In this document: piece after piece, positions 1 to 64,000 of the stretch
Layout of the letters: the number at the start of each line of letters is the position of its first letter
Numbering within the stretch: position 1 is the stretch's first letter
NCBI GenBank assembly: GCA_019096065.1
Contig: JAGUCH010000003.1
Location: forward strand, 3,162,001-3,226,000
From: Paracyclopina nana
Taxonomy: Eukaryota > Arthropoda > Copepoda > Cyclopoida > Cyclopettidae
DNA: 64,000 bases
Reading direction: 5' to 3'
Made by a program: the position numbers and the translations under genes
The notes under the pieces: generated by a model
Told to the model about the DNA's origin: nothing
The model's database searches: none
Seen by the model: the letters and a program-made list of their open reading frames with translations, nothing else

Positions 1-353
1 CATCCTAGACAAGGCAGATATCAGAACACTATGGTTTGAACTAAAATCCGCTTGAAGGAGCATGGCTTTTCTAGTTTCGTCTTTTGCCACAAAATGCTTT
101 GAAGAGTTGTAATTCGAAGAAAGGTCAATGAAAAAGTCCCAGGCGTTCTCTATCCAATGGCATAAGAACGCCAATATCTTCTCATTTTATTACATATCAC
201 TCTCTGCATAATACGTAAGGAGTTTCAGCAAGAAAATAAGTGCAAAATACGCTTTTGCAATCGCTCCCTAAATTGGACAAGTTTTCCTAATGCAATTGCA
301 TAGGGGGCCAATCATGACGTGATCCAAACTTCAGTAGGCGAGGGAAAGACAAA

Positions 354-1579
354 ATGGAAAGACTTGTGGTGTTATTTCTCGCATTTACGCCTGCCACAGC
401 AATGAGTGGGAGATATCTAGAGATTGACTATGGCTTACATTGGGTAGTGAAAGCTCACAAGTCAATCGAGCTCGATGGCGCGGGCGGCAGACGACCTCTA
501 GAATCTGCCTCTTTTTGTATTCATGACGAAAGTTGCTCCGGATTTGTCCAACATTCAAATTCTGTCTATCTGCTTGATTTAGACAGCAAAATCAATCACA
601 CGCTGCAGGCCGATGACTTTGGTTTAGGCAAAATTTTCGTCGACATTGGTAGCTAAAAGCACTCACCCGTCTCCATGATGACATTTTTTGTGCAAGTTGT
701 TTTCTAGTATGGATAGAGAAACAGCTTGTGGAGAAGTATGAACCGACAGACAATACCACAGGAAAAATGGAGAAAATAAATGCAAGGATGTCTGCTCAGG
801 GATCCATCCGATGCCTGATTCAGTGCATTTTCTCGGTTTCCAAGCCATGCTTTTTCTTTGCATTCAATCCGGATTGGGAAATGAACTGTCACATGGCCAT
901 GGAGGCTACTATCAATCCTGCTTCATTTCCTTACGATGATCTTACTGGGGCTCAAATTTGGCAACGGAAAAAAGGTCCATTTTGAAATCAGCACCAATAT
1001 ATGTACTGCATAATCATATTCTTTATCTAGATCCTTACGAGAAATTTTGCGAGGTTAATGGTAAATATGAATACATAGGAGAAGACGTTTACTACGTTGA
1101 CAATATGGCTCCCCTTGAGTACTTCTATTTCATATCATTCTATTCTCAGTGGATAAATATTGCTTTCGTAGACAAAGTGATTATCCTTACCCAATCAATA
1201 CAATCGAAGGATGCAAAAAAGCATGCATTGAAAAATCAATCGAATTGGGCACGGAGTTATTTGGATTTTCAGTTTGGAATGAACCTTCGTATGATAAGCG
1301 ATATATGTAAGTCGAAATGGGTAAAGTTGAGCCAAAAACCTACAATTTATATCTTTTTAAAGGTGCAATTGTGGGTGGGCAGGAGCCACCTTCACTCGTA
1401 GTGCTTTATTCAATGACTACAAGGATCAGTATTCGGCAAGAGTTTGTTGAGATAGTCATTGTAATAATAAAACTATTGCTAACAAATCATAACGGTACAT
1501 ATTATATGCCACACACTCATTGAATTTATTCAGGAAAAGTGCAATTTCCACAAAAATCCACAACGGAGAAAGCACATAA
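354..1579 (+). CDS. putative secreted PAN/apple-like protein, multi-exon
   Basis: The gene begins with an ATG at 354 followed by a hydrophobic signal-peptide-like stretch (MERLVVLFLAFTPATA). Phase-consistent exons can be placed at 354-648, 708-about 888, 992-1061, 1150-1306 and 1534-1579, with donors such as ATTG/GTAGCT and AT/GTAAGT and acceptors such as TTCTAG and ATTCTCAG. The translated exons carry repeated cysteine motifs, for example CLIQCIF and GCKKACIE, each followed by an aromatic-Phe-x-aromatic segment (FFFAF, FGFSVW). This pattern resembles PAN/apple modules of secreted or surface proteins. The boundary near 888-992 has a weak donor, so the third exon is uncertain and a pseudogene is possible. 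No ligand or pathway can be inferred. Confidence 0.4.
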
Positions 1580-3118
1580 TTTAAATGGCTTTTACGCCTT
1601 TTAAAAGTAGCACTACTTGTACTAGGTGAGAATTGACAGTTGATTTGACTTCAAGGTAGTAAGCCTGAAAAAGGGTCCATTTTTTGGCCAAAATTGGTTT
1701 GCTTGCGAAGCATCAGAAGTGATGTAGCACTTTACAAGCCATTTTGACTTGGTTTTAACAATGATATTTTGCCACAATTTTGCCACTTTCATTTTTTCTT
1801 ATTTGAACCGTTCAAATAATTAAAACAATAAAATAATCATACTACAATTAGCAAAATTGTGATGCTTAGAGCTAGTTTAAGATCGGTAAACTTTGTTGCT
1901 AAGCACTTATCTACATGAATACACGTATACATGCGTCCATCAAAAAGCGGACTAAATAAGATTCCTGATAAAAAAGCCTGTAATGTTTAGGACTTCATAT
2001 ACTAGGACTTTTTACATGAGGATTTCATATGTAAGGACTTTTGACTTTGCTGACTTATCCTCTTGAGAAATTATTAATTATTCTAATTAAGACTGGCAGC
2101 ATGAAACAATAAGTGAAAACTATCTGTTTTAATTCTATGTGTTTTTTAGAGTAATTGCCTGTTATCTGTTCTCAAATGCATTTTTTATGTGTATTTAGTA
2201 GTGTGCGTTGCGTTTGTGTGCTGTATTTAGATACACATTAGCACTGAGACAGTTGATTTTTAGCTTAACATCCTCCACATATTTTTCGATAGATAGCGAC
2301 GAAATGATTTGGACCTCTGAAGCATGAAAGCGCCCTATATTGTTGCCATAGTGCCCAATGCCAAGTTACTTCAACTTGTAATTGTCTTTGAGGAAAATAT
2401 GCTAAAAATAGGGTATGCACTTTTCTAATAGTCCATAGTTAAGAAAGTACACAAGGCAGCTGATAACATTAAAAGTGCATTTTCCAAAAATTGATCTGAG
2501 AACTAAGTTTTACAGCAACGCAGAGCTCGGTCACACTAAACGCCATGCTTTTCGCGATTGCAGCAGCAATCATCCAATGGTATCAATAGCAAAGACGGCT
2601 AAATTGCCTCCTCTGCAGACAATACAGCAAAATAGAAAATGAATTCTTCATTGATCCATGGCAAAAAAGCACTATATTGCTGTTAGAACGTTCGCTTTAA
2701 AAGTATCACTATCTTTCAAGCGTTTTTTGTTTGACCGTTCAAAATTGGACGGTACGGGAATCTACACTTTTTGTCACATATTCAATTTATACAGGACTTT
2801 TAAATGATATCGTTGGAAAGATTGAGCCTTTTTCCATCTTTTTTGTATTATTGTATTATTGTATTATTGTATTATCACATTTAGTTGTATTATCACATTT
2901 AGCTGTGACCTATGTCAGAATCCAATTTCCAGACAGGAAACTGTACCAGGAAACTGTACCAGGATATCGACCAGGATATTGACCAGGAAGTAAATTGTGG
3001 TCCAGAAAAATGGAAAAATGTCTCTGACCCCCTGCGGGATTCGAACCTGGTACAGTCTGTTTTGTAGCCAGACACTCTACCAGTGAGCCACCTGAGACAC
3101 ATACTTTATCCTTAATTT
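1580..3118. other. intergenic AT-rich region, no gene seen
   Basis: No credible coding exon was found here. A short microsatellite of TTGTATTA and TATTATCACA-type units lies at about 2842-2905, and a short reiterated ACCAGGA motif lies at 2930-2990. A degenerate tRNA-like sequence follows on the minus strand. Confidence 0.5.
3022..3100 (-). other. tRNA-like pseudogene or SINE-head-like sequence
   Basis: On the minus strand the sequence shows a D-arm/A-box (TGGCTCACTGGTAGAG) and a T-loop/B-box (GGTTCGAATCCC), with a partly paired acceptor stem (6 of 7 pairs if an extra bulge is allowed). A T-run that could end Pol III transcription follows. The T-arm region is too long and the T-stem is imperfect, so it is probably a tRNA-derived relic rather than a working tRNA. 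Confidence 0.4.
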
Positions 3119-3540
3119 TATCTGCTACTTACTTAATTGAACACTTCAGGGCAGGCCGTAGGCCTGCCAATTAACATGAAGCTTCAATGGTATGCTGTAG
3201 GTTTGCCATTACATAGTAATTGTGGAGTGAGCCGAAGGTCCACCCTCCACATTTAGCAGAATCAAATTATCTGCTACTTAATTGAACACTTTAGGGCAGG
3301 CTGTAGGCTTGCCATTACATAGTAATTAGGGAGTGGGCCGAAGGAATCAAATTATCTGCAACTTAGTTGAACACTTTAGGGCAGGCCGTAAGCTTGCCAT
3401 TACATAGTAATTAGGGAGTGGGCCGAAGGCCCACCCTTCACATTTAGCGGAATCTAATTATCTTCTACTTAATTGAACACTTTAGGGCAGGCCATAGGCT
3501 TGCCATTACATAGTAATTAGGGAGTGGGCAGAAGGCCCAC
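3119..3540. repeat. tandem repeat of about 90-140 bp, target of the large insertion
   Basis: Four to five imperfect copies share the order CTGCTACTTAATTGAACACT, GGGCAGGC-GTAGGCTTGCC, CATTACATAGTAATTAGGGA, GTGGGCCGAAGGCCCACCCT, CACATTTAGCAGAATCAAAT. The fifth block resumes at 9911-9945 on the far side of the 6.4-kb element, which shows that the repeat was the insertion target. Confidence 0.75.
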
Positions 3541-3595
3541 GGCCGCGACTGCATAGGCAGGGATCAAATGCAAGCAAAACTTAGAATTTTTTCGC

Positions 3596-4170
3596 TGTGT
3601 ATGCCCGAGTTCACCCATGTTCGCTGTGTTCGGCCGTGTTCGCTGTGTTCGGCCGTGTTCGCTGTGTTCGGCCGTGTTCGCTGTGTTTGGCCGTGTTCGC
3701 TGTGTTCGGCCGTGTTCGCTGTGTTCGGCCGTGTTCACTGTGTTCGGCCGTGTTCGCTGTGTTCGGCCGTGTTCGCTGTGTTCGGCCGTGTTCGCTGTGT
3801 TCGGCCGTGTTCGGTCGTGTTCGGTCGTGTTCGCTGTGTTCGGCCGTGTTCGCTGTGTTGGCTGGTGTTCGCCGTGTTCGGCCGTGTTCGCTGTGTTCGG
3901 CCGTGTTCGCTGTGTTCGGCCGTGTTCGCTGTGTTCGGCCGTGTTCGCTGTGTTCGGCCGTGTTCGCTGTGTTCGGCCGTGTTCGCTGTGTTCGGCCGTG
4001 TTCGCTGTGTTCGAATGTGTTCGCTGTGTTCGGTCGTGTTCGCTGTGTTCGCTGTGTTCGCCGGTGTTCGCTGTGTTCGGCCGTGTTCGCTGTGTTCGGC
4101 CGTGTTCGCTGTGTTCGGCCGTGTTCGCTGTGTTCGGCCGCGTTCGCTGTGTTCGGCCGTGTTCGCTGTT
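3596..4170 (+). repeat. minisatellite, 9+10 bp compound unit (left arm)
   Basis: The array alternates GTGTTCGCT (9 bp) and GTGTTCGGCC (10 bp) to give a 19-bp compound unit, with variants such as GTGTTCGGTC and GCCGGTGTTCG. Because 19 is not divisible by three and the unit has no stop codon, all forward frames and some reverse frames stay open. The long Cys/Arg/Val-rich reading frames here are artefacts. The same family, inverted, forms the right arm at 8696-9835. Confidence 0.9.
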
Positions 4171-6360
4171 GAGTCAAGTTGACTCAAACTATCAGCTGCA
4201 ACTGACATTTTGACTGAAATTTGACTCAGTCAAGAATTTTGCGTTTTCATAGCAGTCACCTAGTAGCATAACGCGATGCGCAAGTTTCGGCATTTGCGAA
4301 TTCAAAAAGTGTCATAAGTTTGACTTTGCCTCACATTAATTTTGAGTCAAGTTGACTCAAACTTTCAGCTGCAACTGACATTTTGACTGAAATTTGACTC
4401 AGTCAAGAATTTCGCGTTTTCATAGCAGTCACCTAGTAGCATAACGCGATGCGCAAGTTTCGGCATTTGCGAATTCAAAAAGTGTAGTAAGTTTGAGTTT
4501 GCCTCACATTTTGAGTCAAGTTGACTCAAACTATCAGCTGCAACTGACATTTTGACTGAAATTTGACTTGGTCAAGAATTTCGCGTTTTCATAGCAGTCA
4601 CCTAGTAGCATAACGCGATGCGCAAGTTTCGGCATTTGCGAATTCAAAAAGTGTCATAAGTTTGACTTTGCCTCACATTAATTTTGAGTCAAGTTGACTC
4701 AAACTTTCAGCTGCAACTGACATTTTGACTGAAATTTGACTAAGTCAAGAATTTCGCGTTTTCATAGCAGTCACCTAGTAGCATAACGCGATGCGCAAGT
4801 TTCGGCATTTGCGAATTCAAAAAGTGTAGTAAGTTTGAGTTTGCCTCACATTTTGAGTCAAGTTGACTCAAACTATCAGCTTCAACTGACATTTTGACTG
4901 AAATTTGACTAAGTCAAGAATTTTGCGTTTTCATAGCAGTGACCTAGTAGTATAACGCGATGCGCAAGTTTCAGCATTTTCGAATTCAAAAAGTGCCTTA
5001 AGTTTGATTTTGCCACACTATTTGAGTCAAGTTGACTTAAACTATCAGCTGTAATTGACATTTTGACTGAAATTTGACTCAGTCAAGAATTTCGCGTTTT
5101 CATAGCAGTCACCTAGTAGTATAACGCGATGCGCAAGTTTCGGCATTAGCAAATTCAAAAAGTGTAGTAAGTTTGACTTTGCCTCACATTTTGAGTCAAG
5201 TTGACTCAAACTATCAGCTGCAACTGACATTTTGACTGAAATTTGACTTGGTCAAGAATTTCGCGTTTTCATAGCAGTCACCTAGTAGCATAACGCGATG
5301 CGCAAGTTTCGGCATTTGCGAATTCAAAAAGTGTCATAAGTTTGACTTTGCCTCACATTAATTTTGAGTCAAGTTGACTCAAACTTTCAGCTGCAACTGA
5401 CATTTTGACTGAAATTTGACTAAGTCAAGAATTTCGCGTTTTCATAGCAGTCACCTAGTAGCATAACGCGATGCGCAAGTTTCGGCATTTGCGAATTCAA
5501 AAAGTGTAGTAAGTTTGAGTTTGCCTCACATTTTGAGTCAAGTTGACTCAAACTATCAGCTGCAACTGACATTTTGACTGAAATTTGACTAAGTCAAGAA
5601 TTTCGCGTTTTCATAGCAGTCACCTAGTAGCATAACGCGATGCGCAAGTTTCGGCATTTGCGAATTCAAAAAGTGTCATAAGTTTGACTTTGCCTCACAT
5701 TAATTTTGAGTCAAGTTGACTCAAACTTTCAGCTGCAACTGACATTTTGACTGAAATTTGACTAAGTCAAGAATTTCGCGTTTTCATAGCAGTCACCTAG
5801 TAGCATAACGCGATGCGCAAGTTTCGGCATTTGCGAATTCAAAAAGTGTAGTAAGTTTGAGTTTGCCTCACATTTTGAGTCAAGTTGACTCAAACTTTCA
5901 GCTGCAACTGACATTTTGACTGAAATTTGACTCAGTCAAGAATTTCGAGTTTTCATAGCAGTCACCTAGTAGCATAACGCGAAGCGCAAGTTTCGGCATT
6001 TGCGAAATCAAAATGAATCAAAAGTTTGACTTTGCCTCACATTTTGAGTCAAGTTGACTCAAACTTTCAGCTGCAACTGACATTTTGACTGAAATTTGAC
6101 TTGGTCAAGAATTTCGCGTTTTCATAGCAGTCACCTAGTAGCATAACGCGATGCGCAAGTTTCGGCATTTGCGAATTCAAAAAGTGTAGTAAGTTTGACT
6201 TTGCCTCATATTTTGAGTCAAGTTGACCCAAACGATCAACTGCAATTGACATTTTGACTGAAATTTGACTTGGTCAAGAATTTCGTGTTTTATTAGCAGT
6301 AAAGTAGAAGTACCGCGCGATGCGCAGGTTTTCTCTCTAGCGAATTCAAAATGAATCAAA
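4171..6360 (+). repeat. satellite of about 171 bp with dimeric (173+169) higher-order unit
   Basis: About 13 monomers begin at 4171, 4344, 4513, 4686, 4855, 5024 and so on. Each starts with the palindrome GAGTCAAGTTGACTC and contains CATAGCAGTCACCTAGTAGC and GCATAACGCGATGCGCAAG. Two monomer types alternate: one ends TCATAAGTTTGACTTTGCC with an extra ATTAATTTT (173 bp), the other ends TAGTAAGTTTGAGTTTGCC (169 bp). This gives a dimer of about 342 bp. Small reading frames in it are repeat artefacts. Confidence 0.9.
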
Positions 6361-7165
6361 AGTTTGAGTCAACTTGACTCAAAATGTGAGGCAAACTCAA
6401 ACTTACTACACTTTTTGAATTCGCAAATGCCTAAACTTATTGATTTATTTTGAATTCGGAAGAGTGAAAACTTGCGGATCGCGTGGTACTTTAACTTTAC
6501 TTCTTATAAATCATGAAATTCTTGACCAAGTCAATTTTGATAGTTTGGGTTAACTTGACTCAAACTATGAGGCAAAGGCTCATTATCTTATCGTGGAAGA
6601 TAATGAGCCAAAGTCAAATTTTTGATGTGCCTTTGGCCTTGCTGTTAAAAGAGGCTTTTAAAGGTCTTACTATGGAGTGGTCATAGCCATTCATGTCTCA
6701 TTATGGAGTGGTCTTATTGCATGTCCCATCAGTGTATAATAAGATAGGAAAAGTCAGACTGAGTCCCATCAGTGTATAATAAAACCAAAAGGTCCCATCA
6801 GTGTACAATAAAAATAGAATGTCTCAGATTTTGATGAAACTTGGCAAAATGATAGATTTTAGGGTCTAGTTTCAGAAAAAAATTACCCCAGCTCCCTCTG
6901 ATCACCAGGAGCTGAGAAATCGCCGAGTGGTCAATTTGTCCATCAGTGCTACATACGTCCTTCCTTTAACCACTCGTCCTATCAGTGCTACAGTGCGCAC
7001 GAATATATGTGTGCATTTTGAATTTGGCACTTTTTGAAGCTAAAAGATGTGTTAGATCAAGTTTTGTCTGCTATCTCTGAAATAGACTCTTCTACTAAGC
7101 TTTTACTAAACTGTTGACTCTTTTTGAGTTCGCAAGGGTGAAAACTTGCGCATCGCGCGGTACTT
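6361..7165. repeat. junction between the two satellites with inverted monomer pieces
   Basis: The first 200 bp is a degenerate satellite monomer in inverted orientation (GAGTCAACTTGACTC then TGTGAGGCAAACTCAAACTT). Then come three short direct repeats of GTCCCATCAGTGTATAATA at about 6724-6808, and two CATCAGTGCTAC copies. The segment GAAAACTTGCGCATCGCGCG recurs at its right edge. No gene is seen. Confidence 0.6.
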
Positions 7166-8695
7166 CTACTTTTTAATTGCATTTTTTGACAAAGGCCAAA
7201 CTTTGGCCTTTTTTTCATCTAGTTTTGACAAGACTGGTCTCCTAGTGCAAAATAAGATCTGAAAATAGCATATTTTTTTGCAACTTTTTGAGCTTGGAGC
7301 GAAACACGCGTAACGTGAATAATTGCTAGAGCAAAATTGCATTTTTTGACAAAGGCCAAACTTTGGCCTTTTTATCATCTAGTTTTGACATAACTGGTCT
7401 CCTAGTGCAAAATAAGATCTGAAACTGGCATATTTTTTTGCAACTTTTGAGCTTGGAGCGAAACACGCGTAACGTGAATAATTGCTAGAGCAAAATTGCA
7501 TTTTTGACAAAGGCCAAACTTTGGCCTTTTTTCATCTAGTTTTGACATGACTGGTCTCCTAGTGCAAAATAAGATCTGAAACTGGCATATTTTTTTGCAA
7601 CCTTTTGAGCTTGGAGCGAAACACGCGTAACGTGAATAATTGCAAGAGCAAAATAGCATTTTTTGACAAAGACCAAACTTTGGCCTTTTTTCATCTAGTT
7701 TTGACATGACTGGTCTCCTAGTGCAAAATAAGATCTGAAACTGGCATATTTTTTTGCAACCTTTTGAGCTTGGAGCGAAACACGCGTAACGTGAATAATT
7801 GCAAGAGCAAAATAGCATTTTTGACAAAGACCAAACTTTGGCCTTTTTTTCATCTAGTTTTGACATGACTGGTCTCCTAGTGTAAAATAAGATCTGAAAC
7901 TGGCATATTTTTGCAACCTTTTTGAGCTTGGAGCGAAACACGCGTAATGTGAATAATTGCAAGAGCAAAATAGCATTTTTGACAAAGACCAAACTTTGGC
8001 ATTTTTTCATCTAGTTTTGACATGACCGGTCTCCTAGTGCAACATGGGATCTGCAACTGGCATATTTTTTTGCACCTTTTTGAGCTGGGAGCGAAACTCG
8101 CGTAACGTGAATAATTGCTAGAGCAAAATTGCATTTTTGACAAAGGCCAAACTTTGGCCTTTTTTCATCTAGTTTTGACATGACTGGTCTCCTAGTGCAA
8201 AATAAGATCTGAAAATAGCATATTTTTGCAACTTTTTGAGCTTGGAGCGAAACATGCGTAACATGAATAATTGCTAGAGCAAAATTGCATTTTTGACAAA
8301 GGCCAAACTTTGGCCTTTTTTTCATCTAGTTTTGACATGACTGGTCTCCTAGTGCAAAATAAGATCTGAAACTGGCATAATTTTTTGCAACATTTTGAGC
8401 CTGAAGCGAAAATCCCGTAAAATGAATCAATACATGAGCAAAATTGCAATATTTGACAATGACCAAATTTTGGCCTATTGTTCATCTAGTTTTGACATGA
8501 CTGGTCTCCTAGTGCAAAATAAGATCTGAAACTAGCATATTTTTTTGCAACTTTTGAGCTTGGAGCGAAACTCGCGTAACGTGAATAATTGCAAGAGCAA
8601 AATTGCATTTTTGACAAAGACCAAACTTTGGCCTTTTTTCATCTAGTTTTGACAAGACTGGTCTCCTAGTGCAAAATTAGAACTGAAACTAGCAG
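7166..8695 (-). repeat. satellite of about 158-160 bp
   Basis: Nine to ten monomers share ACAAAGGCCAAACTTTGGCC, CATCTAGTTTTGACATGACT, GGTCTCCTAGTGCAAAATAA and GAGCTTGGAGCGAAACACGC. The CATCTAGTTTTGAC block starts at 7216, 7376, 7533 and 7692. Open frames on the minus strand that span several monomers are artefacts of the array. Confidence 0.88.
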
Positions 8696-9835
8696 CAAAT
8701 ACGGGCAAACGCAGCGAACACAGCGAACACAACGAACACTTCGAACACGGGGGAACACACCGAGCACAGGCGAACACACCGAATACTGCGAACACAACGT
8801 ACACGGGCGAACACACCGAACACGGGCCAACACACCGAACACAGCGAACACACCGAACACGGGCGAACACACCGAACACGGGCGAACACACCGAACACAG
8901 CGAACACGGCCGAACACAGCGAACACGGGTGAACACAGCAAACACGGACGAACACACCGAACACGGGCGATCAAGGGCGAACACACCGAACACGGGCGAA
9001 CACACCGAACACACCGAACACGGGCGAACACACCGAACACGGGCGAACACACCGAACACAGCGAACACACCGAACACAGGCGAACACACCGAACACGGGC
9101 GAACACACCGAACACGGGCGAACACACCGAACACACCGAACACGGCCGAACACAGCGAACACGGGTGAACACAGCGAACACGGACGAACACACCGAACAC
9201 GGGCGATCACGGGCGAACACACCGAACACAGGCAAACACACCGAACACAGCGAACACACCGAACACGGGCGAACACACCGAACACAGCGAACACACCGAA
9301 CACGGGCGAACACGGGCGAACACAGCGAACACGGCCGAACACAGCAAACACGGCCGAACACAGCGAACACGGCCGAACACAGCGAACACACCGAACACGG
9401 GCGAACACACCGAACACGGGCGAACACACCGAAAACGGGCGAACACACCGAACACGGCGAACACGGCGAACACACCGAACACGGGTGAACACAACGAACA
9501 CGGGCGAACACACCGAACACGGCCGAACACACTGAACACGGGCAAACACACCGAACATGGGCGAACACACCGAACACGGCGAACACGGCGAACACACCGA
9601 ACACGGGCGAACACACCGAACACGGGCGAACACGAGCGAACACAGCGAACACAACGAACACGGGCGAACACGAGCGAACACAGCGAACACGAGCGAACAC
9701 AGCGAACACGGCGAACACACCGAACACGGCGAACACACTGAACACACCGAACACACCGAACACGGCAAACAGCCGAACACACTGAACACACCGAACACGG
9801 CGAACACACCGAACACACCAAACACGGGTTCACAC
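8696..9835 (-). repeat. minisatellite, inverted right arm
   Basis: This is the same family as 3596-4170 in the opposite orientation, with units CGAACACAGCGAACACGG and CGAACACACCGAACACGGG. It is about twice as long as the left arm and more varied. Reading frames up to 365 codons here come from the unit length and are not genes. Confidence 0.9.
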
Positions 9836-9910
9836 GGCGTAATCCATATTTTTTGTGAAAATAAATCTAAGTTTTGCTTGCATTTGATCCCTGCCTATGC
9901 AGTCTCGGCC

Positions 9911-11039
9911 AAGGCCCACCCTCCAGATTTAGCAGAATCAAATGAAAAGGAGACGTCCACATTGGAACTAGTATGATTATTTGTAAGCCCTTTGCATATA
10001 CTGAGCAGGCAACCTGAAATTTGGCACGTGCATTCCTCTCCCAATCGTGCATGATCTTTATTTGGGCCATTTTGTTTCCCCACCAAATGACAGACTTCTA
10101 TTTTTCTCTGCTCTCAAGAAACAAAAAGAGTTAAATTTTTGTGTGCTACTCCCATTTTGCCAGGGCTATAATTTGTATTAATGACTTTTTTTCGATTCGG
10201 ACCCCCAAGGGTACTTGTACCAAGCGTTTTTAGTACATTTACAATATCTCCAGCAAGCCTTGGCCAAATGAAGTGAATTTTTGCGTGGAACCCTTATTTT
10301 GCATTCCCCATAACTTTATAAGTATCATTTTTACCCTTAAGTGATTCTTCAAAATTGTAGGCCCATGTCATGTTTTTGTTATGATCATCATTGGATAGAC
10401 TAGAATAACATAGTATCTTTGGGGGTGGCAAATCATGTTCATCCTTCTAGCCCATCCATAGACTGTATGTTTTAACTGTCAATCCAAGGACTCTTCTACA
10501 TCAGAGTAGTCAATCCAAGGACAGTTCTGTTTTGTCAATCCAAGGACTAAGTTTTTATGGTCAATCTTTGGACTATCTGTTGTAGTCTATCCAGAGACAC
10601 TATTGTATGTTCTAGGCAATACAAGTATGGCCACCCATTATCAGTTTCTATTATCAGTTTCTAAGTGTTCATCCAGATCAGCTACTCAGTATATTTAATG
10701 TGTACAGTGTAATCTTAAGAGGCTAGATGAAGTAAGAGTGGCATGACATTTTCTTGGTGCAAAAGTACAAGCCGCCATAAAACTGAGCTTTTCAATATGT
10801 TCATCAATAAACCAATCGTTTTGTAGGCTTAAAATGTTGCTTCATAATCTTCTTCGCGGAAAATGTCTCACAAGATGAAGCAGCGATTTTGTTTTGCTTA
10901 ACATGCTTAACATGCTTAACATGACCCTTAAAAAAATTGTCTCGTTTCGCAAGAACAGAAAACGACAACAAAATACTTACTTCTGATTGGTCATTGAAAA
11001 TTTGCACCTGATTTTGATTGGTCCAATAATGTCATGCAG
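9911..11039. other. intergenic region with dispersed repeat copies
   Basis: The region starts with the 9-bp target duplication and the resumed tandem repeat. Positions 9950-10270 match 18440-18790 in inverted orientation (for example CAGGCAACCTGAAATTTGGC and TTTTGCCAGGGCTA), so this is a dispersed repeat. A single foldback arm follows at 10440-10626. Three copies of the 9-mer CTTAACATG occur at about 10897-10925. No gene is seen. Confidence 0.65.
10440..10626 (-). mobile_element. solitary arm of the TTGGATCGAC-motif foldback family
   Basis: It carries several copies of GTCAATCCAAGGAC and GTCTATCCAGAGAC, and ends in CAAGTATGGCCACC. This matches the right terminus of the intact foldback at 15858 (CAAGTACGGCCGCC). 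The opposite arm is missing. Confidence 0.6.
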
Positions 11040-11277
11040 TGTTATGTTTTTATAACCTTCATCATGGTGCTAGCGCGTCGTGTTGTAGTAAAATGTAGTA
11101 GTATAGTAGTATAGTACGAGCCGCGCTGCCTAACCACACTTTCACCTAAGCAGGATGTGCAATGCTATTCACCTTGACAGTACATTGTATATACAGTGCT
11201 TGGTTGAGAAATAAACTCAGTTGTGGCTTTGTACGAGAGAAGTCAGGTATCGCTATATAGACACCAAATTCACAACA
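11040..11277 (+). repeat. LTR (first)
   Basis: This 238-bp LTR starts TGTTATGTTTTTATAACC and ends ATTCACAACA. It contains a repeated TAGTAGTATAGTAG stretch and the AATAAA signal in GAGAAATAAACTCAG. The next bases, ACTGGTGGCAGC, may be the primer-binding site. Confidence 0.88.
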
Positions 11278-11687
11278 ACTGGTGGCAGCGGTGAGTCGGT
11301 GGATCGAGGGAAGTAGACATAAATAGGATTGTATTGTTTGGGTCGCTTAGGCTCACGGAATTTGGCATAGGAATCATACTTGATGAGGAGGTCTTCAATT
11401 TTCTTTTTTGATAGCTTTTTGAGACCCCACAAGCTCATTGACACGAAATCAGGCTAGAGCTCAACGAGTTTTGATTGAAGACCAGCCTTTACCAGCCAGG
11501 GCGCCAGAATACAAGCCTGGCAGGGGCCGACCTAAGAAAAAATGATGTCTGCCTTAACATGACTTTGTTACATAAACTTATTTGACCTGACCTTACACTT
11601 TACACTTCTAACTTTTACGACTTGGTGGTGGTTTTGCTAATATCTTCATCTCCCTGTTAACAACAGCTTTCTTTAGCTTGGGAGGGA
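11278..11687 (+). pseudogene. deleted internal remnant of a Gypsy copy
   Basis: The first bases after the LTR match a primer-binding region, and from about 11425 the sequence matches the 3' end of the other copy (17867-18133), including the basic C-terminus of pol and the polypurine tract. The middle, about 5.8 kb in the other copy, is missing. A stretch of about 110 bp (11310-11420) of unknown origin replaces it. On the minus strand that stretch reads as a Lys-rich open frame, which may be an inverted fragment. Confidence 0.7.
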
Positions 11688-11925
11688 TGTTATGTTTTTA
11701 TAACCTTCATCATGGCGCTAGTGTGTCGTGTTGTAGTAAAATGTAGTAGTATAGTAGTATAGTACGAGCCGCACTGCCTAACCACACTTTCACCTAAGCA
11801 GGATGTGCAATGCTATTCACCTTGACAGTACATTGTATATACAGTGCTTGGTTGAGAAATAAACTCAGTTGTGGCTTTGTACGAGAGAAGTCAGGTATCG
11901 CTATATAGACACCAAATTCACAACA
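11688..11925 (+). repeat. LTR (second, shared)
   Basis: This 238-bp LTR has the same termini and differs from the 18134 copy at about three sites (for example CTAGTGTGTCG and GCCGCACTGCC). It is the 3' LTR of the deleted copy and the 5' LTR of the long copy. Confidence 0.88.
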
Positions 11926-11993
11926 ACTGGTGGCAGCCACTTACCTACAGCCCTGGAGGGAATGAAGAGTGAGTGATGCTGTGTTCTATTTAA

Positions 11994-13147
11994 ATGGCTG
12001 ACAGTGAGGACGAATATTTTGAGGAAGAATATTACGAAGAGGCTTCATCAGAAGGCACAATTCAAGCTACTGCTCCACCACAAGACGATAACACAGAAAC
12101 CTCCGCATTTTCCCAACAATTTCTGTTCAATATGGCTCAGCGTAATATCAAGGCGATTGACGTACCCGAATTTAGTGGGGACCCGGCAGTTGACAAGCTG
12201 CAAGCACGAGCATGGGCTAGGAGGATCGACGATTTAAGAGCCCTTGCCAACGACAACATCCCAGCTGGACAGTCGCAACGGTGGACGGACGAATGACGGC
12301 CATGTACGCTGCCATGGCACTCAAAGCCAAAGCAGCACAATGGTATAACACCCTAAAGGAAGAGGGTTTTGCTCCTAAAAAGTGGAGTGGAGTATCTGGT
12401 CTGAAGAAGGAGTTCCTGGATCATTGGCACCATGAGGCCACTTTAGCCGAACAGTCTGCAATCGAGGACAGCCTGGTGCAGGAGGCATCAGAATCCGTGC
12501 GGGATTTCTATGACCGTGTAAAAACTGGAGTCATGACCCTAATGGAAACTTTCATCGTCCTTGGTGAGGGCGAGTACGCCACAAATGACGCTGCCGTAGA
12601 AATGTGCAAGAGGAGCGCATATGTGTTCGCATGCCGGCGAAAGTTCATTCAAGGTCTGTTACCTGCCATCAAGAAGCAGGTGATCGTGCATGACATCACG
12701 GACCTTAAGGAAATCTTCAAGGTTGCTAAGCGTGTAGAGGCCTCATTGTCAAGTGAAAAGAAAGCCACCGTACCAGTCCCTGAGGTCCATGCTGTTGAGC
12801 AAGCCGACAGTGCTCAGGAGAGCAATCCTCATGACCAGCCTCTGACACTAGGAGCACTTGTGAATCTCATCAATGGAAATGGAGCGCGAGGACAGGCGCG
12901 AGGACAAGTGCGAGGACAAGCCCGAGGACAAGTGCGGGGTCCTGCAAGTGGACAGTTCCGAGCCAACGTGGTCTGCTGGTATTGCACCAAGAAGAATCAT
13001 AGTGAGGCTGAATGCTTTTCCAGGCAAGCAGATGCTGCTAAGGGCGTGTACAACCCAAGGCCTGGCAGTAAGAGAGCAACAGAGCAAGAGGCAAAGAAGG
13101 TCAATGAAGTTCGTGCCTCCTACCATTCCAACCCTTTAAATTGGTAA
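11994..13147 (+). pseudogene. Gypsy gag with frameshift
   Basis: The reading frame starts at ATG 11994 with an acidic N-terminus. It runs into a stop at 12296, while the homologous gag continues in another frame from about 12281 to 13147. A frameshift at about 12285 therefore splits it. The second part contains a retrotransposon gag core (AAQWYNTL region) and, near its end, a CCHC zinc knuckle (CWYCTKKNHSEAEC), preceded by a Gly/Gln/Arg repeat (GQARGQVRG). Its role would be capsid assembly and RNA packaging. Confidence 0.82.
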
Positions 13148-15020
13148 CCGACCAGGGTGGGCTCCGCACCACTGGTCGTCGCAAGGTCGTTGAGCTTTTT
13201 CACGCAATCACAAGTTTCAGCCTGCTATCCTCGAATGAGAATACCAAACGACCTTTTGTATCAATCCACAGCCTTGGAGCCACCTTTGAAATGTTGTTTG
13301 ACACTGGCTCCAATATTTCCCTGTTATCGCGTATGGCATTCAGGAGAATTGCCCCCCAACTAAGACCTCAGAGAATTACAAATGCTCCGATGTTACGTGC
13401 AACATGTGCTTCCGGAAACCCTTTAAGGATCAATGGACTTTATGAAATAGACTGTATGATAGAAGGCCGACAGTTGAAGTGGCCATTTTATGTGTGCGAG
13501 GGACTCGCACTTGATGGGATCGTGGGTATTGACCTGATCCATGCTACCGGCTTGTTTTATGATCCCATATCGATGGAAATCCGCTCTGCGAATAAGATAC
13601 AACTTGAGGCGAGAACTCAGAAGAAGACGTACATACCGGCCAGAAGTGTTGCTACAATCTCTGTGCAGCTAAAGAACCAGGACAATGCGCCAATAGGCCA
13701 CTTTGAAGGATGTCTCCAAATAAGCGATGCCGCCCAGCTTTGCAAGGAAGATTGCCTCATCCGCTCTAATCAACAAGGAATCGCTAATATTAAGGTTACA
13801 AATGCAGGATTATTGCCTATCGAGTTAGACAAGGGTTCTTTTGTAGGGCAAATTTTCAGTGTTGATAAGATTGTCCCTGTTCATGATGTGTTCTTAAATG
13901 ATAAAAATGTTTTGGGGAGGCCTTCTAGACAGGTGGAGGACTATATTCTAAAGCATGCAAATCTTGATCATCTTCCTCCTAATTTACGTCAGAGTTACTT
14001 GAAGTGTTTACTTCGTAATTCTGACGTTATTTCCACTTCAGAATTCGACTTGGGTGATTGCACCCTGATGAAACACAAAATTGACCTACATGACCACCGA
14101 CCAGTTCATGCCAGACAATTCCAGATTCCCATGTCACATCTTGATGAAATCAACAAAAGCATTGAAGAATGGCTTAAGATGGGCATTGTGGAACCCTGCG
14201 ATTCTCCCTGGAACTCAAGTATTTTCTGTGTGCCGAAGAAACTGCCCGATGGGGGTACTGGTTGGAGACCAGTGGTGGATTATAGAGGCCTAAATGCAAA
14301 AACAGAGCCCTCTAGCTACAGACTCCCTCTTATTTCTGAATGTTTGGATGACATAGGATCATCAGGTACCCGTTTGTTTTCGCAGCTTGATCTTCGACAC
14401 GGATTTCACCAAATGCAATTGGCACCATCTTCAAGACCCTACACAGCTTTCACTATACCTGGAAAGGGCCAATACAGCTATATTCGGGCACCCTTTGGCT
14501 TAACAGGGATGCCACTTACCTTTCAACGAATGATGATGTGTGCTTTCCAAGGTCTGACGCCTTCCCGTGTATTGATATACCTGGATGATGTGCTTGTCAA
14601 GGGTAGTGGGCATGAAGACATGTTAGTAGGCCTTGAAGAATGTTTTGCGAGACTTCGGAAGGCCAACCTAAAGTTGAATTTACCCAAATGTAGTTTTGGA
14701 ACAGAATCTTGCACTTACTTGGGTTTCACGTTGACCCCTGAGGGCTACAAGCCAAATCGAAGGAAATTGGATGCTATATCGAATGTGGAGCCACCCTCTA
14801 ATGTCAAAGAAATCAGGCAATTTCTGGGTCTAACTAACTTTTTCAGAGCGTGTATTCCTCAATTCAGCAGACGTTCAAAGGAATTGTCTCGTCTCACTTG
14901 TAAGGACAGTGGATGGAAGGGCGGCCCTCTTCCTCCAAAAGCAATGAAATCTTTTGAGATTCTGAAGAAGATGCTATGTATGGAACCTGTGCTAGCCTAT
15001 CCCAAACCCGGCCTAAATTT
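13141..15020 (+). pseudogene. Gypsy pol, protease and reverse transcriptase part
   Basis: The frame overlaps the end of gag by a few bases and lies in the -1 frame, so translation by ribosomal frameshifting is possible. It includes the aspartic protease motif LFDTGSNISLLS (about residue 53) and an RT domain with the intact catalytic YLDDV (about residue 480). The connection region follows (LGLTNFFRACIPQFSRRSKE). The coding sequence is cut at 15020 by the foldback insertion at the start of the RNase H domain. Confidence 0.88.
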
Positions 15021-15858
15021 GGACTCCTACCCTTGGATCGACAACGGACCGTCCGTGGATAGACTACGACGAACCGGCCTTGGATCGACGAAACAGATCA
15101 TCCCTGGATAGACTACTACAACGGACAGTCCCCAGATCGACAAGACGAATCATCCTTGGATCGACTATTAGAACACTCAGTCCTTGGATAGACCAAGACT
15201 GACATGTATTTTGTTAGACAAGAAAAACGAACTGTACTTGGATCGACGAGACAAACCGTCTTTGGATCGACTATGAGAACATACAGTCCTTAGATCGACA
15301 GACAGATCGTCCTTGGATAGACAAAAGACGGGTAGTACTTAGATCGACGAGACGAATCAGACTTGGATCGACTGGGAAAACGGACAGTACTTGCATCGAC
15401 TGGTCGAATGTCCAGAAAATATGCTAGTTTCAGTTACTTTTGGCACTTTTGATATTTCATCATTTGGTAGTCTATCCAAGGACAGTCTGTTCTAACAGTC
15501 TATCCAAGGACAGCTCTTTCTAGTCTATCCAGGGACAGTTTGTCATTGCAGTCTAACATTGTACAGTACGTTCTAGCTGTCGATCCAAGTACGATCCGTT
15601 TTTCGATGCAGGGACAGTCTGTTCTGTCAGTCTATCCAAGCACAGTTCGTTCTAGTCGACCCAAGTCCTGCTAAGTCATAGTAGTCGATCCAAGGACTAT
15701 CCGTTTCGTTGATCCAAGGACTGTTTGTCTTCATAGTCGATCCAAGGATGATCCGTCTCGTCGATCCAGGGACTATGGGTTCTGTCTGTCTATCCAAGGA
15801 CGATATGTTGTAGTCTATCCAGGGACAGTATGTCCTAGTCGATCCAAGTACGGCCGCC
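15021..15858. mobile_element. 838-bp foldback element made of iterated TTGGATCGAC motifs, 9-bp TSD
   Basis: The left half carries many copies of CTTGGATCGAC, CTTGGATAGAC and TGGATAGACTAC. The right half carries them reversed (GTCGATCCAAG, GTCTATCCAAGG). The halves form two long imperfect inverted arms around a short spacer at about 15410-15465. Termini are GGACTCCTACCCTTGGATC and, reverse-complemented, GGCGGCCGTACTTGGATC. The 9 bp CCTAAATTT is found on both sides (15012-15020 and 15859-15867). Taking out the element and one duplication restores the reading phase of the RNase H domain. It has no coding capacity. Confidence 0.85.
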
Positions 15859-17991
15859 CCTAAATTTTCATCTCTATGTTGATGCCTCTCAAGGTGCTGT
15901 TGATGCCGATGATGGAAACCTTGGAGCAGTACTTATCCAATATCAAGATAATAGTCCACGAGTAATTGGTTATGCCTCAAGAGGTCTTCAGAAGCATGAA
16001 AAGAACTACACTCCGTATTTGTTAGAACTGCTAGCCTGCACATGGGCAATTGATCACTTTGCAGTTTATTTAACTGGTAACCCATTTACTTTATACACTG
16101 ACCATAAGCCATTAGAGAAGTTGAATAAGACACATTCCAGAACATTGAACCGCTTGCAGCAACAGATGTTAGAACACAATTTTACGATGCAGTATTGTCC
16201 AGGAGCAGAGAACCCTGCTGATTATTGTTCGAGGAATATTCCTAAACTTTTGCGAGGTGGTGAAACCCACAGTGTCGCTATTGAGGCCATGGAGGACATG
16301 GCAGCTATGAAGAAGCTACAATCCACAGATTTGGTAGTTGCGGCCTTACTTTCCTTTGTCAAACAAGGACTTGTACCCAGACAACCTGAGTTGAAGCGAA
16401 TTATTAGAAGATACGGCCCTATTTGTGAAGTCAAGAATGACTTGTTGTTTGTGAAGAGTGGGCCTTTGGACAAGTCAGTGTTGGCAGCACCGGCTGTTTG
16501 TCATGCTGACATTATAAGTGCTGCGCATGCCGCCGTTGGGCACAAGGGCATCTACAAAACCAGTGAAAGAATTCGCGAGCAGTATTTTTGGCCTAGTTTA
16601 CTGGCTGATGTTGAGGAATACATCAGTTCATGTTGGAAATGTGACAGAACCAAACCTAAGCAATCACAGCCAAATGTGGAATTGCTGCCCCACCAGCAAC
16701 CGAAGGGCCCCCTGGAGCGGGTCCATGCTGACCTCTTTGGACCTTTGAGGGATTCAGATGGAAAGAAGTATATTTTGGTTATCACTGATTCTTTTAGTAA
16801 GTATGCAGAGTTTGTTGCTCTGGAGAACAAACAACCTGACACTGTTGCTGGGGCCATTTTTAATCGATGGATTGCAAGATTTGGCTCGCCAGCTGTGCTC
16901 ATTACCGATGGAGGGGCAGAATTCACATCAAAGTTGAGTCAATCGCTTTATGATCTGCTCCAGATAGACAAGCGCAAAACCAGCCCTAGCCACCCTCAGT
17001 GCAATGCGGCTGCTGAAGTTATTAATAAGCACATTATAAGTTACTTGCAGAAGATGCTTGATACATCTTCTCCTTTGGAATGGGAACCCCTTCTCCCTGC
17101 GCTTCAACTCTCCTACAACTGTGGTGTGAGTAAGGCTACGAAAATGGGGAAGACTACATCAGTGAAATTGCTAGACGGATGAAGATTGCCCGTCAAGTTG
17201 CTATGGAAAGCAACATATCTTATCGTGACTCATACAAGCAGCTCTATGATGCCAAGATCAAGCCAGAAGACTTTAGAGAAGGGTTATTGGTTTGGTTGGA
17301 TCGCCCAGAACTTCTGAAAATCAATCCAAAAATTCGTTCAAGGTGGGAGGGACCTTATGTTATTGTGAGTCTCCAGGACACAAATGCTTTGATTCAACAT
17401 CTTTCCACTAGCAAATCCAGATATGTTCACTAAAACAGATTACGTGTTTGTAAATCTACTCCTTCTAAGCCACTGGCTCAAGCAACAAATGACTTACCAG
17501 AGACCCTGCCTGAAACTTCATCTTCCAGAAATCCTGCCCATCCAGACACAGGCTCAAAAGGAGGCTACATAACAATTGAAGATGATGACGTGATCATCAT
17601 GAATCCGCAAGACCCTCCACCAGCACCCATTCCTTTCAAATCAGAGGAAGCAGCTGCCAGCATTGCCTCTCCGATGACGACAACACCTCCGCCTATTAAG
17701 CAAGAACCAAACTCTCCACCTGCGGAGGAGGTACTTATTAATGACGATGTGCATGAACCCCATGCACCCACTGAAGATGATGAACCACCGGATTTACCTT
17801 CCAGAAGTAACCCTGGCTCTCCTAGGAAACTACTCAACCTTTTCCGTGACAGCTTCCGAGGGGGACGAGACCCCACAAGCTCATTGACACGAAATCAGGC
17901 TAGAGCTCAACGAGTTTTGATTGAAGACCAGCCTTTACCAGCCAGGGCGCCAGAATACAAGCCTGGCAGGGGCCGACCTAAGAAAAAATGA
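15859..17991 (+). pseudogene. Gypsy pol, RNase H and integrase part with AT-hook-like tail
   Basis: RNase H resumes with LYVDASQG and continues through TDHKPLEKL. The integrase has an HHCC zinc-binding region (VGHKG ... CWKC) and a catalytic D, D, E set in HADLFGP, LITDGGAEF and AAEVINKH. At about 17146 the frame shifts and a stretch expected in related integrases is absent, which points to a small deletion. The frame then runs from about 17147 with the GPYVIV chromatin-region motif, has an in-frame TAA at 17431-17433, and continues to 17991. The end is a Pro/acidic tail closing with GRGRPKKK, an AT-hook-like sequence. Copies of this tail occur in both internal regions. Confidence 0.85.
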
Positions 17992-18133
17992 TGTCTGCCT
18001 TAACATGACTTTGTTACATAAACTTATTTGACCTGACCTTACACTTTACACTTCTAACTTTTACGACTTGGTGGTGGTTTTGCTAATATCTTCATCTCCC
18101 TGTTAACAACAGCTTTCTTTAGCTTGGGAGGGA

Positions 18134-18371
18134 TGTTATGTTTTTATAACCTTCATCATGGCGCTAGCGCGTCGTGTTGTAGTAAAATGTAGTAGTATAG
18201 TAGTATAGTACGAGCCGCGCTGCCTAACCACACTTTCACCTAAGCAGGATGTGCAATGCTATTCACCTTGACAGTACATTGTATATACAGTGCTTGGTTG
18301 AGAAATAAACTCAGTTGTGGCTTTGTACGAGAGAAGTCAGGTATCGCTATATAGACACCAAATTCACAACA
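18134..18371 (+). repeat. LTR (third)
   Basis: This 238-bp 3' LTR is preceded by the polypurine tract GGGAGGGA and followed by the target duplication GCAG. It differs from the first LTR at about one site. Confidence 0.88.
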
Positions 18372-18375
18372 GCAG

Positions 18376-19072
18376 CTCTTACATCATCCAGCGTCTTTAG
18401 TGTAATCAGAAAGACTAGCATAGTCAGTGTTGTCACAGTGATCAGCTTATTTGGCTAAGGCCTGCTGGAGATATTGCAAATATACTAAAAATGCTTATAA
18501 AGAAGTACCCTTGGGGATCAGAATCGGGAAAAAAGTTGCAAATACAAATTGTAGCCCTGGCAAAATAAGAGTCACAATCAAAAAATTCAGCTCATTTTGT
18601 TAATTGGGAGCAGAGAAAAATGAAAGTCTGTCATTTGGTGGAAAATCAAGAAATGGCGCCAATAATGATCATGCACGATGAGGAGAGGAATGCACTTGCC
18701 AAATTTCAGGTTGCCTGCTGAAAGTATACACACAGGGCTCCCAAATAATTTACTAGTTCCAATGTGGACAGCTACTTTTCAATTATGACTGAGAGGGTTA
18801 ATCAGAAACAATTCATTTATTGATTATTCATCAAACTTGGCTGCAGAAATTTGTGGAATAAGCTATTTGCAAGGTTCTCTAATTATTACTGACCTATCAG
18901 GGATTTGTCACGGGGTCTAACTTTTGTTGAGGGTGATAGGGATTCATTTTTCTCTAACAATCACCAAAAATCCCAGGTTGAAATTCAAAGATGGACTCGA
19001 CCTACTATTTTGATCCATCTTAAAGTGACCCAAGTCAACACATGCTCACTTGGCGGGTCTGTGGCTTCTATG
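18376..19072. other. intergenic region with inverted copy of a dispersed repeat
   Basis: Positions 18440-18790 are the inverted counterpart of 9950-10270, with conserved islands such as TGGCAAAATAAGAG and TTTCAGGTTGCCTGCTG. There is no gene. Confidence 0.6.
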
Positions 19073-19365
19073 GACTCCTACCCTTGGATCTACAATGGAT
19101 CATCTGTGGATAGACTAAGACAAACTGGCCTTGTATTGACAAAACATATCATCCATGGATCAACTGCTGCTATGGACAGTCCCCAGATTGACGAGACAGA
19201 TCATCCTTGGATCGACTGTTGTAACACATAGTCCTTGGATAGACCAGGACTGACATGAATTTTGTTAGATAAGAAAAATGAACTGTACTTGGATCGACAA
19301 TACAAACCGTTCTTGGATCGACTATGAGAACATGTAGTCCTTAGATCGACCAACCTTGGATAGAA
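19073..19365 (+). mobile_element. solitary left arm of the TTGGATCGAC foldback family
   Basis: It begins GGACTCCTACCCTTGGATC, the same terminus as 15021. It carries copies of CCTTGGATCGAC, CTTGGATAGACC and AGTCCTTAGATCGAC, and then stops without the inverted right arm. Confidence 0.65.
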
Positions 19366-19369
19366 AAAA

Positions 19370-19745
19370 TAAAAAGTTGCTAGAATCGCAGCGCCATCTA
19401 GCCAGGAAACTTGAGCTAGTAAATTTGACATTGCTGCACTGCATTGGCGATCACAAATGGGCTATTTTTTGGCTTTTGGTGCCCTAATTCTTAAAACTTT
19501 ATTAATATGACATAATCTACAGATAAAATGGCACCCTTTCAAGCCATAAAACCATATGCAACTCACACAAATTTCCAAGCTGTTCATTGCTGAAACTAAT
19601 TTTTTCTAGCCTGGCTTCGCTGATGAGCCTATCAAATTGCCGCTCCTGATCTCGTGACAAGTTTCGCGCGCGGCAGTTTTTCCAAATATACTTGCCCAAA
19701 AAGCGCCATCTAGCGAAAAAAGTTTGTCCCTCCAATGGCTTATTA
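19370..19745 (-). repeat. dispersed repeat copy (inverted relative to 44836-45662)
   Basis: This copy matches 44836-45036 joined to 45482-45662 on the opposite strand. Shared segments include CGCTAGATGGCGCTTTTTGG, GATCAGGAGCGGCAATTTG and TAGATTATGTCATATTAATA. It is the uninterrupted copy and shows the site where the 45037 element inserted. A reading frame of about 70 codons is partly shared by both copies but is not convincing as a gene. Confidence 0.75.
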
Positions 19746-20507
19746 TGTGGTAGCCTTGGAAGAGAAATAAACTGAGAACTATTTGAAATCGAAACCTTAT
19801 CAGGGATTTTTGATTTTTGGTTGCCGGTAGAGAAAAATAATTAACAGTTATGATGGTACAAAATTAGTACAAACTTTTGCTCAAAACCGTAGGCCAGCCC
19901 CCCGCTGTCCATTTATGGACGCCTTTACCTAGTTATTTTTGGTCGGGATAGGCCATGCTTTTTTTCGTCCGGTTTGATTTTTCCGTCAAATAGAAGCTGC
20001 TGTAGCGGCGCTCCGAAAATATAGCAAAATTCGACTTTTTGGCCTCAAAAACCGGTTTTCAAAGGTAGCTGATGAACTCAACTGGAATCGAGTATTTGAA
20101 TGGCAGGGAGGCTCAAAACTACAAAAGCCTTGATTTTGGTGATCCATGCTGCTTGTTATGTTCGTCACAGGGCAATTGTTTAGTTATTTATTTCGAGCTG
20201 GGGGAACGTAAAGTAGGGTCATTAAATAGCTGCAAGGGCTGTAATTGTACGAGTGTTTTTCCATTTTAAAATCCGAGGTCAGCTATTTAATGACCCTACT
20301 TTACGTGCCCTAGCTCAAAATATACAATTTTATATTCTGTAATACGATTTTTAGTGTTTTAATGAAGTTACCGGCTGCCCCGTGCCCTAGAAAATACTGC
20401 TCTGTTGTTAGTTGCTATGTGAATGTCACTGGCTCTCATGAGTTAGCATCCCGTGGTTTGGGAGCATTAAAATAGACTTTTTAGATTCATTTTTGCAGAG
20501 GTGCTCC

Positions 20508-20580
20508 TATGGCACAATGGTTAGAGCGCTTGGCTCTTGATTCAGCAGTCTAGGGTTCAAACCCCAGTCATTCCTTAAAT
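20508..20580 (+). other. tRNA-like sequence 1a
   Basis: It has a Pol III A-box (TGGCACAATGGTTAGAGCG) and a B-box (GGGTTCAAACCCC) at tRNA spacing. The acceptor and anticodon stems pair poorly, so this is likely a tRNA-derived relic. A T-run follows at 20578-20588. Confidence 0.4.
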
Positions 20581-20645
20581 TTTTTTATTTCTTTATCTGG
20601 CTTAAGTTATGGTTAAAGTCCTGTACATAGCATCCGATCATCATG

Positions 20646-20720
20646 ATGTTTCCATAGCTGAGTGGTTAGTGTGTTGGTCTGCTCATCCGACCGTCAAAGG
20701 TTCGAATCTTGGATGATCCT
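20646..20720 (+). other. tRNA-like sequence 1b
   Basis: It has a good A-box (TAGCTGAGTGGTTAG) and B-box (GGTTCGAATCT), followed by a T-rich stretch (TCTCTTTTTCC). The acceptor stem does not close well and the anticodon cannot be set with confidence. Confidence 0.4.
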
Positions 20721-21657
20721 CTCTTTTTCCAACTTCTTTGGAATTTGGATTACTTCCATGGAATATGATGGGCATTAAATTACTTAAAATCCCTCAAATT
20801 TGATTCCAGGGCCATTAAGTATTTAATATCCCCCAAATTGCTTAGAAAGAACTGTGACATAAATGAGCTGAGTCGGATCGGTAAACTGAATTATAACACG
20901 AGGAAATCGTATTACAGTATATAAAATAGTTATGGCTGAGTAAAAAGAGAGGAATTGTCACATTTGAGTGTACCTCAGCTATTGTCTGCCCACAGAAAAA
21001 TTGGCCAATATATAGAGCTAAGGCAATAAAATTGGCTCATTAGTAAGGAATAGGAAAACTTAAGATGACTTTGGCTCTAATTTCTCCCATGGTTCACAAT
21101 TCTGGATTACATTTGTAAAAACAGAGTTAGTTCTGCAGCTGTCAACCACTTTTTGTCAATGTTCGCTAACAATATCTCTATATATATTTATATACTGTAA
21201 TACGATTTCCTCGTGTTATAATTCAGTTTACCGATCCGACTCAGCTCTTTTATATCACAGTTCTTTCTAAGCAATTTGGGGGATATTATAGTTATTTATT
21301 TCGAGCTGGGGCACGTAAAGTAGGGTCATAAAATAGCTGAGCGAGGATTTTAAAATGGGAAAACTCGAGTACAGCTTTACTAGCCCGAGCCTGCGAGGGC
21401 TGTAATTGTACGAGTGTTTTTCCATTTTAAAATCCGAGGTCAGCTATTTAATGACCCAATTTTACGTGCCCCAGCTCAAAATATACAATTTTATATACTG
21501 TAATACGATTTTCGAGTGTTTTAATGAAGTTACCGGGCTGCCCCGTGCCCTAGAAAATGCTGCTCGGTTTTTATGCTATGTAAAACTGGCTCTCATCAGC
21601 TAGCATCCAGTGGTTTGAGAGCAATAAAATAGACTTTTAAATTGCATTTCATGTGAA

Positions 21658-21733
21658 TTGCACCTATGGCATAGTGGTTAGAGGGCTTGGCTCTTGATTC
21701 CGCAGTCTAGGGTTCAAACCCCAGTCATTCCTC
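21658..21733 (+). other. tRNA-like sequence 2a
   Basis: This is the second copy of the first tRNA-like sequence (TGGCATAGTGGTTAGAGGGC ... GGGTTCAAACCCC). It has diverged at several stem positions. Confidence 0.38.
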
Positions 21734-21801
21734 AATTTTTTTGGTTTCTTTATCTGACGTAAATTATGTTTTAGTCCTATACATAGCATGCATTTTTCAT
21801 G

Positions 21802-21874
21802 GTGTCACCATAGCTCAGTGGCAAGAGTATTGGAATGCTGATCCAACTGGCTGAGGTTCAAATCTTGGATGATT
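21802..21874 (+). other. tRNA-like sequence 2b
   Basis: This is the second copy of the other tRNA-like sequence (TAGCTCAGTGGCAAGAG ... GAGGTTCAAATCTTGG). Substitutions relative to 1b change both the A-box and anticodon regions. Confidence 0.38.
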
Positions 21875-22677
21875 CTCTCTTTTTTCTAACTTCTTTGGAA
21901 TGTTGATTAGTTTCATGGAATATGAGGGGCATTAAACTACTTAAAATCCCTCAAATTTGATTCCAGGGACGTTAAGTATTTAATATCCCCCAAATTGCTT
22001 AGAAAGAACTGTGATATAAAAGAGCTGAGTCGGATCGGTAAACTGAATTATAACACGAGGAAATCGTATTACAGTATATAAAATACTTAACGGCCCTGGA
22101 ATCAAATTTGCTCTCAAACCACTGGATGCTAGCTGATGAGAGCCAGTGATACATAGCATAAAAACCGAGCAGCATTTTCTAGGGCACGGGGCAGCTCGGT
22201 AACTTCATTAAAACACTCGAAAATCGTATTACAGTATATAAAATTGTATATTTTGAGCTGGGGCACGTAAAATTGGGTCATTAAATAGCTGACCTCGGAT
22301 TTTAAAATGGAAAAACACTCATACAATTACAGCCCTCGCAGGCTCGGGCTAGTAAAGCTGTACTCGAGTTTTCCCATTTTAAAATCCTCGCTCAGCTATT
22401 TAATGACCCTACTTTACGTGCCCCAGCTCGAAATAAATAACTATTAAACAATTTATAAAACAAGCTAATAAAGTAGCTCAGCAAATTATAACATACTTTA
22501 TATGATGGAAAGCAATTTTCGCATGTATAATTCAGTTTACCTTTACTCCTAATCCTGGTGTACAGGGTTCGATCCCCATACATGGCATTTTTTCTCCTTT
22601 TTTCTGCAATCGGATTTACTTCTTGGACAATATCATGGTAACAGAGGAGCAACACACCTTATAAAATACTTTATAAT

Positions 22678-22727
22678 TGTAGCAGGATCCCGAGCCTGCG
22701 TACCTGCGCTCTCGCCTCCCTCTCGGG
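22678..22727 (+). repeat. 5' LTR terminus, shared 50 bp
   Basis: This is identical to 32340-32389. The 5' LTR probably extends to about 23120-23150, because a poly(A) signal (AATAAA) occurs at 23113, but its inner end cannot be confirmed since the other LTR diverges. Confidence 0.7.
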
Positions 22728-23785
22728 GAAGTCGTTGTTTCCGACAACGACCAAATAAGACCGGGAAGAGGAAGCGACAATATTAGTGCGTTCCGGCTGA
22801 AAGTATGCCACGAACATCAACCTCACCCTCGCTGAGGCTACGGTGGCTGAGGCTACCAAAAGCTCACGAGAGGGAGCAACTTGGGCAGCAGATCCCGTCA
22901 CCCGCATCGTCCCCCGAGACACCGAGTGCGGATGCTGTGCCCCCTGGGTCCAAACACCAGGACCGTTTCCGCGTCGAGGCCGGGGTGCCCTTGAGAAGAG
23001 GCCATCTACCCGCCACCGGAAGCGCGCTACATAGTCGGCGCTGCATCACTCTGCAGAAGGATGTAACAAGCCACTAGTAATAATCGGTCACTGTACACGC
23101 ATCGCGAATGCCAATAAATCAAATGTGACTAAGTTGATCAATCTATCGCTCATTCATGCTCCCAACTTAATTCGAATACCGCGCAGCGAACTGCCGGTCG
23201 GCCACGCTCACGCACGATCATTGGCCCGAGGCCGCGGCCTCCGGCCGCTCGGGCGGGTCACAACCCCCCTCAGGGCAGAGACCCAAATCACTGCAATCCA
23301 AGGCACTAAATGCTGCTCTGCTCCAATGCATTCCACGCGTAATTGCCGTGGTGAATAGAGAAGCATTGGCCATCCTGCATCAAAGCAAGAGAGCAGTACA
23401 AGCAAGCCATAAACTGGCCCCTTTATGGGGGCTGCATGTGGCGCTTCACATGTGCAGAGCAATTAGCGGATTGTCTGTCAACGCACTAAAAGCCATTATT
23501 CTCAAATGCGCAGCATTCGCTCCAAACAACCTTCTTGTTAACGATCGTAAAACATCTCCTATCGGGGACCGGATCGCACAAACAATTCTAAATTGCTACG
23601 CTAAAACGATCCCCGAGGGTCGGAGAATTACAACGGATGCTGCGGGTGAGCGGCCGCTGCATAGGGGACAAGAGAGGCTATAAAGACCGAGTACCAGGGA
23701 AAAGTCACAGTTCTTTGGATCCGCTCCAAGTTGCTACACCCTGCTCTCGCGCTTTTTACGCCATTCTTGCCGCCGCTCGCTCATC
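22728..23785 (+). other. probable remainder of the 5' LTR and untranslated leader
   Basis: This non-coding stretch lies between the LTR terminus and the gag start. It holds an AATAAA signal at 23113-23118. No clear primer-binding site of the TGG type was recognised. Short open frames in it are not convincing. Confidence 0.5.
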
Positions 23786-25138
23786 ATGCCTGTCGAACGA
23801 TCTCCTCCTCGCACCTCTGCAAACGAGGAGCTCGGGGCGTCCCCAGACAGCCACGAGTTGGGGCCACACCCCACCGGGCTCCAACAACGCTTTGAAGCCG
23901 ATCTAAGCACCCTCGGGGCCCACGGGGCCGCCGCCGGGAGCCGTCCTGGCCTAGACCCTCTTGGGTTTCCGCGGAACCGTGGATCGGCCGCTGAGGCTGC
24001 CACTGGGACCAGGCCTCGCGAGGCTAGGGCGGATCCGCCAAACCAACCAACCAAGACCGACCCGGCCGGCGCCAACCCCGACACCGAGGGGCTGTCGCAG
24101 TCGATGCTGCTGCAATTCCTGAAGTCCATGGAGGCCCAGCGGCAGGCGGATGCACAGGCCCGCAAACAGGAGGCCGAGCTACGGCTCTTGGAGATTAACA
24201 CCCGCCGTCTCGAGGCTGAAAACGCCGCTGCTCGTTCCGGGCGCAAGCGCAAACTTGAAAAGTTCGAGGACACGGAAGCTGACAAGTGGCTCACCTTCCG
24301 CCTTCATGTGGAGGCCACCTTCTTGGGGTCCAAGGACACCGAGGCCACCAAGAAACTGGAGGTCAAGCATGCCATGGTGGGCGCGGCACTTCGTACTATC
24401 AATGAGGTAGATCTGTTCCTGACGGACGAAAGCTTCACCCTCAAGCACCTGCTCGACGCCTACGAGAGGTTCTTCGTCACCGCTACGTCGTCCCAGGTGG
24501 CCCGTATAGCCCTCGAAACGGCCCATCAGCGCTCTGATGAAGGGATTCCCCAATGGCACGCTAGACTGCGCAGCATCTTCGTCCGCGCCAAGCCTGAGCT
24601 GGCCAAGGAGGTCGAGACCTACCCCGACTTGATCCGTATGTTTGTGACCAAGCTTCACCGCAAGGATGTGGTCATGGGCATCGCCGGGCACAAATTCACC
24701 ACCATGGCCGACGCCTTGGAAGCTGCCAGTCAAGCTGAATGTTGGTTGTCGTTGGGGCAAGGTAAAGGCCGCGTCGCCGCCATGATTCCCGGAGCCGGCG
24801 ACGACTCCACGGTCGTATGCTTCTACTGCGAGCGTAAGGGTCACCGCAAGAGCGAATGCAGGACCCTCGACTCCGACAAGCGTAATGGCCGCTACGACTC
24901 CAAGATCGACAAGTGGGCTCACGCAGCTTCCCTCAACAAGGACCAGGCGGCTCGAGGACAGAGTTCCAGAGGTCGAGGACGAAGGCGCGCCTCCGACCAG
25001 AAAAGGACCTCCGATCGGCAAGGCTCGTCGAACAAAAAGCCTCGAGTCAATGAAATCTACGAGGCCAAGCCCAAGGAAGAACCCGAATCCGAGGCCTCGG
25101 ATGATGCGGCGCCGGGAAACGACTCGACCCGGTTGTAG
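23786..25138 (+). CDS. gag: retroelement gag polyprotein
   Basis: An intact 450-codon frame starts at ATG 23786. The N-terminal part is Pro/Gly/acidic, then a charged helical stretch rich in Ala, Glu and Arg (about residues 105-150) leads into a capsid-like region. A CCHC zinc knuckle, CFYCERKGHRKSEC, lies at about residue 347. The C-terminus is basic and Arg/Gly-rich (RGQSSRGRGRRRASDQ), typical of nucleocapsid. It is followed after 74 nt by pol in another frame. It would form the particle and bind the genomic RNA. Confidence 0.88.
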   Translation: MPVERSPPRTSANEELGASPDSHELGPHPTGLQQRFEADLSTLGAHGAAAGSRPGLDPLGFPRNRGSAAEAATGTRPREARADPPNQPTKTDPAGANPDTEGLSQSMLLQFLKSMEAQRQADAQARKQEAELRLLEINTRRLEAENAAARSGRKRKLEKFEDTEADKWLTFRLHVEATFLGSKDTEATKKLEVKHAMVGAALRTINEVDLFLTDESFTLKHLLDAYERFFVTATSSQVARIALETAHQRSDEGIPQWHARLRSIFVRAKPELAKEVETYPDLIRMFVTKLHRKDVVMGIAGHKFTTMADALEAASQAECWLSLGQGKGRVAAMIPGAGDDSTVVCFYCERKGHRKSECRTLDSDKRNGRYDSKIDKWAHAASLNKDQAARGQSSRGRGRRRASDQKRTSDRQGSSNKKPRVNEIYEAKPKEEPESEASDDAAPGNDSTRL

Positions 25139-25212
25139 AGAGCTCCAGCCGGGTCCCCTCACCTTCCTCCATATTAGCGGCTCTCGACCACATCGCCAGT
25201 CATCAACGATTC

Positions 25213-28200
25213 ATGGCCCAAGTCCCGATCCGCATCGGCAAGATCAAAGCCAGTGCCCTGGTCGACAGCGGCAACAGCTGGCGCACGTGCATCTCCGAGA
25301 ATTTTGCTCGCCGACTTGGAGTTCTTCCACACGGTCTCCGGCCCATGCTCGACATGCCCGCGGTGGGCACCGCCCACGCACAGCAACGCCTCCAGGTCCT
25401 GGGGGAGTTACGGCAGCCACTGCGAGTGCAGCTGGGTAACCACCCTCACTCCTTCTCTATCCGACCCGCAGTGGTACGGAACCTCTCCATGGATTTCAAC
25501 TTGTCAGGGCCATTCTTGAGCCACCACCGCATCGACCAGCTCCACTCCCAAGGGACCCTGCGCGTGCACGGGAAGCAGATCCCGCTGGTGGGCGCCCTCC
25601 AACCCGCTGAGGATCAGGAAGAGTACGAAATCCGGATTCTGCGGCCCGTCAATATTCCAGCCCGCACTGTCACCCTGGTGGCCGCCGTAGCCCCTCACTG
25701 GCCCCACGGGTCCACGCGGGCCGCCGCCCTCGAGGCAGAGCCCCAGTTTGCCGCGCAGACGCAGCTGGCGCCCTGGAACATTGCATTAGTCCAGCCGCGG
25801 GCCGGCGGCAGCCTGGCAGTTGGGGTGCTGAACCCCCTGGATCACCCGCTCCGCCTTAAGGGCGGAGTGACCTACGGCACCCTCCGTGTCTACGAAGAAA
25901 GCGAGGGCCCCAGCGGAACCGAGGCTACTCCCTCGGTGCACGCGGTGCGCACGCCGGTCACCACCCGCAGTACCAGCCGAAAGCAGTCGGAGTCCGATGC
26001 CAAGCGCCGTTACGAGCAAGCCAACCTTATCATTGACACCTTCAAGCTGAACGAGAACGACATGCTCAAAGGGAACCCCAAGCGGCTGGCACAAGCCGCC
26101 ACCCTGCTCGCGGCCCACGTCGGAGCCTTTTCATTTGACGGCCGCACGGGGCAGACCACACTGGTCGAGCACGCCATAGACCTCAAGCCTGGGACAAAGC
26201 CCATCAACATCCGTCGGCGACCCATCAATCCGAACCTCGAGGCGTCCCTGAAGGAACAGATCCAGAAGTGGTTGGATGAAGAAGTCATCACGCCCATCAC
26301 TTCGCCGTGGTCCGCGCCTCTCGTCCCCGTCCGCAAGAAGGATGGCACGCTGCGATGGTGTGTAGATTATAGGGAACTCAACAAGGCCACTGTAGTCGAC
26401 TCACACCCCATCGGAGACGTCAGGGACAACCTCAGCCGACTTGCCCGCTCCACAGTGTTTTCGACGTTGGACGCGGTGGGTGCCTTTAACGTGGTTCCCA
26501 TTCGGGCAGAGGACGTGGAGAAGACCACCTTTTCCACAGGAGACGGCTCATACGCCTTCCTCAAGATGCCCTTCGGCCTCACCAATGCGCCCAAGACATA
26601 CAGCCGCCTCAACAGGATGGTTCTGGAGGGCATATCATGGGACGTTGCCCTGCCATACCTCGACAATTGCTTAGTCCATTCAACCGACTTCGAGTCCCAC
26701 CTCCGCAACTTGCGCCTGGTGCTGCAGGCCCACGAGAAAGCAGGACTCCTGCTGAAGCCGTCCAAATGTCACCTGTTCCAATCCAGAGTGACATACTTGG
26801 GGCATGTTGTCACTCCTCAGGGCCTCGAGGTCATGCCAGCCTACATTGACCTCATCCGTGAATGGCCCTTGCCTAACACCAGGAAGCAGCTGCGTATCTT
26901 CCTTGGCAAGGCCAATTATTACCGATCCTTCATTGAGAGGTACCAACATGTCGCGGCGCCCCTGTCGGACAAGCTCTCCAAGGACGACGGCACCAGCGAC
27001 AACCATGTTTTCCAACCCAGCCCGGAGTTCCGGGCCGCTTTCGACGAGCTCAAGAAGAGGCTGACCTCTGCGCCTGTACTGGCCTATCCGGACTTCGCCT
27101 CGCCTAACCCCTTCATCCTGGACACGGATTTCTCACAAGAAAACAGGGCTGTTGGGGGGGTCCTTTCCCAAGTCCAAGATCGCAAGGAAAGAGTCATCTT
27201 ATACGGCGCCAAGAAGCTGAACGCCGCTCAAAGCAATTATTCCGCTAATCAGGGCGAGCTGGTGGCCGTAATAATTTTCATCAAGCAATTCAAGTATTAC
27301 CTACAACACCGCCGTTTCATCCTGCGCACTGACCATCGGGCCCTCCTCTGGATCCGCTCCATGGAAGCGCCCACGGGAATGCTGGGCCGATGGCTCGACA
27401 CCATCTCCAACTACGACTTCGAAGTGGTACACCGGGCAGGAGTGAAGCACGGCAACGCCGATTCCCTCAGCCGAGCGCCCCACCTGGCACGGCGGGGTGA
27501 CCATATCAGTTCAGACGTCTCTGATGATGACTTTTTCCGGGTGGCTAATCTCAAGCTGATTCCCACGAAGCCGGAAGCGTGGGCTGCGGCCCAGGAGGAG
27601 GACGACGACCTGGTCCTTCTAAGACAGCTCGTCCGACTGAAACAACCGCCCTCGCAGGAGAACCTCAACGCCGCATCACCTCGAGGTCGCGTGCTACTGG
27701 AACAACTAAGTTCCATGACCATGGATCGGCAAGGTGCTCTTCGCTTGCTGGATCGGAAGAGGCAAACCTCGCGACTGGTGGTGCCCCGCCAGTGGCAGGA
27801 AGCCAGCCTCCGCCACGTACACGACACCATGGGACACCAAGGGCGCGACTCCGTGGTCCACAGGGCAGCTCAGCACTTCTACTTCCCAGGCATGACGCGT
27901 CTGGCCGATGAAGTCGTCAATTCCTGCCTCCTTTGCCAGCGGTCCAAGCCGGGCCAGAAAAATCAATTGCACACCCTCAAATCGCATTACGCGGGCTACC
28001 CGTTCCAGATCTTGAGCCTTGACTACGTAGGGCCGTTCCAGCCTTCGTCGAACCGTCACCGCTACTTGTTCACCGCTAAGTGCGTCTTCACCAAATGGAT
28101 CGAAGCTTTCCCGTGCAGTTCCAATGATGCTGAAACAGCCGTGCGGTTTTTGACGACCGAAATCATCCCTAGATTTGGCCTTCCAGAGAGACTACACACC

Positions 28201-29562
28201 GATCAAGGGACTCATTTCACGGCCCATCTCATGCGGGAAGTATGTGCGGCCCTTGGGATACAAGCCACCACTACTCCTTCATACAACCCGCGCAGCAACC
28301 CGGTCGAACGGGCGCATCGGGATCTCAACGAGCTCATCAGGAAGATGGTCAAGGGTCGATACGCGGACTGGGCCGAGGTTGTTCCCTTCGCCCTCTTCGT
28401 CCTCCGTACCACCAAAAACCGCTCCACGGGCATGGCACCATATGAAATGGTTTTCGGTCGCCAACCGTCAACCAACCTGGACTTGATCTTTGGAGACCCG
28501 CAGCCGGCTGTAGCAAAGGCCACGCAAGCAGGCCGATTCGCCAAGCAACTGAAGGAGCGAATACAACTGGCGCATGAATGGGCACGGAAAAACATCTCCA
28601 ACTCGATCGAGCGACAACGACGGGCCTACCACATGGACAAGCGTGCGTTCATAGTGGGACAGAAAGTGTGGCTGTTCACCCCGAAAGTTATTCCACGCAT
28701 CTCCAAAAAGCTACAAACCTTCTGGACGGGACCTTGGACAATTGAAAAACAAGTGAACGAGCTCACTTACGAAATAGCACCAGACCCGTCTTGGGCTCGA
28801 GCGCGAAACCAGGTCGTCTCGGTAGACCGCCTTAAGTTGTACATCCCACCTGACCAAGATCAAGGCAACGTGTCTACTGCACCACCGGCCGAGGATTTGG
28901 ATCTGTCCATGTTAGGCGACGAATCCGCCGAATTCCTCGCGGACCCGCAAAATGAAGTCGCGGCGGAGCCCGCTAATGACCTCGCTGTGCCTTATGAATA
29001 TGCGGTGGCCCCGACGGACAGAGAATATGGGTTCCCAGAAGCCCGAGATGACCCCATCCCGGCCTTCAACGACGACCCCACGATACCTGAATACGACTGC
29101 ACCCGGTACCCATCCGATTCGGATGAACGCCCATCCACACCGGATAATGAGTCTCCACAGAATACTCCACAACTGCCAAGCCCTCCTACAGACGATGATG
29201 AGCCCAGGCGCACTAGCACAGTGGTGAAAAGGAAACGACGATCAAATGCAGAAATGTTGCAGGCTGACACCGAACGATTCTTAGGCGGACCAGAGGCGGT
29301 CACCAAACGGTCTAGATCCAAAACACGCAGCGGTGACAGGAAAAGCACGACCGACGAGGATACGTTACCACTGCAGCATTTACAGGCCAACCCGCCAACC
29401 GTGCATCAAGCAACTAGGTATCTGCTCCCACCGCTAGAACCGCGGCCACTACCTCTTCGACCGACCATCCCGTCACCAATCAAAGAGGCCTCTCACTCAA
29501 CATCATCGTCGGCACCGTCAGCAGCTACCGCAGAAACGTGCGACGACGTGTTCCAGGACTAA
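25213..29562 (+). CDS. pol: retroelement pol: protease, RT, RNase H, integrase
   Basis: One open frame of 1449 codons. Order: aspartic protease (ALVDSGNS, about residue 17), RT (about 350-560), RNase H (D in DTDFS about 637, E in GEL, D in TDHRA, D in ADSLSRAP), integrase zinc finger (MGHQG ... CLLC), integrase core with D (SLDYVGPF, about 936), D (HTDQGTHF, about 995) and E (NPVERAHRDL, about 1030), and a GPY/F-type module (TGPWTIEK). A long Pro/acidic tail follows. The RT catalytic box reads YLDN (about residue 481) where YxDD is expected. The frame is otherwise undamaged. Expression relative to gag would need a -1 shift or reinitiation. Confidence 0.9.
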   Translation: MAQVPIRIGKIKASALVDSGNSWRTCISENFARRLGVLPHGLRPMLDMPAVGTAHAQQRLQVLGELRQPLRVQLGNHPHSFSIRPAVVRNLSMDFNLSGPFLSHHRIDQLHSQGTLRVHGKQIPLVGALQPAEDQEEYEIRILRPVNIPARTVTLVAAVAPHWPHGSTRAAALEAEPQFAAQTQLAPWNIALVQPRAGGSLAVGVLNPLDHPLRLKGGVTYGTLRVYEESEGPSGTEATPSVHAVRTPVTTRSTSRKQSESDAKRRYEQANLIIDTFKLNENDMLKGNPKRLAQAATLLAAHVGAFSFDGRTGQTTLVEHAIDLKPGTKPINIRRRPINPNLEASLKEQIQKWLDEEVITPITSPWSAPLVPVRKKDGTLRWCVDYRELNKATVVDSHPIGDVRDNLSRLARSTVFSTLDAVGAFNVVPIRAEDVEKTTFSTGDGSYAFLKMPFGLTNAPKTYSRLNRMVLEGISWDVALPYLDNCLVHSTDFESHLRNLRLVLQAHEKAGLLLKPSKCHLFQSRVTYLGHVVTPQGLEVMPAYIDLIREWPLPNTRKQLRIFLGKANYYRSFIERYQHVAAPLSDKLSKDDGTSDNHVFQPSPEFRAAFDELKKRLTSAPVLAYPDFASPNPFILDTDFSQENRAVGGVLSQVQDRKERVILYGAKKLNAAQSNYSANQGELVAVIIFIKQFKYYLQHRRFILRTDHRALLWIRSMEAPTGMLGRWLDTISNYDFEVVHRAGVKHGNADSLSRAPHLARRGDHISSDVSDDDFFRVANLKLIPTKPEAWAAAQEEDDDLVLLRQLVRLKQPPSQENLNAASPRGRVLLEQLSSMTMDRQGALRLLDRKRQTSRLVVPRQWQEASLRHVHDTMGHQGRDSVVHRAAQHFYFPGMTRLADEVVNSCLLCQRSKPGQKNQLHTLKSHYAGYPFQILSLDYVGPFQPSSNRHRYLFTAKCVFTKWIEAFPCSSNDAETAVRFLTTEIIPRFGLPERLHTDQGTHFTAHLMREVCAALGIQATTTPSYNPRSNPVERAHRDLNELIRKMVKGRYADWAEVVPFALFVLRTTKNRSTGMAPYEMVFGRQPSTNLDLIFGDPQPAVAKATQAGRFAKQLKERIQLAHEWARKNISNSIERQRRAYHMDKRAFIVGQKVWLFTPKVIPRISKKLQTFWTGPWTIEKQVNELTYEIAPDPSWARARNQVVSVDRLKLYIPPDQDQGNVSTAPPAEDLDLSMLGDESAEFLADPQNEVAAEPANDLAVPYEYAVAPTDREYGFPEARDDPIPAFNDDPTIPEYDCTRYPSDSDERPSTPDNESPQNTPQLPSPPTDDDEPRRTSTVVKRKRRSNAEMLQADTERFLGGPEAVTKRSRSKTRSGDRKSTTDEDTLPLQHLQANPPTVHQATRYLLPPLEPRPLPLRPTIPSPIKEASHSTSSSAPSAATAETCDDVFQD

Positions 29563-29870
29563 TACAAACCAAGTGCAAAAAGGCCATAATACGCACCAAT
29601 ATTGCTCCCTCATGACAAAGTTTGGGGGGGTACACACATTTATGCCACATTTATGCCATATTTCATATCACATATGTATCATAACTGCATTATTAACACA
29701 TGCTCATGCTATATAAACCATGACATTCGGGCGCAAACACTAACAAGACAAACAAGCGTATAATAATCATTTACCTTCTCTCTTGCAGTCTGAGTTAATA
29801 ACCAACTACCTCCTAAGCGAAGGGAATTTATAAAGTGTACACTAGCTCACCACTACGTACTACGTCCACC
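29563..29870 (+). promoter_or_regulatory. pol-env spacer with purine tract, TATA-like box and splice acceptor
   Basis: The spacer contains seven consecutive G residues at 29624-29630, a TATATAAAC sequence at about 29709-29718, and a strong splice acceptor (TTCTCTCTTGCAG, AG at 29787-29788) 83 bases before the env ATG. A spliced subgenomic env mRNA, as in errantiviruses, would fit. The G-tract could be a second polypurine priming site. Neither role is proven. Confidence 0.45.
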
Positions 29871-32331
29871 ATGCATCCAGGTCATTGCTTGTGCAGTCCC
29901 ACGCTGATGCTCCTCGTCTTCTTTGGATACAGCTACTGGATCCTCCTCAACGAGGTGGCCCAAGCAGCAGCCTTCCCGGGGCAGTCACCACGACCAGCCG
30001 ATTTGTACACCCCAGACGCCAAGGTGACCTCGTTCACCACCTATGACTGCGCGCATCCAGATGCCATGTACGAAGCTATCGACCTGAGCCAGCCTGAACT
30101 CTGTGAAGATATTCGCAGCTCTTACCAGTCGCCGGTTAATATCACGATTCAGGTACTGCAGACGGCCTCGACCCTCTCCGTTAAGGCATACCGGTGCCGA
30201 GTGCACATATCGCGGGAAGTTACCCGCTGTGGATATGATAGCATCAGTTATGGGAGTCAAATGACGGACGTAAATAGGCCCTACCTGGTAACGCCGCAAG
30301 CCTGCCGAGACGCCGCCGAGAAACGCTTCCTGCTGGTGGAAGATAAGAAGGTCCAAGTCACGCTCAATACCCCCGTGTCCCTGTCGTACTTCTCCAAGGG
30401 TGGGCTCGATAAGGATCACAAGTGCACGACGACTACTTTCACCAGTGGTGGCGTGACATTCTACAAATCGTATGAAACCACCACGATCCACGCGCTGGTG
30501 GAACCGATCTACGGGAAGCTAAACACGGCCCATGGGCGGGTGGTCTTCTCCAACCACCTTACAGCCAACTTCCAGGACTTGATCGTGCAGGACGACGCCG
30601 AAGGCACCATTGTGTGGCCTAAGCGCAAGACCCCCCGCTGCGAAGATGAACTGAGCGAAGTATACAAAGGGCCGGCCGTTCTGTACCCTCACCGCAACTC
30701 GTCCAGCTTCAGCGGCAACACGGGTCACCTAGGAGACCTGCTCCTCCTCGCCCACGAAGAAGAATCGCGGTTCGCGGGATTCGTCCTCAAGGGCGTGCAG
30801 TCCATGTGCCAGCGGCGGCTGTTCACCACTCAGCTCCGCGACTTCGCTGTCTTGATCGTGGGACCCGGGATGGACCCCTCCAAGCCAAGTACCTTCACCC
30901 GGAGGACATGGACGGTGCGAATATACAGACACAGCTGGCATTCGTGCATTCGCAGCACGCGCTGCATATCCAGGACCGATTCAAGTTCCTCCAGGAACTT
31001 ATCTGCAAGAACGAACGATCGATCCTGCACTCCAAGCTTCAGAGTATGGCGTCCGGCTCCTCATCGTACGCCACCCTTGATAGCCACGGACCAGGCCATC
31101 TAGTCACCCGTGCCGGGGCTGTAGCCTATGTTACCTCCTGATACCCGGTGCAAGCCGTCACCAGGTCTATTGCGAACTGCACACAGGAGATTCCCGTGCT
31201 GGTGAACAACGAGACCCGATTCGCGGACCCTCTCTCCTTTGTGCTGACTGACCGGCCCAGCGTGGTCCCATGCGATTCCATCACCCCAATTAAATGGAAG
31301 ATCCACAATCAGTGGATGTGTGCCACCCCCAGATCCACGCCTGTATTGCCCCTACGCAACTCAACCCCATGTCGGACGCGGCTCCCCGGAGCGGACATTA
31401 CGACATCAGTCGAGGACTAGGGGTGGAGTGTTCTCGGCGGAACAGCGGGCCAACCATATCCTCTACCTCCACTTGTTTAGCAGTCGGGAGGCCGTGGTGA
31501 ACACTATCACTAGTAACGTGCTCCACAACTCGCTTATCACGGGCAGCAGGTCGACTACGCTTATGGACGCAGGAAGACATTGATCAAATGGTGGATCATG
31601 TCGGCAGCGCGATTATTCCTTTCTTCAGCTCAGTAGGGAAGTATTATTCCTACTTCACAGGGACTCTCATCACCATCGGCCTGATCAAGTTGATCCTCGG
31701 AGCCGTCATCCAGATGATCATCCTGTACCGACGGCGCGGACTGGGTTGGTGGATGTTCTTGGCTCTGTGGCATACGGCCTTCCTTATGGTCGAGATGCCG
31801 TGGCGGATGCTTACCAACCTTGGGCACGACCAGATTCTGTTCCCTGGCGGGGACGACGATGACGAGGACCAACCCCCAACACGCGGCAGGCGCCGACCTC
31901 GAAACCGGGAAGGACCCGAGGCGTACCCCCTGGCCGCCCTCAGCGATGGAGACGAAGAGGATGACGACGAGGCACCCCCTAAGTACGGGGTCGCAGAACC
32001 GGGAGAAACCGATGGACCCCGCCGGTCTGGATTCCGCCAACGCATGAGGGAGGCTCTATTTAAAGAACAAGACGGCCTCTACCGGAACCTGCAGGCACAG
32101 GTCGACGCGCTGGCGAGACAGAACAAGACCATGCACAACTACATTATGGCTGTGCTCCCCTCGGCTCCGGCGCCCAATACTGTGGCCTCCGCGACCTCGA
32201 CGCCCCTGAAGTCACCGATGGAAGGAGGAGCGACCACCGGTCCACCTATCTCCCCTGTACCTCCGGCCGCGGGATCCCCCCGACATAGGGTGCCAGCATT
32301 GCGCCGTGAGGACACGGCCACGCTTCAATAG
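29871..32331 (+). pseudogene. env: env-like glycoprotein of chuvirus/mononegavirus type, frameshifted
   Basis: An ATG at 29871 starts a signal-peptide-like segment. A cysteine-rich ectodomain follows whose spacing (YDC near the start, a conserved YRC...V...CGY block, then a PQACRDA block) resembles the glycoprotein of chuviruses, a family also known from endogenous arthropod elements. The frame is broken near 30890, again near 31140, and again before 31588, so the middle of the protein is spread over three frames. The last part (31588-32331) has two hydrophobic segments and a long acidic cytoplasmic tail. The domain assignment is by pattern only. The copy cannot encode a full-length product. 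Confidence 0.7.
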
Positions 32332-32339
32332 GGGGAAAT

Positions 32340-32389
32340 TGTAGCAGGATCCCGAGCCTGCGTACCTGCGCTCTCGCCTCCCTCTCGGG
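32340..32389 (+). repeat. 3' LTR terminus, shared 50 bp, then truncated
   Basis: This is identical to the first 50 bp of the element and directly follows the purine tract GGGGGAAAT. The downstream sequence (CGGTAGCACTACAATTGTAC) is not present in the 5' LTR, so the 3' LTR is truncated or replaced. Confidence 0.7.
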
Positions 32390-32869
32390 CGGTAGCACTA
32401 CAATTGTACAGCAGTAAATAAACGACTATGCGCGAGCAAACAGCTCGACGACATATATTCTTCCAACTAAGATGGAGTCTTATAAGCTATAAGTTAGTAA
32501 GGTGTAACGCGTAGGTCTCAGAGTGTTCGAACCCCTACATAATGTGTGTCACTTGATAAAGTTAAACGTCCGAGCTTATATATATGTGCAGTAATATGAA
32601 CTGATATTTGATATTTGAGCTAAGGTACAGCTCAAACTACAGCTAACAGCTCCGATCGGAACGAAATTTTGAGGAGTTCAAGGTTTCTCGTTACAATAAC
32701 CTAATACCAATATTTAAAAAAATACGACCAAGATGTGCCAGGATTTTTAATTCAAAGGTTGCTAGAGCGCACTATAAGTTAGTTCCGTTCGTAAACAAAA
32801 CATCAGCGTGTTTCTACTGCTTCAGTGCAAGCTGCTAACTTCTGGAGCTTTTACATAAAAGTCGCCAAA
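32390..32869. other. intergenic region and probable helicase promoter
   Basis: There is no coding exon. A weak B-box-like sequence (GTGTTCGAACCCC) lies at about 32527-32539. The last 100 bp before the helicase ATG probably holds its promoter and 5' UTR, but no core element can be named. Confidence 0.4.
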
Positions 32870-34636
32870 ATGTTGCGGTCATTTAGAACCGTTTTGTGTC
32901 GCTCAAAGTGTTTGCCTTTGCAAAGGCTGCCGTCTTGCGCATTTGCCAACTCCTTCCGACCATTGTCAGTGTCTAGCTCTGTGTTCAAGTACAATTTTGA
33001 CGGCATTGATCAGGAGGAATTCGGTGCCAACCTCCTGCGTCCAAAATGGGAAGAAAAAGAGCTTGCAAGTATAAACAAAGACCTGTTTCAGCCTTCAGAA
33101 GTCACAGACAGTCGATCTGAGTCTGAAATCGACCAGTTTCGTGAAGAGAACCGAATCACAATTGTGAAAGCGAGCACAAACAAAATCCCCAACCCAGTGC
33201 TTGACTTCAGTGAAGTTGGCTTTCCAGAAAAGATCATGTCTTGTTTGCAAAAGAGTGGGTTCGACAAGCCCATGCCAATCCAGGCCCAAGGGTGGCCTAT
33301 AGCATTGTCAGGCATGGACATGATTGCCATTGGTGAAACTGGCTCAGGCAAAACGTTGGGCTTCATATTACCTGCTTTGGTGCACATAACAGAACAGCAG
33401 AAGACCAGAGGTAAATCACAAATTCGCCAAATTAATTTAAAATAATGTTTGCCTTTTGTTTTACGTAGGTTTTAGCAGAGGACCCTCAGCTTTAGTGGTA
33501 GCACCAACGCGAGAATTGGCTCAACAAATAGAAAAGGTTGCAGTGAAGTTCGGATCTGCGTCCGGAGTTCACACTGTGTGCGTTTATGGTGGAGCCAGCA
33601 AGCGGTTCCAAATGAATCAGCTGAGCAGAAATCCGGGGCTTGTTGTGGCAACACCTGGCAGATTGATTGACATTCTAGAATGTGGCGGAATCACTCTGGA
33701 GAACTGCAGCTTTTTAGTCCTTGATGAGGCTGACAGGATGCTCGACATGGGCTTTGAGCCTCAAATTCGCAAAATCCTTGAGCAAGCTCATCCTGGAAAG
33801 CAGATGCAAATGTGGTCTGCCACTTGGCCCAACGAGGTGAAATCTCTGGCTAGAGACTTCCTTGGTCAGGAATTCGTTCACCTCAATATTGGGAGCGTTG
33901 GTCTTCAAGCCAACCACAGAATTGAGCAAACCTTTGAAGTGCTGCAACGTGAAGATAAAATCAACTGCTTTCTTGACATAATGAAAGATCTCCCTACTGA
34001 CGAAAAAGTGCTGGTTTTTTGTGCCACTAAGAGAACGGTGGACTTTTTGGACAACTTACTCTACAAGAGAGGCATCCGATCAGTGGGCATTCATGGTGAC
34101 AAGACACAACGAGGGCGCGATGATGCGTTGTACAAGTTCAGGTCCAACAAGTACAACATCATGATTGCTACGGATGTTGCCTCCAGAGGGTTGGACGTGA
34201 ATGACATCAAAATTGTGGTCAACTACGATTTTCCTACCAACATCGAGGACTACATTCACAGAATAGGTAATTGCGTTTATTTTCATCATTGGGACATAAT
34301 TGATGTAACTTATTACAATGTTCAGGAAGAACGGCTCGATCAGGCAAAAGTGGAAAATCAGTATCCCTTCTTGTGGCCTCGGAAATGACCCAAAGCTTGA
34401 CCAAAGACCTTATCAAGGTACTCAAAGATGCTGAGCAGGAAATCCCAAAAGAAATTCAAGACCTCAGAAACTTTGCTGAAGAACGCAAAAGGGTGCAACG
34501 CAGGAACAACCAGTACCAAAATGATCGGTTTAGTCACTACTCAAGAGATCGATATGGAGCAAGACCAGGATTTAATCGAGAATTCATCAAAAAAGATGAT
34601 CGGTACAAGTCAGGCCAATCTTATGAAGACTACTAA
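32870..34636 (+). CDS. DDX5: DEAD-box RNA helicase, DDX5/DBP2 type
   Basis: Three exons, 32870-33410, 33469-34266 and 34326-34636, give 549 aa with consistent phases. All helicase motifs are present: Q motif (FDKPMPIQAQGWP), I (GETGSGKT, about residue 154), Ia (PTRELAQQ), Ib (TPGRLID), II (DEAD, about 265), III (SAT), V (ATDVASRGLD) and VI (HRIGRTARSG, spanning the second intron). Pre-core segments such as LRPKWEEKELASINKDLF and the HRIGRTARS variant fit the p68/DBP2 subfamily, which remodels RNA in splicing, ribosome assembly and transcription. The first 43 residues lack Asp and Glu and are rich in Arg, Ser and Leu, like a mitochondrial presequence, which is unusual for this subfamily. The C-terminal tail is short and basic. 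Confidence 0.93.
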
Positions 34637-34742
34637 GTTGTCCTACAAACACTATCTTTCATTCAGTTATATTGTATTTTGAAAGAAATGTATTCATCAT
34701 CAAGAACATGTAATTAACTGATAGTTGAGTTAAAATGCAAAT

Positions 34743-37700
34743 TTATTGGGGCAAACCACCACGAGATCCTAGTTGGGGCTTGGATCTGCGAGCTCTTTGT
34801 CCTCTTCCTCTAATGCCACCTCTTGGCCCGGGAGCCCCCCTTCCACCAATGGTGGGAATGGCTAAGGGTACTGGCAAACTACTTGGGGCACTTGAAGTCC
34901 CTTGAGACGACGCAGACATCGATCCACCGGGAGGAGAGTTCCATACGATAGGTGTTCTAGACAACTTGGGTACTTGTCTTTTCATGCCCTCTTGAGCTTG
35001 CTCAAATGAACTGGAGCAGCTACTACTAGCTTCAACAGCAGGCTGGGACTGCTCTTCAGATGGCGTGGCAGACGACTTTGTGGCGAATATATTGCTCGCT
35101 GCGCTGGTAGTCGTAGTTTTACCAATAGATGGTGGCCCACCAAAAACTGGTGCAACAGTTGAGGCAAATGGAGAGGCTGATGTAGATGCTGTGTTCATCA
35201 TAGTAAAGGTAGGAGCTGCAGGGAATAATAATTTGGTTAAGTTTGCCCAAAGCAGAAACAACCTCTTGGCATAATGAGCGAGAAGGAAATTAAGATTTTT
35301 AAGACTTGTGCAAAAAGTTGCGTGATCTTGCTATACCGAGAATGGTACATGAAGGATAACAACAACTTTCAGCTTTACTGTTGCATCACTAAATGCCTCT
35401 CTTTTTTATTGAAGAAAAAAGAGAGGGGTAAGTAGATGCCACAGGATCTAGGATGATGAAATATATTTGCTTACATCTTGTTTGCGCCAGCTGGGCTAAG
35501 GCAGCGAACCCTGTTGCAGTTGGAGCGGTGTTGCTAGAGCTGGAAGCTGCAAACTGAGAAATGTCTACTTCGGTCCTGTCAATTCCTTCTTGAGAAGCAC
35601 CCTTCACCCCAGATGAAGTAGAGGAGGTAGTGGATGAAGCAGCAGCTGCTGCCAATGACGAAAACGTAGACGAGGCGGTGACTGAAGTTGACTCACTCAC
35701 AGTCGACTGCAAACCGCCAAACAAGAAGGTTGGCACTTGACTCGTGGTTGAAATAGCCTCAGAGACTGTACTCAATTTAGGCGTGCTTGGCACAACTCCG
35801 TCATCAGCATCGTCAAATTGTCCGGCCTATAAAGTATGACGAAGCATGAGAATAATCACTAAGCGATTTTATTATCCAAGTCAACTTACAGGCTTGGCTG
35901 ATCGAGCCTCAGACGATGATCCAGAGGGCTCAGGCTCCATCACAGTGTCAGTAGAGATTCTAGCCTCGGCTGAGGACGAAACTGACTCAGCCATTTGTGG
36001 CACAATGGCTCCACCGGTTTCCTCTCCACCTCCACCTTGGCCAGACTGATCATCATCCATGAACTGATCCTCCCCCGATGGGGCAACGACAACATATTCA
36101 ATAGGAGCCTCTTCATCACTCTCCTCAACCACAACAGCATCATCTCTGCCACCACTCTGCATATCCTCTTCTTGTTGGCTGCTCTCTTCGGCTGCAAACT
36201 CAACGTCTTCCTCCTCTGCATCCTCAATCCTTTCCTCCATTTCGTCATACTCAGCCTCTCCTTCAGTAGTAACATCCTCATCAACTGCCTCTTCGTCGTC
36301 GTAGCCAGCTTCTTCTTCATTCTCGTCACCCTCATCTTCATTTTCATCAGATGACGAAAGCACCACAACATCATCTTCTTCTTCTACTCCCTCTGCAGGA
36401 GCTTGAGTGGGCACAGGTTTTGGCAGGGCAGAGCTCGTAGTTGCGACAGGCTCATTGACTGCAGCGGTCGATGAAGCTGCAACTCGCGCTTTTTTCGACT
36501 GATCTTCTTCATCAGCTGTGTCGTCACGAGGGCGTTTGGGAGTAGGGGCTACAGAAGCGGTGGTTGAGGTACTCACTACGGTTGACGTACTTGGTCCTGT
36601 AAAAATGATGAAATCGTAAGCGTCAGAATCATTATAATTGCTTTAGCAATATCAAAAAATGCACCAAATATCTGTCAGCCTCTTTGGAGGTCCTTAAGCC
36701 ATTCATTGGACATTAAGGGTACTATGAAAGGCATTCAATGTTCTAGCAAGTTCTAAGAGATAGCCTCAATGACACGATGAGTCAGTGAGGAGTCCAATAA
36801 ATGCACAACGTATCACGAAATATCAAATTAGATGAGTTTACCTGGTAAGGTTGCAGTAACCGTGGATGTTGCAGTGGCGATATCATCACTTTGTCGTGGT
36901 GGAACCATTGCCAATGGAGGTGGTGCGGATTCCTCAGGAGCACTTTCGACCACAGCCGGTGCTGGTGGATCACTAGGTCTGGAGGTCGTGGTTGGCACAA
37001 ACTCGGGTGCGTTCACATTGAGAACAGCTGAGCTCGGGCTAACTGAAGCCACTGCCAGAGTATTGGAGGTAGTTGAACTCGGCCGCATGGTAACCGAAGT
37101 TCTCATAGCTGTTGGCCGGATGGTTGCAGTTTGGGGCACCTGCACAGCATGCCTAGTGGGCTGCACCTGAGCTTGAGGCTGAGCCTTGGAACGTTGCGGC
37201 TGGACCTGGGTCGTACTTTTTGGAAGCGGTTGGTTGCTCTCCTGCGACTCTTTAAGGGAATCAATTTGCTTCTGCAGCTTCTCACGCTCTTGCTCAAAGC
37301 TCTCCTTTAGTTTATCGCATTGCTGCTTCTCAGCAGCTAGCATGGTCTCCAAGGCTTTGATTGCTTCTGGAGCCTCTATTTCACCTTTGGTGGCCCTCAA
37401 TATTTGCAGTTCCCGCTCAAGCTTGAGCTTATCCTCCTTTTCTTTGTTGATCATGGATTTTGCCTTTTCGAGGACACTTTTGGCTCTCTCCTCCTTACCA
37501 ATGGCCTTCGAGCTTGTATCTCGGAGTTTCTCATTATCAGCCTTCAGTTCGTCTAGCTCTTTTTCTAAGTCCTGGACTTTGTTTTCCAACTCTGCAATCT
37601 GGTTTGCGCTAGCCTGAAGAAGACATTCAGCCTCATCCATCTCTTCTTCTCTTGGACTGGCTGACGATCCAGAGGGACCTGGAGCAGGACTGGCTTCTTT

Positions 37701-40700
37701 GGCAGCCAGCTTCTCTTGAGTTGAAGCAAGCTCAGCCTTAAGAGCTTCCAATTCCTTCTTTTGATCTACAGTTTGCGTCTTCAAGGTGCGACCCAGATTT
37801 TTCAACTTGGTGAGGACGTCTGACTTGTCAGTTAGTGCCTTCTCCTTCTCTTCGAGCGCCTTTTTAAGCGTTTCAGCCTCATTTTTAGCAGCGTCAAGTT
37901 CGGCCTTCAAGTTGTCTCTCTCAGCAGAAACTCCTTCCATTTCAGTCACCTTTTTGGTGAGGGCATTGAATCTTGCTCCAATTTGTTGATTAGTTGACTT
38001 GGTGTTCTGATTTTCAACCACGATCTTCTGCAGCTCTTCTTCCTTCTCCTTAAGAGTTTTCTCTAAAGCCTTAGCTCTGTTGGTGATTTTGGCAAAGTTA
38101 GCAGACAAATTTTTCTGCTCAATTGTTAGATCGCTGATGCGCTTTTTCAATGATGAATTTTCCGTCTGGACTTTCATCATTTCCTCAGGGCTGATTTTCT
38201 GATGCTTTTCTATGAGTTGACTGACACGTTGCCTCCACCTCTGGTTGTCTGCTTTCAACGCGGCCAATTCAGCATTTACCTTTTCTTCAGTTTCTTCCAT
38301 AGCCTTCAGCTTGCTCTCTAAAGGTTCAAGCGTTTCAGTGGTGAGTTGAAGCTTAGCAGATACCTCAGCCAAGTTGGCCTTCAGCGTATCCCTTTCCTCT
38401 CTCAAAACGCGGTTGGAGTCGCTCAGAGCCGGAATGGTCTGAACACGCTCCAAAAGCTGTGAGTACTTGGCGCTCGGCAACATCTCTTGGCTGGCCTTTT
38501 CTTGAGCAACCCTGAGAGCATTTTGAGTTTCAGCAAGCTGGCTCTGGATGGACTCCATCTGAGCTCTGAGCCGAATAGTTTCGGATTGTGCCACCTCCAC
38601 TTTTCCTGTCAAGATGGCCTTTTCTTTGCGCAAATGCTTGATAATTTCCATCAACTGATCCATCGATTTGGCTTCCTCTTCTGAGAAAGACTTGCTCATG
38701 TTCAGCGATTGATCTGGACCAGCTTGTCCAAAACTGTCATGAAGGCTGGACATTTGGGTAGTGACGTTGGACAGCTGCTCATGTAAAGCAGCATTCTCCT
38801 TCTCAATAGTTTCAAATTGCTCGCGCAGGCTTGCATTTTCGGAAACCAGGGTGTTTTCAGTCGATTTGAAGTCGTCCTTGATGTGCTTGAGATTTTCTTC
38901 AGCCACTTTCTTGGCATGCTCCAGCTCCAAAATGAGTGTTTCATTGTTCTTGACAGTGCCTCTTAGCTCGGTGAGAGAGCTTGTGGTCTGCGCATGGGAC
39001 ATGAGCTCGCGCTCGTACCTAAGCTGAATTTCCCTCACTTGGCTCAATTGAGCAGACAACTCGGCTTCAATTTGAGACTGCCTCTCATTGGCACTCACCA
39101 GTTGCTCACGGAGCTCTGAAAGCAGGAAACACTACCATTATCACAATCGCAACAAATTGATATAGAACATGTGGGTCACATTGGAGGTCCTTGATTCATT
39201 AGTGAATCAAGGGTACTATGAGAGATCCCATTCATTCTAGCATCTGAGTAGATAGCCTCAAAACCAAATGATTGCGGAGAAGAGGAGTCCAACAAATGCA
39301 TATTTACAAGACTCACTAAGAAAATCCTACCTTTAATTGTGGCCTCCAATTGCTGGACGCTAACGGAGTCGTTAGCAGCAGCTTGAAGAGAAGTTTCCGA
39401 TTTCTTGACCAGCTCAAGTTTGGCTTCCTCCAGCTCTTTGATTTGCGCCTCAAAAGCCTTTTCTTTCTCCTCAGAAAAGTTGGTCAGCTCTTCATACTTG
39501 GTCCTCAGTTGCTGAGCAATTTCATTCGAATCCATAACTTGCTTCTCAGCAGCGTCAGCCAATTCCTTGTACTGATTAGTGGCTTGCCTGGCCTTGGACA
39601 AATGCTCTTTGAGGGCAACAACCTCATTTTTCAAGGCGTTGACTTGGCTCTGCAGATCGACAACCTTTTCGCTGTCCACAATTCCTCCAGTGCTAGAGGA
39701 GCCAGCTTGAACGAGGGCCAGCTTCTCTTGGCTTATTTTCAATTGATGCTTCAAATCGTCGGACGCGCTAGTCAGCTCCTCGATTTGTGCTTTGTACCCC
39801 ACTTCACTCTCTTTAAGGGCATCAAGCTTGGCTCTCAATTCCACTTGGGAGGATTCCCATGCTACGACTGATTTATGATAAGAGTCTCTTTCTTGATCCA
39901 GTTTCTTTTTCAACAGGCTAACCTCCTTATTCAAGTCCTCGTTTTGGTTGGTCAACCTCATCCTGGCCTCGGAGTCGACCTTTTCCAATTGCAGTTGAAC
40001 CATTTTCAAGTTTTCTGAGATCATGGCCGAGCCAGACCTTTGTCGCTGCAGAATTTCGCGCTCCTTTTCGAGACGAGCTTCAGCATTCTTCAATATGCTG
40101 ATCTCATGCCTAGCTCTTTCAAGCTGATTGGTAACACGAGACAATTGCGAGTTGGACTCCATCAGCTCGTTGTGCATACCCTGAATAGACTGCTCATGCT
40201 TGGCCACAACATTGTGAAGCGTTGCAATTTTCTCTTCCATGAAAGAAATCTCCTTCTTATAGGCAGCATTGTTAGCTTGAGCGATTTTGAATCTTTCGGT
40301 ATTCCATTCCTCATTTGATGCCAATTTGACAGCTTTGGCTCTTGTCTCAGCCAGCTCAACCCTAGTTTTTTCAAGGGCCTCATTCAGCATTTTCTCATGA
40401 GTACACTTCTCTTCACGATACACATCAAAATCTTTCTTGACCTCTTCCAGCGCAGCTTCCAGTTTAGCTGCACGCACTTCTTCAGCAGTGACACCCGAAC
40501 TTTGCTTGGATGTTGAAGATGTTGGACTTTTGGATGCCTTATCTTTGGCATCAGCCATAGACTTGTACATGTCACGTTGAGCAATGATGTTTTCAACCAT
40601 GACTTCTTGCCTACGCCTAGCATCCTTCAGTTGCTCAAGTTGCTCTTGCACAGTTTCAAGTTCTTTCTTCAGGTCAGCAGTTCGCTCTTCAACGAGTTTA

Positions 40701-42668
40701 GCTTCGGACGCTTCCTGCTTAGCTGTCACTTCTCTAACAACTGCTAGCAGTTCCACATTACGCTGCTGCAGTTCTTGGACATTCTTGAAAGTAACGAGCC
40801 TATCAGAGATAACACCATCGGCATCCATAGGCTGGTCTTGATCATCGCCTGACTGATCCAAGCGCTGAGCTGTCCGCCCAAATCGCGCAGCCTCAACCTC
40901 ACGCAGTAGAATGGCAACTTGTTGGCCAAGATCATGTGCTTGCTTCACAAGTCTGTCATTGTCACGTTGGGTTACCTCCAATTTCCTTCTCAAAGTTGAT
41001 ACAGCCTCAGTATCATCTCTGTTGGCCTCTTGAAGAGTCTCAATTTGCTTTGTCAGCTGGTTCACAGTAGTGACGGCTCTCTCGTACTCGTCTCTCTGTT
41101 TCTTTAAGGCAGGAGCCCGTTGTTCAATGTCGCACAAGATCTGTTCAAGGTAGGTGTTCAATCGACGTTTTTCATCTTCAGCTTCCAATAGCTCTTCTTG
41201 GCAGGTAACCAACTGAGAGTAGACTTGCGTCAAAGTCATACCAGACTTGATAAGCTTCGATGCTGCTGCGGCAGCAGGGGAAAGAGCTTCAATACCTTCT
41301 TCTGTCAAGCCCTTTTGCTTAAGGTTCTTGATGAGCTCATTGGCATCTGTGAGCTCCTTTCGCAAAACTCGAATGGCATGGTTGCGCCTGTTCAGTTCGT
41401 CTTTGTGTTCAGCTTTCTCTTTCTCGAAGTGATCTTCCAAAGCTCCATATCGTTCACTAGCTTCTTTCAGCAGGGACTGCAGCTCGGTCACTGCTGCTGT
41501 CAATTTTTGCGCTTTCTCATCCGCATCCTCAGCTTGTTCTACAAAAAAAATAGCATAAATGCAAAGAACAAGAGAGCTTTCAAATCAAACTTACTTTGGT
41601 ACAGTTCTGCCAGCCTGGTTTGAGCGCGAACTTGCTGCCTGAACCCTTCTTCAATGTTGCTTTTAGAATCCCTTGCTTCCTTCAGTCTCTCAATCAATTC
41701 GTCCAATCGGCCTTGCAAGACATCCTTGTCGCCATTGAGAGCTTCTTCTCTACCCTCCAGAATGCGAATGGTTTCATTTCGATGCGAAAGTTCTCCCTCG
41801 AGTTGGGCAATCTTGGTTGACATCTCTCTCCGAGTAATTGAGGCTGTGTCATGAGCATGTCTGAGATCTTCAGCCAAAGCGTTCAATCTCTGCTCAAACA
41901 GGTCCCTTTCTTGCTCAAGCCTAGATTCGCGATGCTTCAATGCTATTTCTTTGGCCTCGATGTCTTCAGAGCGAATCAGTGCCTCACACTTCGAAGCATT
42001 TGCCTCAGCTAGCTGCTCAGTCAATCTTTTGCAATCCGAGTGCAAATTTTCAATTTCATTGCGACGACGTTCAGAAACTTCGCGCAGCTCTTCGACTTCT
42101 CTGCTCAAATTTTCGCGATCGCGACGGAGTTGACCAATTTCGGAGCTCAGCCTAAAAAATGACAATGTAAAAAAAGCAAACGGAAAAGACATGAATTCAA
42201 TTGAATTGGAGAGATTTGTCTTCGATCAATTCATGGGCATGACGAGAAAATTCTTACTTGTCGTTGGACTCTTCGAGATTAACACTTTTTTGCCGGGTGG
42301 TGCTGTATGAAGAATGCATATCTTCCAACTGTCTGGCCAAGTTTTCGTTTTCTTCACTTTTTGCGCCCAATTGAGCCTTCAAAGCCTCCACTTCTTCATC
42401 GAGCTCTTGGCTCCGCGCAACTATAAATAACGAGTACATTTTGTTGATACTTAATTACCAAAATGAACGGAGAATAAATGTTACTTGGATCAGAGGTGGC
42501 TGTTGATGGCTCTTCGGCGGAAACACTCGGACGCGAAGAGTCCAATTCTTGCCTTAATTTAGACCATCTTTCTAAAAGAATGGGGCGCAATTCGGCAGGA
42601 ATTTTGGAGGCTGTATCACCGCCAAAAATAGAAGTCAATTCTGACTCGTCACTATCGGAGGACGACAT
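34743..42668 (-). CDS. TPR: nuclear pore basket protein TPR/Megator
   Basis: Eight exons: 42668-42485, 42420-42258, 42151-41595, 41538-39331, 39115-36842, 36596-35890, 35826-35475 and 35215-34743. Phases close to give 2305 aa, close to the family's usual 2300-2400. The protein is almost entirely coiled coil from about residue 65 to 1700, then has a Pro/Ser/Thr-rich linker, a nuclear-localisation-like KRPRDD...KKAR segment, a very acidic stretch (runs of Glu and Asp in exon 6) and a basic Gly/Arg-rich end (GGIRGRGQRARRSKP). This matches TPR, the filament of the nuclear basket that anchors mRNA export, checkpoint proteins and chromatin. Four introns are 56-106 nt. The other three (215, 245 and 259 nt) each contain an H/ACA-like RNA. 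Confidence 0.95.
35304..35443 (-). ncRNA. candidate box H/ACA snoRNA in TPR intron 7
   Basis: The 140-nt segment reads, on the gene's strand, as a 5' hairpin, an H box, a 3' hairpin and an ACA tail. The 5' hairpin has a basal stem GCATC/GATGC, an internal loop, and a perfect 12-bp upper stem (CCTCTCTTTTTT with AAAAAAGAGAGG). The hinge is ACAGTA, an exact ANANNA. The 3' hairpin has a basal stem GCTGAAAGTTG/CAACTTTTTGC (10 of 11 pairs), an internal loop and a small upper stem TACC/GGTA. ACA follows directly, three nucleotides from the end. The internal loops would be the pseudouridylation pockets. The target is unknown. Confidence 0.6.
36670..36806 (-). ncRNA. candidate box H/ACA snoRNA in TPR intron 5
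   Basis: The 137-nt segment is homologous to the one in intron 4. The 5' hairpin shows CCTC/GAGG with an inner TGAC/GTCA stem. The hinge is AGAACA (ANANNA). The 3' hairpin has a basal stem GCCTTT/AGAGGC and an upper stem CCTTAA/TTAAGG. ACA lies three nucleotides from the end (ACAGAT). The lower stem of the 5' hairpin is weak. Conserved loop sequences (CATAGTACC, GGACCTCCAA) are shared with the paralogue and may be guide elements. Confidence 0.5.
39167..39301 (-). ncRNA. candidate box H/ACA snoRNA in TPR intron 4
   Basis: This 135-nt segment is a paralogue of the intron 5 sequence. The 5' hairpin has a 7-bp basal stem GCATTTG/CAGATGC and CCTC/GAGG above it. The hinge AGAATG is one base off ANANNA. 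The 3' hairpin has a basal GGG/CCC (where intron 5 has GCC/GGC, a compensatory change) and a perfect upper stem CCTTGATTCA/TGAATCAAGG. ACA is three nucleotides from the end (ACATGT). Confidence 0.5.
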
Positions 42669-43242
42669 TTTTGAGACTAAAATGCGCTAGCCTCACCAAC
42701 ACGTTGCGCGTCCTCCACTAAAGGTACTCGAATAAACAAAAATGTAGTGAAAGATCAATAATTTTTACCAATCGTTGTCAAAAAATTTGTCACACGGAAT
42801 ATTTTAGAAACCATTCATGTTTTGAAGCCAAGAATTGACTGTAATTTTTTTTTTCGTTTCGCTTTTGAAAGAAAACTTGATGAGAAACGTTATCTTTAAA
42901 TGGAAACTCAAGATTTTTGAATAACAAAAAGCCTTAAATAAGTTTACTCAACACTGATAACTTTGCTGCCGCGCGAGTTTTTAAAGCCAGATCGAATTTG
43001 CACTTGCCTAGCAAGCTGCAAAACAAGTTTCATCGAAAAATCGTAATCATAATCCTGTAACTCGGCCTTTCAAGAACTAATGTCAATCTTTATAAAGTAA
43101 CATTAATATGTGTTGTTTCAAAAACTGTCTATAAAAACGACATTGAACATTTAATGAAAAAAGAAAGCCTTAAAAAGAGGCTATCGAAGCGAAGCTGAGA
43201 ATTTCAAACATAATGCGCCAAACATCGGCGACTCTTCACTTA

Positions 43243-43632
43243 GGGGCTTTCCATGTGGTGCTTTTTTGACACTAAGTTACCAAAACTCGACACTACAATC
43301 AGTGCTAAATTTTCCAAGTTACCGAAATTTGTCACATCACAGCACAGCACAACACAACACAAGCCAGATGGACAAAAGCATAAAAGTTTGTTTTTCATCA
43401 AGAGTTACCAGACTAAGCAGAAAGTCATATAGCTTAAATGGGTGTTTTTTGTAAGAAAAGGGGGATAAATGAATTGAGGTATGAAATAAAGTGTGTTTTG
43501 GTTGCTTGTTACATGTCCATCTGCAAGTCACTGCTTGACACTGTCACTATTGCGCATTGCATAGCACACAGTTAGCATTTTTTGACACTATCACTCATTT
43601 ACTGTTTGTTGACACACCACATGGAAAGGCCC
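43243..43632. mobile_element. MITE with GGGSCTTTCCATGTG ends
   Basis: The ends are inverted repeats GGGGCTTTCCATGTGGTG and GGGCCTTTCCATGTGGTG (one mismatch), with TA on each side (43241-43242, 43633-43634). The TA duplication and short size suggest a Tc1/mariner-type MITE. It has no coding capacity. Confidence 0.65.
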
Positions 43633-44126
43633 TAAGTTGAAAGTTCACTTGCAAATGCAAAGGTTATACTCCGGCCGGTGGGCCTAAGGTAGCTAGGACA
43701 TCTGCTCATTTTGTTCCATTGTTTATTATATTATGTTACGCTATTTTTTATTTGGTAATTGTACCGAGAAACCATGAACCCCTCAAAATTTCGTTTCGAT
43801 AGGAGCTGTAGTTTGAGCTGTACCTTAGTAATTTTTTCCAAAAAAAGTTCAGCTGTTGTTAAGAACAAGATACTCTCATCAAATTTCAGTGCTCTAGCAA
43901 AGGTTAGTACTTTCAAACCAGATGTACATGTCCACATTGTGGACAGCTAGGGTCGAGCACGTTTTCTTAAAGTAGGCTCAAACTTAGGGCATAATGACTC
44001 TGATTCTCTATAAAAATAAGAGGCTGTAAAAATCAGTTGAAAAAAAGTTTCAACAATATCCAAATAGATCACCTTGTATTCTAGATCTTCTGGTAACGCA
44101 TAATGATAAGCAAACTTTTAATCTTA

Positions 44127-44357
44127 AGGGCCTTTCCATGTGCTTGTACAAAAGATAAAACTCAAAAACGGTTTTTGATGGTATAAAAAATTGGTCTTTG
44201 GCAAGTAGCATAAGAAGTAAACAAATAAGTAAACATCCAGAACGCAAAAAGTAAACAAAAATGTAAATAAACAATGAAAATGGTTTAGCAAAAAACGGTT
44301 TTGCTTGGTACATTTTTTTGTACCTCAAAACCATAAGTGAGCACATGGAAAGGTCCT
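44127..44357. mobile_element. MITE of the same family, shorter
   Basis: The ends AGGGCCTTTCCATGTGCT and AGGACCTTTCCATGTGCTC are inverted repeats related to the 43243 element. TA-type flanks are present. The interior is different and about 160 bp shorter. Confidence 0.6.
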
Positions 44358-44835
44358 AAATGGCTGCATCCTTGCATCCATCACTCCACCTGTGCGAGAA
44401 AATGAGCTGTCATCTTGTTCACTTAAAACCAAATTAGACCAATCAAACCGCAGAATGAAATGCTTTTACTTCATCAGCCAAGTTAAAGTGTTGTTTAAAG
44501 TTTAATATTAGTTCTTATAGGCTGACCAATTAATACAGTGATATTAAAAATTGGCAATTCTGATTGGCTAAAAAGAAAATAACACAGCCAGCTCGTAGTT
44601 ACCAGATTGTTTGCTGACTTTTGGCTTCTTTTTTAGCAAAAAATGCCGTTTGACCATACCAGATCAATTTTATAATCTGGAAACTTTGCACAAAATCTCG
44701 ACTTTTCCTTCCCGTATTAGAGGATAACTGCAGGGTCTAAAATGACCCTTTTTTGTTTGGAGCCAGATATTGTCCGTCAAAGTTTTGTCAATATAACTTT
44801 GTTTAAAAAAAACTAAGATTTATGACCTAAAAGAG

Positions 44836-45662
44836 CCATTGGAGGGACAAACTATTTCGCTAGATGGCGCTTTTTGGGCAAGTGTATTTGGAAAAACTGT
44901 CGCGCGCGCAACTTGTCACGTGATCAGGAGCGGCAATTTGATTGGCTCAGCAGCGGAGCCAGGCTAGAAAAAATCAGTTTCAGCAATGAAAAGATTGGAA
45001 TTTTGTGTGATCTGCATATGGTTTTATGGCTTGAAACAGAGACTTATCTAGAAAGAGAAGTGCTACTTCTTGCATTCTCACTGCACGCGAGCGCGCGCCA
45101 AGTGCTACAAGTTATTTTGAAAACGTTTGGGTCAGCTGTTCTAATAAAGTAGTCAACAGGCTGCTTTGATCCAGAAAGGAAAACGCCAACTGGCACCTCT
45201 GTTTTACAACTTTTTAAAATTCCTATTAGTTGGGGAAATATTTATAAAAAACAAAAGATAGCCCTAGCAAAATTGAACAGCTCGTAAAATAGGACTATTT
45301 TGGCTAAGTGGACTCATTCAGGAGTTATTAGCAACCAAAAGTCTGCCCCGGCCCAAATTCAGCCAGCCGCGACCAATATTCCATTGTAGTCTCTTTTGGA
45401 GCGTGCAGCAGATCTGCAAACGCACCCCCATAAGCCTCGCCCAGTAGCACTTCTCTTGATATACAAGTCTCTGGCTTGAAAGGGTGCCATTTTATCCGTA
45501 GATTATGTCATATTAATAAAGTTTTTAGAATTAGTGCACCCAAAGCCAAAAAATAGCCCATTTGTGATCGCCTATGTAGTGCAGCCATGTCAAATGTACT
45601 TGCTCAAGTTTCCTAGCTAGATGGCGCTGCGAATCTAGCAACTTTACGCCTTTGGCTTATTA
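44836..45662 (+). repeat. dispersed repeat, interrupted copy
   Basis: Positions 44836-45036 and 45482-45662 together match the uninterrupted copy at 19370-19745 on the other strand. The interruption at 45037-45473 is a nested hAT-like element. Confidence 0.75.
45037..45473. mobile_element. 437-bp non-autonomous hAT-like element, 8-bp TSD
   Basis: The inverted termini are CAGAGACTTATCTAGAAAGA and CAGAGACTTGTATATCAAGA, continuing with GAAGTGCTACT. The 8 bp GCTTGAAA is present on both sides (45029-45036 and 45474-45481) and only once in the empty copy of the host repeat at about 19545. An 8-bp duplication and CAG ends fit the hAT superfamily. No transposase frame is present. Confidence 0.82.
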
Positions 45663-46029
45663 TGTATTATATTATTATTATTATGATATATTGTGAACAA
45701 TTTTTATTATGGTCATTTTTTGTTTTGGCAGCATCTGGGGGCAATTCTTTAAAAAACATTTTAGATTAATGGAAGAAACATTTAATTAGAAAACCTTAGT
45801 TTCTGAGTGATAAACTGTGACAATATCTGGCTCCAAACAAAAAAGGGTAATTTTTTTATTCTTTTATTTGAAAGTACTAACCTTTGGCTGACTCTGTGAA
45901 AAAAAAATCATCCAAGGGGAAGGTTGAAGGTTCCTCAATTTTGCTCCAAAGTTACCCCAAAAAAATCATGTTTTGCCCCTTGGAGCAAAGTGGGCATTCA
46001 AGCCATTAATGATGACAATATTTATGCCT

Positions 46030-46520
46030 AGTGATGGAACGAGCCGGAAATTTTCAGCTTGATCAAGCTTCAAGCTTTTAGAAAAGTGTTCGAGCGATCA
46101 CAAGCTTTTGAAAATTATTATCAAGCTTTTTCAAGCTCAAAATTTCACGTTTCAAGCTTTTTTCAAGCTTTTCACTTTTTTAGTGTTTTAACATAAAAAA
46201 TGGCGATTAGTCACCAGATTTGACAAAATTACCCGAAAAACGCAATAAATGACCAAAGTAGCTATAACTTAGATTTAAGTACTTCACTCCCTCAAGTAAT
46301 TGCTTATTTTAAAATCAGCCCTTTTTTGTTTTGATTAAAAATAGATAAAGTTTTGAAAAATTTTGGTGTCAAGCTTTTACAAGCTTTGTATTTTTTAGGT
46401 TTCAAGCTTTTTCAAGCTTTTCAAAATTTGGTTCGAGCAATCCCAAGCTTTTTGCTTATGTAGCTCAAGCTGGGTTTTAGCTTCCTGCTTTCAAGCCAAG
46501 CTGAAACTCGTTCCATCACT
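46030..46520. mobile_element. 491-bp MITE with CAAGCTTTT-iterated interior
   Basis: The 14-bp terminal inverted repeats AGTGATGGAACGAG are perfect. The interior repeats TTCAAGCTTTT or TCAAGCTTTTTCAAGC many times on both sides. No clear target duplication is visible (TTATGCCT left, TCCATCGG right), so it may be old. The ends resemble hAT-type termini. Confidence 0.65.
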
Positions 46521-47536
46521 TCCATCGGAAATGGCATAATATGCCATTTTCGGAGAGGGAGAGACCCTAAGGGGGTCTAACATTGCACAAATAATGGGTT
46601 CCTAAATGTTGTTTAATATGGGCACAAGGGAGGTCCAAAGTTTGGCTACATAAGAATTTCACAAAACATTAGGGGCCCATAACTGCACTCCTAGGGGTCC
46701 AAGGGCAAAACCCTTTAGCACAGTGAACCCCCTAGGGTAGCCCCTCCAAGTGGCTCATTAGTAACAGCTGCATCCAGTTGCAACTATGAAGTCTGAACGC
46801 ATTGCCCAACAAAACCTTTTGGTGTACTTGACCATCAATGAAAAAGTAGTTGGCCAAAAATGGGTAATTGAACTACCCAGAAACTAGGTTTTTAAGAATG
46901 CAGGGCAAAAATTCACTTGGCTGCTACTACCATTTCCTGTATTTTCATGGTACTACTACCATTTTTCTCACTGTGCTGCAATCACGCCGTGTAGGTAGTT
47001 TCTAGCTAGTTACGAACTTAGGCAACACTGCCTTTTTTTAACTACGTGCACATTATGATGGGATGATGCAAATTGTATTATTCATATACTACGCTTTTTG
47101 TAACTACCTTTTAATGAGTTTGATACTATATTTATGCCTTAGGTGAAGTTGGCGTCTAATCTATTTTAGTAAACTGTTCAGAGATGGCTCTGCTAGCAAT
47201 GCAATAATTTGCAAAATTGTTCTTATCAATAACTTTTAATGGTTTTAAGATTTCAAAAATCATAATTTATAAATTTTGTTTTGAACAACATGAAAACTGA
47301 GTTAGAAAGTATCATGCTTCTCATTTTCAAACAAAAGCTGACATTTTTTGAATATTTCAATACTTTATTCTTTGTGATAAAGCCACTGTCATCCACTCTT
47401 CAATTATTACATTTTTTAAACCTATGAAAAATAACTGCTATCCATGTTTAAGTTGGATAGTCAGTAATATCTTGCGCCAAATTTGAGTGCGGACTGTATG
47501 GAACTGACTGCCCATTGGAGGAAACTTAGTTAAAGG

Positions 47537-48030
47537 TAGAGGTGTATCGGGCCAAGAAATGTCGGGCTCGGGTCGGGCTCGGGCTTTTAAAAAATTACTC
47601 GGGTCGGGTCGGGCCGGGCCTGAACTTTTTTTTCAGGCTTCGGGCTTTTTCGGGCCAGTCAAAAAATGTTACGGGCTTTTCGGGCCGAGACAAAATCTAC
47701 AATTTTTCAGGAAAAATCTGAATAAAAATCACTTTATTGTTATGAAATTCTCATCAATTACTGAAGGTTATGCAAATGAAGGGATACTTAACAATCAAAC
47801 TCAATATTAAAGCTCACAACCTGGAGCAATTGTTTTTCTGATTTTGAACAAGTTTTTGAATTTTTAAAAAATGTCATTCGGGCCACTTCGGGCTTTTTGA
47901 AAATGACTTCGGGCTTTTTCGGGCTTTCTGTAAATCGGCCCGAGTCGGGCTCGGGCTGGGGTCTTATTTAGCTCGGGCCAGAAATTGGTATCGGGCTTTC
48001 GGGCTCGGGCCTGAGCCCGATACACCTCTA
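47537..48030. mobile_element. 494-bp hAT-like MITE with TCGGGC-iterated interior, 8-bp TSD
   Basis: The 16-bp terminal inverted repeats TAGAGGTGTATCGGGC are perfect. The 8 bp GTTAAAGG is duplicated on both sides (47529-47536 and 48031-48038). The interior near both ends consists of many TCGGGC and GGGCTTTTT units in opposite orientation. An apparent reading frame inside is only the repeat. Confidence 0.82.
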
Positions 48031-48540
48031 GTTAAAGGGATTAGTAGAAAAAAATTGTTACCCACTATGTCAACACTAGTGAGTTGTGATGTCTTCTAAG
48101 TTAATGCACCATCTAGTATGCTCTGATAACAATGTGGACCATGCTTAAATTAAGACTATAATATATGTAATAGTATTAATATATATAATAATAAATAATC
48201 TTCTAACTAACTTACAACAATGTAGTGCACTAGCAGTTACATGGCAGTGTATTATGAATCTGGTAAGCAGCATTAGTTGAAAGTTTAAAAGCATTCACTA
48301 CCAATGCACTATGCTTAAAAGATATGGGTTCATCACCAGTGGCTCAAGTCACTTTGAAACATCATGCACTCTATCATTCTCACTAGCCCCTCACTGCACC
48401 AACATGGTGCCATAATCAATTTAATGCGTGTCTCAATTTAAGGGTGGTCAACTAGGCTGTCATATTTCGTTGGTAAGATAGTTGCGACATAGTTACAGGT
48501 TAAAATAGGGTTTTGTTGGGTGAATGTCCAATTAGGCTAT

Positions 48541-49622
48541 TTATTTACAATACAGATCATAAATTGACTTCAAACACTTCGGTTTTTGCATGAAATATAT
48601 AAAGGGCAATAGTATTGAAGGGACATAGAAAATAATAAGTTGAAAGTACTTAAGAACTGAAGATTGAACGTAATCTGGCATTACAATCAGTGAAGATGTA
48701 AATGCAAATAGTAAGACTCCCAAAATTGAAATTCCGACGGAGCTCAGTAAGTTATCATTTTGCGTTTGGTTGTTGTAGTGATGAATTATTGTACTTCGTG
48801 GTGATGTGCTGCCACTTTTCAATTTGTTCACACCAATTACCATATTTCCGATTATGAATACAAGAAAAGACAAAGCAATGGGTAGATGAAAGCACCTAAA
48901 GAGAAAATATCTCATGTCACAAGCGAATCTTTTAATTTCATTAGTGCACTCACGTAAAAACAGCATTCTTGTAAAGGTAGTTCCTTTCTCCTAATTCTGG
49001 TGGCTCCTCTCCAATAATGATCAAGTAGAAAGGATTTGTTTCATGCTCACCCAGACATAACCTGATACCAATTGCCATAATGCAAAGCTGACAATTCACT
49101 CTGTGGAGAAGAGCTGACAGAAAGTTGTCATCAATCATTGCCATTTTGGGCCACGCAAAAATGTAGAGGCATTTCAAAACTGTCATTTCAGCAATGGCAA
49201 ATCCAGACGCTAGAAAAGCTCCTACAATTGCAAAAAGAATCCATGCTGCGAGAAATGTGTTGCCTACAGTTCGAAAGCAAAAAAAGTAACAGACATTGGC
49301 GGAGTGTGAAGAAATGCTTATTACCTATGGGAGAAACAAAGTATCGAGTTGCCACCAAGGGGCAAACTGTGATGTTGCAAATTATGAACAACCAGCAAAG
49401 TTTGGACAGTAGCTGATTGATGGATGTCCGCTTTTGAGGGTCCATGCCAAATCTTTCGTAGAGGATGATGCAAGCTAAACTGGCATTGCCTATCGTTTCA
49501 ATGCTGATGAACATGCCAACGCTTACTATGAATCGAATGGGATCCTGGTCGAAAGTCATTGCTAGCCGTTCCTTGATGACATCATATGTGATGTTCTGGT
49601 TGATTGGTGGTGGGAGCTCCAT
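48541..49622 (-). CDS. orphan seven-transmembrane protein
   Basis: Three exons (49622-49325, 49263-48954, 48895-48541) give 320 aa. The ATG at 49622 was chosen as the first Met with a good context (GACAGAATGG). The frame upstream lacks ATG. Hydrophobic segments fit seven passes: for example FIVSVGMFISIETIG, LLSKLCWLFIICNIT, AAWILFAIVGAFLASGF, PIALSFLVFIIGNMV, GISILGVLLFAFTSSLIV and FQLIIFYVPSILLPFIYF. The short N-terminus has an Asn-Ile-Thr glycosylation site. The ERFGMDPQKRTSINQLLS loop, between the first two passes, resembles an arthropod family of orphan serpentine receptors known to me only as uncharacterised. The ligand is unknown. Confidence 0.75.
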
Positions 49623-49762
49623 TCTGTCAGGGTCTTGACTATGAACTATGGCATGTTTTCTAAGATCTGCCAATTTAAGTGGCTTTTTTTGGTTTGAGAA
49701 AGCAATTTTCTTGTAGACTTAGTGAACATGCTATTTCTGGTAAAGCATATTTGATTAATTGT

Positions 49763-51217
49763 TTAAATTTCTAGGCCCATCCAAGTCACCAAGTGTAGAT
49801 CTCCATAGGGCGACCTCAGTGCAGATTCCACTTTTTGATGCAGTGATAAATGAACATTTCCCCATCGGTCCGGACAATCAATGCACTCATTAGCTGAACA
49901 TTTGTTCAACACAATGGAGCCATCCTTTCTGGCTGCCAAGCACTTGTTGGGATCTGCAAACAGCTTGATCTGGCCAGTGCTGCTATCAACCACCCATTTC
50001 TCGTTGTAATTCTGTAATGGAGTATTTGAGATGGTTCCTTTTTTGTAATTGTGGAAGCTTTACTTGGGAAGTGTGCCTATGGCAATCTTTTAGCACTATG
50101 AGTATTCCATTGTTGTACCCATCAAACAGTTTCTGCAAGCATTGGCTCTGATTTTTTCTAGGTACAATTTGCCAAGAAACTGAGTTGTAAATCCATTGCT
50201 CATCATCTTCAGGATTCACCAAATTGCATTTTCTGTTAAATAAACTCAAATTGTAAAATATGTCTGGTTTCATAATAGTTTAATTACCCAGTGCAGATCA
50301 TGGTATAATCATTGAGGAGGTTGACTTCCTTATGCACTTTGAGGCAAATTTGCTGGTGCTTCAGCATTTGGATTTGGTAAGAACAAGAGGCCTTTCCATG
50401 AAAGTACCAATCATCAAATCTTCCACCTAGAACCTTTTCTTGTTGCTTTAATCTTGCTAGGCCTAAATCAAGTAACTTATGGGCTGTTGCATGTTGGCCA
50501 TTATAGTTCAAAGCTGCTGCAGCCAATGCATATCCCTGCACTTGAGTGCCAATCAGATAGTCTCTGTAATCATGAACTTGAGTGCAGAATGGCCTTGGTT
50601 CATTTGAAGGGTGGACTTGCTCTGAGAAGACGCCCACTATAGAAATGCCATTCAGGGTACTGAGACCCTGAATGAGCTGATTGAGAGCACCCAATTCTTG
50701 GATAAGTCCTTGCTCGGTTTGATTCAAGACTAAGTTGTGAGCCCAAAAGTCCACTTGATCCTTTGGCACCAATTCCCTTGTTCTGTGCTGGATGTCCAAG
50801 GTTCGAGAGTGGACATTGGACAAGTAGTGCACTTGACTCAAGGCTGATTGGTACTCCGGACTAGCTGAGGCAATCCACGCAAACGTTTTCCTCTGATTGG
50901 CCAAATGCAGGTCATGAGTGACGAGTTCATCTCTAATCTCCTTTGTACTTTGTCCTTTCATGCCATACCTTGAACGCTTTCTAAATGCAATTTTTAAGTC
51001 TTTTAAAATTGAGAGGAAATAGATACCTGAAGTGGCCTTTATGAAGAGAAAATACTCTTTCAGCCAATGCAGCAGCAGGCTTGAATGATGGCACAAAAGC
51101 AAATACTGAAGTGTTGAAATTGGCCAGATTTTCCAAATTTGCCCCATGAATATGTTGAAAAGCAATCACTTTATTAGCTACTGTGAGCCAATAAATGAAA
51201 ACATAGATGATATTCAT
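49763..51217 (-). CDS. secreted protein with C-terminal beta-trefoil-like region
   Basis: Four exons (51217-51027, 50980-50288, 50232-50064, 50011-49763) give 433 aa with an N-terminal signal peptide (IIYVFIYWLTVANKVIAF). The first two thirds are helical and cysteine-poor, with a conserved-looking core (PRPFCTQVHDYRDYLIGTQ and AHKLLDLGLARLKQQE). The C-terminal third has paired cysteines and ricin-B-like QW-region features (SVSWQIVP, NKCLAARKDGSIVLNKC, CPDRWGNVHL), which suggests a carbohydrate-binding beta-trefoil. I do not recognise the N-terminal domain. It sits between two orphan 7TM genes. Confidence 0.7.
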
Positions 51218-51330
51218 TTTCTCTCAAATTGGACAAAATAACTGTAATTCAGTCACCCTATACAACACACGTGCGAACTTCATCATATAGCTGTACTTAT
51301 AATTTGTAATTTGTAAGGGCTATTTCATGC

Positions 51331-51753
51331 TCATTTTGGGTTTCTTCGATCCGTCCACGATTTGATTGATTGGTCTGCTGCGATTATCCCTGTTCCTTTT
51401 CCAGTTCCGTTGATTTCCATTGTCCAAATTCGTCCAATCGGCCGTGGAGTGGCCTTTTTGGTCACGGTTTTGGCCTCTTGCTTGAAAATACTCCTCATGA
51501 TTGGGGGCTTAATTGATTCTGAAAATAGCCCGAAAATGACTCTTTGGCCATCCTCGGCTTTGAAGATTTCATGGATCCTTGAACGGAGTAAGTCGGCATC
51601 CTCATCTTTGATCAGGATTGCCTTGTCATAAAACAAATGTTCAGCTGATCCTAGCGTGCCAATGTAGTGATTGACAAAAGCAGAAAGTTCTTGGGGACTT
51701 TTTTCGAGCAGTTCTTTCTTTCGCAAACCTTTTGCACGTCTCAACAAAACAGG
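51331..51753 (-). CDS. unassigned 3' exon or partial gene
   Basis: An open frame of about 140 codons follows a good acceptor (TTGACTTTCAG). It encodes a charged, protein-like sequence (RKKELLEKSPQELSAFVNHY, KAILIKDEDADLLRSRIHEI) ending in KSWTDRRNPK. It has no ATG near its start, so it must be spliced from an upstream exon. Joining it to the 7TM frame ending at 51778 through the donor at 51788 puts it out of frame, so either another exon, an alternative splice or a sequence indel is involved. No homologue is recognised. Confidence 0.45.
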   Translation of the reverse strand, partial: PVLLRRAKGLRKKELLEKSPQELSAFVNHYIGTLGSAEHLFYDKAILIKDEDADLLRSRIHEIFKAEDGQRVIFGLFSESIKPPIMRSIFKQEAKTVTKKATPRPIGRIWTMEINGTGKGTGIIAADQSIKSWTDRRNPK

Positions 51754-51777
51754 CTGAAAGTCAAGGAATATTGCAAT

Positions 51778-52644
51778 TTAAGCATTACCAACCCTTGAGC
51801 TCCTCAATTGGGCAAAATTGGTTATGCTATTCACATATGCAGTCATGTTTGGGTTTCTCAAAATGATCAAGGTTGGCAAGAAGACATTAATGAGAATAAC
51901 AAAAAAGGCATGGAACCGAATTCTCTGTAGCCTTGCAGTGGAGCCTTGTTCCAGAAAAAGAATAGTTGACATCGCTCCCAGCAGCATTACAATACCAATG
52001 AATCTGACGGTGAAGAATGAGTAGCCAATGGCCTCCAAAGATTTGCTCTTCGTTTGCCATTTCCATAGTTCAATCCGGACAAACAAGACTATGATCAGGA
52101 CTACGCCTACAATGATCACAGCTTTGACAGAGTACAGAGGGAGGATTTTGGTGTTCTCATTGGGAATGCCAGTGAAGTGAACAAAGGTTTTGGAATTGGC
52201 AAAGTCACAGACAATTGCTTCATACACGGTCAAAACAAAAGCCAGCGAGACAGTAGCAATTCGGATGCCATTAATGTATGCAAAATCGTTGACTTGATCT
52301 ATCCATGTGGAGTGGAAGATGAGGGCATATCGTGTGCTCACAGTTGCCAAAGCTTGCAGCAGATACAAGTGGCCCACGCATATTTGGATGAGGCTCATCA
52401 CAGTCACCAAAATGGGGAACTGAGCGTACGGGCCATATCCAACGTTATACAAGTCACCAAATAGCATAGCTATAGTGCTAAAGAGCATGTAGTCCTTAAA
52501 CAGGGCGTCAAAGGGAGTTAGCATGCCCAGAGGCTTTTTGCTCAAGTAGGTCCACACAAGAGCAAAAAGACATGTTGCCATGGCTGAAGCAGTATACAAA
52601 ATGACTTCAGCTATCAACTCATCATTTTTGCTTTCGCTAGCCAT
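51778..52644 (-). CDS. second orphan seven-transmembrane protein
   Basis: A single open frame from ATG 52644, 288 aa if read to the stop at 51778. Seven hydrophobic segments are present, with a KKPLGMLTPFD loop after the first and GHLYLLQALATVSTRY in the third. The motif types suggest the same kind of arthropod orphan receptor as the 48541 gene, but the two sequences are only weakly alike. A donor (GTTG/GTAATG) just before the stop leaves open an additional 3' exon. Ligand and signalling are unknown. Confidence 0.72.
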   Translation of the reverse strand: MASESKNDELIAEVILYTASAMATCLFALVWTYLSKKPLGMLTPFDALFKDYMLFSTIAMLFGDLYNVGYGPYAQFPILVTVMSLIQICVGHLYLLQALATVSTRYALIFHSTWIDQVNDFAYINGIRIATVSLAFVLTVYEAIVCDFANSKTFVHFTGIPNENTKILPLYSVKAVIIVGVVLIIVLFVRIELWKWQTKSKSLEAIGYSFFTVRFIGIVMLLGAMSTILFLEQGSTARLQRIRFHAFFVILINVFLPTLIILRNPNMTAYVNSITNFAQLRSSRVGNA

Positions 52645-53282
52645 GATTTACTCAATTTCTAATCCTTCGCCCTATTAGCACTAGAGGAGAATGAGGACAA
52701 CTCATTCTAAAATGGCTCAATTACTTGCCTTATGGGATAAGAAAACATGTTGTGAGCGTTATTTTAAAGTGGCACAAAATTAAGTAACGCGCTCTAAAAT
52801 ATGCTTAGCGTTGCTTAACATTTTCAAGTCTCAAATTTGGACGCTTTGAGTTAGTACTTTTAACATACTTTTCAGGAATTTGGATCTGAAGGCAGATTCG
52901 TTAATGGAAATATTGCATGAGCTGATCATTCTTTTAAAATTACCTTTAATGTCTCCCTGTTAAATAGATGTATATAGATGGAGTCAGTCATGGCGCACCT
53001 TCATGCTAGTGAAAGACTGATTTGTTCCCGCGTATTGTTTTAGCAGCCGCACTAAGGGAAGTTGAATTTTGCTCGAGAAACTTGCTGAACATGTAAAAAG
53101 GCCTAGCTCTCTTTTTTTCATTATCTTCCCCGGTGCGGAAATTATTTGTTATTAGAAGCCGGGAGTAAAGTAAGCAAACTTTGCACTTTTCTCGAAAGGA
53201 CATGGCACTAGCTTAATTTTTTTGTTTGATATTATATTAGAGAACATACAAAGAGGAAAATATAAATGCGAATTCAATTGAG
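52645..53282. other. intergenic region between the 7TM gene and PDS5
   Basis: A reading frame of 65 codons on the minus strand (53203-53006) begins MSFREKCKVCLLY but has no supporting context. Otherwise this region is AT-rich and contains no gene. Confidence 0.45.
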
Positions 53283-56200
53283 TTACTTTTTGGCTCCCCT
53301 TCTTGGCCTGGTCGATGTTGTAGGTGCTTCTTCGCCTCCATTTTCATCTGAGGGCTTTTTTTCGCCGCGAGCACGTTTGCGAGCTAGAATTAAAGGAGAT
53401 TGAGTCAAGGCCTTAAAATTACTTACTATAATTTACCAGGTGCTTGGGTTTCTTCTTCAACAACAGGGTCCTCTGCATCGGGCATTGATTCTTCCTCTGA
53501 GGCATCTTTGTTGTTTTCCTCCTCGGTTGGTGTCTCCTAAAATCAAATAATTAATGGGGTCCATTTTTGATACTTATGTCAGACTTATACCCTTGCAGAT
53601 TTTACTGGCTTTCTTGCGACAAATAGAGAAACGCCGCCCTTCTTTGGTGGTTGGTAAACCATATCTTGGGGAATATACAGGCCTGAATTGACAAAGTTCT
53701 CCCCATCTGGATGCGTTTTGAAGTATAGTGATGATAGTGTGACTTGAGTTGGGAACTCCTTCAGCTCAAAATGGGTGGTTTTGCTGTACAGCAAAGAAGT
53801 GGCCAAGTCACAAACAGCCCACAGTTTCTAAAAGTCAAATTTTAAATCAAAAATTTGACTTTTGAGATGGAAATAATTACTTACCGTATTAAAGTTGTCT
53901 TTGTAATCCATGACATCCACGCGGTTTTTAATTTTCTCAACAAGAGCTTTGTAGAAGCCAAAGCTGAAGTTGTCATTTTTCACCATCAGTGGTTCCATGA
54001 CAAACCACAACGCAGTTCGCAGCTTTTTGAGCATCTCGACGTCCGAAATCGACTCAAATTCAGGGTGATGTGCAAGAACAGCAATGGAAAAGACCAGCAT
54101 GTAATCTGGCATAATGAGAGGCATTTGACTGGACACCTCACCTGAAAGAAGAGCATTAAGTTGAGTGGCTTTAGTTTCAAACCTTAAAAAAAGCTCATTA
54201 CTGCTGGAGTTGTAAGCAATTGTCTTGATGCATTCCTTCCTGGCTGCAATGTCAGCCACCAAGTAGCGCTTTGCCACATCTTTAATGCTTTTATCTGTCT
54301 CCATACCAACCATGGCGTAGAAGCCCATGAAGTCCAAAGGCAAGCACTTGTAAGGCACGCCTCGTGCCAAGCCTTTGTGCAGTTTGGCAATGAATCGAGT
54401 CCTCACCTAATGAACGTGAAAAAATTTAGTATTCATCGCCCACGAAGGTGTAGATAAAGTATACCTGCTTCACTGGGTCGACAGCCAGTTGAGACAAAGT
54501 GTAATACTGCTCCACGGTGTATTCATCGCCCACTCCCTTTTGCTCGCATATCTTGAGCATGGCACAACCTGCAGCCAATCTCAACCATGACCTCTCGGCC
54601 ATAGTGGGTTTACCCTCCTCCAAAAGATCTCCTTTTGATGAGATCACTGTGTTGAGCATATTGAACGTTTTCTTGGCCGAGATTGTGTCATTTTTGAGGC
54701 CAACCAGCCACCTGGCCATCATTTTCATGCCCTCTATTTTACACTTGGTCTCCAAAGGAAGCTCATCAAATTCACACCAAGATGAGCCATCGTCAACTCG
54801 AGCCTTCAATGAAATATACCTATTATAGTACAAGCTGCCATAATTTTTGCATACAACTCACCTCAGTCTTGTCTTGCATTAGGAGCTCTTTTACAATGTT
54901 TCGCGAAACTCGATTCTTCACTTGAACGGGGAACTTTTCCGGCAAATGAAATGCAATGTGTCCGAGAGCCACAATAGCTGTTCGATAGGCCTCTCCTCGT
55001 GCAAGAAAGCCTTCATTGAGGTTACTAGTTACGATTTCAAGGACATCATTGAAGACACTCTCCTCAGACTGAGGCGTGTTTATGTACAAGCATTTCACTG
55101 CATGCTTTGATTGTTTCGCGGATCCTCCTCGAATGAAGGATTTGCAGATGGGAATAAGCGTCTCCAGGATTTCTGAGAACTCTTCGCCCAGTGGCGTCTT
55201 CTTGCCAATAAATGTTAGGATTTGTAGTACGAAAGCAGCAACATTGTCCACGTCTTCCTTTATCAAAATCAAAAGCTCTTTCATAATGTCCTGTAAGGAA
55301 ACGATTGGCGTTCAATCATTATTCGACACACAACTCAAAAATTCGTAGTTGTACCTGGTACAAAAAGTGAGATGGAAAGACAAAAGCCAGCACTAAAAGC
55401 AAGCGGAGGCCTCGTTCACCGGCAACGACTGAGTCCAGATCGAGCTCATTTACTATCTCACCGTTCTTTAAAGTCTGAAATTGAAAGAGATCCATTTTGA
55501 GCATATCTACTTGAGATCTGTTTTTTAGCCAAAATTACCTCCTTCACAAGGCCAACCAGATGCTGAATTGCTTCCCTGTCGATCATGACGCACGATATTC
55601 TCTCCAAGAGCTGCTTCACAGTGCCATAGTAAAGATTGGTCATGATGGGTGAGCCCAATTTCTTCAAAATAATCCCCACTGTTTCGTTGCAATCCTTGCA
55701 CGAGATATCTTGATCGTTGACCACTTTATCGAGTGCGTTCATCATGACGGCATCTTGGAGCAGATTGCTCGCAAACTTCTTGAGGAACTCTTGCGCCTTG
55801 AGTGGGTAAGGCAAATACTGAGAGACAGCATGTATCTTGATCTGGACCTCTTTGTCCTTCCAGTCATTCTTTTCACGGAGCTTCTCGATCATTTCGGAGA
55901 CAACCCTTCGAGCTTGCTTTTGACTTTTTTGAATCTGAAATTTATAAAATTAATCCGATTGATTCTTTTCTGAAGTTTACCCGAGTATTTACTTACCCCT
56001 ATAAAAGCTTTAGTAGCGTACTCGTCCACTGTGGCAAAGAGCAGATACAACTTTTTCATACGATCTTGAGAGTCTAAGTTGAAAGGTACGAGGCAAGTGT
56101 TGAGCAAACGCTCAACCAGAAGACGATCTTCAATATCTTTCATGTAGTAGCTGTGCATGATCTTGTCTTTAATCCATTTAATGGCCTTTTTCGTAGGCTC

Positions 56201-57560
56201 GGGCTGACCCAAGGGATCGCTCAAGTGCTTCTTATAGATCAAAGCTAGGCCAGAAATGGCTTCTTTTCTGATTTTGAACTTTTTATCCAGGGTTCGCTCT
56301 TTGACAAAGTTCAACAGTTCCTCGGACTCTGCCACAACAGACATATCCTTACGAGCTGTGGACACGATGGCCATGACCACTTCGTACCTCACATTTTCTT
56401 CAGGGTCGTGTTGCCTTGCTTTTAAGGTCTCGCAAATGTCTTCTCGCAGCTCAGGGTGATTGAGCAAAAAATGCATGGTGTATTGAACACATTTGGTTCT
56501 TATGGCCACAGAGATGTCATTGTACCGCCCCAGGAAGGCAAGCCACAAAGGCCTATGGTTTTTTGCCAATTGAGATCCTCTCTCGGAAAACATTCTTGCC
56601 AACAGACTGACAGAGCCCATTCTCTCGTTTTCGTCAGTGGACTTGATTTTAAACTCCAACTGAGGCAAAACGGTGAGCAAGATCCTGGGCGAAATCAAGT
56701 TGAGCTCGTAGATCAGGTCGAAGACTTTTCTCGAGATGTTCAACTTGTTGTCAGCTTTGCCAAGAATGAGGACTTGATTGAAAAACTGCTGGATGTACGG
56801 CTCCAATGTGTTGCTTGTCTTATTGATCAAGTCTCTGGCGAGACTGGCAGCATTTTTTCTTTGGCTCTTGTACGGGTCAACAATGTTGATCAGAATTATA
56901 TCCAGCAACTCGTTGGAGACATAGTCAGCCTCCGTGAGCAATGGGCAGAGGACATCCAGCATGAATGTCTTCACTTTGCCGGAATGCTCATCATTGACAA
57001 TCTTGAACATGAGGGAGAAGAGAGCGCAGAAAATCTCGTTGCAATCCTCGAGGTCGAGACACATGTTGAAGGATTTGACATAAGCCAAGTTCTCCAAAAG
57101 GTAGAAGTACCGCTTGAATGCAGTATCTTTTGGATCTTTGAGGCCTCCCAGTTGTTTGATGAGGAAATAAAAAATGGTCTTGATTTGGCTGGGGTCTTTG
57201 TAGGGAGCTTCCGGAGCAAAAATACGCAGTATGTCGGCAATGCAGCATGCAACGAGGAGCTGGACATCCCTAGAGTTGTGGTTAAGGAAGAAGTCATCAG
57301 CCAAATGCAATGCCAATGGTGTGTAGTCCACATATGTGGATTCATCTTCTGCTTGTTGTAAAACTTGAAAGGTATGAGCCAAAGACTTGAGCCTACGTAT
57401 GAGCTCATCGGAGCCCAATTCTTCAGTAACCTGATAAAAATTAGTTAATCAATTAAAAAAATACATATTAGATAATGGAATTTCATGCCTCTCTGCAGCC
57501 TTGTGGGTAAATAATGGTCACCATGTCACTCGTGTGACCCCGTCCACCTCGTCCCGCCAT
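53283..57560 (-). CDS. PDS5: sister-chromatid cohesion protein PDS5
   Basis: Ten exons: 57560-57489, 57430-55997, 55934-55539, 55474-55355, 55290-54862, 54803-54465, 54406-53885, 53827-53591, 53536-53437 and 53383-53283. All phases agree and give 1249 aa (vertebrate PDS5 about 1340-1450). The N-terminus (MVTIIYPQGCRE then SDELIRRLK) and the HEAT-repeat core (PLALHLADDFFLNHNSRDVQLLVACCIADILRIFAPEAPY region, DCNEIFCALFS, SRDVQLLVACC) match PDS5 closely. The C-terminus is acidic then basic (TSTRPRRGAKK). PDS5 regulates cohesin loading and release with WAPL and sororin-type factors in the nucleus. The first intron starts with GC rather than GT (GAG/GCATGA). Confidence 0.94.
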
Positions 57561-58239
57561 AGCTTCGGGCTAAAAATGCAAAAAGTAAAAATATGAAATC
57601 TGCGCCATCTCGAGGCGCCGCCATGTTTGTTCCATAGATGGCATTACTTCTGACTTGTCATAATCGAGAAAACAACCGGGAAACTTTGGCAAACCGCGCA
57701 GAAGTCAACTTTGTCGGTGAGTAGCGCTCGTATTGTTAAGTTTTCTCATGTTAACTCACAAAGCGAGAAGAAATTCGCGTGAATGAGGTCGCTTTTTTAA
57801 GCGTTTCAGAGGCGACGCGAATTGCGTCAATTTGACGACTTATTTACAAAAACAAACAAAACGAACGGATTCTGTGAATGCTCTTACCGAATGAGAGAGA
57901 TGCTTTGGAAACTATATGAGCCTCTGAAATGGCGAATTTAGGCAAGTTTCGACCTTCAAATCGCAATTTTCCTTTATATTTCCACGGCTTTTTACCAGAT
58001 GGCGTTGCATGCTGAGCGCTGGAGTCATTTTGTAAAAAAGGCGCCAAAATTCAAACGCAACCTCTTGTGCCCCATCCAGGCAGACCCGAAGATTTGCTTA
58101 CATTTGTGATTAATTAAAAGCAATTAAGCATCACTTTGAAAATGTATTCTATAGTTAGCCTTTTGGTTTTTTCAAAAAAATCGTTTGAGCACTTTATTTT
58201 TTGTAGTTGTATATCTTAGAAATTGTTGCTAAGGAGTAT
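57561..58239. other. intergenic region upstream of PDS5
   Basis: It likely holds the PDS5 promoter near 57561-57720 (a GC-richer patch with GCGCCATCTCGAGGCGCC). No gene is seen. The open frame at 57844-58047 on the minus strand is not convincing. Confidence 0.45.
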
Positions 58240-60019
58240 TTATTTATCAATATCATCAATGCACTTGTTGTGAAACATATTTGCCACTTCTCGAATCCAT
58301 TTATTGGCTACCCATTTGGAGCCAAGCACCACAGGGCATCCACCATGTAGCATAGCCATATCTGAGCGCCCACTGGCCTTTATGTTGTGCCAGTACACTG
58401 CTGAGCCTTTGCTAGGTGGGACACTGACACCTAACCTTGGAAACGAGGTCCAGCCACCAAGTGGGACCTGAAATGCCCATAATATTGTATGCTATAATTG
58501 ATATCACAAATTATGATGCAGCAAATTACCTCAGATAAGTAAAGCATAAAAGTGGCAAGTCTATCCCCTGTGGGGTATGGAGCATTACCATCCTTGTTTT
58601 CCACACTGTGCACCACAAAGTCCGGCTCTTTGTACACAAACATTGGGTCCTGGTGAGGATCATAATGCCCTCCAATCCCATAGTTGGCGATTTGCAAATG
58701 CTCAAATTCCTCCTCTTTGCCCTCCCCATGAATGTCCAATGGCCTTGAGGTCTGTAGGCCTGTAATCCAGTTGACTCTTTCAGAAATTTTGTCCACCAGC
58801 CGAGACTCAAAGTCCTTGATCCAGCAATTCCTTGACACCCTCATCTCGGACACTTCTTTGCCATGACCTACGGAGGCTTGGACCATCCGTGGATGAGCCA
58901 AAGCCACCAAATCGTCGGTCTCCTTTTCGCTGAGCACGTTGTGAAAGGAAACGATTCGGTGGGGAGACTCATGATGGACCTCAACTTTAATGGGGTGCAA
59001 AATGAAGTACGGGTCTTTCCTTGCGTCATAGTAGCAGTTCAACCTTTTGGCTCTTGCTTCTGGCAAAAGCTTCAGGCCTCTGCACAGAGCAGCAAAATTC
59101 TTATAGTCAATATCTGTGATCATTTTGGACCTGTCATGAGTCTTGGGCGGAATCAGTCCCAGCTGATAATTTGCTGGATCATCTTCGTCATTAGCCACTA
59201 TTTCCTTTTGTGACGATGTGGAAGATAGCTTGTCATTGACATGCTTCATCATTTGCTCCAATTGCTCTGCGTTCACTGAAGGTTTACTAGCTGTGTCATT
59301 ATTAGCCCTCGTTTCAGCAGCAATTTGCAAAGAAGTGAGCTCCAGCCATTTTTGAGCTTCTGCTATATGACCATTCATGTACGCGAATTTCCCAAGGAAA
59401 AATGAGTCTTTGGTGGTGAGCGCAGCCTCGGTCTCGAGGCCAAGAATGTTCCCCCTGGAGAACTCGTCTAGGTTGATCTTGTAGGTCGACCTGAGCCTGA
59501 TTAAAGCTTTGGCTGCTCCTTGCAGATCTCTGTCAGTGGGCATTCCCCCATGCCTATGCTTGACCTTTTTCATCTCAGCCAAGGCAGCTACGTAAAAAGA
59601 ATTAATATTTCTTTCAAGACCTTTTTCTAGCTTAAAGATTAAATACGTTTTGTGTCAATCTTTTTGATGGATTCCTCCAAGTTTTTCCAATTCACGAGCA
59701 ATCTCTTGAGCATTTGGTAGTTGTAGATCGGGTTGCCAATGATTTTCTTTAATATCACGTCATCACTGCAGTTTTCAGGTGGCCAGCAATTCTCGCCTTT
59801 GTAAAGCTCCTCCACTTCTTCTACGTACTCATGAATGCTCTGAATGCCAGACTCCAATTCACTCTTTTGCCTCTGCAAAATGTCCACCAAAGCTTGCTCC
59901 AATTTGAACAAATCTTTGAGGTCAGAGGCTGACATGAAAGCATCGGTTTGCCTGACTTTGGCCTCTGTCCTGGATGTCAGTAGGGTGATAAGTGATGCTA
60001 GCAATATCAGTGCAGCCAT
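58240..60019 (-). CDS. P4HA: prolyl 4-hydroxylase alpha subunit
   Basis: Three coding exons (60019-59647, 59587-58530, 58467-58240) give 552 aa. A signal peptide (MAALILLASLITLLTSRTEA) targets the ER. The N-terminal dimerisation and peptide-substrate region is followed by the 2-oxoglutarate/Fe(II) dioxygenase domain. The catalytic HxD lies in GGHYDPHQD (about residue 433), and the distal His and 2-oxoglutarate-binding Lys lie in HGGCPVVLGSKW (about 518 and 528). The enzyme hydroxylates prolines in procollagen in a tetramer with protein disulfide isomerase. A 5' UTR exon at about 60190-60102 followed by a short intron (GCAG/GTGAGT to GTTGAG) lies just upstream of the ATG. Confidence 0.95.
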
Positions 60020-60199
60020 TTTATTGCTCGCACCCAGTTCACCTCAACACAATGTCTACCATGTCTTCTTGACTGTATAGCAATATTTGACTCACCTGCA
60101 ACATCGTCAGGCTCGCTGCACCTAAGCACTGTAAGTCCCGTTGATTGCAAAGCAGATTTCTTCCTCACTGCAACCAGCTTATTTTTTATGTGCTGCACT

Positions 60200-61160
60200 G
60201 CTATGCTATGCGCGGTATGAAATGAAAATAATGCTTACTGTTTAGAAGTGCATCAGTTTATGCATTAATGTATACACTTTTACTTTGCATCCATCAATTA
60301 AAGAATTTTCGTATTATTTGATTTTCCATGCATTTTGTGGGATATGAGCAAATGGAAATCACTGGAGTATGAAGAATTTATTCTTGCTTGAAATCAGACT
60401 AATTATAGATGAAATCTGGTTGATCCTTTTCACTTGCAATATTCTACTTACTATGCAAACACAATCGTTTGATTAGGGCTGAATAGGATGGTTTTACATA
60501 TTTTGCCTTCTTCGTTTAGTGAATGATTCCTTTCCTTAAATGTACAAGGTTAAAAAAGCTTCCGCAAGCTACGCCAGTATTTTTTCTTGCTATTATCAAT
60601 TTGTTATAGCTCCTTAGGAATCTTTTTTAGAATTTTAAAAAAGTTATATTTTTTAACACTTAATATCTGAGTGAAATCCCACTGAAGATGCAGTGGACAA
60701 TGACATGGCGCGGGCATTTTACGATTTATCATCTTTTAAGCACCGCACAGCATATTGTTCAAAGAAGCTCACAGGACCATTGAACTAAATGGCTTGGTTG
60801 GCTACACATGTAATGACCAGCTAGATCACACTTTTCCAAGTATGATACCTCAATTTTTTTTCTTGCAGAAAAGTAAAAAATCAATTCATTTTACAACTCT
60901 TAATACTGTTACTGGTTCACTTCATCAGCAACCACAAACGCTTTAATGTTAGCATTTCGTAAATAAAGTAGCGACTAACATCATGAGACAATGGGCTGAA
61001 TTTGCTGGTAGCTTGATAACAAGGTGACTCTAGACGGAGAAAGTTATGACAACAAGGCAAACTATGCAAAATTTCTTTCGCCCTTGCACAATTACTTCAT
61101 AAGTACCTCTGCAAAAAATATGCTGAGAAAGTAATGAAAAGCTTCTTCTTTTTATTCAAA
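60200..61160. other. intergenic region between P4HA and PRKCSH
   Basis: This is AT-rich, without a supported gene. The minus-strand PRKCSH ends at 61161, and a short 3' UTR probably extends left from there. Confidence 0.45.
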
Positions 61161-62760
61161 TCACAATTCGTCATGACCGATAGGCTCAAGCGGATGGCAA
61201 GCTGCTGGTGTCTCAAATAGAAACAAATATTCACATTTACTAGGCTCAGAGGTGGCCACCAACTTATTTTCCGCCCCGCATCGCAGATCAACTTTAGTCG
61301 ACCTTTGCGGCCCATTCCAGCATTGGGCTCCTCTCTCATAGCTCATTTGGGTATGCGGTTGGCTCCATCTCTCCCAAGATCCCAACCGAGTTTCCGATCC
61401 TCCGTGCAGAGGCTTTTGAGCGGCATAGTCAAAAGCGCACAACTTGTAAGTGTACTCAAGATCGTTTAGCTCGAAACACTGGTTCACCAGGGTGGCAAAC
61501 GCTTGATCTGGCCCCAAGTCTTTTTCCAAGTACTTTTGCAGTTGCTGAATATCGTTATTGAGATCATTGTATGCTTTACTGGCTATATCATATTCTTGCC
61601 TAGCTGCATTGGCTGCATCAACAAGTGCTTGGACTTCAGGGCTATATTGAGAAGGTGGACTAGCTTCTTTTTCTTCAGTATCTTCATGATGAGGTTCATC
61701 AGTAGATGGAGCCTCAAGGGCGTCATCGACATCATCATCGCCATCATGGTCATCAAGTGCATCATAGTCATAGTCTTCATCAGTACCCTCAGTCGTTTCC
61801 GCTTGGCTTTTCACTGGCACTGGCTTCTTCTCAAACTTGGAAAAGAGATGCTTTATCAGTAGCCAGCCAGTGCTGACAAATGTCTCTTGGTCATAGCTAT
61901 CATTGCCAGATAAGTAGAACTTGGCCTCTTCGTCACTGACTTGGCCATCATTATTTTGGTCGAATTCAACGCGAGCTTGCAACTCATCTTGAGTCACCTG
62001 TCCATCTTGATTGCGGTCAAAAAGTTGGAAGTACTGCAAAGCTTCAGCCTCCTTCTCAAGCCGCTCTTTTTCCTCTTTCTCTTGTCTGACGCGATCCTCT
62101 TCCTCTCGAATGACATCTAACGCTGCCTTTTCAGCACTTTCAGCCTCATCCTTGACTAGCTTTTTGGCCTCCTTCTCTGCGTTGAGTTTCTCAAGTTCCA
62201 GACGCTTAACGCTGATGTCATTCTCCTTTTCCGATTTCATCTGAATGCCTTGTTGTTGCATTTCAGCCTTGAGCTTAAGGCCCTCAACTACCACTTTTTC
62301 CAGCCTCTCTCGCTCAGCCCTCTCTGCAGCTCCCATTTCATCACAGTTGTTGGCACATGGAGACCCAGCAACCAAAGCCCATTCATCACTGCCGTCACAG
62401 CAATCACAGATGCCATCATTGACTCTAGATGATGGGTTTAGGGTGGGCCGGAATCCTACATTGGAGCAGTAAAAGACTCCATTGGAGCATGCCGATGTTC
62501 CAGGCTCATCGCTTCCGTCCTGAGAGTAGGAAACGATGCTTTGACACTTCAAGAAGATTGAAGCCAAACTTTACCTTGCAATCACAGTAGTCGTCATTGA
62601 CTTGGTCGAAGGGAATTTCGGCACTTCCATCGAGGCATTTAAACGAGGAACTTGGGTTGTAAAACGAAGCCAAGTCAGGACGGACTCCTCGAGGCCTCGC
62701 AGCCGAGGATTCTGCGATCAAGGCTGGCAAACACACTAGAAGTACTCCAAAGTAGGTCAT
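61161..62760 (-). CDS. PRKCSH: glucosidase II beta subunit (80K-H)
   Basis: Two exons, 62760-62575 and 62519-61161, give 514 aa. The order is a signal peptide (FGVLLVCLPALIAESSA), two LDL-receptor class A modules (YCDCKDGSDEPGTSAC, ICDCCDGSDEW), a long Glu/Lys coiled coil, two EF-hands (DRNQDGQVTQDEL and DQNNDGQVSDEEA), an acidic stretch (DDHDGDDDVDD), a mannose-6-phosphate-receptor-homology domain (from QCFELNDLEYTYKLCAFDY to SKCEYLFLFETPAAC) and the ER-retention signal HDEL at the C-terminus. It partners glucosidase II alpha and holds it in the ER to trim the second and third glucoses of N-glycans. It faces SLC35C1 across a common 5' region. Confidence 0.96.
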
Positions 62761-63199
62761 AATTCGCAAAGTGGAACCACGGATGGCCGAAAGTGACCCA
62801 GTGAGTTACATATGAAGAGAAATGCTGACGTTGCGTTAAAAGCCGCAACCAAAACAGATCGAATTTCAAACCCTAGCCTTCTTTTAAAGTGACATATTTT
62901 CAATTATTTATTTATTTTTATTTTTCAAGCTTCAAAAAATGTATGATGATATTCAAAACGATAACTCAATTACTATTACAGAAAATCGAATCGTTGAATT
63001 CAAGTGCATATATCATATGAGTCATCGAAAACCGCCTCAAAAATATCGTTTCAACTTCTGTTGACACTTGAGGCTGAGTAACTGAGACTGACTGAGTCGT
63101 CTGCAGTTTTTAAAAATTAAAAGGCTTCTGAAAAAATAACGTATTTTTTATTTTAATTGTAATTTAGCTTTTTATTAAGTATGGTTAACGCTGTTTACA
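62761..63199. promoter_or_regulatory. shared upstream region of PRKCSH (-) and SLC35C1 (+)
   Basis: The two start regions are divergent and about 440-710 bp apart, so a bidirectional promoter is possible. No defined core-promoter motif stands out, and the region is AT-rich. Confidence 0.4.
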
Positions 63200-63511
63200 A
63201 TGTCTCTTTTTTTAAACGGAATTCCGATAAATTCGTCGAATACATTGCTCAAATCAGTGCAGGTAATTAAAAATCGAGGTACTTTATTGCCGCTTCTTGC
63301 CTACTCAAATTTCCATCATGCATCAATTTTCACAAATAGAAACTCGTGTAACATTTTTTTCTGCCAGGTGTCCGAATTTTTCGTAAATTCGATATAGAAC
63401 ACCTGCTACCAAAAAAGTGCTGTGCTAAATATATTTTCTGCCTTTCAGACGTGTCCCCTTTTTTCACATGTCTTTAAACGAGGATACCAATCAAAAACTT
63501 TTGTCAGATGA
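63200..63511 (+). other. upstream ORF overlapping the SLC35C1 start
   Basis: An ATG at 63200 opens a frame spliced from 63262 to 63449 (GTGCAG/GTAATT and TTTCAG/ACGTG). It reads 41 codons and stops at 63511. The SLC35C1 ATG at 63468 lies inside this frame but one base out of phase. If the 63200 ATG is transcribed, ribosomes would have to leak past or reinitiate. The predicted peptide has no recognised homologue. Confidence 0.45.
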
Positions 63512-64000
63512 AATTTCCATTGAGCCAAACGAAAACACTGAAAGGCTGAAAGGTTTAATGAGGCAACTGTCTGAAAAATCCCCAGAAATGGATACTGGAA
63601 ACGGCTCACTGGCAAAAAGATACACTAAAATCTTCACTGTGGTGGCTCTCTACTGGTATTTGCTTGAAAAGCTCACATTTATCAGTTAACTTTTAATGAA
63701 ATTTTTTGCAGGGGTGTCTCCATAACTCTGGTGTTTTTAAACAAAGCTCTTCTTAGTGGAACTGCTAGTGTGGATGCCCCCCTTTTTATTACATGTTTCC
63801 AATGTGCAATTACCGCAGCTGCTTGCTATGGAATAGCCGCACTTCCTCCGAATTGGGGCGAATCATTGTCTTGCGGGCAAATAATCATCTCCCATGCAAC
63901 TTTGAAGAAAGTTATGCCTCTATCGATTGTGTTCGTGGCAATGATAACTTTTAACAATTTGTGCTTGAAATACGTTGGAGTCTCCTTCTACTACATTGGA
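63468..64000 (+). CDS. SLC35C1: GDP-fucose transporter (Golgi), 5' part
   Basis: Exon 63468-63655 is joined to 63712 onward (TACTG/GTATT and TTTGCAG/GGGTG). The window ends within it. The N-terminus is cytosolic and polar. The hydrophobic part begins TKIFTVVALYW and continues with LVFLNKALLSG, DAPLFITCFQC, TLKKVMPLSIVFVAMITFNN and LCLKYVGVSFYY, which are hallmarks of the SLC35C GDP-fucose transporters of the drug/metabolite-transporter superfamily. It exchanges GDP-fucose for GMP in the Golgi and so supplies fucosylation. A 186-nt 5' UTR intron (63263-63448) contains a strong hairpin. Confidence 0.92.

Follow-up and report, generated by a model that had tools for sequence, protein, structure and literature searches.

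Structure of the element and its empty site

Positions 3541-9910 of the window, the 64,000-nucleotide stretch of DNA analysed here, hold what we take, with a probability of about 85%, to be a single copy of a non-autonomous foldback-type DNA transposon with a loop of satellite DNA (Table 1). A first-pass annotation had described its termini as inverted near-copies, and the left end is indeed identical to the inverted right end at 48 of 51 bp, compared with 21 of 51 in the best of 200 whole-window shuffles. The ends come in two subtypes, L and R. The empty site reported earlier was also recovered, as the joined flanks match the host tandem repeat at 77 of 84 bp across the join, free of gaps. 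The inverted minisatellite arms and two unrelated satellites seen previously are both present, with satellites A and B giving no blastn match to one another at an E value of 1e-3. Arms run on a step of about 9 bp, the 19-bp unit of family 1 being 9 + 10.

Table 1. Features of the element and its flanks (window positions)
Feature	Positions	Strand	Details
Host tandem repeat, insertion target	3259-3540	.	85- and 106-bp periods; empty-site join
Target duplication, left copy, AAGGCCCAC	3532-3540	+	exact relative to right copy
Left terminus (L subtype), begins GGCCGCGACTGCATAGGCAGGGATCAAATGCAAGCAAAACTTAGA	3541-3591	+	48/51 bp identical to right terminus
Left minisatellite arm, 19-bp unit TGTTCGCTGTGTTCGGCCG	3618-4169	+	tandem-repeat content
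Satellite A array, ~171 bp (169/342-bp periods), ~12.5 copies	4169-6367	+	junction with arm common to E5, E11, E16 and E20
Inverted pair closing the satellite A array	6261-6538	.	arms 6261-6371 and 6428-6538, 83%
Non-array middle	6368-7174	.	part 6591-7170 common to E5, E11 and E20 at 97.9-99.6%
Satellite B array, 159 bp (159/317 periods), ~9.6 copies	7175-8694	+	tandem-repeat content
Right minisatellite arm, 19-bp unit GCGAACACACCGAACACGG (19/9 periods), inverse of left arm	8714-9816	-	
Right terminus (R subtype), left end inverted	9826-9910	-	
Target duplication, right copy, AAGGCCCAC	9911-9919	+	

No gene was recognised within the element, in agreement with the earlier reading of its interior: open reading frames of at least 150 amino acids are confined to the arms, their edges or satellite B, and a Pfam scan of two of the six frames of the non-array middle returned no match. 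The inverted pair that closes the satellite A array may be what remains of a foldback with satellite-A arms, namely its loop and a truncated second arm. Outside the element, a tRNA-like region at 3020-3105 was checked with ARAGORN, which called no tRNA there.

Terminus families and target-site duplications

The family-1 terminus, searched as a 38-bp pattern with up to 3 mismatches, gave 42 matches in the genome and none with the reversed pattern. These form 16 inward-facing terminal-repeat pairs in this 92-Mb arthropod genome, the element at 3541-9910 among them, compared with a mean of 4.7 and a maximum of 9 in 500 strand shuffles (pairs within 40 kb), so that the genome-wide check suggested in the first-pass annotation did recover the terminus as inverted pairs. 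Gene searches place the genome among arthropods, the best named matches coming mostly from insects and otherwise from crustaceans and chelicerates; its source may be a copepod or another small crustacean. Two sister families have another terminus and another arm repeat than family 1. The sister terminus is likewise present as inverted pairs, with 7 family-2 pairs within 40 kb (500 shuffles: mean 2.0, maximum 6), and the third-family terminus has 99 matches (control 0) and 30 such pairs (500 shuffles: mean 12.1, maximum 23). A 16-bp core gave 78 matches, from which 16, all with 2 mismatches and near the control level (5), were dropped from the end lists; four further 2-mismatch core matches were retained on the grounds of a better-end partner or agreement with the longer terminus, and one of the 7 family-2 pairs (C1:10012250-10025586) depends on a 2-mismatch core match. 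With controls of 0 in three terminus searches, chance termini were rejected.

Both flanks were read for 23 elements. Exact duplications of 8 bp flank 16 of these and exact duplications of 9 bp flank 2, one of which is the element at 3541-9910; one further element has a 7/8 match, and the remaining four (E2, E3, E20 and S3) have no duplication. E2 and E3 count as a single event because their flanks are identical. Exact 8- or 9-bp duplications were thus present at 18/23 real sites but in 0/506 cross-combinations of flanks, confirming at other copies the kind of duplication noted at this one. The 9-bp length itself is exact at this copy, but the predominance of 8 bp makes that the usual duplication of the family, and 9 bp as a family-wide length was rejected. 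Across the families, 8-bp duplications occur wherever read, which for family 3 means the flanks of 1 of its 30 pairs.

Satellite arrays carried by the transposon

Satellite B is present in all 15 family-1 elements read and adjoins the R arm in each. Satellite A is present in one family-1 subfamily, represented by five copies at five sites, and the junction between arm and satellite A seen in this copy recurs in the other four (E5, E11, E16 and E20) with 97-98% identity over 100 bp. Four of the five shared-junction elements have exact duplications that differ from one another. The occurrence of one arm/satellite-A junction at five sites indicates that satellite A moved with the element, and the differing flanks of these copies argue against duplication of larger blocks. 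Transposons have therefore carried satellite arrays to new sites in this genome, as the first-pass annotation had proposed for a mobile unit, and the comparison of satellite content between copies that it suggested is what supplies the evidence.

The arrays vary in length from copy to copy, and monomers are more alike within arrays than between them (0.930 versus 0.889 for satellite B, 0.924 versus 0.844 for satellite A), a gap partly expected from shared descent. Satellite B is also common to families 1 and 3, whose termini are different: of the 15 satellite-B clusters that have no family-1 end and played no part in defining family 3, pairs of that third family enclose 7.

The direction of exchange could also have been the reverse, with satellites A and B born as transposon arms or loops and later becoming free arrays, as has been proposed for TIR-220 in D. 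virilis. We consider this a serious possibility that falls somewhat short of even odds, and it is compatible with the best explanation as regards the spread itself. By our reading, in 9 of the 29 satellite-A clusters drawn from the 150 top matches (of 349 and of 300) the two strands both carry arrays within 10 kb, in the manner of foldback arms, and published accounts, as far as their available text goes, place a 164-bp satellite in the inverted ends of Rehavkus-1_TC (PMC10218199) and a 220-bp repeat in those of Tetris (PMC4079207). Against an origin in arms, satellite B forms no part of the inverted arms in any family-1 copy read, and satellite A adjoins a pre-existing arm in this copy and looks like a secondary insertion.

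Classification, mobility and meaning

The elements have the features of foldback-type (class II) transposons: inverted arms of tandem repeats, flanking duplications, and a variable middle without a transposase in the parts of the middles scanned. Drosophila FB/NOF and sea urchin TU elements build their inverted repeats from short tandem repeats around a variable middle, a likeness of general description. Closer is Tetris, a Drosophila virilis foldback that, in the available portion of its description, is non-autonomous with a variable, gene-less middle and no autonomous copy found, has long inverted repeats in which a flanking domain accompanies internal tandem repeats, makes 8-10 bp duplications, and has a tandem repeat that also occurs in satellite-like arrays (PMC4079207). 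Compared by that partial description, Tetris differs in having repeats of about 220 bp in its arms, where the present elements have 9/19-bp minisatellite arms with 160-170-bp satellites in the loop, and in that several families of one genome share satellites here. Rehavkus, a DNA transposon of arthropods that is related to MULEs and has a minisatellite in its inverted ends (PMC6446971, PMC10218199), includes a Tribolium element, Rehavkus-1_TC, with the 164-bp satellite TCsat23 in those ends (PMC10218199). The excerpts consulted report a 9-bp duplication and a PHD-finger transposase, in contrast to the 8 bp in 16/23 elements and the absence of any transposase found here, and membership of Rehavkus was dropped on the stated duplication length (PMC6446971). 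Helitrons/DINEs, MITEs and pearl elements are likewise vehicles or sources of satellite arrays (PMC9659126, PMC12628747), but Helitrons are described as making no target duplication (PMC9659126), which excludes them given the duplications here, and the available passages on MITEs and pearl elements mention no minisatellite-armed foldback plan (PMC9659126, PMC12628747). In the literature as far as it was accessible, we found no account of minisatellite-armed foldbacks with satellite cores common to several families. The earlier remark that the layout could not be matched to a named family is qualified by the parallels with Tetris and Rehavkus-1_TC, and a layout with two satellites is a feature of a single subfamily, not of the whole family.

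Transposons of the hAT, P and Merlin types make 8-bp or 8-9-bp duplications, with hAT strictly at 8 bp. The same mobile unit might have been moved by a transposase of one of these superfamilies, which is plausible without being favoured: 8-bp duplications predominate, and no MULE transposase was detected within any pair. The two exact 9-bp duplications, beside 16 of 8 bp among the 23 elements, suit a superfamily with an 8-11-bp range better than a strict 8 bp, the former being the range given for MULEs in the consulted part of PMC6446971. Counted on the same side is the report of G/C end bases in most arthropod MULEs (PMC13359780). Merlin was dropped, as the IS1595-type domain PF12762 has 0 matches in the genome (1 of 14 control genomes was positive); the hAT domain PF05699 also has 0 matches, which counts for little since all 14 controls were silent too. 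From duplication length and precedent, MULE is the best guess.

The search for an autonomous partner with these termini, suggested by the first-pass annotation, found none, and no transposase was recognised in any element read. PF10551 has 5 genome matches, none of which falls by coordinates within a pair of families 1-3. Element middles differ between copies. Among 166 stop-to-stop reading frames of at least 50 amino acids outside the arrays (17 segments), none of the 60 longest was recognised by eye. Six-frame Pfam scans were run on one arm of E6, on the final 2.4 kb of the E12 middle and on the middles of E8, E9 and E23. Together with the two-frame scan of this copy they gave two matches, LETM2_N (23.1 bits versus 27, E 8e-5) and ExsD_M (13.5 versus 27, E 0.08), each below its cut-off and taken as chance.

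We propose that a transposase supplied in trans, probably of MULE type, would recognise the terminal ~20-50 bp, and perhaps the arms too, and move the whole unit, so that satellite arrays would travel as passengers and seed new sites. After insertion, the arrays inside each copy may grow, shrink and homogenise. Satellite A would most likely have come into this subfamily with a foldback that had satellite-A arms, inserted into an element of family 1 and lost its outer end.

It is improbable that the satellites are instead ordinary dispersed arrays into which the transposon inserts, or which it gains site by site through unequal exchange or gene conversion, with no role as a vector. The clusters derive from searches with this element's own sequences, of whose 349 and 300 matches the best 150 each were used, and because the queries came from 3541-9910 the tally favours family 1. 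Among these best-150 clusters, neither an enclosing pair nor a facing end was seen for 18 of 29 with satellite A and 8 of 34 with satellite B, so that satellites apart from ends, an objection anticipated in the first-pass annotation, do in part exist; the sole end-less satellite-B array read (C9:2186140) adjoins a 105-bp tandem repeat instead of arms. Two elements also sit in satellite-A-like DNA, namely S3, whose flanks (90-92%) are contiguous in satellite A, and E4, whose flanks are 78% alike. Even so, among the same best-150 clusters 21/34 with satellite B lie inside a terminal-repeat pair and 5/34 have one facing end, where 1000 random placements enclosed a mean of 0.17 and a maximum of 2. 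This enclosure, the constant position of satellite B beside the R arm, and above all the shared junction with its different flanks stand against free satellites, and for the satellite-A subfamily the junction largely refutes them. Misassembly or collapse of a larger array, also raised earlier, is not credible. Tandem arrays are hard to assemble, and in the flanks of the E3 locus 300 bases are unread, but 16 pairs show the plan, independent sites have duplications that differ (exact in 18/23), and the empty site is intact.

More speculatively, and on balance doubtfully, at least three terminal-repeat foldback families, probably with a fourth armed by satellite A, might make up a satellite-shuttle system in which families insert into each other, have satellite cores in common and contain most dispersed satellite-B arrays, the arms being a modular platform that makes any satellite mobile. 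In such a system the arms would act as a transposase-binding array and a recombination substrate.

Tetris and Rehavkus-1_TC are close precedents; what the present elements add is the evidence from junctions and the sharing of satellites by several terminal-repeat families. Accounts of how satellites come to occupy fresh chromosomal sites usually rest on resemblance between satellite and transposon. Here the joints are directly visible, one arm/satellite join being present at five sites, of which four have an exact duplication of their own, and one satellite occurs in families with different termini. These visible joints mean that the model of a satellite seeded by a transposon, with later growth of the array in place, can be tested on individual copies in a small genome of 92 Mb and 10 contigs.

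The window element and its copies in the genome

The element in the window interrupts a host tandem repeat and is bounded on both sides by AAGGCCCAC, an exact 9-bp duplication. Joining its flanks restores the host repeat in a gap-free match of 77/84 bp, which, together with the near-identical ends, bears out the first-pass annotation of inverted termini and of an empty site that rejoins the host repeat. Its description of two unrelated satellites and no gene also stands: satellites A and B do not match each other, and no gene was recognised by inspecting open reading frames and scanning two of six frames of the non-array middle against Pfam. A tRNA gene placed by eye to the left of the host repeat (3020-3105, minus strand) was discarded, as ARAGORN found none in 2900-3250.

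Coordinates of elements and neighbouring features (C, genome contigs; E, family-1 elements; S, sister elements; L, locus labels)
Feature	Position	Loci	Description
Window	C3:3162001-3226000
Window element	window 3541-9910		left and right ends 48/51 bp identical; 19-bp minisatellite arm, satellite A (~171 bp), non-array middle, satellite B (159 bp), inverted minisatellite arm
Degenerate tandem repeats	window 15034-15848		24-53-bp units, TGGATCGAC-like and inverse, between open frames resembling LTR retroelement parts
LTR retroelement	window 23786-32331
E2	C2:194816-197830		no duplication
E3	C2:255757-259490		no duplication
E4	C2:511188-515933	L041	duplication TGCTGCTA
E6	C3:936993-960434	L044-L046	23.4 kb, 8-bp duplication
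E10	C3:5669184-5683188	L050-L051	inverted satellite-A arms; doubled block of 280-bp repeat with satellite B
E19	C5:7280779-7287013		complete family-1 element
E20	C7:1853856-1871450	L059-L060	nested LTR retroelement, pol-like and env-like open frames
S3	C2:12965817-12969449	L067, L068	no duplication
S4	C7:5062251-5070208		family 2
Family-3 pair	C5:7277785-7291665		encloses E19
Mini-element	C3:1146258-1147190	L073	933 bp, degenerate 9-bp arms
R ends	C1:5970633; C4:3436439		nearly same flank in both
Single family-3 end	C1:17714075		in C1:17714050-17718787
MULE-domain match	C1:17718506

Two genes in the window assign the genome to the arthropods, their nearest matches being unnamed sequences. Across the genome (91.95 Mb in 10 contigs), the 38-bp terminus pattern had 42 matches at ≤3 mismatches and its reversed form none; further terminus searches brought the family-1 ends to 46. 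These form 16 inward-facing pairs within 40 kb (strand-shuffle mean 4.7, maximum 9) and a single outward-facing neighbour pair, and the paired copies span 2.8-23.4 kb. Since the ends fall into two subtypes, L and R, the element has a polarity. Satellite B follows the R end and R arm in all 15 elements read whole, namely 14 of the 16 pairs plus E10, which lies outside the pair count because only its R terminus was found. E6 contains a near-perfect palindrome (arms of ~10,072 bp, 99.5% identical, ~450 bp apart); a six-frame Pfam scan of one palindrome arm gave a single match, LETM2_N, under the cut-off. The retroelement nested in E20 resembles, by eye, the one in the window.

Both flanks were examined for 23 elements. 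The 9-bp duplication first described is exact in the window copy, and E9 is the only other element with an exact duplication of that length; 16/23 elements have an exact duplication of 8 bp, one matches at 7 of 8 positions and four have none (E2, E3, E20 and S3). As a control, left and right flanks drawn from different elements gave no duplication in 506 combinations. E2 and E3 have identical flanks, and therefore look like copies of one locus and count as one event. E4 and S3 are inserted into satellite-A-like DNA, the flanks of S3 being contiguous pieces of it, so satellite arrays are targets as well as cargo.

Satellites inside and outside the elements

The proposal that the satellites moved as parts of a mobile unit gains support from one arm/satellite-A junction common to five elements (the window copy, E5, E11, E16 and E20; 97-98% over 100 bp), whose flanks differ and four of which have exact duplications. 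The non-array middle of the window copy is likewise found in E5, E11 and E20 (97.9-99.6%) and in E10 (87-94%), with no match in E16. Shared junction and middle within different flanks are most simply explained if satellite A joined one ancestor once and was distributed afterwards. Array lengths vary, from 365 to 6704 bp for satellite B (as reported by the repeat finder; broken in E23) and from 583 to 5204 bp for satellite A in the shared-junction subfamily. Monomers are more alike within arrays than between them (0.930 versus 0.889 for 92 satellite-B monomers; 0.924 versus 0.844 for 46 of satellite A), as expected of arrays growing in place, with shared descent contributing to the gap.

For satellite B, 34 clusters were built from the top 150 of its 349 matches: 21 are inside a terminal-repeat pair, 5 have a single facing end and 8 have no end of either kind. 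Random placement enclosed a mean of 0.17 and at most 2; this enclosure is partly built in, because the query came from family 1. A less dependent subset comprises the 15 clusters that lack a family-1 end and were not used for finding family 3; family-3 pairs enclose 7 of these. Among the eight clusters with no end, the one examined adjoins a 105-bp tandem repeat rather than arms. For satellite A (best 150 of 300 matches; 29 clusters), 9 are enclosed (in one case by a manually added 53-kb pair), 2 are one-ended and 18 have neither. We read 9/29 of these clusters as having both-strand arrays ≤10 kb apart, an arrangement resembling foldback arms, and this suggests a putative fourth family armed by satellite A.

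Sister families and nesting

Family 2 (terminus GGCCGCGACTGCATAGCCAGGT) has 17 ends, some recognised by a 16-bp core alone, in 7 pairs (shuffle mean 2.0, maximum 6), including one of 33.8 kb and one of 20.7 kb. Its arms are GTGTACAGC-type repeats, seen at length in S4 and as the arm start in other copies. S4 encloses a complete family-3 element with terminus GGCAGTGGCCAGATAACC, 27-bp minisatellite arms and a core of satellite B; this inner element is flanked by GTTTGTCA, duplicated exactly over 8 bp. A genome search for the family-3 terminus gave 99 matches (control 0), and its ends form 30 pairs (shuffle mean 12.1, maximum 23) and 6 outward neighbours. Because 15 of its first 26 bases agree by position with the family-1 terminus, the two families may be distantly related. 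The nesting differs between cases: family 1 lies within family 3 at E19, and family 3 within family 2 in S4. The mini-element has the same 16-bp core terminus and a target duplication matching at 7 of 8, and is possibly an old, satellite-free form.

Lags of 9, 18 and 27 are prominent in the arms of families 2 and 3, the mini-element and one inner arm of E18. Family-1 arms have a main lag of 19, which we read as 9 + 10, with weaker peaks at 9-10. Neither satellite gave a 9-step periodicity in the lag measurement.

Movement and relation to known elements

Many sites, then, have an inserted unit that carries satellite cargo between conserved ends, is flanked by a target duplication and shares internal joints with other copies. 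Such units would move by cut and paste, using a transposase supplied in trans, which the arms might, speculatively, bind. Our best guess for its superfamily is MULE, given the duplication length (8-11 bp in MULEs, PMC6446971), the G/C ends reported for most arthropod MULEs (PMC13359780), and the MULE placing proposed for Tetris (PMC4079207). The genome has five PF10551 matches, none inside a family pair by coordinates, and no match to PF12762 or to PF05699, the latter equally silent in control genomes. One of the five MULE-domain matches, outside every defined element, lies 4.4 kb from a single family-3 end whose element side faces away.

That foldback or MULE-like elements bear tandem repeats and can give rise to satellites is established by Tetris and Rehavkus-1_TC. 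To these the P. nana elements add three features, whose combination we did not find described in the abstracts, passages and listings searched: satellites in the loop, several terminal-repeat families with common satellites, and junction evidence for movement.
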